A DNA stretch of 64,000 nucleotides, taken from positions 38,354 to 102,353 of the forward strand of contig CANIBP010000014.1 of NCBI GenBank assembly GCA_947466075.1, written 5' to 3'. The position numbers and the translations under genes were made by a program. The notes beneath the pieces were generated by a model. That model saw only the letters and a program-made list of their open reading frames with translations. It had not been told where the DNA came from and searched no databases. Positions 1 to 64,000 of this stretch are shown here, one piece after another. Source of the stretch: Verrucomicrobiaceae bacterium (GTDB lineage Bacteria; Verrucomicrobiota; Verrucomicrobiia; Verrucomicrobiales; Verrucomicrobiaceae). Numbering within the stretch: the first letter of the stretch is position 1; every line of letters starts with the position of its first letter.

Positions 1-2
1 TT

Positions 3-782
3 GCCAAACTCACGCGTGAACTCCTGAGCATCGTTCCTGAGTTCATCTCATCATATCCATCCACCTTGCGTGCCATCGCGCTCGAATTGAAAGCGCAAAA
101 CCGCGTCATCCAAAAAACACACCTCATTCATCTCACCTCCGAGATGCTTGATGCTCACACGCGCCAACTCCTCGGTTACATCTTTCCCAACGCACGCCTC
201 ATTGAGACCTACACCAGCACCGAAGGTGGCCTGGTGGCCTTTCAATGTCCGCACGATGCCCGCTGGCACATCGCCGAGACCAACGTTATCTGCGAGATCG
301 TTGATGAATCCGGCCAACCTACCGACGAACTCGGCCACATCGTCATCACCGACCTCACCAACACCGCCACACCGATCATCCGCTATCGCGGCCTTGGCGA
401 CCTCGCACGCTGGGACCCCACGCCATGCCCCTGCGGCTCCAGTTTGCGCAGCATTCGCCAGATCGAAGGCCGCGCCGCCGCCATGCTGCGCGCCCGTAGC
501 GGCACGTTGATTTCGCCTTACCTCATCACGAATGCCATCGAAGAAGTACCAGGTCTTGCACAGTATCAGGTCGTGCAAAAACAACCCGGCATGCTCGAAG
601 TCCGCGTCGTCGCAGAAACCAATGCGCCACGTCAGCGCATCGAAAAAGGCGTCAAACACGCCCTCGAATCCGCTCTCGCCAACGATGCCGATTTGCAGGT
701 CACCTTCGTCTCCAAGATTGCCGCGCCCGCAGGATCGCATAAAGTGGCTCTCGTGATCTCCGAACTTCCCCTCGCCGCATGA
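3..782 (+). CDS. phenylacetate-CoA ligase/CapK-like adenylate-forming enzyme, C-terminal part (5' truncated by window)
   Basis: Open frame continues to the window edge upstream of the listed ATG at 66; motifs YTSTEGG, TPIIRYRGLGDLA, CPCGSSLRSIRQIEGR are typical of the PaaK-like family. Confidence 0.75.
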   Translation, partial: AKLTRELLSIVPEFISSYPSTLRAIALELKAQNRVIQKTHLIHLTSEMLDAHTRQLLGYIFPNARLIETYTSTEGGLVAFQCPHDARWHIAETNVICEIVDESGQPTDELGHIVITDLTNTATPIIRYRGLGDLARWDPTPCPCGSSLRSIRQIEGRAAAMLRARSGTLISPYLITNAIEEVPGLAQYQVVQKQPGMLEVRVVAETNAPRQRIEKGVKHALESALANDADLQVTFVSKIAAPAGSHKVALVISELPLAA

Positions 783-2290
783 AACGCCTCCTCGACCACA
801 CCCTACGTGGTTACGGGCAGATGCTCGTGGCGAACAATCGCATCACCGGTGCGTGTGTGCTCATCGGCCTGTTCATTCTTTCCGTCGAAGCCGCCCTCAT
901 GAGCCTCGGCGGCGCGCTGCTCATCTCTGCACTCGCCAGTTGGCGTGCACAAGATGACACCGTGCTCAAAACCGGCCTCTTCAGCGTGAATGGCGCACTC
1001 CTCGGTGCCTTGTGGCTGCTTTTTCCCCAAGTCCCGCTTTGGGCTCAAGCACTCGCTACCGCACTCGGCTGCGCAGGCATGGCGTTCTTCTTCGTCCCCA
1101 TTGCCGAGCGCATGCACGAGAAAAAATCGCCCTACGTGCTCTTCAGCCTGCCGTATGTCGCCGCTGCTTGGATCGCGATCATGGCGCTCATCTTCTTCGG
1201 CGTGCACGATGCCGAACTCACACGCGGCTGGCGTTCGCTGCTTACCAGCCGTTTTGAAAAAGCTGAAAAACACTTCCTCAACACCGAAGTGAGCACCGAC
1301 ATGGCTGAAGCCTATCGCTGCGCCGGTCTTGGTTGGAGCTTGTATCGCCGTGGCGATCAAACCGGCGCGCAAACCGCCTTCTCACGCGTCCTTTCCCTCA
1401 AAACCGGCGTCGCCGATGCCTATGATGGCCTCGGCTGGAGCCGTTTCCGTCAGGGCCGCTACGACGATGCCGCACTCGCCTTCCGCCGCGCAGTCGCGCT
1501 TGATTCCTTCTTCGCCGACTCATGGTCCGGCCTCGGTTGGTGCGCTATTCAGGACAACAAGCCCGAAGAAGCCCGCCGCCACTTCACCACCGCTGCTCTT
1601 TGCGCACCGCTGTTTGCCGATGCCTTCACCGGACTCGCCGCCACACTTCCCACTGGTGCCGCACAAAACTACGCCAAGTCGTGGAGCCAGTTTCTCACCG
1701 GCAACCTCAGCCTCACTGCACAGTTCACCTCATCGCGGGTGTTGCTCTGCTGGCTGTGGTTCTTCATCGGCATCGCCTGGCATTCACGCACCAGTGCGCT
1801 CATAGCCATCGCTGCTGTGGCTGTTTGCATGCTTGGTTCGCTTTGGCTGCCGGTGTTTGGTGACTCCGCCTTTGCGCTGAACATCGTCGTCATCTTCCTT
1901 GCCCTCGGCGGGCATTACCTGCGCCTCAATCTCAAAACGTTCGTGTGGACGCTGTTCGTCACTTTTGCCCTCGCACTTTTGTGGGAACCACTCAGTGAAG
2001 CACTGCTCCGTCTCGCTTTGCTGCCGCTTTGCCTGTCCTTCAATCTGGCCCTGCTCGGCAGCATCGCTTTCTTTGGCTGGCTGCATCGCAAAGGCTTGCG
2101 CGATGAACGCATTCCCATCGACTGGGCCGCTGGCACACCGGCACAGATTCGAGTCGCTCTCGTTCAAAAAGAAATCGCTGATGCCTGCTGGGAAAAGCTC
2201 AAGAAAGCGGATCCCGGCCAACCGCAGCCGAAGACTGAGCGCTCACTTCAGCTTCCGGCCAAAGTGGGTTTCAAAGTACACGCCGAGTGA
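779..2290 (+). CDS. Urea-transporter-like membrane protein with TPR domain inserted between the two halves
   Basis: N-term LRGYGQMLVANNRITG...GLFSVNGALLGAL...LPYVAAAW resembles the UT family; middle contains 3-4 TPR units; C-term has a second set of TM helices. Confidence 0.65.
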   Translation: MKRLLDHTLRGYGQMLVANNRITGACVLIGLFILSVEAALMSLGGALLISALASWRAQDDTVLKTGLFSVNGALLGALWLLFPQVPLWAQALATALGCAGMAFFFVPIAERMHEKKSPYVLFSLPYVAAAWIAIMALIFFGVHDAELTRGWRSLLTSRFEKAEKHFLNTEVSTDMAEAYRCAGLGWSLYRRGDQTGAQTAFSRVLSLKTGVADAYDGLGWSRFRQGRYDDAALAFRRAVALDSFFADSWSGLGWCAIQDNKPEEARRHFTTAALCAPLFADAFTGLAATLPTGAAQNYAKSWSQFLTGNLSLTAQFTSSRVLLCWLWFFIGIAWHSRTSALIAIAAVAVCMLGSLWLPVFGDSAFALNIVVIFLALGGHYLRLNLKTFVWTLFVTFALALLWEPLSEALLRLALLPLCLSFNLALLGSIAFFGWLHRKGLRDERIPIDWAAGTPAQIRVALVQKEIADACWEKLKKADPGQPQPKTERSLQLPAKVGFKVHAE

Positions 2291-3109
2291 TTCCGCCAGC
2301 GCTTTGGCAAAACGGCGTTGGTTGGCCGGCGTGTCACGCACACCTAAACTCGGGCACTCCACCTGAATGGCGCTCACCGTGCCGCCGTCACGTGATCCAT
2401 GCGCGGTGACATCATACGCGCCGCTGAAATAGGACGCCATGAAGCCGGGATGCGCTTTTGTTGCCGAGGGCAACGAACGAATGCCTCTCGCTTCCAACAG
2501 AGCGCCCAGACTCTGCGTTCCACGCAGCAGCTCGGCAAAGCTCTGTGGTGAGCGTTTATCGAGTTCGCGGATGCTGGTCTTCGCGATCAATGCGACATCG
2601 GCATTCAACTCGGCATCGCTGGCTTTTAATTGATCACTATTGACCAAATAGCCCAACTCCACGCGTGGATCGAGGTGCCGCTGACCGTGAATATCCAGCA
2701 GTAGGCCTAGACCATGTTTTTTCATCACACTGTCACAGGCTTTCTGTGCACCTTCATGGAACCGATGCCACGATGCTTCTGCCGTGGCATCGCCTTGCGC
2801 TGCTTCTTTGATCTCGCGATTGCAATCGACCTTCGAGCGATGCAGGCGGCAGAAAATCGCATGCGGCTTGCCCCCGTAGAGCTTCTGTAGTTCCTCGATG
2901 ATCATCTCGGATAATTCCGCCGTGTTTGCATCCATCGCTACCACACCGTAGCGGCGTGCCAGGATGTTTTCTGGCTTCAAAGTGCCACCGTGAGGCACGG
3001 TGAGGATGATCGGCAGCGTGCCGCCGCGCACCTCGATCATTTGTTCGAGAGCGGGAGTTTGTGCGTGCAGCAGAGTGGCGGAAAAAAGCAGAAAAAGAGT
3101 GGTGCGCAT
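2243..3109 (-). CDS. N-formylglutamate amidohydrolase-like secreted protein
   Basis: Signal peptide MRTTLFLLFSATLLHAQ; VPHGG, CRLHRSKVDCNRE, LLLDIHGQ motifs. Confidence 0.6.
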   Translation of the reverse strand: MRTTLFLLFSATLLHAQTPALEQMIEVRGGTLPIILTVPHGGTLKPENILARRYGVVAMDANTAELSEMIIEELQKLYGGKPHAIFCRLHRSKVDCNREIKEAAQGDATAEASWHRFHEGAQKACDSVMKKHGLGLLLDIHGQRHLDPRVELGYLVNSDQLKASDAELNADVALIAKTSIRELDKRSPQSFAELLRGTQSLGALLEARGIRSLPSATKAHPGFMASYFSGAYDVTAHGSRDGGTVSAIQVECPSLGVRDTPANQRRFAKALAESLGVYFETHFGRKLK

Positions 3110-3142
3110 AGCTGGTGGAAGTGAAAGACAGTTCCACGCCAC

Positions 3143-4462
3143 TTGTCACGTTTTTTCTCGCTCATGATTCACCGCATCCTCCTCCCGCTGCTGTTCCTCA
3201 ATTCCATCGGCATCGCCGGCAACTGGCCGGAATGGCGCGGTCCCTCTGCTCAAGGCCGAGCCAACGCTTCCGGCCTGCCTGAAACGTGGAGCGAGACGAG
3301 CCACGTCGCCTGGAAGACAGCTCTACCCGGCCGCGGACATTCCACGCCGGTGATGTGGGGAGATCAGATCTGGCTCACCACCGCCATCGAGAAAGCCGCG
3401 GCGCCAGATGAAGCCAAACGCCGCCTCGCATCGAACACCGGTGACCAGCCGCTCGTCGTTCTTTCCTCGGTAAGCCTGCGTGTTGTCTGCGTGGATCGCA
3501 ACAGCGGCAAAATCCTGCACGACATCGAACTGTTGAACGTCAAAGACCCACAATGGGCACATCAGCTCAACAGCTATGCTTCGCCGACGCCTATCCTTGA
3601 AGAAGGCCGCCTCTACGCACACTTCGGCTCCTTTGGCACCGTCGCTCTCGATACAAAAACGCTGAAAGTGCTCTGGAAGAACGAAGAGCTGCATGTCATG
3701 CACGAAAACGGCCCTGGCTCCACCGCCGTGCTGCATGACGACAAATTGATCGCCCATTTCGATGGCAGCGATCAGCAGTTCATCGCCGCTTTCGACAAGA
3801 ACACTGGCAAACTCGCATGGAAGACAGCCCGCAGCGGGGAGATGGACCCGCGTCCGCAGCAGCGCAAAGCCTACGGCACGCCGCTCGTTGTCACGATCAA
3901 TGGGCAGCCACAAGTCGTCAGTTCCGCTGCCAACAACATCTACGGCTACGATCCGCTGACCGGCAAAGAGCTGTGGAAGATCCACTATGGCGAACTCGGC
4001 TTCTCCATGTCCACCGTGCCTGTCGCTGACGACCAGCAGATCTATTTCAGCACTGCCTTCGGCAAATCGGCCGTCATCGCGCTCAAATACGCCGGTGTGA
4101 AGACGCCGGAGGTCGCCTGGCGCAACAACAAGAACGCGCCGAAGATGTGCTCGCCTGTGCTGCACAACGGTTTGCTCTTTTACGTCGATGAAGGCGGCAT
4201 CGTGAGCTGCGTGGATGTGAAAACCGGCGAAGCCTTCTACCGCGAACGCATTGGCGGCAAATTCAGCGCCTCGCCGATCCTCGCCGAAGGCAAACTCTAC
4301 TTTAGCAGCCGCGAAGGTGTCGTCACCGTCATCGCAGCAGCCAAGGAATTCAAGATTCTCACCCAAAACACCCTCGACGGCTCGCTTATGGCCAGCCCCA
4401 TCGCCGATGGCAACGCCCTGTTCCTCCGCACGGACAAGGCGCTGTATAAGATCGGGAAGTGA
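3143..4462 (+). CDS. PQQ-binding-like beta-propeller secreted protein
   Basis: Signal peptide; repeated blade motifs (LYFSSREGVVTVI, AFDKNTGKLAWK, YDPLTGKELWK); WPEWRGPSAQG start. Confidence 0.8.
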   Translation: MSRFFSLMIHRILLPLLFLNSIGIAGNWPEWRGPSAQGRANASGLPETWSETSHVAWKTALPGRGHSTPVMWGDQIWLTTAIEKAAAPDEAKRRLASNTGDQPLVVLSSVSLRVVCVDRNSGKILHDIELLNVKDPQWAHQLNSYASPTPILEEGRLYAHFGSFGTVALDTKTLKVLWKNEELHVMHENGPGSTAVLHDDKLIAHFDGSDQQFIAAFDKNTGKLAWKTARSGEMDPRPQQRKAYGTPLVVTINGQPQVVSSAANNIYGYDPLTGKELWKIHYGELGFSMSTVPVADDQQIYFSTAFGKSAVIALKYAGVKTPEVAWRNNKNAPKMCSPVLHNGLLFYVDEGGIVSCVDVKTGEAFYRERIGGKFSASPILAEGKLYFSSREGVVTVIAAAKEFKILTQNTLDGSLMASPIADGNALFLRTDKALYKIGK

Positions 4463-5572
4463 TTACTTCAGCGCCGCACGCAGCACGGGCTCGAAGATCT
4501 CCGCCTGACGCAGGAAGCCGAGGTCGGTGCCGTGAGAGGCGTCGTTGGAACCTTCGGCATCGGTGCCGTAGAGTGCATCACCGCCGATGTAGTGAAGATT
4601 GGCAACGTTCTCGGCCTTGAGCTGCTCATAGGCTGCTTTGAGTGCAGCATGATTGTCGTCGTGGAATTTCGCTTTGGCGGGCGTGATCCAAGAATTCGTG
4701 TAGCGACGGTCTTCGACGAGAATGATAGGTGTGGTGGCGTGTTTGGAGCGCAGTTGCTTCACGAGCGGCACGCATTTGGCCGTGACATCGGCCGGGCCCA
4801 TGTTGGGAAGACAATCGATCACGATGGCGGCAGCATCGAGTTCATTGATAAGATCACCCACGGCGGCGTCCATGCGGCCATTGCCGGAGAAACCGATGTT
4901 GATGACCGGACGATCCAAATGGCGACCCAAAATCGCCGTGTGAACCATGCCGGGGCGCGACGCGTTCGCACCGTGCGTGATCGAAGTGCCGTAGAACACG
5001 ATGGGCTTCTCCCGTGGCTTCAGTCCTTCAAACTTCGCACCCGCAGGCACGCCGATTTCGAGTTTCTCGATGCCGTTGTAGAGCGGCAGGTAGGCGGCGA
5101 ATTCGTGCTCACCGGGAGCGAGATCACTCACGATGACCTGCTCCACATGCTGTTTGTCCGGCTTGGTGCAGTAAACCCAGCGCCATTGGCCTTTTTCATC
5201 ACGCGCATAAAGATCAAGGCCGCTCACACCCGTTGCGGGCATCGCTACTTTGGCCAATTCGGCTTTGGAAAGGTCATAGCGCGCGAAGATCGCCTTCGCG
5301 TCCGTCTTGAAGCGCACCATCATCCCCGCGCTGTCACGGCTGAGGCCCCACACGGCGGGCGTTACGGTCTTTTCCGCCTTTGCGGGCAGACGATCATACC
5401 AGCGCTTTCGCTCTTGATCTCCCCAGCCACGACCTTCCACACCCCAGGTTGTCACATCATGCCATTGCGCATCGGCGGGAACGACCGGGCCTTTCGGTTT
5501 GGGTGCAGGCGCGGGTGTTTGAGCGAGCAGCGCTGTGCTGACGAGAAGTGCGAGGAGGATGGCTGGTTTCAT
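4463..5572 (-). CDS. SGNH/GDSL hydrolase family secreted protein
   Basis: Signal peptide; IVFYGTSITHGA, INIGFSGNGRM motifs. Confidence 0.75.
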   Translation of the reverse strand: MKPAILLALLVSTALLAQTPAPAPKPKGPVVPADAQWHDVTTWGVEGRGWGDQERKRWYDRLPAKAEKTVTPAVWGLSRDSAGMMVRFKTDAKAIFARYDLSKAELAKVAMPATGVSGLDLYARDEKGQWRWVYCTKPDKQHVEQVIVSDLAPGEHEFAAYLPLYNGIEKLEIGVPAGAKFEGLKPREKPIVFYGTSITHGANASRPGMVHTAILGRHLDRPVINIGFSGNGRMDAAVGDLINELDAAAIVIDCLPNMGPADVTAKCVPLVKQLRSKHATTPIILVEDRRYTNSWITPAKAKFHDDNHAALKAAYEQLKAENVANLHYIGGDALYGTDAEGSNDASHGTDLGFLRQAEIFEPVLRAALK

Positions 5573-5608
5573 GGGCTTGGAGTAACGCTGTCTGCCGGAT
5601 TCATTTTT

Positions 5609-5673
5609 ACAGAAGATAACAAAGAGAACGAAGAAATATGGTTCTGAGCTTTGTTTTCTTCGTTATCTTCTGT
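5609..5673. repeat. Imperfect inverted repeat (acagaagataac...gttatcttctgt) upstream of GxxExxY gene
   Basis: 12-nt arms acagaagataac / gttatcttctgt plus partial extension with gaagaa/ttcttc. Confidence 0.75.
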
Positions 5674-5689
5674 TTCAAATCTAATCCAT

Positions 5690-6094
5690 ATGCACCCGCT
5701 TTATCTTGAAGCTGAACTCATCACCAAAACCGTCATTGGCGCGGCGATGGAAGTTCACCGTGACAAAGGTCCAGGGCTGCTGGAAAGCATCTACGAGCGC
5801 TGTTTCATCCATGAGTTGAAATTGCGTGGTTTGAAAGTGGAACAGCAGCGGCAGGTGCAAATCCGCTACAAAGACCTCGTGTTTGAGGATTCGCTTCGCT
5901 GCGATGTGATCGTAAATGGGTGCCTGCTGGTGGAACTGAAATCCGTCATGGATGTGCTGCCCATTCACAAGGCGCAGGGAATGAGCTACATGAAATTGCT
6001 CGATCTACCACTGGGCTTCGTCATCAACTTCAATGTGCAGATGCTCAAACAGGGCGTTCATCGACTAATGCTGCCTGGGGTGAATCAGCCGTAA
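5690..6094 (+). CDS. GxxExxY family protein (PD-(D/E)XK-like predicted)
   Basis: GPGLLESIYERC and LVFEDSLRCDVIVNGCLLVELKSV motifs typical of the GxxExxY family. Confidence 0.85.
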   Translation: MHPLYLEAELITKTVIGAAMEVHRDKGPGLLESIYERCFIHELKLRGLKVEQQRQVQIRYKDLVFEDSLRCDVIVNGCLLVELKSVMDVLPIHKAQGMSYMKLLDLPLGFVINFNVQMLKQGVHRLMLPGVNQP

Positions 6095-6100
6095 TGATTT

Positions 6101-6160
6101 GAACAGAAGATAACGGAGATAACAAAGTTTCCGGAATCTTCGTTTTCTTATCTTCTGTTC
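6101..6160. repeat. Inverted repeat (gaacagaagataa...ttatcttctgttc) downstream of GxxExxY gene
   Basis: 13-nt arms; same core as the repeat upstream of the gene. Confidence 0.75.
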
Positions 6161-6204
6161 AAGTCTCCGGCCTCGCCGGAACTGCAAAAGCCTACTTTAC
6201 GATC

Positions 6205-6753
6205 TCAAAACGGAATGTCGTCGTCTTCCATGCCTTCGGTGATCGGGCCTTCGCCGAAGTCGTCATTCTGCGGCTTGCTCTGAGCTGGGGCGCTGCGTTG
6301 TTGTGCAGGAGCGGGACGCTGGGCCGGACGGGCTGCGGGACGGTTGTAGCCGCCACCACCACCACCACTGGAGCCGCCTTCGTCATCGCCACCACCAGCG
6401 GGAGCACGATCACCACCCTGCGGGCTGCCGAGGAACTGCATCTGCTCACCCACCACGCGCATACGGGTGCGCTTCTGGCCGGTCTGCTTGTCCTCCCAAG
6501 AATCCATCTGCAAACGGCCCTCGATAAAGACCGGGCGGCCCTTGTGCAGGTATTTGCCAGCGAGTTCGGCCATCTTGGCCCAAAGAACCACATCAACAAA
6601 GGTCACTTCCTCCACCTTTTCGCCACTGTCAGAGGTGTAAACGCGGTTCACGGCGAGGCCGATGTCGCAGACGGCGCTACCCTTGGGCGTGTAACGCACT
6701 TCTGGGTCGCGGGTGAGATTGCCGATGAGCATGACTTTGTTGTAGGAGGCCAT
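6205..6753 (-). CDS. ssb: Single-stranded DNA-binding protein
   Basis: OB-fold MLIGNLTRDPEVRYTPKG, Gly-rich linker, acidic tail DDDIPF. Confidence 0.95.
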   Translation of the reverse strand: MASYNKVMLIGNLTRDPEVRYTPKGSAVCDIGLAVNRVYTSDSGEKVEEVTFVDVVLWAKMAELAGKYLHKGRPVFIEGRLQMDSWEDKQTGQKRTRMRVVGEQMQFLGSPQGGDRAPAGGGDDEGGSSGGGGGGYNRPAARPAQRPAPAQQRSAPAQSKPQNDDFGEGPITEGMEDDDIPF

Positions 6754-6790
6754 AATAAGGCATCTTTGCCGCCCGCCGTGCCGGAGGGCA

Positions 6791-7726
6791 ATGATTTTTT
6801 GTCATCAACCGATGCCGTGGCATGCTGGAGGCGTGCTGGAACTCATCGACGGCTTTATTCAACATCTCGCCACGGAGCGCGGCCTATCCGTGAACTACCA
6901 GCTTCTCGTGCGCCGGTTTCTGGAGGCTTTTGCCTCTTGGTTCAAGATGAAGCACCAGTCGGAAAGTCCTGTGGCAGTGACCACTGAGCATTTAAGTGGG
7001 TTTCTCGCCCAGCGCAAAAAAGACGGCATCGCTGCGTCATCGGCGCGGATTGAACTCATCGCGTTGAAAATCTTCTTCCGCTGGCTCACTGCACGCAAGC
7101 ACATCGCCTTTGATCCTGCTGACCCGATCTTGCCGCCACGTCAGGAGAAGCATCTGCCGGACTCGTTGAATGAAAACGATGTGCGGAAACTCATCGAGTC
7201 TGTGAACGGCACGAAGCCGTTGGACCGGCGTGACCGGGCGATCCTGGAGCTGTTTTATGCCAGCGGCGTGCGCTTGTCCGAGTTGATGAATGCGAAGTTG
7301 GAAAATCTGAGTCTGGAGGAAGGCTGGATTCGCGTGACGGGCAAAGGATCGAAGACCCGCCTTGCGCCTGTGGGTGTCGCCGCGCGTGAAGCCATCGCCG
7401 CTTGGCTCGAACATGGCCGCCCGGCACTCGTGAAGCCAAAAACCCAGAGCCATATCTTCATTTCCAAGCGCGGCACACTGCTCGCGACTTCACGTATCCA
7501 GCAGATCGTTAAAGAGCGTGCGGCGCTGTGCGGCATTGATCCGGCGCGCATGCATCCGCATCTGCTGCGTCACAGCTTTGCCACACATCTGCTGAACAAC
7601 GGAGCTGATCTTCGCGTGATTCAGGAAATGCTCGGCCACGCGGACATTTCGACGACGCAGATCTACACGCATGTCGATCAGGCGCGGCTCAAAGAGGTGC
7701 ATCGGCGGTTTCACCCGAGGGCGTGA
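6791..7726 (+). CDS. Tyrosine recombinase XerC/XerD-like
   Basis: ASGVRLSEL, HPHLLRHSFATHLL, LGHADISTTQIYTHV catalytic motifs (R-H-R-H-Y intact). Confidence 0.9.
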   Translation: MIFCHQPMPWHAGGVLELIDGFIQHLATERGLSVNYQLLVRRFLEAFASWFKMKHQSESPVAVTTEHLSGFLAQRKKDGIAASSARIELIALKIFFRWLTARKHIAFDPADPILPPRQEKHLPDSLNENDVRKLIESVNGTKPLDRRDRAILELFYASGVRLSELMNAKLENLSLEEGWIRVTGKGSKTRLAPVGVAAREAIAAWLEHGRPALVKPKTQSHIFISKRGTLLATSRIQQIVKERAALCGIDPARMHPHLLRHSFATHLLNNGADLRVIQEMLGHADISTTQIYTHVDQARLKEVHRRFHPRA

Positions 7727-7741
7727 GCCGTTGTCCGCTGG

Positions 7742-7924
7742 CTATTTTTTCGAGGACTTCATCCATGCCTTCAGAAGGTGAATGAGGCCAAGAGTAAAAA
7801 ATGAGCACGAAAAAACCCAAGTCGATGTTCGCGTTGGTCTTGAATCAGCAAATGCCATGAGCAGTCGAACTCCCGACAAGCCAACATAAATGAGGCCAAA
7901 GTAGAGATTGTGATGAAACTTCAT
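7742..7924 (-). CDS. Small hypothetical membrane protein
   Basis: 60-aa ORF with two hydrophobic segments; short, no homology recognised. Confidence 0.35.
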   Translation of the reverse strand: MKFHHNLYFGLIYVGLSGVRLLMAFADSRPTRTSTWVFSCSFFTLGLIHLLKAWMKSSKK

Positions 7925-7954
7925 TATGCCGGATCGCCTTATCTTTTAGTAGGT

Positions 7955-8860
7955 TTACAATGGGCAGAGACTGGCCGCCACATCGCCCATGCGCGCATAG
8001 ACCTCGCGTCCGGTCTTGCTGTGCTCGATCAAATCATCGGCGAAGCGGATTTTGCCCGGTTCGAAGATCGTGATGAAGCAGGAACCGCCGAAGCTGAAAT
8101 AGCCTTTCTCATCGCCTTTCGCGATTGCGGTATCAGGCGTGTAAGTTTGCACAATGGAGCCGACGCAGGTGGCGCCGACTTCGAGAAGAAGCACGTCACC
8201 GAGCTTTGCGGTGCGTAAGATGGTGATCTCGCGTTTATTCTCCCAGTGAATGCTGGCCCGGCGGCGCAAAGCAATGGGGCTGACGGAATAAAGCGGGCCG
8301 TTGATCTGGCGCGAGGCCGAGGGCGTGCCATCGCACGGAAAATGAAAGCGGTGGTAGTCCACGGGACACAAGCGTGAGATGAGCATGCTGCCGTGAGCGA
8401 AGCGCTCCGCGAGCGCGGCATCGCGCAGCAGTGCGGCGAGATCAAAACGGGTGCCTTTGATGAAAAAATCGTCGCAGGCGGCGATGTCGGGCAGCACGAG
8501 ATGACGGCCGTCGGCGGGAAAGGCGATTTCGTTTTCACCAGCTGCAATGGGACGCGCCTGGGGCTTGAGTTTGCGGTAGAAGAACTCGTTGAAGGTGCGG
8601 TATGAGTCGGGCGCGTCGGCGAATTCGCTGACGTCCACGCCATATGTTTCGAGGAATGGAGCGATCTTGGCCCGGCTGGCCGAAGCGTCCATGCGGCGGC
8701 CATACCAGCGTGAAAAGGCGGCTTTTTTGACCAGTGCATGCAGTGGCAGCGTGCCGAGGGTGCTCTCGTAGGTGAAGCGCAAAAAGCCCTCGCCATACAC
8801 CGCTTCGGTCTCGATGCGCTGGGTAAGGCGGTTGAAAAAGGTGATGGATTCGGCGGGCAT
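7955..8860 (-). CDS. psd: Phosphatidylserine decarboxylase
   Basis: FNEFFYRKLKP, CPVDYHRFHFP, GATCVGSI, C-terminal FGGSC cleavage-site-like motif. Confidence 0.9.
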   Translation of the reverse strand: MPAESITFFNRLTQRIETEAVYGEGFLRFTYESTLGTLPLHALVKKAAFSRWYGRRMDASASRAKIAPFLETYGVDVSEFADAPDSYRTFNEFFYRKLKPQARPIAAGENEIAFPADGRHLVLPDIAACDDFFIKGTRFDLAALLRDAALAERFAHGSMLISRLCPVDYHRFHFPCDGTPSASRQINGPLYSVSPIALRRRASIHWENKREITILRTAKLGDVLLLEVGATCVGSIVQTYTPDTAIAKGDEKGYFSFGGSCFITIFEPGKIRFADDLIEHSKTGREVYARMGDVAASLCPL

Positions 8861-8963
8861 GGGAGTTATTCACATAGCGCCAAGCCAAGAAAACGCCACA
8901 CGAACAAAGCTGGCGACAAAGCTGATTCGAGGCATAGTCGCGGCCCCTTTCCTGACCGACCGT

Positions 8964-10658
8964 ATGACCGAACCTGAAGCCAGCACCGACAACCAGCCGC
9001 AGACAAACAGCGGACTGGTGGACCTTTCCGATCTGAAACTGATGCCGGCCTGGGTGGGCGAATTTGGCAAGGAAGAAAAGATCAAGCAGCGCTATGCCGA
9101 TGCCGAAGACCGCCCAAAACGTGGAGGTCGTGATGATCGTCGTGGCGGTGGCGGCTTTGGCGATCGAGGTCGCACTGGCGGCCCGCCACCACGTCGTGAT
9201 GGTCCTGGCGGCGGCGCACCTCCGCGTCGCGATGGCCCTAGTGGCTTCCGTCCGCGTGAAGGTGGCCCACCACGCCGTGATGGCGATGACCGCCGTGGTC
9301 CGCCACGTCGTTTTGGTGATCGTGATCGCAACGGCCCACCACAACGCGAGTGGGTGGAGATGCCACGCGACGTGCAGATCACGATTTTCCCAGAAGATAA
9401 GGCCGTCGATGCTCTCGCTGCGCATGTGCGCCAGACCGGTCATGCATTCAGCATGTTCGATGCCGCACGTCTTGTGCTCGCGGGTGGTGATCGCTTCATG
9501 GTGCGCTTCCGCTGTGCCGATGAGCGTGCCACGGGGTTGTTCAACGTGCCGGCGGACGGCAGCCTGTTCCTGACGCGTGATGAGGCCCTCACGCATGTGC
9601 TGCATAGCGCCGCGCAGGATGAATTTTATCGCGTCGAGGAAATCGAACTCGAAGCTCCGAAGGGCGAGTTCACCTCAGTGGCCGTGTGCGGCATGAGCGG
9701 CGAACTCATCGCCCCGCCGAGCCATCACAGCTACCAAACCGGCGTTATTCGTCTGCATCGCGAGCGTTTTTCCAATATGTCGATGGAGGACTTCAAACGT
9801 CGCATCCGTGTTGAGGCGAACCCCGAACTCGTCGCGAAGTGGAAGGAAAACATGAGCAAAGGCCGCCGATGGGTGTGCTTGAAAGGGGAAGTGCCGGAAG
9901 GCGGCGAACCGCTCGCGCTCAACTCCCGCGCTGACATGGAGGCGCATTTCCGCCGCACCTTTGGCAACGACGCTGTCATCGAAGTACGCGAGGCCACACT
10001 GCATGGCAACATCGACAAGCAGAAGCTTGCGCATGTGCTCTTCCTCATGCTGCGCCAGTCGGTGGATGCAGCGCGGAAGCATCTGTTTGAGATCTCGCAG
10101 AAGCTCGGTGCCGGTCTGGAACGTCGTGGCATGAAGCTCTTCAAGCGCCGTGCCGGCAAGCAGTTCGTTTGCCGCGTGAAGCCGAAGGCGATCGATGCTG
10201 GACTCATTTTTTCCGACCGCCTCACTCGTGTGGTGGAGCTGCTCAAAGCCAACCACGGCTTGCCATTGCAGAAGCTCGTGGAAGCCATCGTTCCGTCCCC
10301 TCCCAAGGATGAAGCTGCTGCACCCGATGCGCCGAAGCATCCCACCGAAGAACAGATCGCAGTCATCAAAGACATCCGCTGGCTCGCCAACGAAGGTTAC
10401 GTCATCGAATACAGCGACGGCATGATCTTCCTCGGCGTCCAAGGTGAAGCCGCCGCGAAGAAAGAAGCGCCTGCCGCAAAAGCTTCCGCTGATGCCGCTG
10501 CGCCTGCTGCCGAAGCATCGGCCGAACCAGTGGAAGCTGCTGCTGAGGAGCCTGACGTCGAGGAGTCCTCTGAGGAAGTGGTGGCCGAAGAACCGGTCGC
10601 TGATGTTGCCGAGGAGTCGCCAGTCGTTGCCACGGCAGATGAAGAAGGCGAAGACTGA
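8964..10658 (+). CDS. Hypothetical protein with N-terminal RGG/PPRRDG low-complexity region
   Basis: Repeated RRGGGG, PPRRDG, DRDR segments followed by a globular region and an Ala/Glu-rich tail; frame starts upstream at 8772 but ATG 8964 is more likely. Confidence 0.7.
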   Translation: MTEPEASTDNQPQTNSGLVDLSDLKLMPAWVGEFGKEEKIKQRYADAEDRPKRGGRDDRRGGGGFGDRGRTGGPPPRRDGPGGGAPPRRDGPSGFRPREGGPPRRDGDDRRGPPRRFGDRDRNGPPQREWVEMPRDVQITIFPEDKAVDALAAHVRQTGHAFSMFDAARLVLAGGDRFMVRFRCADERATGLFNVPADGSLFLTRDEALTHVLHSAAQDEFYRVEEIELEAPKGEFTSVAVCGMSGELIAPPSHHSYQTGVIRLHRERFSNMSMEDFKRRIRVEANPELVAKWKENMSKGRRWVCLKGEVPEGGEPLALNSRADMEAHFRRTFGNDAVIEVREATLHGNIDKQKLAHVLFLMLRQSVDAARKHLFEISQKLGAGLERRGMKLFKRRAGKQFVCRVKPKAIDAGLIFSDRLTRVVELLKANHGLPLQKLVEAIVPSPPKDEAAAPDAPKHPTEEQIAVIKDIRWLANEGYVIEYSDGMIFLGVQGEAAAKKEAPAAKASADAAAPAAEASAEPVEAAAEEPDVEESSEEVVAEEPVADVAEESPVVATADEEGED

Positions 10659-10661
10659 TTT

Positions 10662-11558
10662 ATGAAGCCTGCAGCCATCTTTCTCGCCGTCGTATTCAGC
10701 GCTTGGTCAGCCACCAGTCTGTTTGCGGCACGGCCTATCCTCTGCTGTGATTATGGTGGCGGTCGTGTCACCATTCTCTCTGCCACGGGAGAGATTGAAT
10801 GGCAGGTGGAGGCCAAAAGTCCGCAGGATTGCTGGCAACTGCCGAATGGAAACATCCTCTTCGCCTATGTGGCTGGCGCCAAAGAGGTGACGCGTGATCA
10901 GAAAGTCGTCTGGGAATATAAGGCCCCCGAAAAAGTCGAGTGCCATGCCTGCCGGCCGCTGCCGGACGGCAACGTGCTCGTCGTCGAATGCGGCACCAGT
11001 CGTATCATTGAAGTCGATCGCGCGGGGGAAATCGCCAAGGAGATCAAACTCGTCACGAAGCCCGAGGTGAAGCTGCACAATCAGTTCCGCGGCACTCGCA
11101 AGACCGCTGACGGCCACTATCTCGTCTGTTTCAAAGGCGAGAGCAAAATCGTGGAGCTCGACAGCGAAGGCAAAGTGCTGCGCGAAGTTTCCGTCACCGG
11201 TGATCCGCATGAAGTGGTGCAACTGGCGAACAAAAACCTTCTCATCACATGCGGTGATGGTCACAAGGTCGTCGAGATCGATCCAGCGGGCAAAACGGTT
11301 TGGGAACTCAATGAAAACGACCTTCCAGGCAACACGCTGCGCCTCATGGCCGGTTGTCATCGCCTCCCGAATGGCAACACGATCTTCGCCAACTACCTCG
11401 GCCACGGCCACATTGGTGAGCAAGCGCAGTTTTTTGAGATCACGCCTGACAAGAAAGTCGTCTGGGCCTTCGAGGACAAAGGCCGCTTCAAGACCATCAA
11501 TCAGGTCATGGCGCTGGATGACAAAGGCGATGTCACCAAAGGCGAAGTGTTGCGCTGA
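10662..11558 (+). CDS. Secreted beta-propeller repeat protein
   Basis: Signal peptide; repeated DGN(V/I)L / G(K/E)...W motif blades (LPNGNILFAY, LPDGNVLVVE, LPNGNTIFAN). Confidence 0.7.
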   Translation: MKPAAIFLAVVFSAWSATSLFAARPILCCDYGGGRVTILSATGEIEWQVEAKSPQDCWQLPNGNILFAYVAGAKEVTRDQKVVWEYKAPEKVECHACRPLPDGNVLVVECGTSRIIEVDRAGEIAKEIKLVTKPEVKLHNQFRGTRKTADGHYLVCFKGESKIVELDSEGKVLREVSVTGDPHEVVQLANKNLLITCGDGHKVVEIDPAGKTVWELNENDLPGNTLRLMAGCHRLPNGNTIFANYLGHGHIGEQAQFFEITPDKKVVWAFEDKGRFKTINQVMALDDKGDVTKGEVLR

Positions 11559-12394
11559 ACGGCCCACAGCATCTTCACCGTCTGCACAGCCGCTTTGACG
11601 TGGTGAACGCGGAAAAGGTGCGCGCCGCGTGTCATGCCCGCAGCAATGCAGGCGACGGTGCCGGCATCGCGTTCGAGCGCGGGGATGCCCAGTACGTCGC
11701 CAATCACCGTTTTACGTGAAACGGGCAGCAAGATCGGCCGGTCGAAGCGATGCAGCGCTCGCAGATGCCGATAGATCGCCAGATTGTCATCACGCTGCTT
11801 CGCGAAGTCGATGCCGGGGTCGATCAGGATGTTTTTGTAAGGCAGACCGGCGCTTTCGGCGAGTTCGAGCTTCTGCGTGAAGAAATCGACGAGCGTTTCG
11901 ATCACGTTTGGATACTGCACATGCGTGTGCGGCACCTTAGGCTGGCCGACGCTGTGCATGATGAGCAGGCTGGCATTATGTTCAGCGCAAAGCCGCGCAT
12001 TCGTCGCATCTGGCAGCGCGCTGAGGTCATTGATGATGTCCCCGCCATGCGGCAAGACAGCGGCGATGACTTCACTGCGCCAGGTGTTGATGGAAAGAAG
12101 CGGCGCATTGAAATTCGCATGCAGTACGGGCCATTGCGCGATGAAGGGCAGCAGCCGGGCGATTTCCTCTTCCACTGAGATCGGTCCGCGATTCGTGCGC
12201 GCACTTTCAGCACCGATGTCGATGATATCCGCACCATCCAGAAGCTGCTGCTTCGCCTGAGCCAGCGCCAGCGTCGGATCGAGCGTGCCGTCGCCACAAA
12301 ACGAGTCGTCGTTGATGTTCACGATGCCCATGACCATCGGGCGGCGTGGAAACTCGATGCGATGCTGTCGGGCGTGCCAGATCATAGTGGCCAC
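11501..12394 (-). CDS. folP: Dihydropteroate synthase, divergent
   Basis: MGIVNINDDSFCGDGT, DIIDIGAES, SINTWR, IINDLSA, IDPGIDFAK, PVSRKTVIG, FRVHHV motifs. Confidence 0.8.
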   Translation of the reverse strand: MATMIWHARQHRIEFPRRPMVMGIVNINDDSFCGDGTLDPTLALAQAKQQLLDGADIIDIGAESARTNRGPISVEEEIARLLPFIAQWPVLHANFNAPLLSINTWRSEVIAAVLPHGGDIINDLSALPDATNARLCAEHNASLLIMHSVGQPKVPHTHVQYPNVIETLVDFFTQKLELAESAGLPYKNILIDPGIDFAKQRDDNLAIYRHLRALHRFDRPILLPVSRKTVIGDVLGIPALERDAGTVACIAAGMTRGAHLFRVHHVKAAVQTVKMLWAVQRNTSPLVTSPLSSSAMT

Positions 12395-13194
12395 GTCTCC
12401 GGCAGCGGCACTACTTTGCGCTGGCGCTTCACAAACCGCACGGTGGTCGTGTAACCAACACTGCGGACGAGATCGAGCGCTTGGTTGAAGTCCACGCCGA
12501 CATCGGTGGGCACGTGGGCGTCGGAATTGATCACGATGGGCACCTTGGCGCTGAAGGCCATCTCCAGCATCTCGCGGGCGGGATAGATTTCGCGTACGTC
12601 CTTGCGCAGACCAGCGGTGCTGACTTCGAGGATGCCGTTGGTATCGACGAGGGCCTGGATCACCGGCGAGTAGTAGGGACGTAGATCACCCGCAGGGCGC
12701 AGGGCGAAGCGTTTGGCGAGATCGGGGTGCGCATGGAAGTCGAACTGCCTTGTGCGAATCATCTGCTCATAGAGTTTCCAATACATGCCCCACATGTGTT
12801 CGATGTCCGAGGCGGTCTTCCAGCGCGAGACGTGCTTCGGATCGTCCACCGCGATGCCGTCATGGATGTAATGCACGCTGCCAATGAGGTAATCCCACTC
12901 CGCCATGCCTGCGGTCTCGTCGATCCACTTCTCGCGGCCTTCGAGGTGGTCGCATTCGAGGGCGAGACGAATCGGAAAGTCCGGCAGCGCCTCGCGGGCC
13001 TCGTTCACCAGTTCAAAGTAGCGCGGCAAGTCGGACAGCGGCATGCGCCAGTCATCAAAGTGCTGTGGCATCGGGTTGTGATCCGACAGGCCGATCTCCG
13101 CAAGACCGATGCTCTGTGCATGCCGTGCGTAATCGACCGGATTCCCCTCGGCATGCAGGCAAAGCGGTGTGTGTGTGTGGTAATCGGTGAGCAT
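12382..13194 (-). CDS. PHP-domain histidinol-phosphatase-like protein
   Basis: DYHTHTPLC, GLSDHNPMP, IGSVHYI, INSDAHVPTDVG motifs; start chosen at MLTDYHTH. Confidence 0.8.
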   Translation of the reverse strand: MLTDYHTHTPLCLHAEGNPVDYARHAQSIGLAEIGLSDHNPMPQHFDDWRMPLSDLPRYFELVNEAREALPDFPIRLALECDHLEGREKWIDETAGMAEWDYLIGSVHYIHDGIAVDDPKHVSRWKTASDIEHMWGMYWKLYEQMIRTRQFDFHAHPDLAKRFALRPAGDLRPYYSPVIQALVDTNGILEVSTAGLRKDVREIYPAREMLEMAFSAKVPIVINSDAHVPTDVGVDFNQALDLVRSVGYTTTVRFVKRQRKVVPLPETWPL

Positions 13195-13261
13195 GGGGCT
13201 TTTTCGCAGCATTGAGCGCTCTGGCAAGTTGATCGCGCTGCATTTCACGGCATGGGAAAGC

Positions 13262-13921
13262 ATGCCCACACTGAAAGCCTTCATTTTTGATCTCGACGGC
13301 ACTTTGATCGACTCGCTCGCGGACATCGCGGAGTCGATCAACCGCATGCTGGATGCGCGGGGTTATCCGCGCTGTGAGCAGGAGGTGTTCAAACAGATGG
13401 TGGGCGATGGCATGGAGAAACTCGTCGAGCGGGCGCTGCCAGAACACGCGAGAAGTGAAGAGCTGATCAAAATTTGCGTGGAGGAGTATCGCGCGCATTA
13501 CGACACGCTGTGGAATGCGCAGACGCGGCCTTATGACGGCATCGTGGCGATGCTGGCAGAGCTGAAGGGTAGGGGATTAAAGCTGGGCGTGATCTCGAAC
13601 AAGGCGCATCGCTTCACTGTGCCGATGACGGAGCATTTTTTTGGCACGGCGGTGTTTGACCATATTTTGGGCCAGCGTGCCGAGGTGCAGCGCAAGCCGG
13701 ATGCGGCGGGTGCGCATGAGATGGCGGCGATTTTGGGCCTGCAGACGAATGAAATGGCCTATGTGGGTGATTCGGGCATCGACATGGAGTTTGCGAAGAA
13801 TAGCAGTATGCAGGCCATCGGTGTGCGTTGGGGCTTTCGCAGCGAAGCGGAGCTCAAGGAGTGCGGCGCGGACGTGCTCATTTCGCACCCGGCGGAATTG
13901 TTCGATCTTCAGAGAAAATAA
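13262..13921 (+). CDS. gph: HAD hydrolase, phosphoglycolate phosphatase-like
   Basis: FDLDGTLIDS, GVISNKAH, YVGDSGIDMEFA. Confidence 0.85.
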   Translation: MPTLKAFIFDLDGTLIDSLADIAESINRMLDARGYPRCEQEVFKQMVGDGMEKLVERALPEHARSEELIKICVEEYRAHYDTLWNAQTRPYDGIVAMLAELKGRGLKLGVISNKAHRFTVPMTEHFFGTAVFDHILGQRAEVQRKPDAAGAHEMAAILGLQTNEMAYVGDSGIDMEFAKNSSMQAIGVRWGFRSEAELKECGADVLISHPAELFDLQRK

Positions 13922-13974
13922 TGTTCCACCGATAACTTGAGAGCGGGAAATAGGGCCATTAGTATCGGCCCGCT

Positions 13975-14859
13975 GTGAAATTCAAATCCCCCCTATCCTT
14001 GATGCGTGCCATTCTCGTTCTCGGCACGGTGTTGCTGGCCTCCTGCCAGTTGTTCCGCAAAAAGCCACCAGCTCCGCCGCCGGAGCCTGTGAAGGCTGAA
14101 TGGAAATACCCCGGTGAATGGACGGGCGGCAGCAAGGCCATCACGAGCATGGTGATCAATGTGGATGCGCAGCGTGCCATGCTGTACCACGGTGATGAAG
14201 TGGTCGGCTGGACCTATGTGGCCAGTGGCATTCCTAGCTTCCCGACACCAACAGGCAGTTTCAAGGTGCTGGAGAAGATCAAAGACAAAGTCTCCAACTT
14301 GTATGGCAAGGGCTTCGATGCGGCCGGCAAGCTGGTAAACTCAGACTTCAAGCAGGGTAGAGATCTGCTGCCTGAGGGTGGACGTTTCGAAGCAGCGAAG
14401 ATGACTTACTTCATGCGTCTGACGGGTGATGGCGTGGGCATGCACATTGGCCCGATTCCGAAGCCTGGCCGCCGCGCCTCGCATGGCTGCATACGACTGC
14501 CTTCGAAGATGGCACCGATCTTGTTTGAGCACACCTCGGTTGGCACTCCGGTGACGATCACCGGCAGCGGCCCGGAATATGCGACCTACCTCAAGCAGTC
14601 CGCTGAAAAGGCGAAAGCGAATGCTGCCAAACTGGCCGCATCCAAGAAGAAAGCGGAAGAGGCTGCTGCACAGGCCGCTGCGGCGACGACTCTCGCTCCT
14701 GATGATCCGAACGGCCCGAAAGGTGGCGTAGTGCCGTCTGCGGGTACCACGCCGGCCCCCACGCCGCCACCGCTTGGTGCGCCTCCGGGAACGCCAGCCA
14801 CACCGCCGGAAGAAGTGAAGCCTGCGACACCGGCGAATCCACCTCCGGCGAACAATTGA
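13975..14859 (+). CDS. L,D-transpeptidase (YkuD) lipoprotein
   Basis: Lipobox LLASC; SHGCIRL catalytic motif; Ala/Pro-rich C-terminal tail. Confidence 0.85.
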   Translation: MKFKSPLSLMRAILVLGTVLLASCQLFRKKPPAPPPEPVKAEWKYPGEWTGGSKAITSMVINVDAQRAMLYHGDEVVGWTYVASGIPSFPTPTGSFKVLEKIKDKVSNLYGKGFDAAGKLVNSDFKQGRDLLPEGGRFEAAKMTYFMRLTGDGVGMHIGPIPKPGRRASHGCIRLPSKMAPILFEHTSVGTPVTITGSGPEYATYLKQSAEKAKANAAKLAASKKKAEEAAAQAAAATTLAPDDPNGPKGGVVPSAGTTPAPTPPPLGAPPGTPATPPEEVKPATPANPPPANN

Positions 14860-14872
14860 TTCATCAACCATG

Positions 14873-14900
14873 AAGGCGGGCAGCAATGCCCGCCTTTTTT
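14873..14900 (+). terminator. Rho-independent terminator after L,D-transpeptidase gene
   Basis: aaggcgggca-gcaa-tgcccgcctt stem-loop then T-run. Confidence 0.9.
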
Positions 14901-15050
14901 ATGACCATGTTGCCGCAAGGTTAATTGTGGTGCCATCGGGCGATATCAGCAGTGTTGATCGCGGATCCTTTGCCCGAAGGCTATGACTAGCGCTTAATCG
15001 AGCTGGACCTGCCTATCGCGCACTCGGTAAGAATGGTGAATACCTGAAGC

Positions 15051-15086
15051 AAAAAACGGCAAGCGACCGGTGAGATCGCTTGCCGT
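15051..15086 (-). terminator. Rho-independent terminator of the secDF transcription unit
   Basis: Minus strand acggcaagcga...tcgcttgccgt stem followed by TTTTTT. Confidence 0.85.
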
Positions 15087-15102
15087 CGTTGAAGCTTTCG
15101 GG

Positions 15103-17523
15103 TTACACCTTGCTACCGGCAGCGGCTGCCGCAGCGATGGCTTGCTGAGCCTTCATTTGCTCAAGCTGGGCGTCCAACACTTGGCGCTTGAGGCTGGTGC
15201 CGGTCTTCTTCGCATACCACAGGACGAGTGGGGAGGCGATGAAGATGGAGGAGTAGGTGCCGAGTAGCACACCGATGGTGATCGGCATGGCGAACTCGAG
15301 CATGGCCGGATTGCCGAGGAAGAGCAGCACAATCATTGGGGCGAGTGCCGTGGGGCCGGTAAGGAGTGTGCGGGAGAGAGTTTTGCAAATGGCCTCGTTC
15401 ATCATGTCACGCATGCTGCCGCCAGTGCCCTTCTGGATCGTTTCGCGGATACGGTCGAAGACGACGATGGTATCGTTGATGGAGTAACCGGCGATGGTAA
15501 GCAGCGCACCGACGTGGATAATGCTGAGTTCCTGACCAAAAAGCACGCACAGTCCTGGAACCATGAGCACGTCATGGAACAAGGCGATGATGGCACCAAG
15601 GGCGAAGGCGAACTCATAGCGCATCATCAGATACAGGAAGATCGCGATCAGGGCGGCGAACATGGCCCAGCAGGACTGCTTGGCGAGTTCGGAGCCGATC
15701 ACGGAGCCGACGGTGGCGATGCTGGTGCCGAGAACGGTGTCGCTCTTCCACTTGCCGCCGATGGCGTTTTGGAGCACCGGGCCGCTTTTTTCCTCGCAAC
15801 GGATGCTCAGATTGAGCGCACCAGTGGCGTCGCTTTTGCGCTGGATGTAGTAGCTGCCGATATCCTTGCCGTCCGGCTGCTTGAGACCTTTGAACAGGGC
15901 GTCGAACTCGGCGTCGGCGATATCCTTGCCTTTGGTCAGGGTCACATCCACACGGCTGCCACCGCGGAAGTCGATGCCGAACCCGGCACCGCCTCTGTAG
16001 GCGAGTGTGCCAAAGGAGATCGCGGTGACGACGAGCGAGGCGATGATGAACTTCGGAGCCGAGGACAGGATGTCGAAGATCTTGTCGGGGATGATTTTGG
16101 TCGTGTGAATCTTGTGCAGGATGTTCTTGTCCACCACCCACATGAAAATCACGCGGGTAACGATCAAGGCGCCGATCATCGAGGAAATCAGACCAATCAT
16201 GAGCGTGACGGCGAAACCTTTGACCAGACCGCCGGAGATGACGAACAGGATGAGCGCGGAGATGAGTGTGGTGATGTTCGAGTCGGCGATGGCGGAGAAG
16301 GCCTTTTCATAGGCGGCCTCCAGTGCGGCACCGAGCGTCTTGCCCGCCTCCATTTCCTCACGCAAACGTTCATAGATGAGCACGTTCGCATCCACAGCCA
16401 TGCCGATGGTCAGCACGACACCAGCGATACCCGGCATGGTCAGCGTGAAGCCGAACAAGGCCATGGAACCGAACAGAATAGCGATGTTGATGACGAGACC
16501 GATGATCGCCACGATGCCGGCGAGGCGGTAGATGAACAGCATGAAGCAGGTGGTGATGATGAGTGCGGCAATGCCGATCCACTTGCCCTGATCAATCGAG
16601 GACTGGCCGTAGGCGGAGGACACCGAGCTTTCGGCGAGAATTTTCATCGGGTTCTGCAAGGGATTGCTCAGCAAAGTGGCCAATGTGTCGGCCTCCTGCT
16701 GGCTGAAACCCTTGCCGCCACCGCCGGAGATTTCCGCCCTGCCGCCAAACTGCTTGGCGTTGAGTTGTGGTGCGGAGTGAATTCTGCCGTCCACGATGAT
16801 GGCCATTTTGTTGCGGAAATGTACCGCCGCCAGATCGTCAAAGAGCTTGGCACCCTCGCTGTCGAATTGAAGCGCCACCTTGTTGCCTTCGGCATCGACC
16901 GTGCGGAAGGCTTTGGAAACGTACTTGCCCTCGATCTCCGCGGTGTCACGGACGAGTTCGGATTTGGAAATGACCGTGCCGTCTTTGGCAGTGATGGGAT
17001 CGCTGTAGTCCATCTCGACCCAGCCGGGTTCTTTGATGCCGCCACGGGCCTTGATCTGTTCCAGCTTCGAAGCGCTGTCGGGATGCACCCGGCGGAACTC
17101 GAGGTGCGCCACGGTCTGGATGGTGTCGCGCACTCCTTTGATCTCTTCTTCGGTGATGCCGGGCATTTGGATCACGATGCGGTCTGCGCCTTCTGGCTGC
17201 ATGGTGAGATCTTTCTGACCATCAGGATTCAGACGTTTTTCAAGAATCGCGATCGCCTGCTGCACATCGCTGCTGGTGACCAGTTTGGGCGTGCCGTCGT
17301 CATTCTTACCGGGAGCGAGTTGTACGATGAATTCACTGCCGCCCTGAAGGTCGATGCCGAGCTGAAGGCCCATCGTTTTCGCGGTGTAGATGGCCGAGAA
17401 GGCAGTGAGTGCGACGAGCAGCGTGCCGATCCAGCGCTTGGTCTTATGAACGGCGGTGCCGATATAGACCAGCAGCATCAACAGGATGGAGGCACCGACG
17501 AGGAAGGTGGCGAAGGGATTCAT
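15103..17523 (-). CDS. secDF: Protein translocase SecDF fusion
   Basis: SecD (GIDLQGGSEF) and SecF (GIDFRGGSRVDV) modules in one 806-aa ORF. Confidence 0.95.
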   Translation of the reverse strand: MNPFATFLVGASILLMLLVYIGTAVHKTKRWIGTLLVALTAFSAIYTAKTMGLQLGIDLQGGSEFIVQLAPGKNDDGTPKLVTSSDVQQAIAILEKRLNPDGQKDLTMQPEGADRIVIQMPGITEEEIKGVRDTIQTVAHLEFRRVHPDSASKLEQIKARGGIKEPGWVEMDYSDPITAKDGTVISKSELVRDTAEIEGKYVSKAFRTVDAEGNKVALQFDSEGAKLFDDLAAVHFRNKMAIIVDGRIHSAPQLNAKQFGGRAEISGGGGKGFSQQEADTLATLLSNPLQNPMKILAESSVSSAYGQSSIDQGKWIGIAALIITTCFMLFIYRLAGIVAIIGLVINIAILFGSMALFGFTLTMPGIAGVVLTIGMAVDANVLIYERLREEMEAGKTLGAALEAAYEKAFSAIADSNITTLISALILFVISGGLVKGFAVTLMIGLISSMIGALIVTRVIFMWVVDKNILHKIHTTKIIPDKIFDILSSAPKFIIASLVVTAISFGTLAYRGGAGFGIDFRGGSRVDVTLTKGKDIADAEFDALFKGLKQPDGKDIGSYYIQRKSDATGALNLSIRCEEKSGPVLQNAIGGKWKSDTVLGTSIATVGSVIGSELAKQSCWAMFAALIAIFLYLMMRYEFAFALGAIIALFHDVLMVPGLCVLFGQELSIIHVGALLTIAGYSINDTIVVFDRIRETIQKGTGGSMRDMMNEAICKTLSRTLLTGPTALAPMIVLLFLGNPAMLEFAMPITIGVLLGTYSSIFIASPLVLWYAKKTGTSLKRQVLDAQLEQMKAQQAIAAAAAAGSKV

Positions 17524-17565
17524 GAACAGGTTGGCAGGGGGTTGGGGAAATTAGGCGGATTTAGC

Positions 17566-19139
<1,574 letters not shown>

Positions 19140-19156
19140 CTACTCTCGCCGCCCTT

Positions 19157-20272
19157 ATGCTCAGAGCCGGTATCGTTGGTCTTCCAAACGTTGGTAAATC
19201 CACCCTATTCAATGCTGTCACCCGCACCCGCAAGGCGGAGGCAGCGAACTATCCTTTCTGCACTATCGAGCCGAACACCGGCGTCGTGACCGTGCCGGAT
19301 GAACGACTCGCCGTGCTTTCGAAGCTCTCTGGGTCATCGAAACTCGTCCCCGCCGCCATCGAGTTCGTGGACATCGCCGGTCTCGTCAAAGGCGCGAGTC
19401 AGGGCGAAGGTCTCGGCAACAAATTCCTCAGCCATATTCGCGAAGTGGATGCCATCGTGCATGTCGTGCGCTGCTTTGAAGACGGCGACATCACGCACGT
19501 CAGCGGCACGATCGACCCCGTGCGCGACATCGAGGTCATTAACACCGAGCTCATCCTCGCTGACATGGACGCCATCCAGCGCCGCAAGGACAAGGCCGAA
19601 AAGAATGCCAAAAGAGGCGAAAAAGACGCGAAGGCCGAACTCGCCCTCTGCGAGAAGCTGATCCCGCATTTCGATGCCGGAAAGCCTGCCGTGACGCTCG
19701 AAATGACCGATGATGAGCGCAAGCTGGTGAAATCCTTCTTCCTGCTCAGCTCCAAGCCCTGCATCTTCGCCTGCAACGTCGCTGAGAACGATCTTGCAAC
19801 CGCTTCGAATGATCCTGACAACCATCCCTTCGTCGGCAAGGTGCGTGAATACGTGAAGCATGCCCACGAGGCCAGCGCCGTCGTCGTCAGCGCCGCCATC
19901 GAAAGCGAATTGATCGACCTCAGTGACGAGGAAGCCAAGGCCTACCTCGCCGACATCGGCGTGACGGACAGCGGCGTCTCCCGCCTGATTAAAGGCGTCT
20001 ATGACCTCCTCGGCCTCCAGACTTACCTAACCACCGGCGAGAAGGAAACACGCGCCTGGACCATCGTTAAAGGCATGAAAGCCCCGCAGGCTGCGGGTGT
20101 TATCCATGGTGACTTCGAGCGTGGCTTCATCGCCGGTGAAATCGTCCACTACAACGACCTCGTCGAACTCGGCTCCAACGCGAAAGCCAAGGAAAAGGGC
20201 AAGTGGCGCATCGAAGGCAAAGAATACGTCATGCGCGACGGCGACGTCGTCGAGTGGCGCTTCAACGTGTGA
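19157..20272 (+). CDS. ychF: Ribosome-binding ATPase YchF
   Basis: GIVGLPNVGKSTLFNAVT, NYPFCTIEPN, VDIAGLVKGAS. Confidence 0.95.
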   Translation: MLRAGIVGLPNVGKSTLFNAVTRTRKAEAANYPFCTIEPNTGVVTVPDERLAVLSKLSGSSKLVPAAIEFVDIAGLVKGASQGEGLGNKFLSHIREVDAIVHVVRCFEDGDITHVSGTIDPVRDIEVINTELILADMDAIQRRKDKAEKNAKRGEKDAKAELALCEKLIPHFDAGKPAVTLEMTDDERKLVKSFFLLSSKPCIFACNVAENDLATASNDPDNHPFVGKVREYVKHAHEASAVVVSAAIESELIDLSDEEAKAYLADIGVTDSGVSRLIKGVYDLLGLQTYLTTGEKETRAWTIVKGMKAPQAAGVIHGDFERGFIAGEIVHYNDLVELGSNAKAKEKGKWRIEGKEYVMRDGDVVEWRFNV

Positions 20273-20294
20273 TCTGAGACGAGACGGCGTCTGC

Positions 20295-20834
20295 TCAGGG
20301 CTCTGCCCACACGCGGCCCTGTCCTGTGCGGAACGAACGTTCCAGACTGCCAAAGAGCGAGTTCAGCGATGCTTCTTCCTTGAGCACGAATTCGATGGTG
20401 TGTGCATGCGTCGATGCCGGGTAGTTTTTCACGACCTTGGGAGTTGTCAGTTCGGGCGAGACGCGGCCAGCGGCTTGCTCGAACATTCCCTTCGCTTTTT
20501 CCAAGGCCTGCGTGCCTGCGCCCAGCGTGCTGCTGCCGGTCTCTGGCTTGTAAGGCTCTAAGAAGTAAAAGCGGACGATCTGCGCAGAATTAAGCGTGAG
20601 ATTGACCTCGACCACACGTGCTACGCCATCAGAGATGTATTCATGCTTTGAGAGCGCGATGATCGAATTGCAGCGCACGATGTAGTTGCCGCCTTTGAGT
20701 CTGGCGTCCCAGAGGCCGTCACGCGTGACTTGATCCTGCTGTCCTGCCTGTCCGGTGGGAGCTTGTGCGGGTGCCGACTGGGCTTGGAGTGATAGAGGTG
20801 CAAGAAGCAGCAAGGCGGCGATTAGCGTTTTCAT
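20295..20834 (-). CDS. Hypothetical secreted protein
   Basis: Signal peptide MKTLIAALLLLAPLSLQAQ; no family recognised. Confidence 0.7.
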   Translation of the reverse strand: MKTLIAALLLLAPLSLQAQSAPAQAPTGQAGQQDQVTRDGLWDARLKGGNYIVRCNSIIALSKHEYISDGVARVVEVNLTLNSAQIVRFYFLEPYKPETGSSTLGAGTQALEKAKGMFEQAAGRVSPELTTPKVVKNYPASTHAHTIEFVLKEEASLNSLFGSLERSFRTGQGRVWAEP

Positions 20835-21064
20835 AGTGACTTCATTGTGTGGCCTACCCGTGCCGCTGGCAAGAGCTGGAAATGCCGGATCGCTGTGACA
20901 GGAACGCACAACGCCTAAAGCCGCATCATCCATCCAAACTTCCCAAATCGTGCCGTATAGATACTGACTGAACGCCGCAAAAGCTGAACTCCTGAGCTCA
21001 AATTCTGAATCAAAGTCTCCTTCGCGCCCCGTTTAGCTTTTGAACCTGTTAACCTCTTACGTCC

Positions 21065-22444
21065 ATGTTTACCTTCACCGACAAAGGCTCCGTCACCAAT
21101 TGCGATGGCATTTCGCGGCGCGACTTCCTCTCCGCAGGGACTCTCAGCGCCATCGGCCTCACGATGCCAGGCTTCGCCAAACTGAAGGCGGAGGGCAAAG
21201 TGGACTCTAAGAAGAGCAACAAGGCCTGCATCATGATCTTCAACCTCGGTGCGCCGAGCCAGCAGGATCTTTGGGACATGAAGCCGGACGCGCCGAGCGA
21301 GATTCGCGGGCCGTTCAAGCCCATCCGCACGAAGAGCAATGCCTTCGAGATCTCCGAAATCCTGCCGCTGCACGCAAAGATCGCGGACAAGTTCAGCCTC
21401 GTCCGTTCCTGCTATCACACCGCCGCTGCGGTGCATGACACCGGACATCAGATGATGCAGACGGGTCGTCTTTTCACCGGTGGAGTGAATACACCGCACG
21501 TCGGCAGCGCGCTGGAGTTCCTGCAAGGCCGTCGCAGCGATCTGCCGGCCCACATCATTCTCCCTGAGTCGATGGGTCCCACGGGTGGCAACATGCCGCA
21601 TGGCCAGGACGCCGGTTTCCTCGGCAAATCCTTCGATCCTTTCGTGCTGAACGCTGATCCGGCCGTGAAGGACTTCAAAGTGCCCGATTTGCTGCCGCCG
21701 AAGGAAATCAGCGAAGTGCGTCTCGAACGTCGCAAGCAAATGCGCGAGCTGGTGGACAGCAGCGTGCGGAATTTCGAATACAGCGAACAGGCGAAGCTCA
21801 TGGACAGCAACTTTGAGTCCGCCTACCGCATCATGACCAGCACGCAGGCACGCGAGGCCTTCGATCTCACCAAGGAGCCGCTCAAAGTGCGCGAGCGTTA
21901 TGGTTTGAACCGCTTCGGCCAGAGCTGCCTGCTCGCGCGTCGTCTCGTCGAGCGCGGCGTGCGTTTCGTCACCGTGAACACCTTCATCACCGTCTTTGGC
22001 GAGATCACTTGGGACATCCACGGCTCCAAACCCTTCACCAGCATCGAAGGCATGCGCGACATCGTCGCGCCGATGTATGACCAGGGCTACAGCGCCCTCA
22101 TCGAGGATCTCTTCCAGCGCGGCATGCTCGACGACACCATGGTCACTTGCCTCGCCGAATTCGGCCGCACGCCGAAGATCAATCCCGCCGGTGGTCGCGA
22201 CCACTGGCCGAATTGCTGGACCGTGAACTTCGCCGGCGGCGGCATCAAAGGCGGTCATGTTGTAGGCAAGTCCGACGACATCGGCGGCTACCCCACCGAG
22301 CGCCCCGTCGCCCCGAAGGAAATCGTCGCTACCATCTACCAAGCCCTCGGCGTCGATCTCCACACCGAACTCCCCGGCCCGCAAGGCAGACCCTACCCCG
22401 TCGTCGATTTCGGCACGCAGGCGATCAAGGAGCTGTTTGCGTAA
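21065..22444 (+). CDS. DUF1501 domain-containing protein
   Basis: RRDFLSAGTLS Tat-like leader; IFNLGAPSQQDLWDMKP, HYTGEH-family style layout (FGRTPKINPAGGRDHWP). Confidence 0.9.
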   Translation: MFTFTDKGSVTNCDGISRRDFLSAGTLSAIGLTMPGFAKLKAEGKVDSKKSNKACIMIFNLGAPSQQDLWDMKPDAPSEIRGPFKPIRTKSNAFEISEILPLHAKIADKFSLVRSCYHTAAAVHDTGHQMMQTGRLFTGGVNTPHVGSALEFLQGRRSDLPAHIILPESMGPTGGNMPHGQDAGFLGKSFDPFVLNADPAVKDFKVPDLLPPKEISEVRLERRKQMRELVDSSVRNFEYSEQAKLMDSNFESAYRIMTSTQAREAFDLTKEPLKVRERYGLNRFGQSCLLARRLVERGVRFVTVNTFITVFGEITWDIHGSKPFTSIEGMRDIVAPMYDQGYSALIEDLFQRGMLDDTMVTCLAEFGRTPKINPAGGRDHWPNCWTVNFAGGGIKGGHVVGKSDDIGGYPTERPVAPKEIVATIYQALGVDLHTELPGPQGRPYPVVDFGTQAIKELFA

Positions 22445-22494
22445 CCAATAGGAGGCGGGTGCCATCACTCGCCAACCTCCATCGCGTTTCATTC

Positions 22495-24690
22495 ATGCTG
22501 TCTCGTCATCTTATCTTGCTTGCTCTTCTCACTTCGACGCTTCACGCCGCCGAAGCCCCGTCCTTCCGCAACACCATCCAGCCGATCCTCACACGTTGCG
22601 GTTGCGCGATGGGCGCCTGTCATGGTGCGGCAGCGGGGCAGGGCGGTTTCCGGCTTTCGCTGCGTGGTTTCGATGACGAAGGCGACTGGATCTCCATCAC
22701 GCGCAGCGCAAATGGACGCAGGCTCACGCTCGAAGATCCGGCGCGCAGTTTGATCTTGCTGAAGACCGTCAAAGCGGTGCCGCACAAGGGCGACAAGCGC
22801 TTTGAGATGAATTCGGTGGAATACAAAGCCATTTCCGACTGGATCGCGGCGGGGGCACCAGGGCCGAAGGCGGATGATCCGCGCATCGTGTCGATCAGCC
22901 TCGCGCAGCCGCATCTCGTCACGCAGACGGGGAAGAGCATTCAGCTCAAAGTCACAGCGAAATTCAGCGATGGGCACAGCGAGGACGTGACGCGTTGGTC
23001 AAAGTACAATGCCACGAACGCAAGCGTGGCCACCGTCGATGACACCGGCCTCATCAAAACCACCGGCAGCGGTGAGGGCACCGTCAGCGCGTGGTATCTG
23101 AGCCAGCTCGCGCTTGCCACCATCACGATTCCAAACGCCAGCAACGTCGATCCCGCTGCCTTCGCCGCGCTGAAGCCGCGTAACTTCATCGACGAACTCA
23201 CGCTGAAAAAACTATGCGAGTTGAACATCCCGCCCTCCGGCCGCGCCGAGGACCATGAGTTCATGCGTCGTGCGTTTCTCGACACCATCGGCGTTTTGCC
23301 CACGCTCGATGAAACTCGCGCCTTCCTCGCCGACAAAGCCGGTGACAAACGCGATCGCTTGATCGACGCACTGCTGCAGCGTCCCGAGTTCGTCGATTAC
23401 TGGTCGCATCGTTGGAGCGATCTGCTTCTCGTGAATGGCGACAAACTCGCGCCCACCGCGATGTGGTCGTATTACAACTGGATCCGCCGTCATGTCGCCG
23501 CGAACACGCCATGGGACGCCATGGTGCGCGATCTTCTCACTGCCACCGGCAGCACGCTGGAAAACGGCGCGGGCAATTTCTTCGTCCTCAACGACGAACC
23601 CACCAAATGCGCTGAGACCGTCAGCATTGCCTTCCTTGGCACCTCCATCGGCTGCGCGAAGTGTCACAACCACCCGATGGAAAAGTGGACCAACGAACAG
23701 TATTACGGCTTCGCCAATCTCTTTGCCCGCGTCCGGAGCAAGAACGGCACGCAGGCCGACGAGCGCGTGTTGTTCTCCGACACGCAGGGAGATCTCGTCG
23801 CGCCGCTCACCGGCAAACCGCCGCCGCCGCGCCCACTTGATGTCACCACGCCGATCTCAGTGACTTCCACCGAAGATCGCCGCATCGTGCTCGCCAATTG
23901 GCTCACCGGTGCGGACAACAAACTCTTCCAACGCGCCATCGTGAACCGCGTGTGGGCCAATTTCTTCGGCGCAGGCCTCGTCGAAGCCGTCGATGACCTC
24001 CGCGTCACGAATGCTGCCAGCAATGAGCCGCTCTTTGCGGCCGCGTGCGATCACCTCGTGCAGCACAAATTCGATCTGAAGGCTCTCATGCGCACCATCC
24101 TGCAAAGCGAGACCTACCAGCGCAGCAGCATCACACTGCCCGAAAACATCCACGACCTGCGCTACGGCTCTCATTACGTCCCGCGCCGCCTGAAGGCCGA
24201 AATCCTGCTCGACACCATCAGCGAGGTCACCGCCGCGCCCACCACCTTCAAGATCGACAAACGCAACGCCAACCGCGGCACCAGTGAAAGTTACCCTATG
24301 GGCTTCCGTGCCCTGCAACTGCCCGACAGCAACATCGCCAGCTACTTCCTCAAAAGTTTCGGCCGCGCCGACCGCGTCGCCACCTGCGAATGCGAGCGCA
24401 CCAACGAACCCAGCATGGCCCAGGCCCTCCACATCGCCAATGGTGAGACCTTCAATCAAAAGCTCGCCCAAAAAGACAACCGCCTCGACACCTTGCTCGC
24501 CAGCAAGCAACCCGACGCCAAGATCATCGAAGAAGCCTATCTGCTGACGCTCACTCGCGAACCCACCGAACGCGAACTCACCAAAGCCACCCAACTTCTC
24601 GCCACCGCCAAACCCGAAGACCGCCGTATCACCCTCGAAGACATCTTCTGGAGCCTGATGGGATCGAAGGAGTTTTTGTTTAATCACTAG
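22495..24690 (+). CDS. DUF1549/DUF1553 protein with cytochrome-like N-term and Ig-like domain
   Basis: CGCAMGACHGA, Big-like VTAKFSDGHSEDVTRWSKYNATNASVATVD, GCAKCHNHP, FFGAGLVEAVDDLR. Confidence 0.9.
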   Translation: MLSRHLILLALLTSTLHAAEAPSFRNTIQPILTRCGCAMGACHGAAAGQGGFRLSLRGFDDEGDWISITRSANGRRLTLEDPARSLILLKTVKAVPHKGDKRFEMNSVEYKAISDWIAAGAPGPKADDPRIVSISLAQPHLVTQTGKSIQLKVTAKFSDGHSEDVTRWSKYNATNASVATVDDTGLIKTTGSGEGTVSAWYLSQLALATITIPNASNVDPAAFAALKPRNFIDELTLKKLCELNIPPSGRAEDHEFMRRAFLDTIGVLPTLDETRAFLADKAGDKRDRLIDALLQRPEFVDYWSHRWSDLLLVNGDKLAPTAMWSYYNWIRRHVAANTPWDAMVRDLLTATGSTLENGAGNFFVLNDEPTKCAETVSIAFLGTSIGCAKCHNHPMEKWTNEQYYGFANLFARVRSKNGTQADERVLFSDTQGDLVAPLTGKPPPPRPLDVTTPISVTSTEDRRIVLANWLTGADNKLFQRAIVNRVWANFFGAGLVEAVDDLRVTNAASNEPLFAAACDHLVQHKFDLKALMRTILQSETYQRSSITLPENIHDLRYGSHYVPRRLKAEILLDTISEVTAAPTTFKIDKRNANRGTSESYPMGFRALQLPDSNIASYFLKSFGRADRVATCECERTNEPSMAQALHIANGETFNQKLAQKDNRLDTLLASKQPDAKIIEEAYLLTLTREPTERELTKATQLLATAKPEDRRITLEDIFWSLMGSKEFLFNH

Positions 24691-24717
24691 CGCGGAGCGC
24701 GGATGCCCTGATCCGCC

Positions 24718-25047
24718 TCACTTCTTCCAACTGCCGACATGAGCCACTTGCCCATCGCTAACAACTTTAACCTCTCGCAGCACATCTGCGACGAGCGGGA
24801 GAAGATCGTTCAGACGATTGCTTGGCGAATGAAGCACAACAAGGCCGATGGCGAACGACGCGACGTGCTGCTGGTAAATCATGTTGCTGTCGATGGTGAT
24901 CAAGGCATCGAATTCCAACTCGGCGAGTCTGAGCAAGCGACCATTCTTGATGCCGCTCCAGCCTTTGTCCTGAACCGTGGCCACATCGTGCGGTTGCAGA
25001 TGGTTCCGCAGGCGTCGCGGCAAGTTTTCATCAAGCAGCAAGCGCAT
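24718..25047 (-). CDS. DUF5615 PIN-like toxin
   Basis: MRLLLDENLPRRLRNHL...DALITIDSNM; overlaps DUF433 gene. Confidence 0.85.
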   Translation of the reverse strand: MRLLLDENLPRRLRNHLQPHDVATVQDKGWSGIKNGRLLRLAELEFDALITIDSNMIYQQHVASFAIGLVVLHSPSNRLNDLLPLVADVLREVKVVSDGQVAHVGSWKK

Positions 25048-25264
25048 GTTCGGCGGCCATTGCAGTGGCTTTTGGAGCCCCAAGTTTCAAGAGCGCCTGC
25101 GCCTGCTCGCGGCTTACGGCAGGGAAGTCTTCGAGGAAGTCATCCATCGAATCCCCCGCATCCAAATAGGTCGAAAGTGTGCTCACCGGCACCCTGGTGC
25201 CAGTAAAGCAAGGCAATCCGCCAACCCTGTCCGGGTCCGTCCAAACAATCTGATCAACATTCAT
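25031..25264 (-). CDS. DUF433 antitoxin-like protein
   Basis: GGLPCFTGTRVPVSTLSTYLDAGDSMDDFLEDFP. Confidence 0.85.
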   Translation of the reverse strand: MNVDQIVWTDPDRVGGLPCFTGTRVPVSTLSTYLDAGDSMDDFLEDFPAVSREQAQALLKLGAPKATAMAAEHALAA

Positions 25265-28200
25265 GAAGGCATTATCTCCTCTGCGAATCCTCTTTCAACT
25301 CCTGCTTTTGAGCATGGTGGCTACCGTCCACGCCCAAAGCGTCGATTACACGAAGCAAATCGTCCCATTCTTCGACACCTACTGCATTGACTGCCACAGC
25401 GCCGATGACGCGGATGGTGAATTCGTCTTGGACACCTTTGCAGCGCTGATGAAAGGTGGGAAGGAAGGTGCCGCCATCGTAGTGGGTAAGGGCAACGAGA
25501 GCATGCTGGTGAAGTTCCTCGAAGGGCGTTCGGGTCGCGGCGGGAAGAACGAATTCATGCCGCCGGGCAAGCGCGAGAAGCTGAAGGCGGAGGAGATCGC
25601 ACTGATCAAAGCGTGGATCGATGCGGGTGCGAAAGGTCCGATCATCGCGGAAGGCAAACCGATGCCGAAGGAGGTCATCACGCCGAAAATCATGCCGACG
25701 GTGCCGCCGAAGCGCTCGATTCAGGCCGTGGCGTTTTCGCCGAAGGTGCAGCTCATTGCGGTGGGCCGATATGGCGAAGTGGAGCTGCTCAATCCCGTCA
25801 CGCGGGCGGTGATTCGCAAGCTCACCGGCATTAAGGGCAAGGCCAACGCGGTCGCGTTTTCGCCGGATGGTGACGCCGTATATGCCGCAGGCGGCGAGGC
25901 GGGCATCGTGGGCGAAGTGAAGCGTTGGAAGACGAGCGACGGCGCCTTGCAGCAGTCGTTTGAAGGTCATCTCGATGCCGCGTATGCGCTCGCCGTGTCG
26001 CCCGATGGCAAATTGATCGCCACGGGAGCCTACGATCAAAAAATCCGCCTCTGGGACACGGCGACGGGCAAGGAAGTCGCCTTGCTCAAAGGTCACAACG
26101 GCGCAGTGAACGGCCTCTCGTTCCGTCCCGATGGCAAGGTGCTCGCCAGCGCCAGCGCGGACCGCACGGTGAAGCTGTGGAGCATCCCGACTGGCCAGCG
26201 CCTCGAGACGCTTTCGCAGCCGACGAAGGAGCAAACGAGCGCCGTCTTCAGCGCCGATGGCAAACAGCTTTTTGCCGCCGGTTCGGACAATCGCATCCGC
26301 CTTTGGAACATCAGCACCGATGCCAAGGAAGGCACGAACAAGATCGTCACCAGCCGCTTTGCGCATGAAGGCGGCATCCTGCGGCTCGCGCTGTCGCTCG
26401 ACGGCAAACTGCTCGCCTCCACCTCGACCGACAAGTCGCTCAAGCTCTGGAGCACCGCCGATCTCACCGAAAAACTTCCGCTCGAAAAACAACCCGATTG
26501 GTCCTCCGCGCTCGCCTTTACCGACAAAGCGCAGCTCGTCGCCGGTCGCATTAATGGCAGCCTCAGCGTCTATGAATCGACCACTGGCAAGGCCGTGATG
26601 GCTCCTGTGCCTGCCAAGCCAGTCGCCGCGAAAAAAGCCGCAATGGCTGCCAAGCCAACGATCACCACCATCGCGCCACGCGGTTTGCACAACGGCATGG
26701 AGCAGCAGTTGATCATCACCGGCAAAGAACTCGCGAATGCCACGGTGCAGTTCGCCGATGCACGTCTCAAACCTGCCGTCGATGCCGCCGCCAGTTCGCC
26801 GACGAAGCTCGTCTTCAAAGTCAAAGTGCCCGCTGACCTGCCGCGTGGTGGTTATGAAGTCTCCGCCCGCACAGCGCAGGGCGAGACGGATAAAGTGAAA
26901 CTCTTTGCCGATGACATCGCGCCCACGACCTCCACCGCCACTGATTTCAAAGCTGCGCCCGTCGTTGTCGCCAAACTGCCCGCGAGTCTTTGGGGCACGC
27001 TGATGGAGATCGGCCAGCACGACGCGTATCGCATCCACGCAAAGGCAGGCGAAGAACTGGTGATCGATCTTGCCGCCGCGCAGGTCGGCAGCACGGCGAA
27101 ATCTCCGGCGCTGGAGATCATGGACATGAACCGCACCGTCCTCGCCGTGAATCGCGGTCTCGACAGCGGCAGCGATCCTTTCCTCGCTTGGAAAGCACCT
27201 GCCGATGGCGATTACATCGTGCTCGTGAGCAACACGACGATGGATGGCAGCGCGAATCATGTGTATCGCCTCACCATCGGCACCTTGCCGTATGTGACCG
27301 CGTGGTCGCCACTTGCCGCGCAGATTGGCCAGGACACCAAAGTCACGCTCATCGGCCATCATCTCGGCGACAAAGCCACTGTGATGATGAAGCCCGACAA
27401 AGAAGGCATGATCAACGTGCCGCTTGATGTGAAGGCGCTACGTTTTCGCTCCATGCCGGTGCTGCGGGTGAGCGGACTGACGCAGATCGAAGAGAAAGAT
27501 GGCAATGACGACGTGAAGACGGCTCAGGTCGTGCCTTTGCCCGCCACGGTGAATGGCAGGCTCATGAAGCAAGCTGCCGCTGACACCGACCACTTCGCCT
27601 TCGACGCCAAAAAAGGCCAGACGTGGATCATCGAGACCGTTGCCGAACAAGCTGGCTCGCCTGCCGACACGAAACTCGACATCCTTCACACCGACGGCCA
27701 GCCCGTGCAACGCGTGCTGCTCCAGGCCGTGCGCGACAGCTACAACAACTTCCGCAGCGTCGATGCCAACAACCCAGACATCCGCCTGCAAAACTGGGAG
27801 GAGATGGAGCTCAACGAGTTCGCCTATTTCAATGGCGACGTGATGAAGATCTTCCGCATGCCACGCGGTCCTGATGGCGGCTGCTTCTTCTACACCTCCG
27901 GCGGCAAACGCAGCGCTTACTTTGACACCAGCGCCACCTCTCATTCGCTCGACGAACCCTGCTACATCGTCGAGCCACGAACCATCGGCAGTCAGATCGT
28001 GCCGAATGGACTGCCCGTTTTCACCTTGAACTACACCAACGACGACAGCGGTGACCGCAAGCTCGGCAGCGATTCGCGCCTCACCTTCACCGCGCCTGCC
28101 GATGGCCGTTACATCGTTAAAGTCACCGACACCCGTGGCTGGAGCAGCGAGCGTTTTGTTTATGCGCTCACCCTTCGCGAGCCGAAGCCCGATTTCAGCG

Positions 28201-28907
28201 TTAAACTCGCTGGAGTGAACCCCACCGTGATGCCCGGAGCCTCCGTCGGCTTTTCCTTCCGCGCGGATCGTGTCGATGGCTTCGATGATCCCATTCAGAT
28301 CGACATCACCGGCCTACCGCAGGGGTATTTCGCCTCCTCGCCGATCCTCATCGAAGCCGGGCACGATTTGATCAGCGGATCACTCCACGCCGCGCCCGAT
28401 GCGCAAGCGGACGCCGATTGGAGCAAGCTCAAGATCACCGCGAAGGGCAAAAGCATCACACACGACGCCGGAACCTTCGGCAAAGTCACGCTCGGTGCCG
28501 CACCGAAGTTCATCATCGTCATGGAGCCAGACAGCGGCGGCAAGCCGGTCATGCGCGAGATCAAAGACGAAACCAAGCCCCTCGAAATCACCCTTGCCCC
28601 CGGTCAAACCGTTAAGGCCTGGATTCGCGCCGTGCGCATGGGCAACGATGGCATCCTCAGTCTCGACGTGCATGGCCTGCCCCACGGCGCCATCGTCGAT
28701 GACATCGGTCTCAACGGCGTGCAGATCCGCGAGAAAGAAAACGAGCGCCCCATCTTCTTCCGCGCCGCCAACTGGGTCAAAGACCAGGACAAACTCATCC
28801 ACGCCGCCCTCAGCTCCGCCCGCAACGAACACGACAGCGCTGGTTTGCAGACTTGCTTTCCGATGTTGCTGAAGATCCGGAAGACGGCGGGTGTGGCGGT
28901 GAAATGA
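25263..28907 (+). CDS. c-type cytochrome domain / WD40 repeat / PPC-domain secreted giant protein
   Basis: CIDCH heme motif, several WD40 blades (IRLWDTATGKEVALLKGH, VKLWSIPTGQ), C-terminal pre-peptidase-like domains. Confidence 0.85.
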   Translation: MKALSPLRILFQLLLLSMVATVHAQSVDYTKQIVPFFDTYCIDCHSADDADGEFVLDTFAALMKGGKEGAAIVVGKGNESMLVKFLEGRSGRGGKNEFMPPGKREKLKAEEIALIKAWIDAGAKGPIIAEGKPMPKEVITPKIMPTVPPKRSIQAVAFSPKVQLIAVGRYGEVELLNPVTRAVIRKLTGIKGKANAVAFSPDGDAVYAAGGEAGIVGEVKRWKTSDGALQQSFEGHLDAAYALAVSPDGKLIATGAYDQKIRLWDTATGKEVALLKGHNGAVNGLSFRPDGKVLASASADRTVKLWSIPTGQRLETLSQPTKEQTSAVFSADGKQLFAAGSDNRIRLWNISTDAKEGTNKIVTSRFAHEGGILRLALSLDGKLLASTSTDKSLKLWSTADLTEKLPLEKQPDWSSALAFTDKAQLVAGRINGSLSVYESTTGKAVMAPVPAKPVAAKKAAMAAKPTITTIAPRGLHNGMEQQLIITGKELANATVQFADARLKPAVDAAASSPTKLVFKVKVPADLPRGGYEVSARTAQGETDKVKLFADDIAPTTSTATDFKAAPVVVAKLPASLWGTLMEIGQHDAYRIHAKAGEELVIDLAAAQVGSTAKSPALEIMDMNRTVLAVNRGLDSGSDPFLAWKAPADGDYIVLVSNTTMDGSANHVYRLTIGTLPYVTAWSPLAAQIGQDTKVTLIGHHLGDKATVMMKPDKEGMINVPLDVKALRFRSMPVLRVSGLTQIEEKDGNDDVKTAQVVPLPATVNGRLMKQAAADTDHFAFDAKKGQTWIIETVAEQAGSPADTKLDILHTDGQPVQRVLLQAVRDSYNNFRSVDANNPDIRLQNWEEMELNEFAYFNGDVMKIFRMPRGPDGGCFFYTSGGKRSAYFDTSATSHSLDEPCYIVEPRTIGSQIVPNGLPVFTLNYTNDDSGDRKLGSDSRLTFTAPADGRYIVKVTDTRGWSSERFVYALTLREPKPDFSVKLAGVNPTVMPGASVGFSFRADRVDGFDDPIQIDITGLPQGYFASSPILIEAGHDLISGSLHAAPDAQADADWSKLKITAKGKSITHDAGTFGKVTLGAAPKFIIVMEPDSGGKPVMREIKDETKPLEITLAPGQTVKAWIRAVRMGNDGILSLDVHGLPHGAIVDDIGLNGVQIREKENERPIFFRAANWVKDQDKLIHAALSSARNEHDSAGLQTCFPMLLKIRKTAGVAVK

Positions 28908-28946
28908 CGAGAGACGCTTCATTGGTGCCGCGTTCAGTGCTGCACC

Positions 28947-30320
28947 ATGAACCGCCGCCATTTCCTCCAGCAATCCCTCGCCGCTTCCGCTTACGTTTCT
29001 GCACCCGCCATCCTGAGAGCGAGGTCGCCGAACTCGATGTTTCAGGTGGCTTCCATCGGTGTTGGTGGGATGGGCGGCGTCACGATGATGAGCGTGCTGC
29101 AGCATTCCAAAGTGCGCCTTGTCGGCATGTGCGATGTGGATGCGAAGACGCTCGAACTGGCGCGTGGTGGCAACGCGACTCGTCGCAAAGAGTTGCAGGA
29201 CCCCGATGCGGCGGCGCGGCTGGCAGATGCGACGGTGTTTCGTGATTATCGCGAGATGCTTTCCAAGCTGGGAGACAGCATCGACGCGGTGACGATTGGC
29301 ACGCCGGATCACATGCATGCGTCGATGGCAGTGACGGCGTTGCGGGCGAAGAAGCATGTGTATTTGCAGAAGCCGCTCACGCATCATTTGCACGAGGCGC
29401 GGATTTTGAGCGCGGAGGCGGCGAAGGCCGGGGTGACGACGCAGATGGGCACGCAGGGGCACTCCAGCATCGAAACCTCGCTTGCGGTCGATCTCATCAA
29501 GAGCGGCGCCATCGGCAAGGTGAAGGAAGTCATCTGCTGGGAGAACAAGAAGGCCAACTGGTGGCCGAAAGTCACCGAACGCAAAGCCCAGGCCGATCCA
29601 GTGCCGGAGAACATCGACTGGAACCTGTGGCTCGGTGTCGCGAACGGGGTGCCGTTTCTCGATGGGGCGTATCATCCGTCCATGTGGCGCTCGTGGGTCG
29701 ATTTTGGCGTCGGCATGATGGGGGACATGGGCTGCCACTACTTCGATGTGGTGTTTGCCTGCCTCGGTTTGCAGGCACCGAAGCGCGTGCGCTGCCTCGA
29801 CGAAGGCAGCAAGGGCGATCTGTATGCGCAGAAGCGTCATTTGGAGCTCGAATTCCCCGGCACACCGCTCACGGCAGGAGACACGATCAAGATGACCTGG
29901 AGCGATGGCGGCTACGAGTATGACAAGCGCGTCATCAAGCCCAGCGTGCTCACGAAGGAAACGCCGAGCGGCATTTTCTTCATCGGCGAAAACGGCGGCA
30001 TCTTCAAACCGCACAGCCAGCGCCCGTGGCTCGTGCCGGAGGAAAAATTCACCGGCCACACCTATCCGAAGACGCGCATCGCCAATCACTACACCGACTG
30101 GGTCGATGCGTGCATGAAGGGCGAGAAGGCAGCGACCGATCTCCCGACTTACGGCTGTCCCGTGACGGAGGCCGTGCTTCTCGGCGTCCTCGCCGAGCGC
30201 AATCCGGGTGATTGGATGGAATGGGACGCCACCGCAGGCAAGATCACCAACAAACCGGAGTTGAATGCCAAGCTCACGCGCAAGTACCGCGATGGCTGGA
30301 GTGTCGAGGGTTTGGGCTGA
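28947..30320 (+). CDS. Gfo/Idh/MocA family oxidoreductase with Tat leader
   Basis: MNRRHFLQQSLAAS; IGVGGMGGV, GTPDHMHASMAV, KKHVYLQKPLTH. Confidence 0.9.
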   Translation: MNRRHFLQQSLAASAYVSAPAILRARSPNSMFQVASIGVGGMGGVTMMSVLQHSKVRLVGMCDVDAKTLELARGGNATRRKELQDPDAAARLADATVFRDYREMLSKLGDSIDAVTIGTPDHMHASMAVTALRAKKHVYLQKPLTHHLHEARILSAEAAKAGVTTQMGTQGHSSIETSLAVDLIKSGAIGKVKEVICWENKKANWWPKVTERKAQADPVPENIDWNLWLGVANGVPFLDGAYHPSMWRSWVDFGVGMMGDMGCHYFDVVFACLGLQAPKRVRCLDEGSKGDLYAQKRHLELEFPGTPLTAGDTIKMTWSDGGYEYDKRVIKPSVLTKETPSGIFFIGENGGIFKPHSQRPWLVPEEKFTGHTYPKTRIANHYTDWVDACMKGEKAATDLPTYGCPVTEAVLLGVLAERNPGDWMEWDATAGKITNKPELNAKLTRKYRDGWSVEGLG

Positions 30321-30429
30321 TGATCGTCGGTGATGTTACTTAACATCCGCAAAGCAAGCGCAAAGATTGCCACAAGAACAGCATCGCAGACGTTGCGCTT
30401 ATGCAATGCCGCCGTAGCATCCGGTGTCC

Positions 30430-30666
30430 ATGAGCGCGCACGAGCACAAACCAGACTCACGTCTGAAGCAGGCGGAAAAGATCGCCACCCATCCCGAGCA
30501 GTACAAAGTCTGCGAAGGCTGTGGTTCCATCGTGGTGACGCGCGCCGTCACCTGCCCGAGCTGCCATGCCTACATGTTCGACAACGCGCCTGTGCGCGTG
30601 ATCGCGCAGGCGAAAGAGCTGGCGCTGCGTGCCGCGAATTCGGTGCTGGCTTCGGACTTGTCGTAA
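30430..30666 (+). CDS. Small zinc-ribbon protein
   Basis: CEGCGSIVVTRAVTCPSCHAYMFD (two CxxC knuckles). Confidence 0.65.
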   Translation: MSAHEHKPDSRLKQAEKIATHPEQYKVCEGCGSIVVTRAVTCPSCHAYMFDNAPVRVIAQAKELALRAANSVLASDLS

Positions 30667-31896
30667 TTAGGGTTTGTTCGTCGGCATTTCGACAGAGATC
30701 TCCCCGCGCAGCAATTTGACGAGCATGCCTGTGAGCCATAGGTAGTGATCGTTTGGCAGACTGGGTTCGGCAAGGAATTGACTGTCACCCACAGGTGGCT
30801 GATTCATGGTTTTGAAAATCGCCGTGCCTTCGTCCAACTCATCAAACATGGCGACGTAGAGCATCTGCGCGTCGGCTTGTCTCGCGGCTACGGCTTGCGA
30901 CCAGAGAAATTGGCCACCAAGACGCGGAATGGCATCGAACTTCGCTTCCTGGCCGCGTGACTTGGAGAGATTCTGCCAGCTAAAGCCGGGGAAGATCACG
31001 GGCAGATAGTCGAGCTTGCGCCCCGCGCACCAGGCAACGTCAGGTTTCAAGATTTTCTCGACTCGATTGGCTGCGTCCTGTGGCGTACCAAGTCTTCCCA
31101 CGGCCCACGGGCTGACGATGTCGGCGCGGGCGATGAGTTCGTGGAGTTTGCGATCCTTGATGCAGTCGTGATCTAGTGTTCCCCAGTAGTACGGCACGCC
31201 GAGCATGATCGCGCAGCCGTCATCGCGCAGGAAAGTGATCAGACGCGACCATTCATCGAGCATTGGTGCACGGTCCTTGAAACCGAGGCCCCAGAGTGCG
31301 ACGAGTGGCTTGCCGTGATGATGGAAGTAGGCAGAACCATCGCGTTCGAGGCGTTTCTCGGTGATGAGGCGCTTCCAGTCGTCGATCACAAGCTGGATGC
31401 CGTCCTCTTTGATGCCGCTGAGATCATACATCAGCGTCCAGCCGCGTCCGTTGGCTTTCGCGGCGGATTGGCAGTGTGCGAGCACTTGGTCCATCGGATC
31501 GCGGAAACGCTTGTCCCGCGTGGTGGTGGCAAAGCGCTGTAGGAAGGCACCGTCGATGCCGTAATCGCGCATCCATTTGAAATGGAGCTGGACGGCGGAT
31601 TCGCGTATAGAGCTGAAGACTTCGGCTGTGCGTCCGTCGGCGTGCTTGAACGGTGTGGCGAAGCGATCGTGCGGAGGAATTTCGCTCACATCCGGCCACA
31701 TCTCGATATGCGACTGTCCTGGCTCGAATTTTCCACCAGCGGCGTAGTGATGCCAGCCGTTGTTGCTGCCATCGCCCTCGCAGCGGAACCATCCCTGATA
31801 ACCACAGACGACTTTGCCGGTGAGCGTGCTGGTATCGACCACCTGAGCGTGGATGCTCGTGGCGAGCAGAAATGGTAAGATGAGAAGCCGGATCAT
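30667..31896 (-). CDS. Glycoside hydrolase family 71/99-like secreted protein
   Basis: Signal peptide at MIRLLILPFLLATSIHAQ; GYQGWFRCEGDGSNNGWHHY, MYDLSG, FDELDEGTAIFK. Confidence 0.75.
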   Translation of the reverse strand: MIRLLILPFLLATSIHAQVVDTSTLTGKVVCGYQGWFRCEGDGSNNGWHHYAAGGKFEPGQSHIEMWPDVSEIPPHDRFATPFKHADGRTAEVFSSIRESAVQLHFKWMRDYGIDGAFLQRFATTTRDKRFRDPMDQVLAHCQSAAKANGRGWTLMYDLSGIKEDGIQLVIDDWKRLITEKRLERDGSAYFHHHGKPLVALWGLGFKDRAPMLDEWSRLITFLRDDGCAIMLGVPYYWGTLDHDCIKDRKLHELIARADIVSPWAVGRLGTPQDAANRVEKILKPDVAWCAGRKLDYLPVIFPGFSWQNLSKSRGQEAKFDAIPRLGGQFLWSQAVAARQADAQMLYVAMFDELDEGTAIFKTMNQPPVGDSQFLAEPSLPNDHYLWLTGMLVKLLRGEISVEMPTNKP

Positions 31897-31947
31897 GACG
31901 GATGTTTTCGTTGACGGAGGCAGCGCGTCAAGGTGTGATGCTGGTGT

Positions 31948-33006
31948 ATGAAACGACGCACTTTTGTGGGTTCGCTGGTCGCATGGCCGGTCTTTGCGGC
32001 CAGGCCGGAGCAATCGGAGGAGAAATCGATTCGCGGCATCGCGGAGGGGTTTCTTCGCGAACATGGCATCCAGGGCATGAGCATCGCGTATGGCCGTGAG
32101 GGCGTGATCGAATTCGAGCAGGGCTACGGTTTTGCCGATGATGAAGGCAAGGAGCTGATGACGCCAGAGCATCGCTTTCGCATCGCCAGCATCTCGAAGC
32201 CCATCACGGCCACGGCGGTGATGATGTGCGCTGAAAAGGGACTCCTGAAACTCGATGACAAGGTTTTCGCACCGCAGAGCATTCTTGGCGGCGATTGCAG
32301 TGAAGACGTGGCTGCGATCACGATTGATCATCTGCTCACGCACACTAGCGGCGGTTGGGCGAACGACAAGAATGATCCGATGTTCAAGAACGCGGCGATG
32401 AAGCACGACGAACTCATCGTCTGGGCGCTCACGAATCAAAAGCAGACGCACAAGCCTGGGGAGCACTTCGCGTATTCAAACTTCGGTTACTGCGTGCTGG
32501 GCCGCGTGCTCGAAAAGGTGACGAAGCAGCCCTACGAGACACTGATCACGCAGCAAGTGCTGTCAAAGTGCGGCATCACGAGCATGAAGATCGCTGGAAA
32601 CACGTTGGCGGAGCGTCAGCCGAAGGAAGTGATGTATCTCACCGAAAAGCCCGGTGCTGCCTACGGCATGAATGTGGCACGTATGGACTCGCATGGCGGC
32701 TGGATTGCCACGGCGGGCGATCTGGTGCGTTTTGTATCGCAGTTGCCGAAGCTGCTCAAGGCAGAGTCGATTCGCACCATGACCACACATGGCGTGAGCG
32801 AAAGTTACGCTCGCGGCTGGAACGTGAACAAGGTGCCGAACTGGTGGCACGGCGGCTCATTGCCCGGCACGAGCACGATCATGGTTCACACCGCCAAAGG
32901 CCTTTGCTGGGCTGGTTTGCTCAATGGCCGCGTGGAAGGTGTCGGCCGGGCGCTGGACAAGGTGATGTGGCAGATGGGCGGTGTGGTGGCGGCATGGGGT
33001 CTGTGA
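31948..33006 (+). CDS. Class C beta-lactamase-like serine hydrolase
   Basis: SISK (SxxK) and YSN motifs (FAYSNFGY). Confidence 0.85.
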   Translation: MKRRTFVGSLVAWPVFAARPEQSEEKSIRGIAEGFLREHGIQGMSIAYGREGVIEFEQGYGFADDEGKELMTPEHRFRIASISKPITATAVMMCAEKGLLKLDDKVFAPQSILGGDCSEDVAAITIDHLLTHTSGGWANDKNDPMFKNAAMKHDELIVWALTNQKQTHKPGEHFAYSNFGYCVLGRVLEKVTKQPYETLITQQVLSKCGITSMKIAGNTLAERQPKEVMYLTEKPGAAYGMNVARMDSHGGWIATAGDLVRFVSQLPKLLKAESIRTMTTHGVSESYARGWNVNKVPNWWHGGSLPGTSTIMVHTAKGLCWAGLLNGRVEGVGRALDKVMWQMGGVVAAWGL

Positions 33007-33185
33007 TTAAAGAATTCTGAACACGAGGTGCCTCACAGTTTATTAAAGTTCACATCATGTTCTTGCCGCTGTATTTTCAGACGTTGGTTTGTCCTTATAA
33101 CGCTCCGTGAATCTCGTGGAGTGCAAAGTTGAAGGTTCGCAGAATGAAGATTGACGTATAAGACTGGCTGTAAATAATCGGTCTT

Positions 33186-33995
33186 ATGCAATTAAAAAAG
33201 CCTTCTGAAAAAATGGCCTCACACATTTTATTGATCTTGGGGATCATGCTGCTCTCGGTTTCATTGTTGCCAAAGGAAACTCAAGCCGGTGAAATTCCAA
33301 TCACCAAAGTCGTTGCTCCCGGCAAAATCTTCTCTCCAGAATGCACACTCTCAGAGTCCGAGACCGATGAGATGGTTATTGAACTCGCCAATGGTGAACT
33401 GCCGCCTGAAATCAAACTTCCCGTTACGCAGCCGATTTTGATTATGGCATTTTATGAGGATCCAGGCGGAGAAGATTTTGAGATTCGGCTGATTTTCCAC
33501 GCATCCTCTGATGCAGCCGAAAAGCACTTTCGTGAGAACCACAAAACAGACAAAGCTAGGCCGTTGGTAGAAGTCGGGGAGATTGATGAGAAAAGCGCCA
33601 GTTCACCTTTTTATAAATTTAGCGCATTAGATCGGAGCTTTTTAGTCATTAGCCGAAGACACAATGTCACTGCTATGGTCAGCGATTTGGGCAATCTAAA
33701 AACTGATAAGCGACGTCTTGAGATTCTTGAAAAACAGATGGCTTACTTAGATTCTGTTGCCGAAGGCAACACTGCAAAAGCTAATGATTCCGAACGAAAG
33801 ACGCTGCCGACTGCCACACGAACTTGGACCAGTAAAGACGGTAAGACAATCATTGGCAAAATCATCAGCGCCGATCAACAGGCAGGCACAGTTACATTGG
33901 AGCGCAGTGATGGGCAGAAATTTTCCGGGTTTCCTATTCAAAATCTATCCACCGAAGACCAAAACTACCTCCTTCAATTTACCGGCAAACCATGA
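33186..33995 (+). CDS. Hypothetical secreted protein with C-terminal SHD1-like domain
   Basis: RTWTSKDGKTIIGKIISADQQAGTVTLERSDGQKFSGFPIQNLSTEDQNYL resembles the SLA1 homology domain 1. Confidence 0.55.
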   Translation: MQLKKPSEKMASHILLILGIMLLSVSLLPKETQAGEIPITKVVAPGKIFSPECTLSESETDEMVIELANGELPPEIKLPVTQPILIMAFYEDPGGEDFEIRLIFHASSDAAEKHFRENHKTDKARPLVEVGEIDEKSASSPFYKFSALDRSFLVISRRHNVTAMVSDLGNLKTDKRRLEILEKQMAYLDSVAEGNTAKANDSERKTLPTATRTWTSKDGKTIIGKIISADQQAGTVTLERSDGQKFSGFPIQNLSTEDQNYLLQFTGKP

Positions 33996-34432
33996 CGCCC
34001 CAGCAAAAAGCAGAATCCCTCGGCCTCGTTTTCACGAAGCAACCGCCCGCGTATTTGAACCTCTGCATTCGCAGTGGCAACCAGCTCATCACTTCTGGCC
34101 ATGTGAGTGACTTGAAAGGCAAGCTAGGTGCGGGTGTCTCGACGGAGGATGGTTATAAGGCGGCGAAAAACTGTGCGGAGAAGGTGTTGCGCTCGGTTTG
34201 GGACACGCATGGCACGTTGGACGGCCTGAAGGTCATCAAGGTGCTCGGCTGCGTGAATTCAACGCTGGAATACAGCGACCAGCATCTGGTGATCAACGGC
34301 TGCTCCGACCTGCTGCACGAGATTTTCGGCAAAGAAGGCGATGGCTACCACGCACGCAGTGCCCTGGGCTTCGCGCAGCTTCCAACGGGTGCGGCGGTGG
34401 AGGTCGAGGCGATCTTTGAGATCAAGGCCTAG
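33992..34432 (+). CDS. RidA family protein
   Basis: SGNQLITSGHVS...LKVLGCVNS...GAAVEVEAIFEI. Confidence 0.85.
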   Translation: MTPQQKAESLGLVFTKQPPAYLNLCIRSGNQLITSGHVSDLKGKLGAGVSTEDGYKAAKNCAEKVLRSVWDTHGTLDGLKVIKVLGCVNSTLEYSDQHLVINGCSDLLHEIFGKEGDGYHARSALGFAQLPTGAAVEVEAIFEIKA

Positions 34433-34480
34433 CGGGTTGTCTTTGAGGCGGGCGTGGGTATTCTCCGCGCCCCGCCAGAC

Positions 34481-35830
34481 ATGCCCCGCGTCCATATCAA
34501 AACCTACGGCTGCCAGATGAACGAGCGCGACACCGAGCAGGTGTCGCAGATGTTCGTCGAGCGCGGCTATACCATGACGGGGACGGACCTAGATGCGGAT
34601 GTGGTATTGATCAATACGTGCTCCGTGCGCGATCAGGCGGAGCAGAAGGCGCTGGGCAAGATGGGCATGGTGCGGCGGCGCAAGGTGCCGCTGGTGACCG
34701 GCTTCATGGGCTGCATGGCGCAGAGCCGTGGCAGCGAGTTGGTGGACAAGGCGAAGGTAGATCTCGTGGTCGGCACGCAGAAGTATCACCGCGTCGTCGA
34801 GTATGTGGATGAGATCATCCGGGCCAAGGAAGCGAAGCAGATGGACGAGGAGCGTTTTTCCATCGTCGATGTGGATGAGGAGGAAGCCTCGCAGAACACG
34901 ATTCGTGATCACACGCTGAAGGAAAAGCAGGCGAGCGCATTCGTGAGCATCATGCAGGGCTGCAACATGAAGTGTACCTTCTGCATCGTGCCCTACACGC
35001 GAGGCGAAGAGCGCGGCAGGCCCATCGCGGATATTGTGGAGGAGGTGCGGCGGTTGGCGGATCGCGGGGTGAAGGAAGTGACGTTGCTGGGGCAGATCGT
35101 GAATCTGTATGGCCGGCATGAATTTCCTGCTGTGGGTGGCAAAAGTCCTTTCGTGCAGCTTTTGGAGGCCGTGCATGAGGTGCCGGGCATCCAGCGCATT
35201 CGTTTCACGAGTCCGCACCCGATTGGCTACAAGAAGGATCTGATCGAGGCATTCACCTATCTGCCGAAACTCGCGGAGCATGTGCATCTGCCAGTGCAAA
35301 GCGGCAGCGATGCGATATTGAAGCGCATGCACCGGCCCTACACGACGGCGAAGTTCACGGAACTCGTGCAGCGCATCCGCGCGGCGCGGCCAGACATCGC
35401 GGTGACGACGGATGTGATTGTCGGCTTCCCCGGCGAGACGGAGGAGCACTATCAGGAGACGCGGAAGCTCTTTGAAGATATCCGTTTCGACAATGCCTTC
35501 GTGTTTCGTTACTCGAAACGTCGTGGCACACCGGCTGCGGAGATGGAAGAAGCCACCCAAGTGCCTGAGCGCGTCAAAGAGGAGCGCAATCAGGACCTGC
35601 TCTCGCTGGTGAACAGCATCGCGCTGCCGATGTATGACGCACTCGTCGGCAAAGAGGTGGAAATCCTCTGTGAAGGCCCAAGCAAGACGAATGAAGCGCG
35701 TCTCACGGGCCGCACGGGATCAAACCGCATCGTGGTCTTTGAAGGCAACCATGATCGGCATGTGGGCGAAATCTTCGATGTGCGCATCACTGAAGCTGCG
35801 AATTTCACCTTGTTTGGTGACCCGGTGTGA
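34481..35830 (+). CDS. miaB: tRNA-2-methylthio-N6-dimethylallyladenosine synthase MiaB
   Basis: YGCQMNERDTE, radical SAM CNMKCTFCIVPYTRGEERGR, C-terminal TRAM region. Confidence 0.95.
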   Translation: MPRVHIKTYGCQMNERDTEQVSQMFVERGYTMTGTDLDADVVLINTCSVRDQAEQKALGKMGMVRRRKVPLVTGFMGCMAQSRGSELVDKAKVDLVVGTQKYHRVVEYVDEIIRAKEAKQMDEERFSIVDVDEEEASQNTIRDHTLKEKQASAFVSIMQGCNMKCTFCIVPYTRGEERGRPIADIVEEVRRLADRGVKEVTLLGQIVNLYGRHEFPAVGGKSPFVQLLEAVHEVPGIQRIRFTSPHPIGYKKDLIEAFTYLPKLAEHVHLPVQSGSDAILKRMHRPYTTAKFTELVQRIRAARPDIAVTTDVIVGFPGETEEHYQETRKLFEDIRFDNAFVFRYSKRRGTPAAEMEEATQVPERVKEERNQDLLSLVNSIALPMYDALVGKEVEILCEGPSKTNEARLTGRTGSNRIVVFEGNHDRHVGEIFDVRITEAANFTLFGDPV

Positions 35831-35881
35831 GTGGCCTGTCCCACTCCGCATGAAGCAGTCACACACAGCCCGTCGGCACTA

Positions 35882-36808
35882 TCAGATCGACACTGTTGGG
35901 AAATCTATCAGTGAGTAAACTTCAACAGGATCAGGCTGGCCTTTCACGGGATGAATACCGGCGTTTTGATAGAGTTGGTGGCCTTCAGGCCAGTCTTTAA
36001 GAAACGGTGCACCCGCGAGCACGGGCACCTGCAATTTGCGAGTGAGGCTTTCGATGCGGAAGGTCACGTTCACCGCTTCGCCGACAGCTGTGTTGTTGCC
36101 GCGGCCCATCGCTCCGAGTGCCACATCACCGATATTCATACCGATATGACAGTGAACTTCGAGGTTCATGTTGTCTCGCAGCCATTTACGCTTTGGAGAT
36201 TCGTGAGCTTCAGGACCGCTGAGAAGTTTGGCCGCCTCGGTGGCCTTGATGCGGGTTGAAATATCGTCACCCATCCAGTAGGCAAAGACACCGTCGCCAA
36301 TGAATTTGTCGATGATGGCATCACGTGTCTTCAACACCTGCTCGCATTGGGCGTACCACTCGCGGAGCATGGCGGCGACTTCTTCGGCACTGAGTTGCGA
36401 GGAAATCGTGGTGAAATTGCGCAGGTCACCAACGAGCAGAGTCGCACGGAGCGTTTTGACTGGTAAAGCAATGGTGTGAAGCGACTGCGTGCTGACATTG
36501 CTGGATTCACTTGGGGGGCGTTCTTCCTCCTGGCTGTCGAAAATGAAGCTGCTGGTGCCAAATTGCACGCGATCACCATGCCGAAGCGCACGTGCGGTAG
36601 TCACGGCGACATCATTGACAAAACTTCCATTCGCACTGCCGAGGTCAGAGACCCAGAAAAGCTGGCCATCGCGCCTGATCGTAGCGTGTTGACGCGATAC
36701 CCCGCCGTCCACCAAGCGAATGCTGGCGTCCGGGCTGCGGCCGATCAGGTTGAAGTCCTCGAGAACGATCTCGAGCTCTTTTTCCAGCGATTTAAGTGTG
36801 GCTCCCAT
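35882..36808 (-). CDS. FHA domain plus class III adenylate/guanylate cyclase
   Basis: FHA: IGRSPDASIRLVDGGVSRQHATI...LGSANGSFVN; cyclase: LLVGDLRNFTTIS, DKFIGDGVFAYW. Confidence 0.85.
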   Translation of the reverse strand: MGATLKSLEKELEIVLEDFNLIGRSPDASIRLVDGGVSRQHATIRRDGQLFWVSDLGSANGSFVNDVAVTTARALRHGDRVQFGTSSFIFDSQEEERPPSESSNVSTQSLHTIALPVKTLRATLLVGDLRNFTTISSQLSAEEVAAMLREWYAQCEQVLKTRDAIIDKFIGDGVFAYWMGDDISTRIKATEAAKLLSGPEAHESPKRKWLRDNMNLEVHCHIGMNIGDVALGAMGRGNNTAVGEAVNVTFRIESLTRKLQVPVLAGAPFLKDWPEGHQLYQNAGIHPVKGQPDPVEVYSLIDFPTVSI

Positions 36809-36960
36809 GCGGGTGATTAACTGAATATCCTTTTGAAGCAATTTACGCACCCTAAGTCAAGCGCGGTCGTGTTCTAGCTACAAGGTTTTTCGCAGGTTCT
36901 TTCTTGGAGAAATTTTCTCGGTTTGAAAATCAATCCATTAATTCATTCTGAATTCAACTT

Positions 36961-37749
36961 GTGGCGACGATGCATTTGCCATTGCCATGGGTATCTTCAC
37001 CATGCGCCATGCTTTCCCGAATTTTCCGCAGGCGAGTCTTAAGCGTTGTCTTTTCGGTCTTAATGACAACCGCTGGTGTGACGTGGGCCCACGTGGTCCC
37101 AAATATGACTATCGAGGCAGATTTTGGCACTGACCGCAGTTTCTCGCTCCGAATAAACGTCGATCCTCGCACTTTCCTAGCTGCCGACCCCACGACATTA
37201 CCGCCCGTGCCTAGCTCGTGGTATCGAGAGCAGACGCCGGAGCAGATTGCCGTCACGCATCAAAAAGCACAAGAATACCTCTCCAACTCGCTTGGCGTAC
37301 TTTTTGGAGGACAGAAAATAGCTCTGCCGGAATGCAAGATTCAGGCGATCGACGGTGCCGATAATACGCCGCTCAAGATAGAAACCCAGGAAGTCCATCT
37401 GCTTGCCACCGCCACCGGCAGAATCCCTGATACTGCGGACACCTTCCAAATCGAATTCGCCAAAGACGCAAATACCAGCCTGATTCTGTTACACACTCAG
37501 GCCGGGAAATCCGAATTGAGGCCACAAGTGATTTTCCCGGGTGAGACGAGTCGAGCGTTTCAACTTAAGGCCACTTTGCCTGAAAGTCCTAGTCCCGCCC
37601 CAATATCGCCGCCGCCGGCATCAAGTCCCGTTTTCACTCTCGTGGTTCTCTGCATCGCAGTCATCTTAGGCCTCGTGGCGAGACAGATGTTGAACCGCCA
37701 TCGGCATCATCACCGCGCCCATCGCAAACCGGACTCTGGTGGATTGTGA
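36961..37749 (+). CDS. Hypothetical secreted/membrane-anchored protein
   Basis: Signal-like N-term and C-terminal TM VVLCIAVILGLVARQML. Confidence 0.55.
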   Translation: MATMHLPLPWVSSPCAMLSRIFRRRVLSVVFSVLMTTAGVTWAHVVPNMTIEADFGTDRSFSLRINVDPRTFLAADPTTLPPVPSSWYREQTPEQIAVTHQKAQEYLSNSLGVLFGGQKIALPECKIQAIDGADNTPLKIETQEVHLLATATGRIPDTADTFQIEFAKDANTSLILLHTQAGKSELRPQVIFPGETSRAFQLKATLPESPSPAPISPPPASSPVFTLVVLCIAVILGLVARQMLNRHRHHHRAHRKPDSGGL

Positions 37750-37835
37750 ACAACTAGACCTTGTTCAAAGCCTGCAAATCCTGTTAATCCTGTCCCTCCC
37801 GGCTGATGCCAAGCCGGGTGGTTTCGCACTCTCGA

Positions 37836-40800
37836 ATGCCCGACTCCTTCGTCCATCTTCATCTGCACACCGAATACTCGCTGCTCGACGGCGCAGTGCG
37901 GATCGACGCACTCATGAAACGCGTGAAAGAGCTGGAGATGCCCGCTGTGGCCGTCACCGATCACGGCAATCTCTACGGTGCTATCGACTTTTACATGGCC
38001 GCAAAGAAGGCGAAGACCAAGGCTATTCTCGGCTGCGAGGCCTACCTCGCGCCCGGCTCGATGTTCGATAAAAATGAGGCCGCAGGCCGCAAGCGTTCAT
38101 CGCATCTCACGCTTCTCGCCACGAGCAACGAAGGCTTTGATAATCTCTCCAAACTCATTACCAAAGGCCACCTTGAAGGCCAGTGGTACAAGCCCCGCGT
38201 CGATAAAGACGCCCTGCGTGAGCACGCGAAGGGCCTCATTTGCCTCAGCGGCTGCATCAACGGCGAGATCAATGAATTCCTGCTCTCAGAGCGCAAAGAC
38301 GAGGCCGAAAAGAGTCTGCAGGAATTTCGCGACATTTTTGGTCCGGAGAATTTCTACCTCGAAATCCAGAATCACAACATGGAGGCGCAGCGCAAAAGCG
38401 CCCGCCAGATGATTGAGTGGGGTAAGCAATATGGCCTCAAGACCGTCGCCACCAACGACGTGCATTTCCTCAACCGCAATGATCACGAGTCGCATGACAT
38501 CATGATCTGCATTGGCACCGGGGCGAGCATCTACGATCAGAACCGCATGACCTACTCACCGGAGGTCTATTTCAAGACCGCCGAGGAGATGCGTGCGCTT
38601 TTCGCTGAAGTGCCGGAGGCCTGCGATGCCACGCTGGAGATCGCCGAGCGCTGCGATGTCAAAATCCATCTCGATTCGACCTCCATCGACCGCTATCCGC
38701 AGTATCCAATGCCTGAAGGTGGCGATCGCAATGAGTACCTACGCAAGTTGACGATGGAAGGGCTTGAGCGTCGTTACGGCCGCGACCGTGCGCTCAATGA
38801 CGAGGCGCTGCATGAGCGCATGGAGGTTGAACTTGCTCTGCTTAAGGAGAAAAACTTCACCAGCTACTTCCTCATCGTCTGGGACTTCATCAATTGGGCG
38901 CGTGAGCACGACATTCCCGTCGGTCCCGGTCGTGGTTCTGCCGCCGGATCGCTCGTCGCCTTCTGTCTCGCCATCACCGACATCGATCCGCTGCGTTTCG
39001 AACTCGTGTTCGAACGCTTCCTCAATCCAGAACGCGTCAGCCCGCCTGATATCGACATCGACTTTTGCCAAACACGTCGGCCAGAAGTCATTCAATACGT
39101 TCGCCAAAAATACGGCGACCTCAGCGTGAGCCACATCATTACCTTCGGCACTATGGGCGCGAAGTCCGTCATCCGCGATGTGGGTCGCGTGCTTGGTTGG
39201 AGCTATGGCGACTGTGACGCGTTGTCGAAGATGATTCCGAACGAGCTAAACATCGACCTCGAAGAGTCGGTAAAGAAGAATCCAGATCTCGCAGCGAAAC
39301 TCGAAGCCGACACCAACGCACAGGAACTCTGGCGACACGCAACCTTCCTCGAAGGCCTCACGCGCGGCGTCGGTGTCCATGCTGCCGGTGTTGTCATCGG
39401 AGATCGCAGGCTCGACAACTTCATTGCTCTCACACGCGATAAAGAAGATTCCATCCTCTCGCAATACGCGATGAAGCCGCTCACCGAGTTGGGCATGTTG
39501 AAGATGGATTTCCTCGGCCTCAAAACGCTGACGGTGATCCACGAGGCCGAGTATTGGATCAATAAACGTGTCCCTGGCTTCAGGGTGGCCGATGCGCCAC
39601 TCGAAGATACGAAGACCTTCGAACTCATCAAACGCGGCGAAACGGTCGCCGTGTTCCAGATGGAATCGGGTGGCATGGTCAACACCTGCAAGCAACTTGG
39701 CCCCGATACTATCGAGGAAATCATCGCTATTCTCGCGCTCTATCGTCCCGGCCCGATGCAGTTCATCCCTGACTACATCAAACGTAAAAAGGGCGAGGAA
39801 AAGGTCGAGTATCCGCATCCTCTGCTCGAAAAAATCGCCAAAGAGACCTACGGCATCTTGGTTTATCAAGAGCAGGTCATGCAGGCCGCCAACGTCCTCG
39901 CTGGCTTCTCGCTCGGCCAAGCTGACTTGCTCCGTCGTGCCATGGGCAAGAAGGACGCCGCCGAGATGGCCCGTCAGCGCCTCATCTTTGTCGAAGGCTG
40001 CCTCAAGACGAACAACATCTCCGATAAGCAAGCCAATGCTGTCTTCGACTTGCTCGAAAAATTTGCGCAATACGGCTTCAATAAATCGCATTCCGCCGCC
40101 TACGGAATCGTGACGTATCGCACGGCCTACTTAAAGGCGAATTACCCCGTCGAGTTCATGGCGGCGGTGCTCAGCTACGAAATCAGCAATCCCGACAAGA
40201 TCGCCAACTTCGTCAGCGAGTGCTTTGAGATGGGTATCAAGGTGCTGCCGCCCGACATCAACAAATCGTCTCTCAAATTCGCCCCCGAACGCTTCGAGAC
40301 CGAGGATGAAAATCCGAACGCGATTCGCTACGGTCTTAGCGCCATCAAAAACGTTGGCGAAGGTGCGATGGAAGCCGCGATCGAAGAGAGATCAAAGAAC
40401 GGCTCCTTCACCAGCCTCGAGGATTTTGCCGCGCGCCTCGACAACCGTGCCGTGAACAAGAAGCTCATGGAAGCGCTCGTGAAATCGGGAGCCTTCGACT
40501 ACACCGGCGAGCTGCGGGCCGTCATGTTTGCCAAATTAGAGCAGGTGCTCGCATCGGCCGCGTCGATGCAGAAGGATAAAAAATCCGGGCAAGGCGGCCT
40601 CTTTGATGACTTCGATCTTGCGAAGCCTAAATCGAAGAACAACGAACCTGAAACACCCTCCATCGTCTGGACTACCGATGAAGTGCTCGCCTTTGAAAAG
40701 GAACTGCTTGGTTTCTATGTCAGCGGTCATCCGCTCGACAGCTACCGCGGTCATTTCGACTCGGTGAAGCTCACGAAGATCGCGGCCATCGAGGAGATCG

Positions 40801-41345
40801 ATACCAAGGAAAAAACCTGCACGATCACCATTGCCGGCATCATGAGCCAGCTAGAGGTACGATACTCGAAAAAGGACAATCGGCCCTTCGCCACTTTCAA
40901 GGTGGAAGACTTCACCGGTGTCCAGGAGATGATGTGCTGGAGCGACGACTATGAGAAGCTCAAGGAAGTGCTCGCCGATGGTGCTGTTATGGCCTGCCGG
41001 GTCCGCGTCAGCAAAGACCAGAAGACCGACGGCAACCGCGTCACTTGCAACGACGCCAAACCGCTCAAACCCAAAGCCGCGAAGCCACGCAGCGCCGGTG
41101 ATCCCGTGCCTGACGCTCCAAAGCCACCTCCGCCGCCCAAACCAATCGTCCTGCGCCTCAACACACGTCAGCATGACGAAACTGACCTCGAGCGCATTCA
41201 CGAAGTGCTCAGCCTATTCCCTGGCACTCTGCCCGTCTTCCTTGAGATCAGTCAGAATGGCCATAAGGCCCGCCTTGAAGTCGGTGACGAGCTTCGTGTG
41301 ACCCCAGGTCCAGATCTGCGGCGTGCGCTGACGGTTTGGCTCTAG
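37836..41345 (+). CDS. dnaE: DNA polymerase III subunit alpha
   Basis: PHP HLHTEYSLLDGA; GPGRGSAAGSLVAFCL; PDIDIDFC. Confidence 0.97.
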   Translation: MPDSFVHLHLHTEYSLLDGAVRIDALMKRVKELEMPAVAVTDHGNLYGAIDFYMAAKKAKTKAILGCEAYLAPGSMFDKNEAAGRKRSSHLTLLATSNEGFDNLSKLITKGHLEGQWYKPRVDKDALREHAKGLICLSGCINGEINEFLLSERKDEAEKSLQEFRDIFGPENFYLEIQNHNMEAQRKSARQMIEWGKQYGLKTVATNDVHFLNRNDHESHDIMICIGTGASIYDQNRMTYSPEVYFKTAEEMRALFAEVPEACDATLEIAERCDVKIHLDSTSIDRYPQYPMPEGGDRNEYLRKLTMEGLERRYGRDRALNDEALHERMEVELALLKEKNFTSYFLIVWDFINWAREHDIPVGPGRGSAAGSLVAFCLAITDIDPLRFELVFERFLNPERVSPPDIDIDFCQTRRPEVIQYVRQKYGDLSVSHIITFGTMGAKSVIRDVGRVLGWSYGDCDALSKMIPNELNIDLEESVKKNPDLAAKLEADTNAQELWRHATFLEGLTRGVGVHAAGVVIGDRRLDNFIALTRDKEDSILSQYAMKPLTELGMLKMDFLGLKTLTVIHEAEYWINKRVPGFRVADAPLEDTKTFELIKRGETVAVFQMESGGMVNTCKQLGPDTIEEIIAILALYRPGPMQFIPDYIKRKKGEEKVEYPHPLLEKIAKETYGILVYQEQVMQAANVLAGFSLGQADLLRRAMGKKDAAEMARQRLIFVEGCLKTNNISDKQANAVFDLLEKFAQYGFNKSHSAAYGIVTYRTAYLKANYPVEFMAAVLSYEISNPDKIANFVSECFEMGIKVLPPDINKSSLKFAPERFETEDENPNAIRYGLSAIKNVGEGAMEAAIEERSKNGSFTSLEDFAARLDNRAVNKKLMEALVKSGAFDYTGELRAVMFAKLEQVLASAASMQKDKKSGQGGLFDDFDLAKPKSKNNEPETPSIVWTTDEVLAFEKELLGFYVSGHPLDSYRGHFDSVKLTKIAAIEEIDTKEKTCTITIAGIMSQLEVRYSKKDNRPFATFKVEDFTGVQEMMCWSDDYEKLKEVLADGAVMACRVRVSKDQKTDGNRVTCNDAKPLKPKAAKPRSAGDPVPDAPKPPPPPKPIVLRLNTRQHDETDLERIHEVLSLFPGTLPVFLEISQNGHKARLEVGDELRVTPGPDLRRALTVWL

Positions 41346-41346
41346 A

Positions 41347-42000
41347 TCACTCCACCGGCACCGCCACCTTCTCGCCGAGAAACTTCGGCCGCGTGCCGAG
41401 CACGTTCACATCGAGCACCGCCTTCACACAGGCCAGTTTTTCGCGCAGAAACGTCTTCACTGACAGCGCCACCGGCACATCGGCCGCGTTCAGGCCCCAG
41501 GCCTCGATCCCATAGGCTTGTGCCAGGTAAATCGCCCGCGCATTGTGAAATCGTTGTGAAACAAAAATCACGCGCTGCTGCCCAAATACCTCCTTCGCCC
41601 GCACCACCGAGTCCAGCGTGCGGAATCCGGCATAATCGCAGATGATTTTCGCCTCTGGCACGCCCATCTGCTCCAACACCCGCTTCATCTCCGTGGGTTC
41701 ATCATAGCCTTGCGTGCCATTGTCACCGCTGACGATTAGAGCCTTCACCTTGCCTGCTTTGAAAAGCGCCGATGCGGCCTCCATGCGTGGCAAAAAAAAC
41801 ATATTGGCTCTGCCATCTGCCAATCGTGCCGATGTGCCCAACACCACAGCCACGGGCATCTCGGGCACAGCATTCACCTCATTCACGCATCTATCTTCCG
41901 CTACCGCTCCGATGCGCCATCCACTGCCAGAGATCAAGCCAATGCCAAGCGCCGCCAATATGGCGAGCCACAGCCAGCAACGCTTCCAGTTCATCTTCAT
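41347..42000 (-). CDS. YdcF/SanA-like DUF218 membrane protein
   Basis: VVLGTSARLADG, LIVSGDNG, DYAGFRTLDSVVRAKEVFG. Confidence 0.8.
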   Translation of the reverse strand: MKMNWKRCWLWLAILAALGIGLISGSGWRIGAVAEDRCVNEVNAVPEMPVAVVLGTSARLADGRANMFFLPRMEAASALFKAGKVKALIVSGDNGTQGYDEPTEMKRVLEQMGVPEAKIICDYAGFRTLDSVVRAKEVFGQQRVIFVSQRFHNARAIYLAQAYGIEAWGLNAADVPVALSVKTFLREKLACVKAVLDVNVLGTRPKFLGEKVAVPVE

Positions 42001-42086
42001 GCGCCATTTCTCCCCTCATTTCACTCAACCATCAATCCCGTAATCTGCCCTTGCCACTTCGCCTTGATCTCGCATCCTGATCCCAC

Positions 42087-42656
42087 ATGCGTCCCCAACA
42101 ACCCATTGCCAGGCAGAATCGCCACTCCAGCTCCGACAATAAGGTGCGCATCTATGAGGAGGGCGACATCGCCACGCTGCTCGAAGGCAAGGAAAGTCCG
42201 CTCGTGCTCATCCTCGATTGCGTGCAGGACCCACACAATCTCGGTGCCTGCCTGCGCACCGCCGATGCCGCCGGTGTTTGCGCCGTGATCATGCCGAAGG
42301 ACAAAACCGCACCCGTCAGTGAGACCGTTGTCCGCGTTGCTTGTGGCGGCGCGGAGAACATCCCACTCATTCGCGTGACCAATCTCGTACGTGCCATGGA
42401 CAAGCTAAAAGAACTCGGCATCTGGCTCGTCGGCACCGCCGATGAAGCCACTCAGAGTCTCTATGACATCGATCTCAAAGGCGGCATCGGCATCGTCATG
42501 GGTGCCGAAGGCCCCGGCATGCGACGTCTTACCGGCGAACACTGTGATTTCCTCGTCAAGATCCCCATGGGTGGCAAAGTCGAATGCCTCAACGTCTCCG
42601 TCGCCACCGGCGTTTGCTTGTTCGAGTGCGTGCGGCAAAGGCAGCCAAAAAAGTGA
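42087..42656 (+). CDS. TrmH/SpoU family RNA 2'-O-methyltransferase
   Basis: [43 protein letters not shown]. Confidence 0.9.
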
Positions 42657-42669
42657 TCGAATACAGCTT

Positions 42670-43389
42670 CTATTTTGACCGCAGTCTTGGTGGAGGGCCT
42701 TTTCGGCGCTGCTGCGGATCTTCCGGTGTCGTGCCAATGACGATGTCCCACGTTGCCAGCAAGTCCTGGCTGTCCGTGCTCTTCGGTTTGAACTCACGGA
42801 TTACCGAGAGTCGCTGCGCTTCATCGCGAATGCTGCGCAGAATGCCGTCCTTCTCATTTTGCGGTTCTCCTGCGACGTAGAGCTGCGTGGTCAGCATGCG
42901 TTTGCCGTTTTGCACCACGGCGAAATGATAATGCCGGGTGCGGCCGGTATAGATCGCCGGCTGGATCGTGCGAAAGCGGTATTCGCCCTTCGCATTCGTG
43001 GTGATCTTACCAAAACCCTGGAACTGCGGATCACGCTCCTTGCCGCGCTGCGTGCCCTGGCTGTGGATGTAGCTGCCGTTGATATCCGCCTGCCACAGCT
43101 CGATCACCGCATCGTTAATCGGCTTGCCATCGACATTGAGCAGACGACCGCCGATTTCCGTCACGATACCGCTCGCTGGTGCCTCGCCGCCGATGATCTG
43201 CGTCAAATCATTGTCCTGATCCAACGGCAGATGATCGGGGTAATAGGGCCCTTCCGTGGCCCGTGGCGTCAGCGTGAGCGCCTCGGCATAAATGTCACTC
43301 GTGATAATGCCGCCCGTGGTGAGCAGGAGGCTGCGCAGGAGTGTTCGGCGGCTCTGTGGGATGTGGAAGGGCTGTGTGAAAGTGTTCAT
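42670..43389 (-). CDS. Intradiol ring-cleavage dioxygenase-like protein
   Basis: TPRATEGPYYPD, INDAVIELWQADINGSY, GEYRFRTIQPAIYTGRTRHYHF. Confidence 0.85.
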   Translation of the reverse strand: MNTFTQPFHIPQSRRTLLRSLLLTTGGIITSDIYAEALTLTPRATEGPYYPDHLPLDQDNDLTQIIGGEAPASGIVTEIGGRLLNVDGKPINDAVIELWQADINGSYIHSQGTQRGKERDPQFQGFGKITTNAKGEYRFRTIQPAIYTGRTRHYHFAVVQNGKRMLTTQLYVAGEPQNEKDGILRSIRDEAQRLSVIREFKPKSTDSQDLLATWDIVIGTTPEDPQQRRKGPPPRLRSK

Positions 43390-43439
43390 GGCTATGGATA
43401 GCACCACAAACACCCCATCGGCGCTTTGGTTGCTTGTGA

Positions 43440-43859
43440 CTACGGCACCTTTGGCTTCGCGTGCTGCACCGATAACGCACCGTCCTTGCCCTCGGGCCAT
43501 TTGGCACCTTCGGCGATCCATTGGCGAATCGTGCTCACCTCGTCCTTCGGAATGCGGTGGCCAGTGGCGGGCATGGCCTTCTTGTCCTTCGGCGGTAGTG
43601 TAAGCGCGAGGTAAAGCATGCTCTTCTCCGGCGATCCAGGAACGATGGCCGGACCGGCTTTGCGCTTGCTGAAGGCGTGTTCGCGGTTTTGCAGATTGAG
43701 TTCGCCAAGCAGCGTTTCGGAGTTGTGACACTCGACGCAGCGGTCGGCGAGAATCGGTTTGATTTGCTTCACGAAATTCACCGGCGGCTCATCGGCGGCC
43801 TGGAGAACGGTGGTGAGGGAAAGGCAGGCGGCGAGGGCGGTGATATGTTTCATATTCAT
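43440..43859 (-). CDS. c-type cytochrome domain protein (secreted)
   Basis: CVECHNSET heme motif; signal peptide. Confidence 0.8.
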   Translation of the reverse strand: MNMKHITALAACLSLTTVLQAADEPPVNFVKQIKPILADRCVECHNSETLLGELNLQNREHAFSKRKAGPAIVPGSPEKSMLYLALTLPPKDKKAMPATGHRIPKDEVSTIRQWIAEGAKWPEGKDGALSVQHAKPKVP

Positions 43860-43971
43860 GGTTGAGCATCCTTGATACGCTCGTGCGCGTCAATCCTTCC
43901 CTTGGGACACACTGTGCGCATCTTGTTGCCTTCGCGGTTGCTCCTGCGGGTGCGCACCGCATCATGCACCC

Positions 43972-44316
43972 ATGAGCATCGAACAAATCACCGCGCGCAT
44001 CTGCGCGTTTCGCGACGCCCGGGACTGGATGCAGTTTCACAGTCCCAAGGAACTCGCCATCGCCATCACTGCGGAGGCGGGGGAGCTGTTGCAGCACTTC
44101 GTCTGGCAGCAGCCGGGCCAGGTCGAGCAGCGGGTGAAGGACAAAATGCCCGAACTGAAGGACGAGATGGCCGATGTGGGCATTCTGCTCTTTGAACTGG
44201 CCCAAAACCTTGGCGTCGATCTCGGCCAGGCGATGCTCGACAAGGTGGAGCGCAATGAAACGCGTTATCCCGTGGCGAAGGCACGCGGTTCCAACGCCAA
44301 ATACAACGAGTTGTGA
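43972..44316 (+). CDS. MazG-like nucleotide pyrophosphohydrolase
   Basis: EAGELLQHFVWQ...DEMADVGILLFELAQ. Confidence 0.85.
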   Translation: MSIEQITARICAFRDARDWMQFHSPKELAIAITAEAGELLQHFVWQQPGQVEQRVKDKMPELKDEMADVGILLFELAQNLGVDLGQAMLDKVERNETRYPVAKARGSNAKYNEL

Positions 44317-45353
44317 GCGACGCTGAGGTTCCAACACCACATCGCCGCCGTCCGCGTTACTCGGGCAAGAATCCAGTGCGTTTTGAGGACAAGTACAAGG
44401 AACTGAACCCGGAACTTCATGCCGAGACCATCGCGAAGGTGCGTGCGTCCGGCAAAACACCCGCCGGTCAACATGTGCCGATCCTTTTGAAGGAGATCAT
44501 GCAAATCCTCGCCCCGCAGCCCGGCGAACGTGCCGTGGACTGCACGCTCGGTTACGGCGGACACGCCAGCGCGCTGCTGGAAGCCGTGCAGCCCGGCGGA
44601 ACGTTGCTCGCGCTCGATCAAGACCCCATCGAGATCGTCCGCACCGAGGCACGGCTGCGTGCCAGCGGCTGTGAGAGCTACTCGCTCGTTGTGAAACGCA
44701 TGAATTTCGCCGGCTTGCCGCGTGCGCTCGCCGAACTCGACTGGAGCAATGGTGTGGACGTGCTGCTGGCCGATCTCGGTTGCTCCTCGATGCAGTTCGA
44801 CAATCCCGCCCGTGGTTTCAGCTTCAAACACAACGGCCCGCTCGACATGCGCATGAACCCGCAGCGCGGCATGGCAGCCCGTGATCTACTGCAAAAGCTC
44901 TCCGCTGCGAAGTTGAAGGTGATTCTCGAAGAAAACGCCGACGAACGTCACGCCGCGATGCTCGCCGATGCACTCGCAGGAATCGATCACGCCACCACAC
45001 GCTCGCTGGCCGAGGCAGTGCGCCGTGCTTTGCCCCATCGCATGGATGAGGAAGAACGCGAAACCACCGTGCGTCGCGTGTTTCAGGCCCTGCGCATCGC
45101 CGTGAACGAAGAATTCACCGCGCTCGATACTTTCTTGCATCAATTGACGAACTGCCTGCGCCCTGGTGGCCGTGTGGCTATTTTAACCTTCCACTCCGGT
45201 GAAGATCGTCGCGTGAAGCATCTCTTCCGCGATGCCTTGCGCGGTGGCGTCTTCAGCGAAGCCAACGATGAGGTGATCCGCCCGTCATCGCAGGAGATGC
45301 GTGACAATCCGCGTGCGGCTCCAGCGAAGTTGAGGTGGGCGGTGAAGGTCTGA
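44313..45353 (+). CDS. rsmH: 16S rRNA (cytosine(1402)-N(4))-methyltransferase
   Basis: VDCTLGYGGHASALLE, LLADLGCSSMQFDNPARGFSF, LTFHSGEDRRVK; GTG start overlapping previous stop. Confidence 0.95.
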   Translation: MSDAEVPTPHRRRPRYSGKNPVRFEDKYKELNPELHAETIAKVRASGKTPAGQHVPILLKEIMQILAPQPGERAVDCTLGYGGHASALLEAVQPGGTLLALDQDPIEIVRTEARLRASGCESYSLVVKRMNFAGLPRALAELDWSNGVDVLLADLGCSSMQFDNPARGFSFKHNGPLDMRMNPQRGMAARDLLQKLSAAKLKVILEENADERHAAMLADALAGIDHATTRSLAEAVRRALPHRMDEEERETTVRRVFQALRIAVNEEFTALDTFLHQLTNCLRPGGRVAILTFHSGEDRRVKHLFRDALRGGVFSEANDEVIRPSSQEMRDNPRAAPAKLRWAVKV

Positions 45354-45389
45354 ATTGACAGAAAGCTGGGAAACCAGCAAACTGGCTCC

Positions 45390-45650
45390 ATGAAAATGAC
45401 CCTCGACCTGCCTGGCGATCTCGTGCGTGAGATCAAGCTGCGCACCGTGCATGAAGGCGGCAAGCTCAAGGACACCATCGCCGAACTGCTGCGCAAAGGA
45501 CTGCGAGACCGTCCGGCGAAAAACGGCGCCAGGCCTAGCCGGGTGAAGCTGCCGCTCGTCCAATGCCGCCGTGCCGCCGTCCTGACCCCGGACCAGGTGG
45601 CCGCCGCGCTGCTCAAACAAGAGACCGAGTGGCATCATGACGCTGCCTGA
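45390..45650 (+). CDS. VapB-like antitoxin
   Basis: RHH-like N-term MKMTLDLPGDLVREIKLRTVHEGGKLKDTIAELLRKGL; overlaps PIN gene. Confidence 0.7.
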   Translation: MKMTLDLPGDLVREIKLRTVHEGGKLKDTIAELLRKGLRDRPAKNGARPSRVKLPLVQCRRAAVLTPDQVAAALLKQETEWHHDAA

Positions 45651-46080
45651 CACGAATCTTTGGCTGGCGCTGGCGCTTTCCAAGCACACGCATCACGCCG
45701 CTGCCAGCGCCTGGCTCGATGGCGAGGACAAAGCCGACAGCATCTTGTTCTGCCGCTCCACCCAGCAGTCGTTGCTGCGGCTGCTGACCACGGCGGGCGT
45801 CATGTCGCTGTATGGCATTCCGCCTTTGAGCAACAAGGATGCCTGGGCGGTTTACGAGGCTTTCATCGCGGATGACCGCATCGTGTTTCAACCGGAGCCG
45901 CCGGGTGTGGGAACGATCTGGAAAAAGTTCGCCGCACGGCGCACCACCTCACCTAAACTCTGGATGGACGCCTACCTCGCCGCGTTTGCCATGACCTCAG
46001 GCGCACAACTGGTGACGACGGATAAGGCGTTCAGCCAGTTTCCCGGCCTCGATGTGCTGGTAATCCAGCCTGCCGCGTAA
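45637..46080 (+). CDS. VapC-like PIN-domain toxin
   Basis: LPDTNLWLALALSKHTHH...LWMDAYLAAFAMTSGAQLVTTDKAF. Confidence 0.9.
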   Translation: MTLPDTNLWLALALSKHTHHAAASAWLDGEDKADSILFCRSTQQSLLRLLTTAGVMSLYGIPPLSNKDAWAVYEAFIADDRIVFQPEPPGVGTIWKKFAARRTTSPKLWMDAYLAAFAMTSGAQLVTTDKAFSQFPGLDVLVIQPAA

Positions 46081-46155
46081 GACATGTCGGAACAGACGGT
46101 GGATTGCTTCGAGATGACCGAGCAAAGACCGTCTTCAGCTTCGTATCAGTGAGCC

Positions 46156-49100
46156 ATGTTCCAACCGTCCTGCTTCATTCTTTTGTGTGTTCTGTGTTTT
46201 CCGTGGGTCACTCATGCCGCGCTGCAAGAAACCTGGGAGAGCGGTTACACCAAAGAGGATGCCATAGACGCACATGTGCTGGGGTATTGGAAGTTTGATG
46301 AGGAGGCGAAGGATGTGACGCTACATGGGGCGGTTTTGAACCCCAAGGGTAAGTTTGGCGGCGCGTTGGAGTCGTTTCCGGGGTTTCCGGTGCAGGACAA
46401 GCGGCATGCGGCGCTGGTTGCCGCGAATCCAAAGCTGTCTCCGAAGAGCGCGTTCACGCTGGAGATGTGGATCAGGCCGAAGGCGGAGTTTGAACCGAAT
46501 CTGCGCTGTTTTCTGCTCGACAAGAAGTATGTCGATCACATGGACTACCAGTGGCAGATCGGCGATGCGGACAAAGGCGGGCTGCGACGCATGTGGGTGG
46601 TGCTGGGCTTCGGCGCGGAGTCGAAGACAATCACGTCGGCGGCGCTCAAACTGGTGACGGATGCATGGCAGCATGTGGCTTTCACGTATGATGGCGCGGG
46701 CGAGGGGAAGTTTTATGTAAACGGTGTGGCGGCGGGCGGGATGAAGTTGAACGGCTATGGGCCGGTCGTGTCGGGGACGAAGCCGTTGAGCATCGGGGAT
46801 CGACTGGGCAGCAACTACGGCGGGTTTCCAGGGCTGATCGATGAGGTGCGCATCTGCGAAGGCGTGCGCAGTTTTGAGCAGGTGACGATGCAGATCGTGA
46901 GCAGCCGCAGTGTGTGGCGGCGCATGGAGCTGGCGAAAACGGTGGATGTGATCTGCACGAATCTGCGGCGCGAAACGATGCAGGCGGCGAAGCTGACGCT
47001 GAACTTCGGCGGCAAGGACGAGAATTTCATCGTGCCGGATCTGGCGGCGGGGAAGAGTTTCACGGCGAAGTACACGGTGAACACGGCGCTGAAACCGGAG
47101 CGCTATGTGATGCGCGCAAAGTTTTCGGTTGGCGACTATGCGACGGAGCAGACAACGGAGTTTGAAATCGTGCCGAGACTGGCGCCGCGCATGCCGGTGG
47201 TGATGTGGGGCGCGAATGCGGAGGAGATGGATCGATTGAAGGACATCGGCTTCACGCACTTCATCGGTCTGGGAGCGGATGCGGGCGAGATATGGACGCA
47301 GAAGAAGGTGGTGCCGCCGGGCAAGCCGGAAGTGATCGAGCGTAACCGTCGTCACCTCGATGAAGCCTTGGCGAAGGGACTGGAAGTGGTGGCGAGTTTG
47401 TCGCCGGCAAGTGTGCTGGAGAGTGATCCGAAAAATCTGCGCGTGGATCGTGCCGGGAAGCCGTATGCGCGGCAGGACATCGACGCCGCCATGCCGGAGT
47501 TCGCACCGTTTTTCCAAAGCGTGGGCATGAGCATGGCGAAAGCGTATGGCGATCATCCGGTGTTCACCTCGGCGCTGATCGACTCGGAAGTGCGTGATAA
47601 CAATCAGGTAAGTTTCAATGCGGTGGATGTGGAGGGTTACCGGAAGTTCGCGAATGCGGAGATTCCTGCGGAGGCGGTGGCCAAGTGGGGCGTGGACTGG
47701 ACGAAGCTGAAGGATTTTCCAGCGGATCGCGTGATTGCCGATGATCATCCCATTTTGAAATACTACCGCTGGTTCTGGACGGTAGGTGATGGCTGGAATG
47801 CGCTGCATACGTCGTTGAGCCGTGGCGTAAAGAGTGGCAGCAAGATATGGACGTTTTTTGATCCTGCAGTGCGTCAGCCAAGTATCAGCGGCGCGGGCGG
47901 TGGTGTGGATGTGATCTCGCACTGGACCTACACCTATCCTGATCCGCAGAAGATCGGGATGTGCGCGGACCAGCTTTTTGCGATGAGCGCGGCCACGGGT
48001 AAGAACCAGCGCGTGATGAAGATGACGCAGCTCATTTGGTATCGCTCACAAACAGCGCCAATTGGCAGCAAAGCGCCCGGCGATGTGGTGGCGTGGCAGG
48101 ACCATGACCCGGAGGCGGCGTACATCACGATTGCACCGATGCATTTGAAGGAAGCGCTGTGGACGAAGGTCGCGCGGCCCATTCAAGGCATCATGTATCA
48201 CGGCTGGCAGTCGCTGGTGCCGACGGACAGCACGGGCGCTTATCGCTACACGAATCCGAGCACGGTGCATGTGCTCAAGCAACTTGTACATGACGTGATC
48301 GAGCCGTTGGGGCCAACGCTGATGGCGATTCCTGATGAACGCAGCGAGGTGGCGTTCCTGGAGAGCTTTACATCACAGATGTTCGCACATCGCGGTGGTT
48401 ACGGCTCCAACACCGACTGGGCGGCGGATGTTTGGCTCGCGCTCCAGCATGCGCATGTGCAGACGGACATTATGTATGAGGAGACGCTGCTCAAAAGCGG
48501 CCTGAGCGGTCGCAAGGTGCTGGTGATGCCCTATTGCGATGTGTTGACGAAGTCCGTGGTCACACGCATTCAGGACTGGCAGAAGAAGGGCGGCAAGATC
48601 GTGGCGGATGAGTTTCTGTGTCCGGCGTTGAAGGCGGATTTCACGCTGCCGAGTTTCAAACGCGTGAAAAGAGCCAACGAGGACAAGGCGCAGGTGTTGG
48701 AACTGGCAAAGACCGTTGGCGGCTTTGCGCTGCCGCAGAAGGTGATGTGCGACAATCCCGAGATCATTGTGCGTACGCGGAAGTTTGGTGATGCGACCTA
48801 TGTCTTCGTCGTGAACGACAAACGTGAATACGGCGGCTATGTGGGCCAGCACGGCTTGGTGATGGAGAACGGCCTTCCATCAAGTGGCGCCCTGAGTTTG
48901 CAGGCGGATTCGGCGAATGTTTATGAGCTGACCGGCACACAGTTCATCGTGCCGAAGCGAAGTGAGGGTGGCGTAGTGAACTGGCCGGTGAATCTAGGGC
49001 CGTGTGATGGTCGCATCTTCATGGTGCTGCCGAAACCACTGATGAGCATCAAACTGGAGGTGCCTGAATCGGCGACGGTGGGCAATGCGGCGAAGATTTC

Positions 49101-49341
49101 TGTCAGTATTTCGACCACTCAGGATGCGCCGACGAAAGCCGTGATTCCAGTGCGCGTGGACATCAGCGATGCGAACGGCAAAACCACCGAGGGCAGCGGC
49201 TTCTACGCTGCGGAGAACGGCATTGTCGATCTACAGTTGAATCTGGCTCCGAATGAAGACCCTGGGACTTGGGAGATTCGAGTGAAGGAACTGGCCAGCG
49301 GGATGGAGGCAACGAAGTGGATGAGAGTAACCTCGAAGTGA
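46156..49341 (+). CDS. Large secreted protein: LamG/concanavalin-like domain plus GH-A-like (beta-galactosidase-like) region
   Basis: Signal peptide; LTLEMWIRPKAE...GGFPGLIDEVRICEGVRS (LamG); ALIDSEVRDN, WFWTVGDGWN. Confidence 0.65.
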   Translation: MFQPSCFILLCVLCFPWVTHAALQETWESGYTKEDAIDAHVLGYWKFDEEAKDVTLHGAVLNPKGKFGGALESFPGFPVQDKRHAALVAANPKLSPKSAFTLEMWIRPKAEFEPNLRCFLLDKKYVDHMDYQWQIGDADKGGLRRMWVVLGFGAESKTITSAALKLVTDAWQHVAFTYDGAGEGKFYVNGVAAGGMKLNGYGPVVSGTKPLSIGDRLGSNYGGFPGLIDEVRICEGVRSFEQVTMQIVSSRSVWRRMELAKTVDVICTNLRRETMQAAKLTLNFGGKDENFIVPDLAAGKSFTAKYTVNTALKPERYVMRAKFSVGDYATEQTTEFEIVPRLAPRMPVVMWGANAEEMDRLKDIGFTHFIGLGADAGEIWTQKKVVPPGKPEVIERNRRHLDEALAKGLEVVASLSPASVLESDPKNLRVDRAGKPYARQDIDAAMPEFAPFFQSVGMSMAKAYGDHPVFTSALIDSEVRDNNQVSFNAVDVEGYRKFANAEIPAEAVAKWGVDWTKLKDFPADRVIADDHPILKYYRWFWTVGDGWNALHTSLSRGVKSGSKIWTFFDPAVRQPSISGAGGGVDVISHWTYTYPDPQKIGMCADQLFAMSAATGKNQRVMKMTQLIWYRSQTAPIGSKAPGDVVAWQDHDPEAAYITIAPMHLKEALWTKVARPIQGIMYHGWQSLVPTDSTGAYRYTNPSTVHVLKQLVHDVIEPLGPTLMAIPDERSEVAFLESFTSQMFAHRGGYGSNTDWAADVWLALQHAHVQTDIMYEETLLKSGLSGRKVLVMPYCDVLTKSVVTRIQDWQKKGGKIVADEFLCPALKADFTLPSFKRVKRANEDKAQVLELAKTVGGFALPQKVMCDNPEIIVRTRKFGDATYVFVVNDKREYGGYVGQHGLVMENGLPSSGALSLQADSANVYELTGTQFIVPKRSEGGVVNWPVNLGPCDGRIFMVLPKPLMSIKLEVPESATVGNAAKISVSISTTQDAPTKAVIPVRVDISDANGKTTEGSGFYAAENGIVDLQLNLAPNEDPGTWEIRVKELASGMEATKWMRVTSK

Positions 49342-49351
49342 TCTCGCAAAA

Positions 49352-49426
49352 TGGTGCGCGGAGAGGGATTCGAACCCCCGACCAACTCGGTGTAAACGAG
49401 CCGCTCTACCACTGAGCTATCCGTGC
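49352..49426 (-). tRNA. tRNA-Val (anticodon UAC), CCA encoded
   Basis: Minus strand GCACGGATAGCTCAGTGGTAGAGCGGCTCGTTTACACCGAGTTGGTCGGGGGTTCGAATCCCTCTCCGCGCACCA folds as a cloverleaf. Confidence 0.95.
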
Positions 49427-49517
49427 TTTATCGTTGATACTGAGGCGTTTGCGACGCTTTTCAGGATGCCACAAATCTCCGTTGATACTGATTTTGTATA
49501 CTCGTAGTCTCCACGGC

Positions 49518-50582
49518 ATGACAGCAGAGGAGAAAAGAGACCAAAAAGGACAGTGGATTCGGGTGGCACCATGTTTGTATCGCTACCGCAGCAGCGGCGT
49601 TTATTATGCCGTAGTGAGGCGCTCTGGCAAGTTGATCCGCCGGAGCCTTGAAACAAACGTCATCGAAGTCGCCAAACGGAAGCTGCGGGACTTCCTGGGC
49701 GAACAGGAGCACGCCGCTTCTGATGCGCACAAAACCTACCTCGATGTCCACATGAAGGAGTTCCTGGCAGGAAGGACCGGAGCCCCGAAAACCCTGAAAC
49801 GCTACCGCCAGCTCACGGACCATGTGTGCGCGAACTGGCCCGGTGGTTCCCATCAGGTTCTCGCCAAGGTGGATCATAGCCAGTGCTCCAAATGGCTGAG
49901 CCAGTGGAATGGCAAGGTGGCGGCCTACAATCATGCCCGGCAGTGGTTGCTGGCCTTCTTTGACTTCGCGACCGCCAACCGCAAAATCCAGAGGTCACCG
50001 ATGGACAAGCGCCTGGTCAAGGCCATGCGACGCCCGCAGGTGATCCGCAATGCGCCCACCCCTCAGGAGTTCGAGGCCATACTGACAGAGGTGCGGGCGC
50101 AACCCTTCACGGACCATGCGGATGATTCTGCGGATGTCCTGGAGTTCATGGGCCGGGCTGGTGTTGGGCAGGCGGAGACATCCGGCCTCAAGTGGGAGCA
50201 CATCAACTTCAAGGACGAAACCATCAAGCTCTTCCGAGTCAAAACACAGACCTCATTCCAGATTCCCCTATTCGCCAAATTACGACCGTTGCTCGAAAGG
50301 CTCAGGGCGGAGAATCCCGATGCGTCTGCTTCTGAGAAAGTCTTCAAGATCAGCGATCCCAAAAAAGCGCTGGCCACGGCATGCAGGAATCTCAAGCTGC
50401 CCGCGTTTTCCGCCCGCTCATTCCGCCGGATGTTCATCATCGACGCCCTCAAGAAAGGCATTGCCGTGAAGCGCATCAGCCGATGGCAGGGACACAAGGA
50501 TGGTGGCGTGCTTATATTGAAGACTTATTCCGAAGTGATCGAACAGGAGGACGACCGGGAAGCCGCGAACCTCTTGGCGTGA
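49518..50582 (+). CDS. Tyrosine-recombinase-type site-specific integrase (non-canonical catalytic set)
   Basis: FSARSFRRMF, WQGHKDGGVLILKTYSEV; SAM-like N-terminal domain; adjacent to tRNA. Confidence 0.8.
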   Translation: MTAEEKRDQKGQWIRVAPCLYRYRSSGVYYAVVRRSGKLIRRSLETNVIEVAKRKLRDFLGEQEHAASDAHKTYLDVHMKEFLAGRTGAPKTLKRYRQLTDHVCANWPGGSHQVLAKVDHSQCSKWLSQWNGKVAAYNHARQWLLAFFDFATANRKIQRSPMDKRLVKAMRRPQVIRNAPTPQEFEAILTEVRAQPFTDHADDSADVLEFMGRAGVGQAETSGLKWEHINFKDETIKLFRVKTQTSFQIPLFAKLRPLLERLRAENPDASASEKVFKISDPKKALATACRNLKLPAFSARSFRRMFIIDALKKGIAVKRISRWQGHKDGGVLILKTYSEVIEQEDDREAANLLA

Positions 50583-50809
50583 TGCAAATCGACACCTTTG
50601 TCGCCTCCTCTGGTATCGCTTGCCTCATCCTCGATACATAAAGCCACTTCCGCCGTCCGCATCCTGACCGCATGGCGGAACTGCTGGCGTGACTCTATTT
50701 GGGCGTAAACTTTCTCACCTTCACCCCTCCCTTGCTGTAGCAGGTCTATCTGTTGGGTGTTCTGGCCCGTAGAGGTAGGCGAAGCTTTGCATGGGACGAA
50801 AAGCCATAG

Positions 50810-50922
50810 GATGTGAGTATCACATCGATATGCCCTGATTCCAAAACCGGGGGTGATACTAGGCGAACTGTGAGTAGTAGTCACAGTTCAGCTTTGCCTT
50901 TATTCCAAAACCGGGAGGTGAT
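50810..50922. repeat. Two tandem units of (TGTGA/TCACA palindrome + attccaaaaccggg(a)ggtgat)
   Basis: Palindromes at 50810-50826 and 50865-50889; direct repeat at 50838-50857 and 50902-50922. Confidence 0.85.
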
Positions 50923-50954
50923 TTTGCCGTATTGTCGCTTCTCGTTAGTTCCAG

Positions 50955-51401
50955 ATGATGACCATCTCAAAATCCTGTTCTAGTCCTGGTTGCGAAGCGA
51001 CGAGTGGCGATGTCGCGTTCCAGTTGTATGACGGCATACCACTCTGCCCCGACCATTATCGACAAAAGATTAAGTGTGACCTCATGAACCAGTTCGAGGC
51101 ATGGCATCAGGGAACTGACCCGCCTCAGCGATTCAAGTATCTGTTGGGCAGGGTATCCCATGAGGAGGATTGGCCCATGAAAGGGGGCAGCTACCTGAGC
51201 AGGGCAAGAATTCGCGACCGAGGTTACGCATTCGAGAAAACACCCTGTGGTTGCCGCTTTTGCATTACGCGTCATCCAGGAGCATTCAAAAACGGCTATG
51301 TGGAAAAGAAGGTTGTAGAAACCTGGAGCGCCGATCTGCAAGCTGAGACGCTCACATTGATCGCATGCAGGAATTGGACCGCTGAAGACCCGGACCTATA
51401 A
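50955..51401 (+). CDS. Hypothetical Cys-rich protein
   Basis: CSSPGCE...CPDHY...CGCRFCITRH cysteine pairs. Confidence 0.6.
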   Translation: MMTISKSCSSPGCEATSGDVAFQLYDGIPLCPDHYRQKIKCDLMNQFEAWHQGTDPPQRFKYLLGRVSHEEDWPMKGGSYLSRARIRDRGYAFEKTPCGCRFCITRHPGAFKNGYVEKKVVETWSADLQAETLTLIACRNWTAEDPDL

Positions 51402-51650
51402 AGGTTCCGCCTCCGCAACATCGAAAGGCAGGTTGAAATACCCGAACACCGCCTTGGTTCGTTCGAAGATCTGGCGCTCGCTCATTCCGGCACGTTCACA
51501 CATCTCGTTCATCGGCACAAAACCACAGCTGATGAACTGCACCACCTCCAAGGGATTGATCTGCACCTGGACTTGTGGCTTTCCTGGACCTTGAGCGCAT
51601 CCAGTGAATCAAGGCAGCACATCACCATCATCATGAGGTTCTCGGTGTGT
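51396..51650 (-). pseudogene. Frameshifted coding remnant on minus strand
   Basis: SSHTENLMMMVMCCLDSLDALKVQ in one frame and GPGKPQVQVQINPLEVVQFISCGFVPMNEMCERAGMSERQIFERTKAVFGYFNLPFDVAEAEPL* in the next; no intact ORF. Confidence 0.4.
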
Positions 51651-51714
51651 GACGACACCAAGGGGGTCTCAAAAAAATGCTTGATCGTTTATCAAAGCAG
51701 CCTGTTCTCTAAAA

Positions 51715-52302
51715 ATGCAGAAGCACAAATTGGAACTCCCAACAGCGCCACCAGTCACAGGACGAGTTCCGCAGCTACCCCAACGAGTCCAAATTATTGA
51801 TGACACCAAGGATTCGGTTGCACAAAAGCCAGTCTCATTGCCACAAGCAAAAGAGATCGGTGTTGCTGTCGTTGGGCATGACAATCCAGAATTCGACGAA
51901 GCCACGGCTCAACGAATTGGTGATCTTCTGCAAGAGTTTATTGTTGGCTTGGACAGCAAAAAGAGGTTCGACGACGCCTTGGTCATCGCCAGACTGCATC
52001 GCAAGGTGCAGCCGCAAAATTTGACGGGCTACTATACTGAAGCGTTGATGCTTTTCAGCTTAGGCCGTTATGACGAGGCAAGGGGAGTCCTTTTGAATGC
52101 ACCCGAAGCCGTGTGGGATTATCCACAGTTTCACCACAATATGGCGTGCATTGAGGTTGGCTTGGGGAAACTCCCCGCAGGGTTGGAGCATGCGACAGCG
52201 GCAGCGCGGCTGAACAAAAACGCGCTGCGTGAAATGCTCAAAGACCCAGATCTCAAACCAATCTGGGTGCCCCTCAAACAAAACACGAAGGATATTCGAT
52301 AA
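51715..52302 (+). CDS. Hypothetical TPR-like protein
   Basis: ALVIARLHRKVQPQNLTGYYTEALMLFSLGRYDEARGVLLNAP...AGLEHATAAARLN helical-repeat-like. Confidence 0.6.
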   Translation: MQKHKLELPTAPPVTGRVPQLPQRVQIIDDTKDSVAQKPVSLPQAKEIGVAVVGHDNPEFDEATAQRIGDLLQEFIVGLDSKKRFDDALVIARLHRKVQPQNLTGYYTEALMLFSLGRYDEARGVLLNAPEAVWDYPQFHHNMACIEVGLGKLPAGLEHATAAARLNKNALREMLKDPDLKPIWVPLKQNTKDIR

Positions 52303-52375
52303 CGGCTGCCTAGTGGTATCCAAGCCGGAGCGAAAATAATGTGCCCATTTCCGTTTTTCTCGACATGCTGGCAGA

Positions 52376-52999
52376 ATGGACTCCCACAGTTTGATCGAAG
52401 ACAATTTGCCTCTTGCCGAATTGATCGCGCTGGAATATGCGAATATTCCTGGCAGCAGCGTGGATGACGCAAGGTCTGAGGCCCACATGGCATTGATGCG
52501 GGCTGCCGATGCTTACGATTCAGAAAAAGGTGAGTTCATAAATTTTGCGTCTCGGGTGATGAGGAACGCGCTCAATTCCTTGTATGCCAAGCAACTGCGA
52601 TATGCACGCATATTCCCCAAGTCCCTGGAAGACCCGGTCGATTGGAGCAAGCTCAGAATGGCCAGAGGAACCAATGGCAGTTCTGACCAACTCCAACCGA
52701 GTGATCCCAAACAGGATGTGCTCAAAGAGGTTCGCAGACAGGAAACTTTGGCGGCTTTGGGTGCTGTTTTGAATCTGCTTTCTCCTCGCGAGCGTTTGCT
52801 GGTGGACGCGCTTAGAAATGGAAGCAGCTATGCAGAGATTGGCGAAAATTTGGGGGTAACCAAGCAGGCAGCTCACAAAGCTGTGAAATCAGGCATTGCC
52901 AAGCTGCGTGAGGGGCTTGCAAGGATGGGGTATCGCGGACTTGCCTCCGATGGGCACTTGGATTCGGGCGAAAAAAACAATGCACGCCAGAGCGGTTGA
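52376..52999 (+). CDS. RNA polymerase sigma-70 family factor
   Basis: Region 2 AHMALMRAADAYDSEKGEFINFASRVMRNALNS; region 4 LLSPRERLLVDALRNGSSYAEIGENLGVTKQAAHKAVKSGIAKLR. Confidence 0.85.
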   Translation: MDSHSLIEDNLPLAELIALEYANIPGSSVDDARSEAHMALMRAADAYDSEKGEFINFASRVMRNALNSLYAKQLRYARIFPKSLEDPVDWSKLRMARGTNGSSDQLQPSDPKQDVLKEVRRQETLAALGAVLNLLSPRERLLVDALRNGSSYAEIGENLGVTKQAAHKAVKSGIAKLREGLARMGYRGLASDGHLDSGEKNNARQSG

Positions 53000-53038
53000 C
53001 GTTTTTACGGCTGGTTTGTATAAAGAATTAAACCGCTC
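52990..53038 (+). promoter_or_regulatory. Sigma-70-type promoter TTGACG-N17-TATAAA within GAGCGGTT...AACCGCTC inverted repeat
   Basis: -35 at 52996-53001, -10 at 53019-53024, 17-bp spacer; IR arms 52990-52997 and 53031-53038. Confidence 0.7.
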
Positions 53039-53058
53039 CCCCCTCAACAATCGAAACT

Positions 53059-54060
53059 GTGAATCCGCAGCAAGACAGCTCACAAAACCTATATCTTGTC
53101 CATCACGCGGGGCAGGTTCAAGGGCCGTTCGACCTCGATTTCGTTGAAGCGATGGTGATGTCGGGTGTTTACGCGCCCACCGTCATGATTCAGAAGGTTG
53201 GAACCAATTCGCAAGTTGCGTTTCCTCAGGTGATTCGATCCAAGTCAGGATTGCCCCCACTCAGTCAAGGAGCCGCCCGTGCAGTCCAAAAAGAAACGAG
53301 CAGTGCTGTGCTTGCGCCAGCAACACGCATTCCAGAATCCAGACATCAATCCACACCACAGACTGGCATAACCGACTCAAAGCCGCTGAGCATTGAGGCA
53401 AAACTTGCATGGGTCATTTGCATAACCGCTGGTCTGTTTCTCTTCTGGGTTTTTGAAGAGGTCTCCTCAAAAAGAACATCTCCACCAAAACAAACTGCGG
53501 CTGCTCCCTCAGCTGATAATTCGTGGAGCCAGAATCAGCCTCAACAGACGGTGCCACCACAAACCAAACCGGTGATTTCACAGCCTGTTTACACTCCTCC
53601 TGCTCCAATCTACACGCCCCCCGCTCCACTGACATACACCCCACCTCCTTCACCACTATCCTCTGGGTTTCCTACAACTTCATACCCGAGGTCACCTTCA
53701 GTCGCGACACCGGGAACCGCATCAGAAGAATCGACTCAAATTTATCGTGACGCCTCCGGGCGCATGTTCCGCGTTCCAAACTCGGCCTACTACGGGCTGC
53801 TCTCAAAGAAAACGGCGCTGGAATCGGAAAAAACAGCTTTGGACCAAGCTGAGACTGAACTCAGTGCTCTTGGCGCTGACATTGATCGCTCACGTCGCTA
53901 CCTGGACCGCACCAGCCAATATTCGATTGATTCGTTTAATCAAAAAGTGAATCGGGTCAACGAAATGAGCAATCGCCTTCAGGATGCAACGGATGCCTAT
54001 AATCGGGGAGTGGATGCCTTTAACACCGAGTTGGCGAGGGTCGGCACACCCATCTACTAA
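53059..54060 (+). CDS. GYF-like domain, TM, Pro-rich linker and C-terminal coiled-coil protein
   Basis: NLYLVHHAGQVQGPFDLDFVEAMVMSGVYAPTVMIQKVG; TM WVICITAGLFLFWVF; PPAPIYTPPAPLTYTPPPSP; GTG start. Confidence 0.7.
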   Translation: MNPQQDSSQNLYLVHHAGQVQGPFDLDFVEAMVMSGVYAPTVMIQKVGTNSQVAFPQVIRSKSGLPPLSQGAARAVQKETSSAVLAPATRIPESRHQSTPQTGITDSKPLSIEAKLAWVICITAGLFLFWVFEEVSSKRTSPPKQTAAAPSADNSWSQNQPQQTVPPQTKPVISQPVYTPPAPIYTPPAPLTYTPPPSPLSSGFPTTSYPRSPSVATPGTASEESTQIYRDASGRMFRVPNSAYYGLLSKKTALESEKTALDQAETELSALGADIDRSRRYLDRTSQYSIDSFNQKVNRVNEMSNRLQDATDAYNRGVDAFNTELARVGTPIY

Positions 54061-54066
54061 CAGCTC

Positions 54067-55164
54067 ATGGCAATTCTCTCCGAAGGCCAAAACATTCGCG
54101 ATACCTACGAGGTCGAAAGATTTCTGGGCGAAGGTGCCTTTGCGGAGGTTTTCCGCGTGCGGCACCGCTTTCTGGGAAGACAGGCGATGAAAGTGTTCAA
54201 GGGCGCTGGTATGACCTTGCCCGACATTGAGGACATGCTCGGGGAGGCGATCATGCTGTCGAAGATCGGCCATCCAAATATCGTTCGTGTGTTCGATGCC
54301 AATACCGTTGAAACTCCCAAGGGACTTTATGGCTACTTCACCATGGAAAACGTTCCGGGCGGTAGCCTGGATAAATTCTGGCAATCGCATGGTACGGAAT
54401 TTGTCCCGTTGGCAACAACGGTCGATATAATCAAGCAGGTTTGTCGTGGGCTTTCGGTGGCTCACCGTGAACAACCGCCCATTGTGCATCGCGACATCAA
54501 GCCACAGAACATACTGGTCGGTTACGAGACGGATGGATTGCGAGCGCGTGTCAGCGACTTTGGCTTGGCGAAGCGGGTCAATCCACTAACTCTGCTTGCG
54601 ACTGCCGCTGGCACGATCAGTTTTAAACCGCCAGAGGCGTTTACAGAAAGCAAAGGTGACTCTTGTGCTGCCGATGTCTGGGCCATCGGCACCACGCTCT
54701 ACCTGCTGCTCACCGACCAGTTGCCCTACAAGTACCCTACAGATCTGGGATGGGGCAGCAAAGACCTGTTCAAAGAAGAGATTCGCCCAGCTTCGGAATT
54801 GAATGCCGATGTGAATGCCGCTTTGGATGCCATCATCACGCGATCATTGAGCTTCAGGCCGGCGGACAGATTTCAAAATGCCATGGAAATGCTTGATGCG
54901 TTGGAGCGCTGGAGGCCGGGGCATGGCACCGCTTCTTCCAAACAACTTGCAGCCGATGTGTCCAAAGCCGCATTGGGCACCGCTCACTCATCACCCAATC
55001 AGGTGATGGCAGAGCAGATGGCCCTTCAGTCCATTGAACTCAAAAAGCAGGGGCGTCTCTCAGCTGCGGCAGATGTGATGGAGGAAGCCTTCAACAAGTG
55101 GCCTGATCTTCGTCAAAAATACGCCCCGCAAGTGCGTCTCTGGCGGTGCGGCATTTCCATGTAA
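54067..55164 (+). CDS. Serine/threonine protein kinase
   Basis: LGEGAFAEVFRV, MKVFK, VHRDIKPQNIL, SDFGLAKR. Confidence 0.92.
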   Translation: MAILSEGQNIRDTYEVERFLGEGAFAEVFRVRHRFLGRQAMKVFKGAGMTLPDIEDMLGEAIMLSKIGHPNIVRVFDANTVETPKGLYGYFTMENVPGGSLDKFWQSHGTEFVPLATTVDIIKQVCRGLSVAHREQPPIVHRDIKPQNILVGYETDGLRARVSDFGLAKRVNPLTLLATAAGTISFKPPEAFTESKGDSCAADVWAIGTTLYLLLTDQLPYKYPTDLGWGSKDLFKEEIRPASELNADVNAALDAIITRSLSFRPADRFQNAMEMLDALERWRPGHGTASSKQLAADVSKAALGTAHSSPNQVMAEQMALQSIELKKQGRLSAAADVMEEAFNKWPDLRQKYAPQVRLWRCGISM

Positions 55165-55174
55165 GTCCAATTTT

Positions 55175-57241
55175 ATGAGTCAGCCCACAGGAACAAATGA
55201 ATGCGCACCCCTTTTGGAGGCTTGCACACTCGAACTGTACCAGAAGAACATTTTCCGAATCACCGGGTTGCCAGTCGATGCCACCCCCAAAGAGGTTGCT
55301 AAGCAGGCTCAAAGATTACAGATGATGATGGAGGAGGGCATGGAAGGAACTGCGGCCGGTGCCAAAGCCGCTTTCCCTTTGGCCCCACCACCGACCACTG
55401 AGCAGATACGTGATGCCTTGGCGCGGATGAAGGAACCTGAGCATCGACTGGTGGATGAATTCTTTTGGTATTGGCCCGAAAAGTTTGGCTCCAGCAAGGA
55501 AGACATCTCCATTCAAGCTTTACTCGCCGGAGACGCACAGAAGGCCATCGAGGTTTGGGGGGAACGAGAAAGTGAGGGGTCTTTCGCAGCTCAGCATAAT
55601 CTAGCCATCATGTTTCACATGTTTGCGGTCGATTGGACCAATCACCATGTGGCATATGAACTTGACGCTGGACGCGATGAGACAATCATGAGCTACTGGC
55701 GTGATTCCTTCGAGCGCTGGGAGGCGTTGGTCGATTCGGATGAACTCTGGGAAGTGCTCAAAGATCGAGTACGCTCTCTCGAAGATGAGGCGCTGACCAC
55801 GGGATTTGTGCGCAGAATGCGTCGGCTGCTCCCACAAGCATTGGATCGGGTCAATGCTGAGGCTGCTCTAAAGTTTGCGGAGCAGGGCCGAATGGATTGG
55901 GCAAAATTCCATGTGGACTTCATGCGGCAGACCAACCAGGGACAAGATGACGTGGAAAGCACAGCAGAACTGGTGTTGACACCCATACGAAAACGAGTTG
56001 ATCAACAACTAAAGTCAGCTCAAACGCAGTCTGAAAGAAAACCCGATCAAGGCACGCAACTCGCCTCTGATCTCATGATCGCGTCAACACCTCTGATGGG
56101 TATTTATGATCTCTTTCATGGCGATGAAGCACACCAACGAAATGATCTTTTCGACAGTGTTGCGGAGACTGTGGCAAATTTGCTGGTCGCACATCAAAAG
56201 GCTACAGGAGACAATCAAACCTTTGTGGAATTGTTGAAACAGGCCCTCCAGTTCGCCTCCGGCATGCACATTCGAGAGCGCTTGATGAGAAATATCGCGA
56301 TTGGCGAGAACAACCTTGCTGGTGAGCAACTTGAGCCAATCTTCAACTCTCTTCGCACAATCAAAGAAAGCTCTCTCGGTCCGGCACAAAAACTACAGCA
56401 AGTTCAGCGAACAATCATGACGCAACTGCCGTCATGGGCGTCAACCCTGGGGCCAAGCTCCGAGACTTACAACAATCTTGTCAATACTGTTGCCATCACT
56501 TTGCGCGAAATATCAATCGCGGCTCATAACGATGGAAGCGATTCAGCAACGGCGGCGGCAGCCATCAATTTGGCATTAAAATTAGCAACCGATCCCGATC
56601 TCAAAAAGCGTATGATGGATGATCGGAGCACGCTAGAGAAGATTTTTAACGAGCAAAAGCAGTGGGATAGAACGATCAAAATTAGATCCGATGAGTTTGA
56701 GGTGACTCAGAGTTTTGTGCGCTACAACGGAACTCAAATTGCCGCCGCAAACATTACCGGGCTTCGGTTCGGAATTTTTACCCAGGTCGTAAATGGGATT
56801 GCAAGCACATCATATTTAATTGGCGTTCGCGGGCGAGATGATTCGATTTCGGTAGAATGTAAGCGGTTTTTTCGGAGTGACGCGCAGGCCCAAGCAGACT
56901 TCACTTCAATACTCGAATCTCTGTATCATCAAATTCTCCCGAATTACGTAACGATGCTTGCAGAATATATCACGTCAGGAAAGCGAACGGTTCAAGTTGG
57001 ACCCCTGTTGCTTACAAAGACCGGTGTGAGTTGCGAAACGGGTTCGTTGTGGTGGAAAAAAGAACTTCTAATTCCTTATCGGAACTTTGGCTTCAATGAT
57101 TACCAAGGGCATGTCCATGTATCTGCTGAACACCCTGAGAAAATTCATTTTGCACTGAGTCGCAGAGACGTTTGGAATGCCGTAATCATTGAAAAGTTAG
57201 TTGAAATTATAAATCTTATCCAAGCTGGTGGCACCAAATAA
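55175..57241 (+). CDS. Large protein with degenerate J-domain-like N-terminus and PH-like C-terminus
   Basis: NIFRITGLPVDATPKEVAKQAQRLQ...TTEQIRDALARMKEPEHRLVDEFFWYWP; no HPD motif. Confidence 0.55.
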   Translation: MSQPTGTNECAPLLEACTLELYQKNIFRITGLPVDATPKEVAKQAQRLQMMMEEGMEGTAAGAKAAFPLAPPPTTEQIRDALARMKEPEHRLVDEFFWYWPEKFGSSKEDISIQALLAGDAQKAIEVWGERESEGSFAAQHNLAIMFHMFAVDWTNHHVAYELDAGRDETIMSYWRDSFERWEALVDSDELWEVLKDRVRSLEDEALTTGFVRRMRRLLPQALDRVNAEAALKFAEQGRMDWAKFHVDFMRQTNQGQDDVESTAELVLTPIRKRVDQQLKSAQTQSERKPDQGTQLASDLMIASTPLMGIYDLFHGDEAHQRNDLFDSVAETVANLLVAHQKATGDNQTFVELLKQALQFASGMHIRERLMRNIAIGENNLAGEQLEPIFNSLRTIKESSLGPAQKLQQVQRTIMTQLPSWASTLGPSSETYNNLVNTVAITLREISIAAHNDGSDSATAAAAINLALKLATDPDLKKRMMDDRSTLEKIFNEQKQWDRTIKIRSDEFEVTQSFVRYNGTQIAAANITGLRFGIFTQVVNGIASTSYLIGVRGRDDSISVECKRFFRSDAQAQADFTSILESLYHQILPNYVTMLAEYITSGKRTVQVGPLLLTKTGVSCETGSLWWKKELLIPYRNFGFNDYQGHVHVSAEHPEKIHFALSRRDVWNAVIIEKLVEIINLIQAGGTK

Positions 57242-57261
57242 ACTCAAACTACCATTCCACT

Positions 57262-57753
57262 ATGAACGTCCCTGATTCGCTCTCAATACCGCAGGTTCAA
57301 ATGCCTGATCCCCGTCAATTTGCGAATGATCTGATTCAGGCGGCGGTTGCAGCCACGAATTCCAATCGAAAAGATCCAAGCAGCGATCTCAATGAACAGG
57401 GCCTTGTGAAAGCTTTGATAGCTGTCGCTAACCAAAGTTGGCGTATGGGTAGCGCCTTGATTGATGCTGAAACATCAGAGCCGAAAGCAAACCTTACACC
57501 CCAAGACATACGTAAACTTTCCAACGCCTTGGACGCAATACGTGAATGCATTCAAGGACTTGGTCTCAAGGTGATTGATCGAACAGGTGAAGCCTTTGAT
57601 TCGGGTTTGCCCGATCAGGTGGTGACTGAAGAACCTCAAGAAGCCATTAGCAAAGAACGGATCATTCGCACGATTAGACCCACCATCATGTGGAACCAGA
57701 CGATGGTTCAACGGGGCGAGATCGACATTGCCGTACCAACATCCAAGAAATAA
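57262..57753 (+). CDS. GrpE-like nucleotide exchange factor
   Basis: C-term GLKVIDRTGEAFDSGLPDQVVTEE...TIRPTIMWNQTMVQRGEIDIAV resembles the GrpE beta-domain; directly upstream of Hsp70. Confidence 0.6.
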   Translation: MNVPDSLSIPQVQMPDPRQFANDLIQAAVAATNSNRKDPSSDLNEQGLVKALIAVANQSWRMGSALIDAETSEPKANLTPQDIRKLSNALDAIRECIQGLGLKVIDRTGEAFDSGLPDQVVTEEPQEAISKERIIRTIRPTIMWNQTMVQRGEIDIAVPTSKK

Positions 57754-57766
57754 CAATCATAACAGC

Positions 57767-60256
57767 ATGAGCAGAAGCACCATTGACTTTGGAATTGATC
57801 TTGGAACTACGAATAGCGCCATCGCTGTTCTGAACGGAATTGAACCTCAGATCATCAAGAATTCGGACGACCAAGATGTAACCCCTTCAGCGGTTTTTAT
57901 CAACAAACAGGGGCTGGCATTTGTTGGAACGAGGGCGAAAAATGCGTTGGCCAGCGAGCGCAATCATGGAGATGCTTATGTCGAGTTTAAACGACAGATG
58001 GGGACGCCTCACCTTTATGATTTTGCTTCAAGCGGGCAGCGCAGAAAACCAGAAGAATTGTCTGCTGAAGTATTGAAAGCGATGCGTGCCTCTGGTGAGG
58101 CTAAGACCGGAGAGGTGATTCAGTCAGCGGTGATCACGGTGCCTGCGGCGTTCGAACTGCACCAATGTGATGCCACTCGACGTGCTGCTGAGTTGGCTGG
58201 TTTCACTGCAAGTCCGCTTCTCACCGAGCCAGTAGCCGCAGCTCTGGCTTACGGCTTCCAGATCGATTCTGAGAAGGCGTATTGGCTGGTTTATGATTTT
58301 GGTGGAGGGACTTTTGACGCCGCCTTGATCAAGGCGAATGAAGGGATGATCAATGTGGTGCATCATGGTGGCGACAATTTTCTTGGTGGCTCCGATATTG
58401 ATTGGTCCGTGGTGGAAAAACTTGTTATCCCGCAGCTCACAAAAAACTTCAACCTGCCGGGCTTTGCTCGTGGATCAGAGCGTTGGGGGACAGAGATGAA
58501 GCGCCTCAAGCACGCGGTTGAGACGGCGCGCATCGAGCTTTCCATCAAGGACAAGACAACTTTGAGTGGAGGGATCGCCTTTGAAGATGCCACGGGAAAC
58601 ACCATCGAATGCGATGAGATTGTGCTGAGCCGTAACGATATTATTGCTGTTGCTGAACCAATCATTATGCGGTCAGTAGAAATTTGTTGTCGAGTGCTCA
58701 AGGAAAAAAATCTTAGCACGCAGGCCGTGCAAAAAGTGATTGTGGTAGGGGGGCCAACCAAGGCCCCCTACTTCCGAGAAATGCTCAACGCAGGCTTGGG
58801 CATCCCCATCGACTTTAGCCAAGATCCGTTGACTGTAGTTGCTCGCGGAGCTGCTGTTTTCGCAGGCACTCAAAAAGTGGACTCAAAACTACAGAAGAAA
58901 GCGGCGGCAGGAGAATTTCAGGTCAATATTTCAGATAGTTACAAGCCGGTGGGGCACGAAATTGATCCCTTGATCGCCGGCAAAGTGATGAATCCAACTG
59001 GAGAACCTATAGTTGGATTCACGCTTGAGTTTGTTAATCGCGATACCAAGTGGCGCAGTGGACAAATTCCGCTGAACGCAGAGGGTGCTTTTATGGCAAA
59101 TTTGCTGGCTGAGAAGGGTTCGCGAAACACGTTTCACATCGAAATTGCAGACCGCCACGGCACGATACAAAAAGCCGTGCCTGACCATGTAGTTTACACG
59201 ATTGGAGCCGTGATCGAAGAGCAGCCATTACTCAAATCCATCGGCTTAGGTCTTGCGGATGGAACCGTTGAGTGGTTTTTCAAGGCTGGTTCTGGTCTTC
59301 CGCAGAAAAAACGAGGAGGAAAAGCATACAGGACCACGATTGCCTTGAAAACAGGACAACCAGGCGAGCCAGTTCGCATTCCAGTTTTTGAAGGTGAGAA
59401 TGAACTTGCGATGCGAAATCGGGAAGTTGGAGCACTAGAGATTGATTCGTCAATGGTGCGTCGCGACCTCCTGGCAGGGGCAGAGGTCGAAGTGACACTG
59501 AAAGTCACTGAATCCCGAACAATTAAACTGGAAGCCTATTTTCCGCTCTTGGACGAAGAATTCAAAAAGGATCTGAAGATCGAAAAGCAGGAGGCTGATG
59601 CGACGTTGATTGCTGCAACGCTGAGGGAAGAGAAGGCGAGGCTCGAAGAGCTTAAACAAAAAGCCGAACAAGCTGGAGATGCGGCCGTCCTCGATGAGTT
59701 AGAGAAACTGGAATCTGATCGGGAACTTGTTGATGCCGTGCGCGCAGCCAAAGGAGATCCTGCAGCCGCAGAGAAGGCGCAAAAGAGGCTTTTGGATCTG
59801 CAGCTTCAACTCGATGCTGCACAGGAAAAGTTGAAATGGCCCACGCTTATCGCGGAAGCCAAGGAGCTTCAGGGAGAGCTTCAAGAACTGGCCTCAAGAC
59901 ATGGAAATAGCGGCCAGAAAGACAAAGCAGAGGACTGGTCTGATGCTGTGGAATCAATCATCGCGAAGAAACAGACAGATCGGCTAGCGAAAAAAATTGA
60001 GGAGGGCCATTCCATTTATGCACAAATTCTATTTTCAATCCCTGCTTACTGGGTGGGCCAGTTTCAACGTATGGAAGGTGAGAAGCACAAATTTAGGGAC
60101 TCAGATGCAGCAGAACGTTTGTTTGAGCGTGGTAGGAGCTATCTCCAGCAAAACAATGTGGAGGGACTTACCGATGTTGTGAGGAAACTTTGGAATCTCC
60201 TTCCCAAAGATGAAGCCGAGAAAGCACAAAGCGGAATTGGGTCAACCATTCTCTGA
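57767..60256 (+). CDS. Hsp70/DnaK-family protein with inserted beta-sandwich-like segment
   Basis: FGIDLGTTNSAIAVL, VPAAFELHQCDATRRAAELAGF, YDFGGGTFDAAL, VVGGPTKAPYFREML; C-terminal coiled coil. Confidence 0.92.
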   Translation: MSRSTIDFGIDLGTTNSAIAVLNGIEPQIIKNSDDQDVTPSAVFINKQGLAFVGTRAKNALASERNHGDAYVEFKRQMGTPHLYDFASSGQRRKPEELSAEVLKAMRASGEAKTGEVIQSAVITVPAAFELHQCDATRRAAELAGFTASPLLTEPVAAALAYGFQIDSEKAYWLVYDFGGGTFDAALIKANEGMINVVHHGGDNFLGGSDIDWSVVEKLVIPQLTKNFNLPGFARGSERWGTEMKRLKHAVETARIELSIKDKTTLSGGIAFEDATGNTIECDEIVLSRNDIIAVAEPIIMRSVEICCRVLKEKNLSTQAVQKVIVVGGPTKAPYFREMLNAGLGIPIDFSQDPLTVVARGAAVFAGTQKVDSKLQKKAAAGEFQVNISDSYKPVGHEIDPLIAGKVMNPTGEPIVGFTLEFVNRDTKWRSGQIPLNAEGAFMANLLAEKGSRNTFHIEIADRHGTIQKAVPDHVVYTIGAVIEEQPLLKSIGLGLADGTVEWFFKAGSGLPQKKRGGKAYRTTIALKTGQPGEPVRIPVFEGENELAMRNREVGALEIDSSMVRRDLLAGAEVEVTLKVTESRTIKLEAYFPLLDEEFKKDLKIEKQEADATLIAATLREEKARLEELKQKAEQAGDAAVLDELEKLESDRELVDAVRAAKGDPAAAEKAQKRLLDLQLQLDAAQEKLKWPTLIAEAKELQGELQELASRHGNSGQKDKAEDWSDAVESIIAKKQTDRLAKKIEEGHSIYAQILFSIPAYWVGQFQRMEGEKHKFRDSDAAERLFERGRSYLQQNNVEGLTDVVRKLWNLLPKDEAEKAQSGIGSTIL

Positions 60257-60264
60257 TTTCGACC

Positions 60265-60684
60265 ATGTCGAGTTTGCCAGACCAGCCCCAAACCGCGGTC
60301 AGCCGCATCGTAGAGCGTTTTGAGGACCGTCTGCGAATCGCACGTGCTATGGAGATGGCTTCAAGCAAACGCCTGCTGGAAGCTGAGGCGCTATTGTGTC
60401 CCGGAGGCATGATGCCACAATCAGCGGACGGGCTGGACCTCCTGGCTCGAATCTATGTGCAACAGGGGCGTTTTGATCTTGCGAGGCGGCGTTGGGAGGA
60501 AGCTTTGAAGTTGGGTGGACGCCTAGTTGAATTTGAGAATTGTCTCAAAGTTCTCGATGCTTACACAGGGCAGGTTTTTCGACGCCGTCTAATGATCTGG
60601 AAAATCACGCTGGTCTTATTGATAGCAACGCTGCTGATCTGTGTAGGAGTTCATCTAAATCTTCTGTCTGCTCAGCCAAAGTGA
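60265..60684 (+). CDS. Small TPR-like protein with C-terminal TM anchor
   Basis: ADGLDLLARIYVQQGRFDLARRRWEEALKLGG; TM ITLVLLIATLLICVGV. Confidence 0.6.
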   Translation: MSSLPDQPQTAVSRIVERFEDRLRIARAMEMASSKRLLEAEALLCPGGMMPQSADGLDLLARIYVQQGRFDLARRRWEEALKLGGRLVEFENCLKVLDAYTGQVFRRRLMIWKITLVLLIATLLICVGVHLNLLSAQPK

Positions 60685-60693
60685 TCGACTGCC

Positions 60694-63108
60694 ATGAGTT
60701 CCAAATCGCTACGCCATTCCGACTCCCTACTGATTGCTTGGCGGTTGGCTGAGCTTGAGGCGGCTAACCTTCACTGTGCCGAGTTGGAGCCTGAACACTA
60801 TTTTCTGGCTCTTCTCAAACTGGTGGAATTGGATGTGGCAGCCATCCTGGCCGAGAACACGACGCTCTCCGATCAGCTTATCCAACAGGAAGTTTGTTCA
60901 GTCCTAAAATTAGCTTCCTGCCTTGCAACGGCGGGTTTGGAAACAACTCAAATCAGGCGTCGATTGCGAAGGGCTCTCCCTCGTGGTTCCAAGTCAGAGA
61001 AGGTGGACACACATCTCAGGCGGAGTGGACTTTCGCGGGAGGTCTTTGCCGAAGCCGATCAGGTGGCGGCACAAACGACGTGTGAAATGATCGAGCCACT
61101 GCACCTGCTTGCTGGCATTGTGATGGTTTCCGGTCCCTGGCTGCTGAGCGTTTTGGATCAAGCGGGTATTGCGGCGGGAGATTTCTCCGAAGCGGTGCTG
61201 ACTGCACTGCAAGGAGCTGCGGTGGAACAGGCAGGCCCCAGCGAAGCAAAGCCTCCACAAGCACATCACCAGCCAGACAAACAACTGAACAAGCGAAAGC
61301 CTGCGAACAATCTGGTGGATAGACTGGGGCGCGACCTGACTGCACTAGCTCGGCAGGGAGAACTATCGCCGGTGATTGGTAGAAAGGAGGAGATGCGCTC
61401 TCTGATTCAGACGCTGCTACGGAGCCGGAAAAACAATGCCATTCTCATCGGTGAAGCTGGAGTGGGAAAGACAGGGGTCGTCGAAGGTCTGGCCCAACGA
61501 ATTGCCAAGGGGGAGGTGCCTCCCGAGTTTGCTAGAAAGCGCATCATCGAGATTTCGATGGGGAGCCTTGTTGCCGGAACCAATCTGAGGGGTGACATGG
61601 AGGCACGCCTGCAAGTCCTGATTGCTGAGGCGAAACGTGATCCTGATCTAATCCTCTTTATCGACGAAATCCACCTGATGGCTGGAGCTGGGCAGGGATC
61701 TGGGGCCATGGATGCTGCCAATTTGCTGAAGCCAGCCCTAGCCCGTGGCGAAGTGTGTGTCATTGGAGCGACAACAACGCAGGAATATCGCAAGCATATT
61801 GAAGTTGATCCTGCTCTAGCGCGGCGGTTTGAAGTGATTGAAGTCTTGGAGCCAGATCGCACCGAAACGATTGCCATCCTCCAAGGATTAAGATCCAACA
61901 TAGAAGCCCATCACGGTGTTAAAATTGAAGATGGGGCAATGGATGCGGCGGTGGATTTGACCGTGCGCTATCTTCCCGCGCATCGTTTGCCAGACAAGGC
62001 AATTGATGTCTTGGATCAGGCCTGCGCCCAAGCCAGGCTACGGTCATTGTCAGGTGATTTTAGAGCGCTGTTTAAAGCTGGACTTTCAATCACACGGAAG
62101 GATGTGGCTGCTGCTGTGGCGCACCGTTGCAAGGTGCCAGTGGGTGAACTGACCGAAGACGATTCGGCACGACTGCTGCGGCTGGAAGCCGATCTCGAAA
62201 AGCGGGTGAAGGGGCAACGTCGAGCCATTGAGGCGGTGAGCGAGGCGATTCGTCTGGCGCGGTCTGGCCTCAAGCAAGGAGGAAGACCCATCGGAGTGTT
62301 TTTGTTTGCTGGCCCCAGTGGCACAGGAAAGACTGAGCTCGCCAAGGCACTGGCCGAATGTTTGTTTGGAAATGAGAAGCAGCTCATTCGGATCGATATG
62401 TCTGAGCTTATGGAGGCGCACAGCGTATCAAAACTGATTGGGGCACCGCCCGGATTCATCGGCCATGACCAAGGCGGACAGCTCACGGAGCAAGTCAGAA
62501 GCCAGCCCTACAGCGTGGTTTTACTGGATGAAGTGGAGAAGGCGCACCCGAAGATTTTGGATATTTTCCTCCAAATTTTCGATAATGGATTCATCACCGA
62601 TTCCCACGGTGTTCGCTGCGATTTTCGTGAGACGATCATCATTCTCACTTCGAACGTTGGAGCCGTCGGGAAAAAGGCTGCAATCGGATTCCAAAAAGAG
62701 GGCAAAGAGGCAGCTCCAGATAAGGAACTCAGCCAAACCATCCTTGCCGAGGCAAGAAAACTTTTTCGCCCAGAATTCATCAACCGTTTAACAGACATCG
62801 TGGCCTTTCAGCCGCTCGGTCACGATGAAGTGAAGCAGGTTCTCGCGTTGACTATCGCTCGCCTAAACGGACGCCTGAAGGACAAAAACATCGTCCTCGA
62901 ACTCACCCCTACAGCAGAAGCCATGCTCATTGCTCAGGGGTATAGCGAGGAATATGGAGCACGTCATCTCGAACGCACAGTGGAACGCTTGATCTCAAAG
63001 CCCCTTGCCGAATTGATCTTGGCCGACAAAGCTGCAGCAGGTTCTCACATATTATGCAATGAGCAGGATGGCCGCATTTTCATGCAGCACTCGGCTGGGT
63101 CCCGATAA
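60694..63108 (+). CDS. Clp-family AAA+ unfoldase (Clp-N plus two AAA modules, ClpA/ClpC-like, no M-domain)
   Basis: GEAGVGKT/LILFIDEIH; GPSGTGKT/VVLLDEVEKAH; GAPPGFIGHDQGGQLTEQVR. Confidence 0.92.
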   Translation: MSSKSLRHSDSLLIAWRLAELEAANLHCAELEPEHYFLALLKLVELDVAAILAENTTLSDQLIQQEVCSVLKLASCLATAGLETTQIRRRLRRALPRGSKSEKVDTHLRRSGLSREVFAEADQVAAQTTCEMIEPLHLLAGIVMVSGPWLLSVLDQAGIAAGDFSEAVLTALQGAAVEQAGPSEAKPPQAHHQPDKQLNKRKPANNLVDRLGRDLTALARQGELSPVIGRKEEMRSLIQTLLRSRKNNAILIGEAGVGKTGVVEGLAQRIAKGEVPPEFARKRIIEISMGSLVAGTNLRGDMEARLQVLIAEAKRDPDLILFIDEIHLMAGAGQGSGAMDAANLLKPALARGEVCVIGATTTQEYRKHIEVDPALARRFEVIEVLEPDRTETIAILQGLRSNIEAHHGVKIEDGAMDAAVDLTVRYLPAHRLPDKAIDVLDQACAQARLRSLSGDFRALFKAGLSITRKDVAAAVAHRCKVPVGELTEDDSARLLRLEADLEKRVKGQRRAIEAVSEAIRLARSGLKQGGRPIGVFLFAGPSGTGKTELAKALAECLFGNEKQLIRIDMSELMEAHSVSKLIGAPPGFIGHDQGGQLTEQVRSQPYSVVLLDEVEKAHPKILDIFLQIFDNGFITDSHGVRCDFRETIIILTSNVGAVGKKAAIGFQKEGKEAAPDKELSQTILAEARKLFRPEFINRLTDIVAFQPLGHDEVKQVLALTIARLNGRLKDKNIVLELTPTAEAMLIAQGYSEEYGARHLERTVERLISKPLAELILADKAAAGSHILCNEQDGRIFMQHSAGSR

Positions 63109-63117
63109 CGTCCAAGT

Positions 63118-63681
63118 ATGTCTGAGAAGCGCAAAATACTAATGCCGGAAGCCCCTCCAGATTGGAAGGCAACGACGATAAGTGACAGTGCCAAAAAAAG
63201 TGGTGCAGATGCTCCCACACAGTCATTTTCAACAAAGCCAGCTACAAAATCAATACCACCGCCGCTGCCGAAGTCGCAAAACGATAAAAATGCGAATAAT
63301 AAGCCACCAGAAAGCCTCGTCTCAGTACCACCGCCGTTACCCTCAGCAACTCCAAGCAGAGAAAACAAAAGTATTCCGCCGGAGTTGTTGGACGTTACGA
63401 ACCGAGAGTTCACCGTAAAGATGGGCGGTTTTTTCTTTGGTGATAAGTACCGGCTCACTGTGAAGGACTCCACACTCTCCTTTGTAAATCTCAAGAGTGG
63501 ATTTGAAATCACTTTCGACCCTGCCAATGAGTTTCATGATTTTACGCTTAGGAATCCTTGGACCTCAGGCTCTGATGAGCATGTTATAATTGAAACAAAA
63601 AAGCGTGAGCGATTTGCTTTCACAATTCCTGTTAAGGCATGGCCGACGCTTCGGGATTGGTGGAAACGAATGAAGCCGTAA
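63118..63681 (+). CDS. Hypothetical Pro-rich N-term protein with C-terminal PH-like domain
   Basis: SIPPPLPK, SVPPPLPS repeats; FTVKMGGFFFGDKYRLTVKDSTLSFVNLKSG beta-rich C-term; 9-bp gap from Clp gene. Confidence 0.55.
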   Translation: MSEKRKILMPEAPPDWKATTISDSAKKSGADAPTQSFSTKPATKSIPPPLPKSQNDKNANNKPPESLVSVPPPLPSATPSRENKSIPPELLDVTNREFTVKMGGFFFGDKYRLTVKDSTLSFVNLKSGFEITFDPANEFHDFTLRNPWTSGSDEHVIIETKKRERFAFTIPVKAWPTLRDWWKRMKP

Positions 63682-63852
63682 CATTATCGCGCTATAAGCT
63701 CTTCAGTGCTGCATTATAACGACAAGTAGGAATACACAGAACACGAAGTTGGCGTGGCCTAAAATTTGGAGTTCGATCAGTACCGATTCCGTGAAGCGCA
63801 AAATAACTAGGGCGAAGCTCCGCCACCTCTTGAAGGTGACGGAGCCATGAGT

Positions 63853-64000
63853 GTAAACGTCATGGTAACGACCGTGGGATCGAGCTTGGAACGGGGTGCG
63901 TGGGGTAGCAGGGATGTCCCACGTTATGGACAACCAACTCACGATTTTGAAACGGGACGCACGCGGCCGTGTGCGCAGCACGGCTGAGGCGCGGGCGGAA
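63853..64000 (+). mobile_element. Putative left end of IS66-type insertion sequence (truncated by window)
   Basis: gtgtaaacgtcatggtaacgacc terminal-like sequence followed by accessory transposase ORF start. Confidence 0.45.
63926..64000 (+). CDS. IS66-type accessory protein (TnpA-like) N-terminus, truncated by window
   Basis: MDNQLTILKRDARGRVRSTAEARAE reads open to the window end. Confidence 0.5.
   Translation, partial: MDNQLTILKRDARGRVRSTAEARAE

Follow-up and report, generated by a model that had tools for sequence, protein, structure and literature searches.

A recurrent, mobile, kinase-containing Hsp70 gene module with an apparently altered J-domain interface on a tRNA-Val-integrated island of a Verrucomicrobiaceae bacterium

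The stretch of DNA analysed here, referred to as the window, comprises 64,000 nucleotides of a Verrucomicrobiaceae genome and carries an island next to a tRNA-Val gene. Its genes and features are as follows, with coordinates counted from the first letter of the window.

49352..49426, minus strand: tRNA-Val (tac), the integration target (ARAGORN).
49388..49422, no strand: attL core, 35 bp inside the tRNA-Val, identical to attR on contig C5 at 150646-150680 (blastn and pairwise alignment).
49518..50582, plus strand: tyrosine recombinase (integrase), Pfam PF00589 8e-9; a longer TTG form starts at 49434.
50955..51401, plus strand: small ORF with no assigned function, missing in the G011 copy.
51715..52302, plus strand: TPR protein (Pfam TPR 1e-4, below the curated cut-off), within a 12.4-kb block common to G011.
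52376..52999, plus strand: sigma-70 family factor (Pfam sigma-70 r2/r4, a firm match).
53059..54060, plus strand: protein with a GYF-like domain, one transmembrane (TM) segment and a Pro/Ser-rich region (Pfam GYF_2 E 0.035, weak; hydropathy 2.02 at aa 114).
54067..55164, plus strand: Ser/Thr protein kinase (Pfam 3e-39), catalytic residues intact, tail LWRxGIxM.
55175..57241, plus strand: J-like protein of 688 aa with a degenerate J domain (aa 12-106) bearing the signature DEFFWFWP, a helical scaffold to aa ~500 and a variable C-terminus.
57262..57753, plus strand: GrpE-like protein (Pfam GrpE 0.0055, weak).
57767..60256, plus strand: Hsp70 of a separate ~830-aa clade (Pfam HSP70 5e-70), with nucleotide-binding domain (NBD), inserted beta domain, substrate-binding SBD-beta and a long helical C-terminus.
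60265..60684, plus strand: TPR protein with a C-terminal TM anchor (hydropathy 2.59 at aa 109).
60694..63108, plus strand: Clp unfoldase with a Clp_N-like region (aa 1-180), two AAA+ modules (AAA_2 1e-60), no M-domain and an IGF loop at aa 664 (62683-62691).
63118..63681, plus strand: Pro-rich protein, present in the window and G011 only.

The first-pass annotation had described a near-gapless chaperone operon between an integrase-bearing tRNA-Val site and a Pro-rich protein. ORF calls, ARAGORN and Pfam recover its genes, domains and order, the tRNA-Val, the integrase and the preceding sigma factor, and the intergenic gaps of 6, 10, 20, 13, 8, 9 and 9 bp are reproduced from the ORFs when the Hsp70 starts at the ATG at 57767. 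The label ‘PH-like’ for the last protein is backed by no tool, and this protein has no BLAST similarity to the C-terminus of the J-like protein. The integrase probably starts at the ATG at 49518. Within the island the GC content is 0.47-0.53, down from ~0.59, and a scan for sigma-70 promoters gave no match above chance. The gene set is accessory, as first proposed, because the same genome also encodes canonical DnaK, GrpE–DnaJ, ClpB and ClpC. Elsewhere in the window, a VapBC-like pair read from the sequence (45341-46134; ribbon-helix-helix-like antitoxin at 45390-45650, PIN-like toxin at 45637-46080) sits between two core genes as a precise insertion of ~0.8 kb, and the same site lacks the pair in genomes G017 and G011.

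The island is a mobile element integrated in a tRNA gene, with an integrase, attL and attR, and an empty site. The latter is found in G017, where the left side corresponds to the attL flank and the right side to the attR flank. An extent of 49430-63700 had been proposed; the location at tRNA-Val holds, but the element is larger and continues on another contig. The window ends where contig C14 ends, and the right half, ~15.7 kb with attR, lies on contig C5. The two contigs were bridged because the XRE–ImmA and PIN genes found at the C5 end directly follow the island in G011. This second half (L127, C5:150500-166314) encodes an HTH_17 excisionase-like protein, an 838-aa protein without Pfam match, and sliding-clamp-like, WGR/DNA-ligase-like, DUF932, C39-like peptidase, AbiEi-like antitoxin, XRE-ImmA and PIN proteins; no conjugation gene was found among the ten C5 proteins scanned.

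Positions 51418-63853 of the window (12.4 kb) are 96.6% identical to a block in Prosthecobacter sp. VE4 (G011), as against only 79% for the core grpE–dnaJ DNA of the two genomes, and the block appears to have been transferred recently. The G011 block and the G011 tRNA-Val site lie on different contigs. Two other relatives, G002 and G013, are closer to the window at grpE–dnaJ (83%), yet in them the kinase-bearing island is missing and all that is present is a divergent trio, J–GrpE–Hsp70 or J–small-protein–Hsp70. The J-like protein is present in 4 of 56 relatives and in 6 of 388 genomes of the phylum. Searches of phage, plasmid and viral-contig collections returned no match to the module, the kinase being compared with plasmids at a strict limit only.

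A scan of GTDB contigs yielded 59 loci from about ten phyla, as inferred for each contig: Verrucomicrobiota, Planctomycetota, Desulfobacterota, Nitrospirota, Chloroflexota, Bacteroidota, Acidobacteriota, Omnitrophota, Actinomycetota and a gammaproteobacterial bin. The recurrent order is kinase–J-like–GrpE-like–Hsp70–TPR/TM(–Clp). The kinase is upstream of the J-like gene in 37 loci: directly 5' of it in 34, usually with a gap of 10-50 bp, and as kinase–GrpE–J in three more. J, GrpE and Hsp70 follow one another in 38 of the 59. A sigma factor homologue precedes the operon in seven other loci, including the G011 copy, GYF-protein homologues occur in six, and no further gene family recurs in more than five loci of the neighbourhood survey. 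Whether the order would recur in other genomes had been posed as a check on the initial proposal, and it is found in dozens, far beyond chance. The idea that unrelated chaperone genes merely accumulated on an island, which islands as collectors of cargo would allow, has next to no chance of being correct; it is refuted by this recurrence in distant phyla and sits badly with the parallel loss of contact residues in the J-like protein and Hsp70 described below. In one locus (L031 6498-17926, Akkermansiaceae M30B22), a full sigma-GYF-kinase-J-J-GrpE-Hsp70-TPR-Clp series with a tandem J-like pair contains many frame breaks, which point to a copy in decay or to errors of sequencing.

In some of the loci without a kinase the contig is truncated, while others, including most of those in Actinomycetota, truly have no kinase nearby; J-GrpE-Hsp70 or J-Hsp70 sets without an adjacent kinase are found in most Actinomycetota and in G002, G013 and G153. 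The kinase is thus not obligatory in the wider family. Where present, it is better conserved than any other component, most identities across phyla being 50-79% in a 31-member alignment. The PknB-type catalytic residues (Lys, HRD and DFG) are invariant in these 31 members, and the C-terminal tail ends in LWRxGIxM in most. Phospho-signalling genes adjoin it in some loci: in Nitrospira (L043), the kinase is immediately preceded by a PP2C gene, with an FHA-GAF sigma-54 activator gene also just upstream, and in a Phycisphaerae bin (L046), PP2C is inside the operon. Separately, contig C5 of the source genome (G000) encodes at 78021-85133 (L126 3022-10134) a protein of 1861 aa that combines an FHA-like N-terminus with a GrpE segment; the gene after it is Hsp70-like (496 aa), and the two are possibly a second link between phospho-signalling and Hsp70.

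The J-like protein matches no Pfam family over its 688 residues, and Pfam DnaJ is absent from the families listed for 48 J-like members. Its N-terminal ~95 residues follow the pattern N-[AI]-F-R-x-[TL]-G-[LV] … [RK]-[DE]-P-x-x-R-x-x-D-E-F-F-W-F-W-P. None of 46 J-like sequences has an HPD between helices II and III; apparent HPDs in L062 and L072 precede helix I and lie outside the loop. A fold search with the full model matched only TPR and designed repeats. For the N-terminal fragment on its own, AlphaFold (AF2) gave a model at pLDDT 83 with helices in J-domain order, and Foldseek placed J-domain proteins from the PDB at ranks 1-26, at weak E-values of at least 0.3. The N-terminus is accordingly predicted, by this model, to have a J fold. 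Confident prediction extends over the helical part to residue 500. Beyond it the C-termini vary (zinc-ribbon plus TM, HEAT, Sel1 and one cyclophilin), the pattern that exchangeable targeting modules would give, and we read some of them as a PH-like beta domain. Two TPR-type J-like proteins from kinase-less J-Hsp70 loci (L007 8300-10642 and L027 1729-3936) share their C-terminal domain with the window protein at 55175-57241; that of L007 is 55% identical to it, although the Hsp70s of these loci reach only ~32% identity with that of the window. C-terminal domains appear to be exchanged between J-like proteins.

The Hsp70s of island type are ~830 aa long and form, in an NBD tree, a clade of their own apart from DnaK, HscA, HscC and YegD, with support of 0.93-0.996 along the separating branches. 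The window protein scores below the cut-off of each curated family (DnaK 243 vs. 823; HscA 202 vs. 709; PRK11678, i.e., YegD, 47 vs. 331). In the DnaJ-DnaK pair, D35 of the HPD bonds R167 and Q378 of DnaK (PMC8215388). These receiving and relaying residues are replaced in the island clade, R167 by P in 37 of 46 sequences and Q378 by F in 43, as are further DnaK signal residues (D148→L in 37, N170→Q in 42 and D481→S in 41 of 46). The catalytic residues D8, K70, E171 and T199 are retained. The J-like and Hsp70 sides have thus lost the HPD contact in parallel. The hydrophobic NBD–SBD linker gives way to a longer insert, which we read from the alignment as an extra beta domain.

The GrpE-like protein of the window scores 16.8 bits with the GrpE profile, under the Pfam cut-off of 25.8, and 11 of its 35 homologues match GrpE weakly at E<0.05; aligned with the host GrpE by hhalign, it gives an E of 1.7e-4. 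PDB profile searches with the GrpE-like and J-like families returned nothing useful. Most homologues of the TPR-TM protein keep the TM segment.

A full Clp protein is encoded in the window, G011, L031 (with a broken frame), L036, L041 and L043. All six Clp sequences that cover the loop (the window and five others) have an IGF after a TSN motif. The M-domain is absent from intact island-type Clps, and the spacing between Walker A motifs is 287, vs. 402 in the host ClpB. Among the controls, the host ClpB has an M-domain and no IGF, and the host ClpC has LGF at that position. By these motifs the island unfoldase is ClpA/ClpC-type, not ClpB-type, with its IGF loop in the second AAA+ module. The host encodes ClpP, and coupling of the unfoldase to it may be read from this one short motif. 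About ten loci carry instead a lone Clp_N-like protein in the Clp slot; in Ca. Magnetominusculus (L044 15731-16870), a Clp_N-like domain in this slot seems, as read from the sequence, to be joined to a domain resembling class III nucleotide cyclases. The type VI secretion ClpV was considered and rejected: the TssH model gives 650 bits against a cut-off of 885, and no T6SS genes were seen.

Several known systems resemble the island in part. Like the DnaK-DnaJ-GrpE-ClpB bichaperone, it encodes Hsp70, J-like, GrpE-like and Hsp100 parts together. However, its Hsp70 falls outside the DnaK clade, the HPD and its receptor residues are lost, its Clp lacks an M-domain and has an IGF, and its operon includes a kinase and membrane proteins. 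The claim of a complete DnaJ-GrpE-DnaK-Clp copy holds with qualifications: there is no HPD in the J-like protein, the Hsp70 does not belong to DnaK, the unfoldase resembles ClpA/ClpC and not ClpB, and many relatives have no motor but only its N-domain. In HscC-DjlB/DjlC, too, a divergent Hsp70 of sporadic occurrence has dedicated co-chaperones linked to the membrane; unlike the island Hsp70, HscC keeps R167, N170 and Q378, and its system has neither kinase nor Clp. HscC has been reviewed as having no GrpE signature (PMC8215388), and the A7 profile gave no match to DjlC. In E. coli YegD/YegI, an Hsp70-like gene also adjoins a Ser/Thr kinase gene, but the two are on opposite strands, the 450-aa YegD is far off in the tree, and there is no J, GrpE or Clp; published work on YegI/YegD gave no further clue.

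The transmissible locus of stress tolerance (tLST) is, like the island, a mobile protein-quality-control island with an Hsp100 (PMC8290217). The initial view that the two differ is borne out: no ClpG/ClpK, sHsp20 or FtsH is found among the island proteins, which include instead an Hsp70 set and a kinase. An analogous role in stress tolerance, with the island adding disaggregation or refolding capacity under heat or oxidative stress, can draw on the chaperone and Hsp100 cargo, the dedicated sigma factor and the tLST precedent (PMC8290217). We consider it improbable given the missing small Hsp, FtsH and ClpG/ClpK (555 bits with NF033607 and 549 with NF033606, vs. cut-offs of 1900), an unfoldase unlike ClpB in its absent M-domain and its IGF, and the lack of the motor in many relatives.

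GAP1-N2 systems, some with HSP70, GrpE and DnaJ/TPR and others with kinase and PP2C (PMC7159879), share these themes with the island, which might then be a branch of the GTPase-centred conflict systems of Kaur et al. 2020. This is very unlikely: neither the island proteins nor the recurrent operon include a GTPase, order and parts differ, and the recurrent kinase-J-GrpE-Hsp70-TPR-Clp unit is not described in PMC7159879.

A defence function against phages or mobile elements, in which the kinase would sense infection and the chaperone/unfoldase would remodel or degrade a viral or host target, seems to us about as unlikely as stress tolerance. Carriage on an integrative element, patchy distribution and recent transfer speak for it, the best PADLOC scores of the kinase are with the mad6 and PD-T4-6 models, and a few neighbours of the homologues match defence models. 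Yet no PADLOC system is complete, the kinase and AAA matches are generic, neighbours at more than 40 loci are mostly housekeeping genes, among which defence families turn up just one or two at a time, and the module is missing from the phage, plasmid and viral collections. A distribution that is patchy and mobile is compatible with defence as well as with niche-stress cargo, and the neighbour scan does not favour defence. Model scores and Clp motifs rule out tLST, the ClpB bichaperone, T6SS and the PADLOC systems. No named operon type matches, in line with the first-pass annotation: in searches of PADLOC, NCBIfam and an open-access literature library we found no description of the module. The GAP1-N2 systems and tLST come closest, and the island lacks defining features of each.

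What the sequences establish is that the Hsp70 module is conserved and mobile, includes a kinase and has lost the HPD interface in a coordinated way. From this we infer the phosphorylation targets, the ClpP hand-off, membrane recruitment through the TM proteins, the client and the biological role. The reading we prefer, to which we give an even chance, is a dedicated Hsp70 machine on an integrative element, gated by the kinase, recruited to the membrane, triggered without HPD and feeding ClpP where the motor is present. In such a machine, the island sigma factor (or the FHA-GAF sigma-54 activator in Nitrospira) would switch the operon on, and the TPR-TM and GYF-TM proteins would keep the assembly at the membrane. 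The J-like scaffold would select a client or site through its variable C-terminus, while its J-like domain would dock on the divergent Hsp70, with ATP hydrolysis set off otherwise than by the HPD-R167/Q378 contact. Phosphorylation of the J-like, Hsp70 or GrpE-like protein by the island kinase may replace or gate the HPD trigger, and the GrpE-like protein would reset the nucleotide. In loci that have the AAA+ motor, the unfoldase with its Clp_N domain would take over the client and could pass it to the host ClpP via the IGF loop; in loci without the motor, the stand-alone Clp_N protein may recruit a host Clp.

In all Hsp70 systems tested so far, HPD changes abolished J-domain stimulation (PMC8215388). 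A large natural clade without either half of the HPD contact, which keeps the ATPase residues and the predicted J-like fold, raises the question of what other trigger an Hsp70 can use. Loci with either a full AAA+ unfoldase or just a Clp_N protein provide natural separations of function, and the frequent partner kinase, with PP2C or FHA neighbours in some loci, suggests a bacterial Hsp70 machine under direct phospho-control. More tentatively, and at less than even likelihood, the family may represent a further class of bacterial Hsp70 machine, which would have dropped the HPD trigger on both sides of the interface in favour of phosphorylation by its own kinase, so that the cycling of Hsp70 would become an output of signalling. 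Its clients would be unfolded at the membrane by a private ClpP-coupled unfoldase, and the module as a whole would move between phyla.
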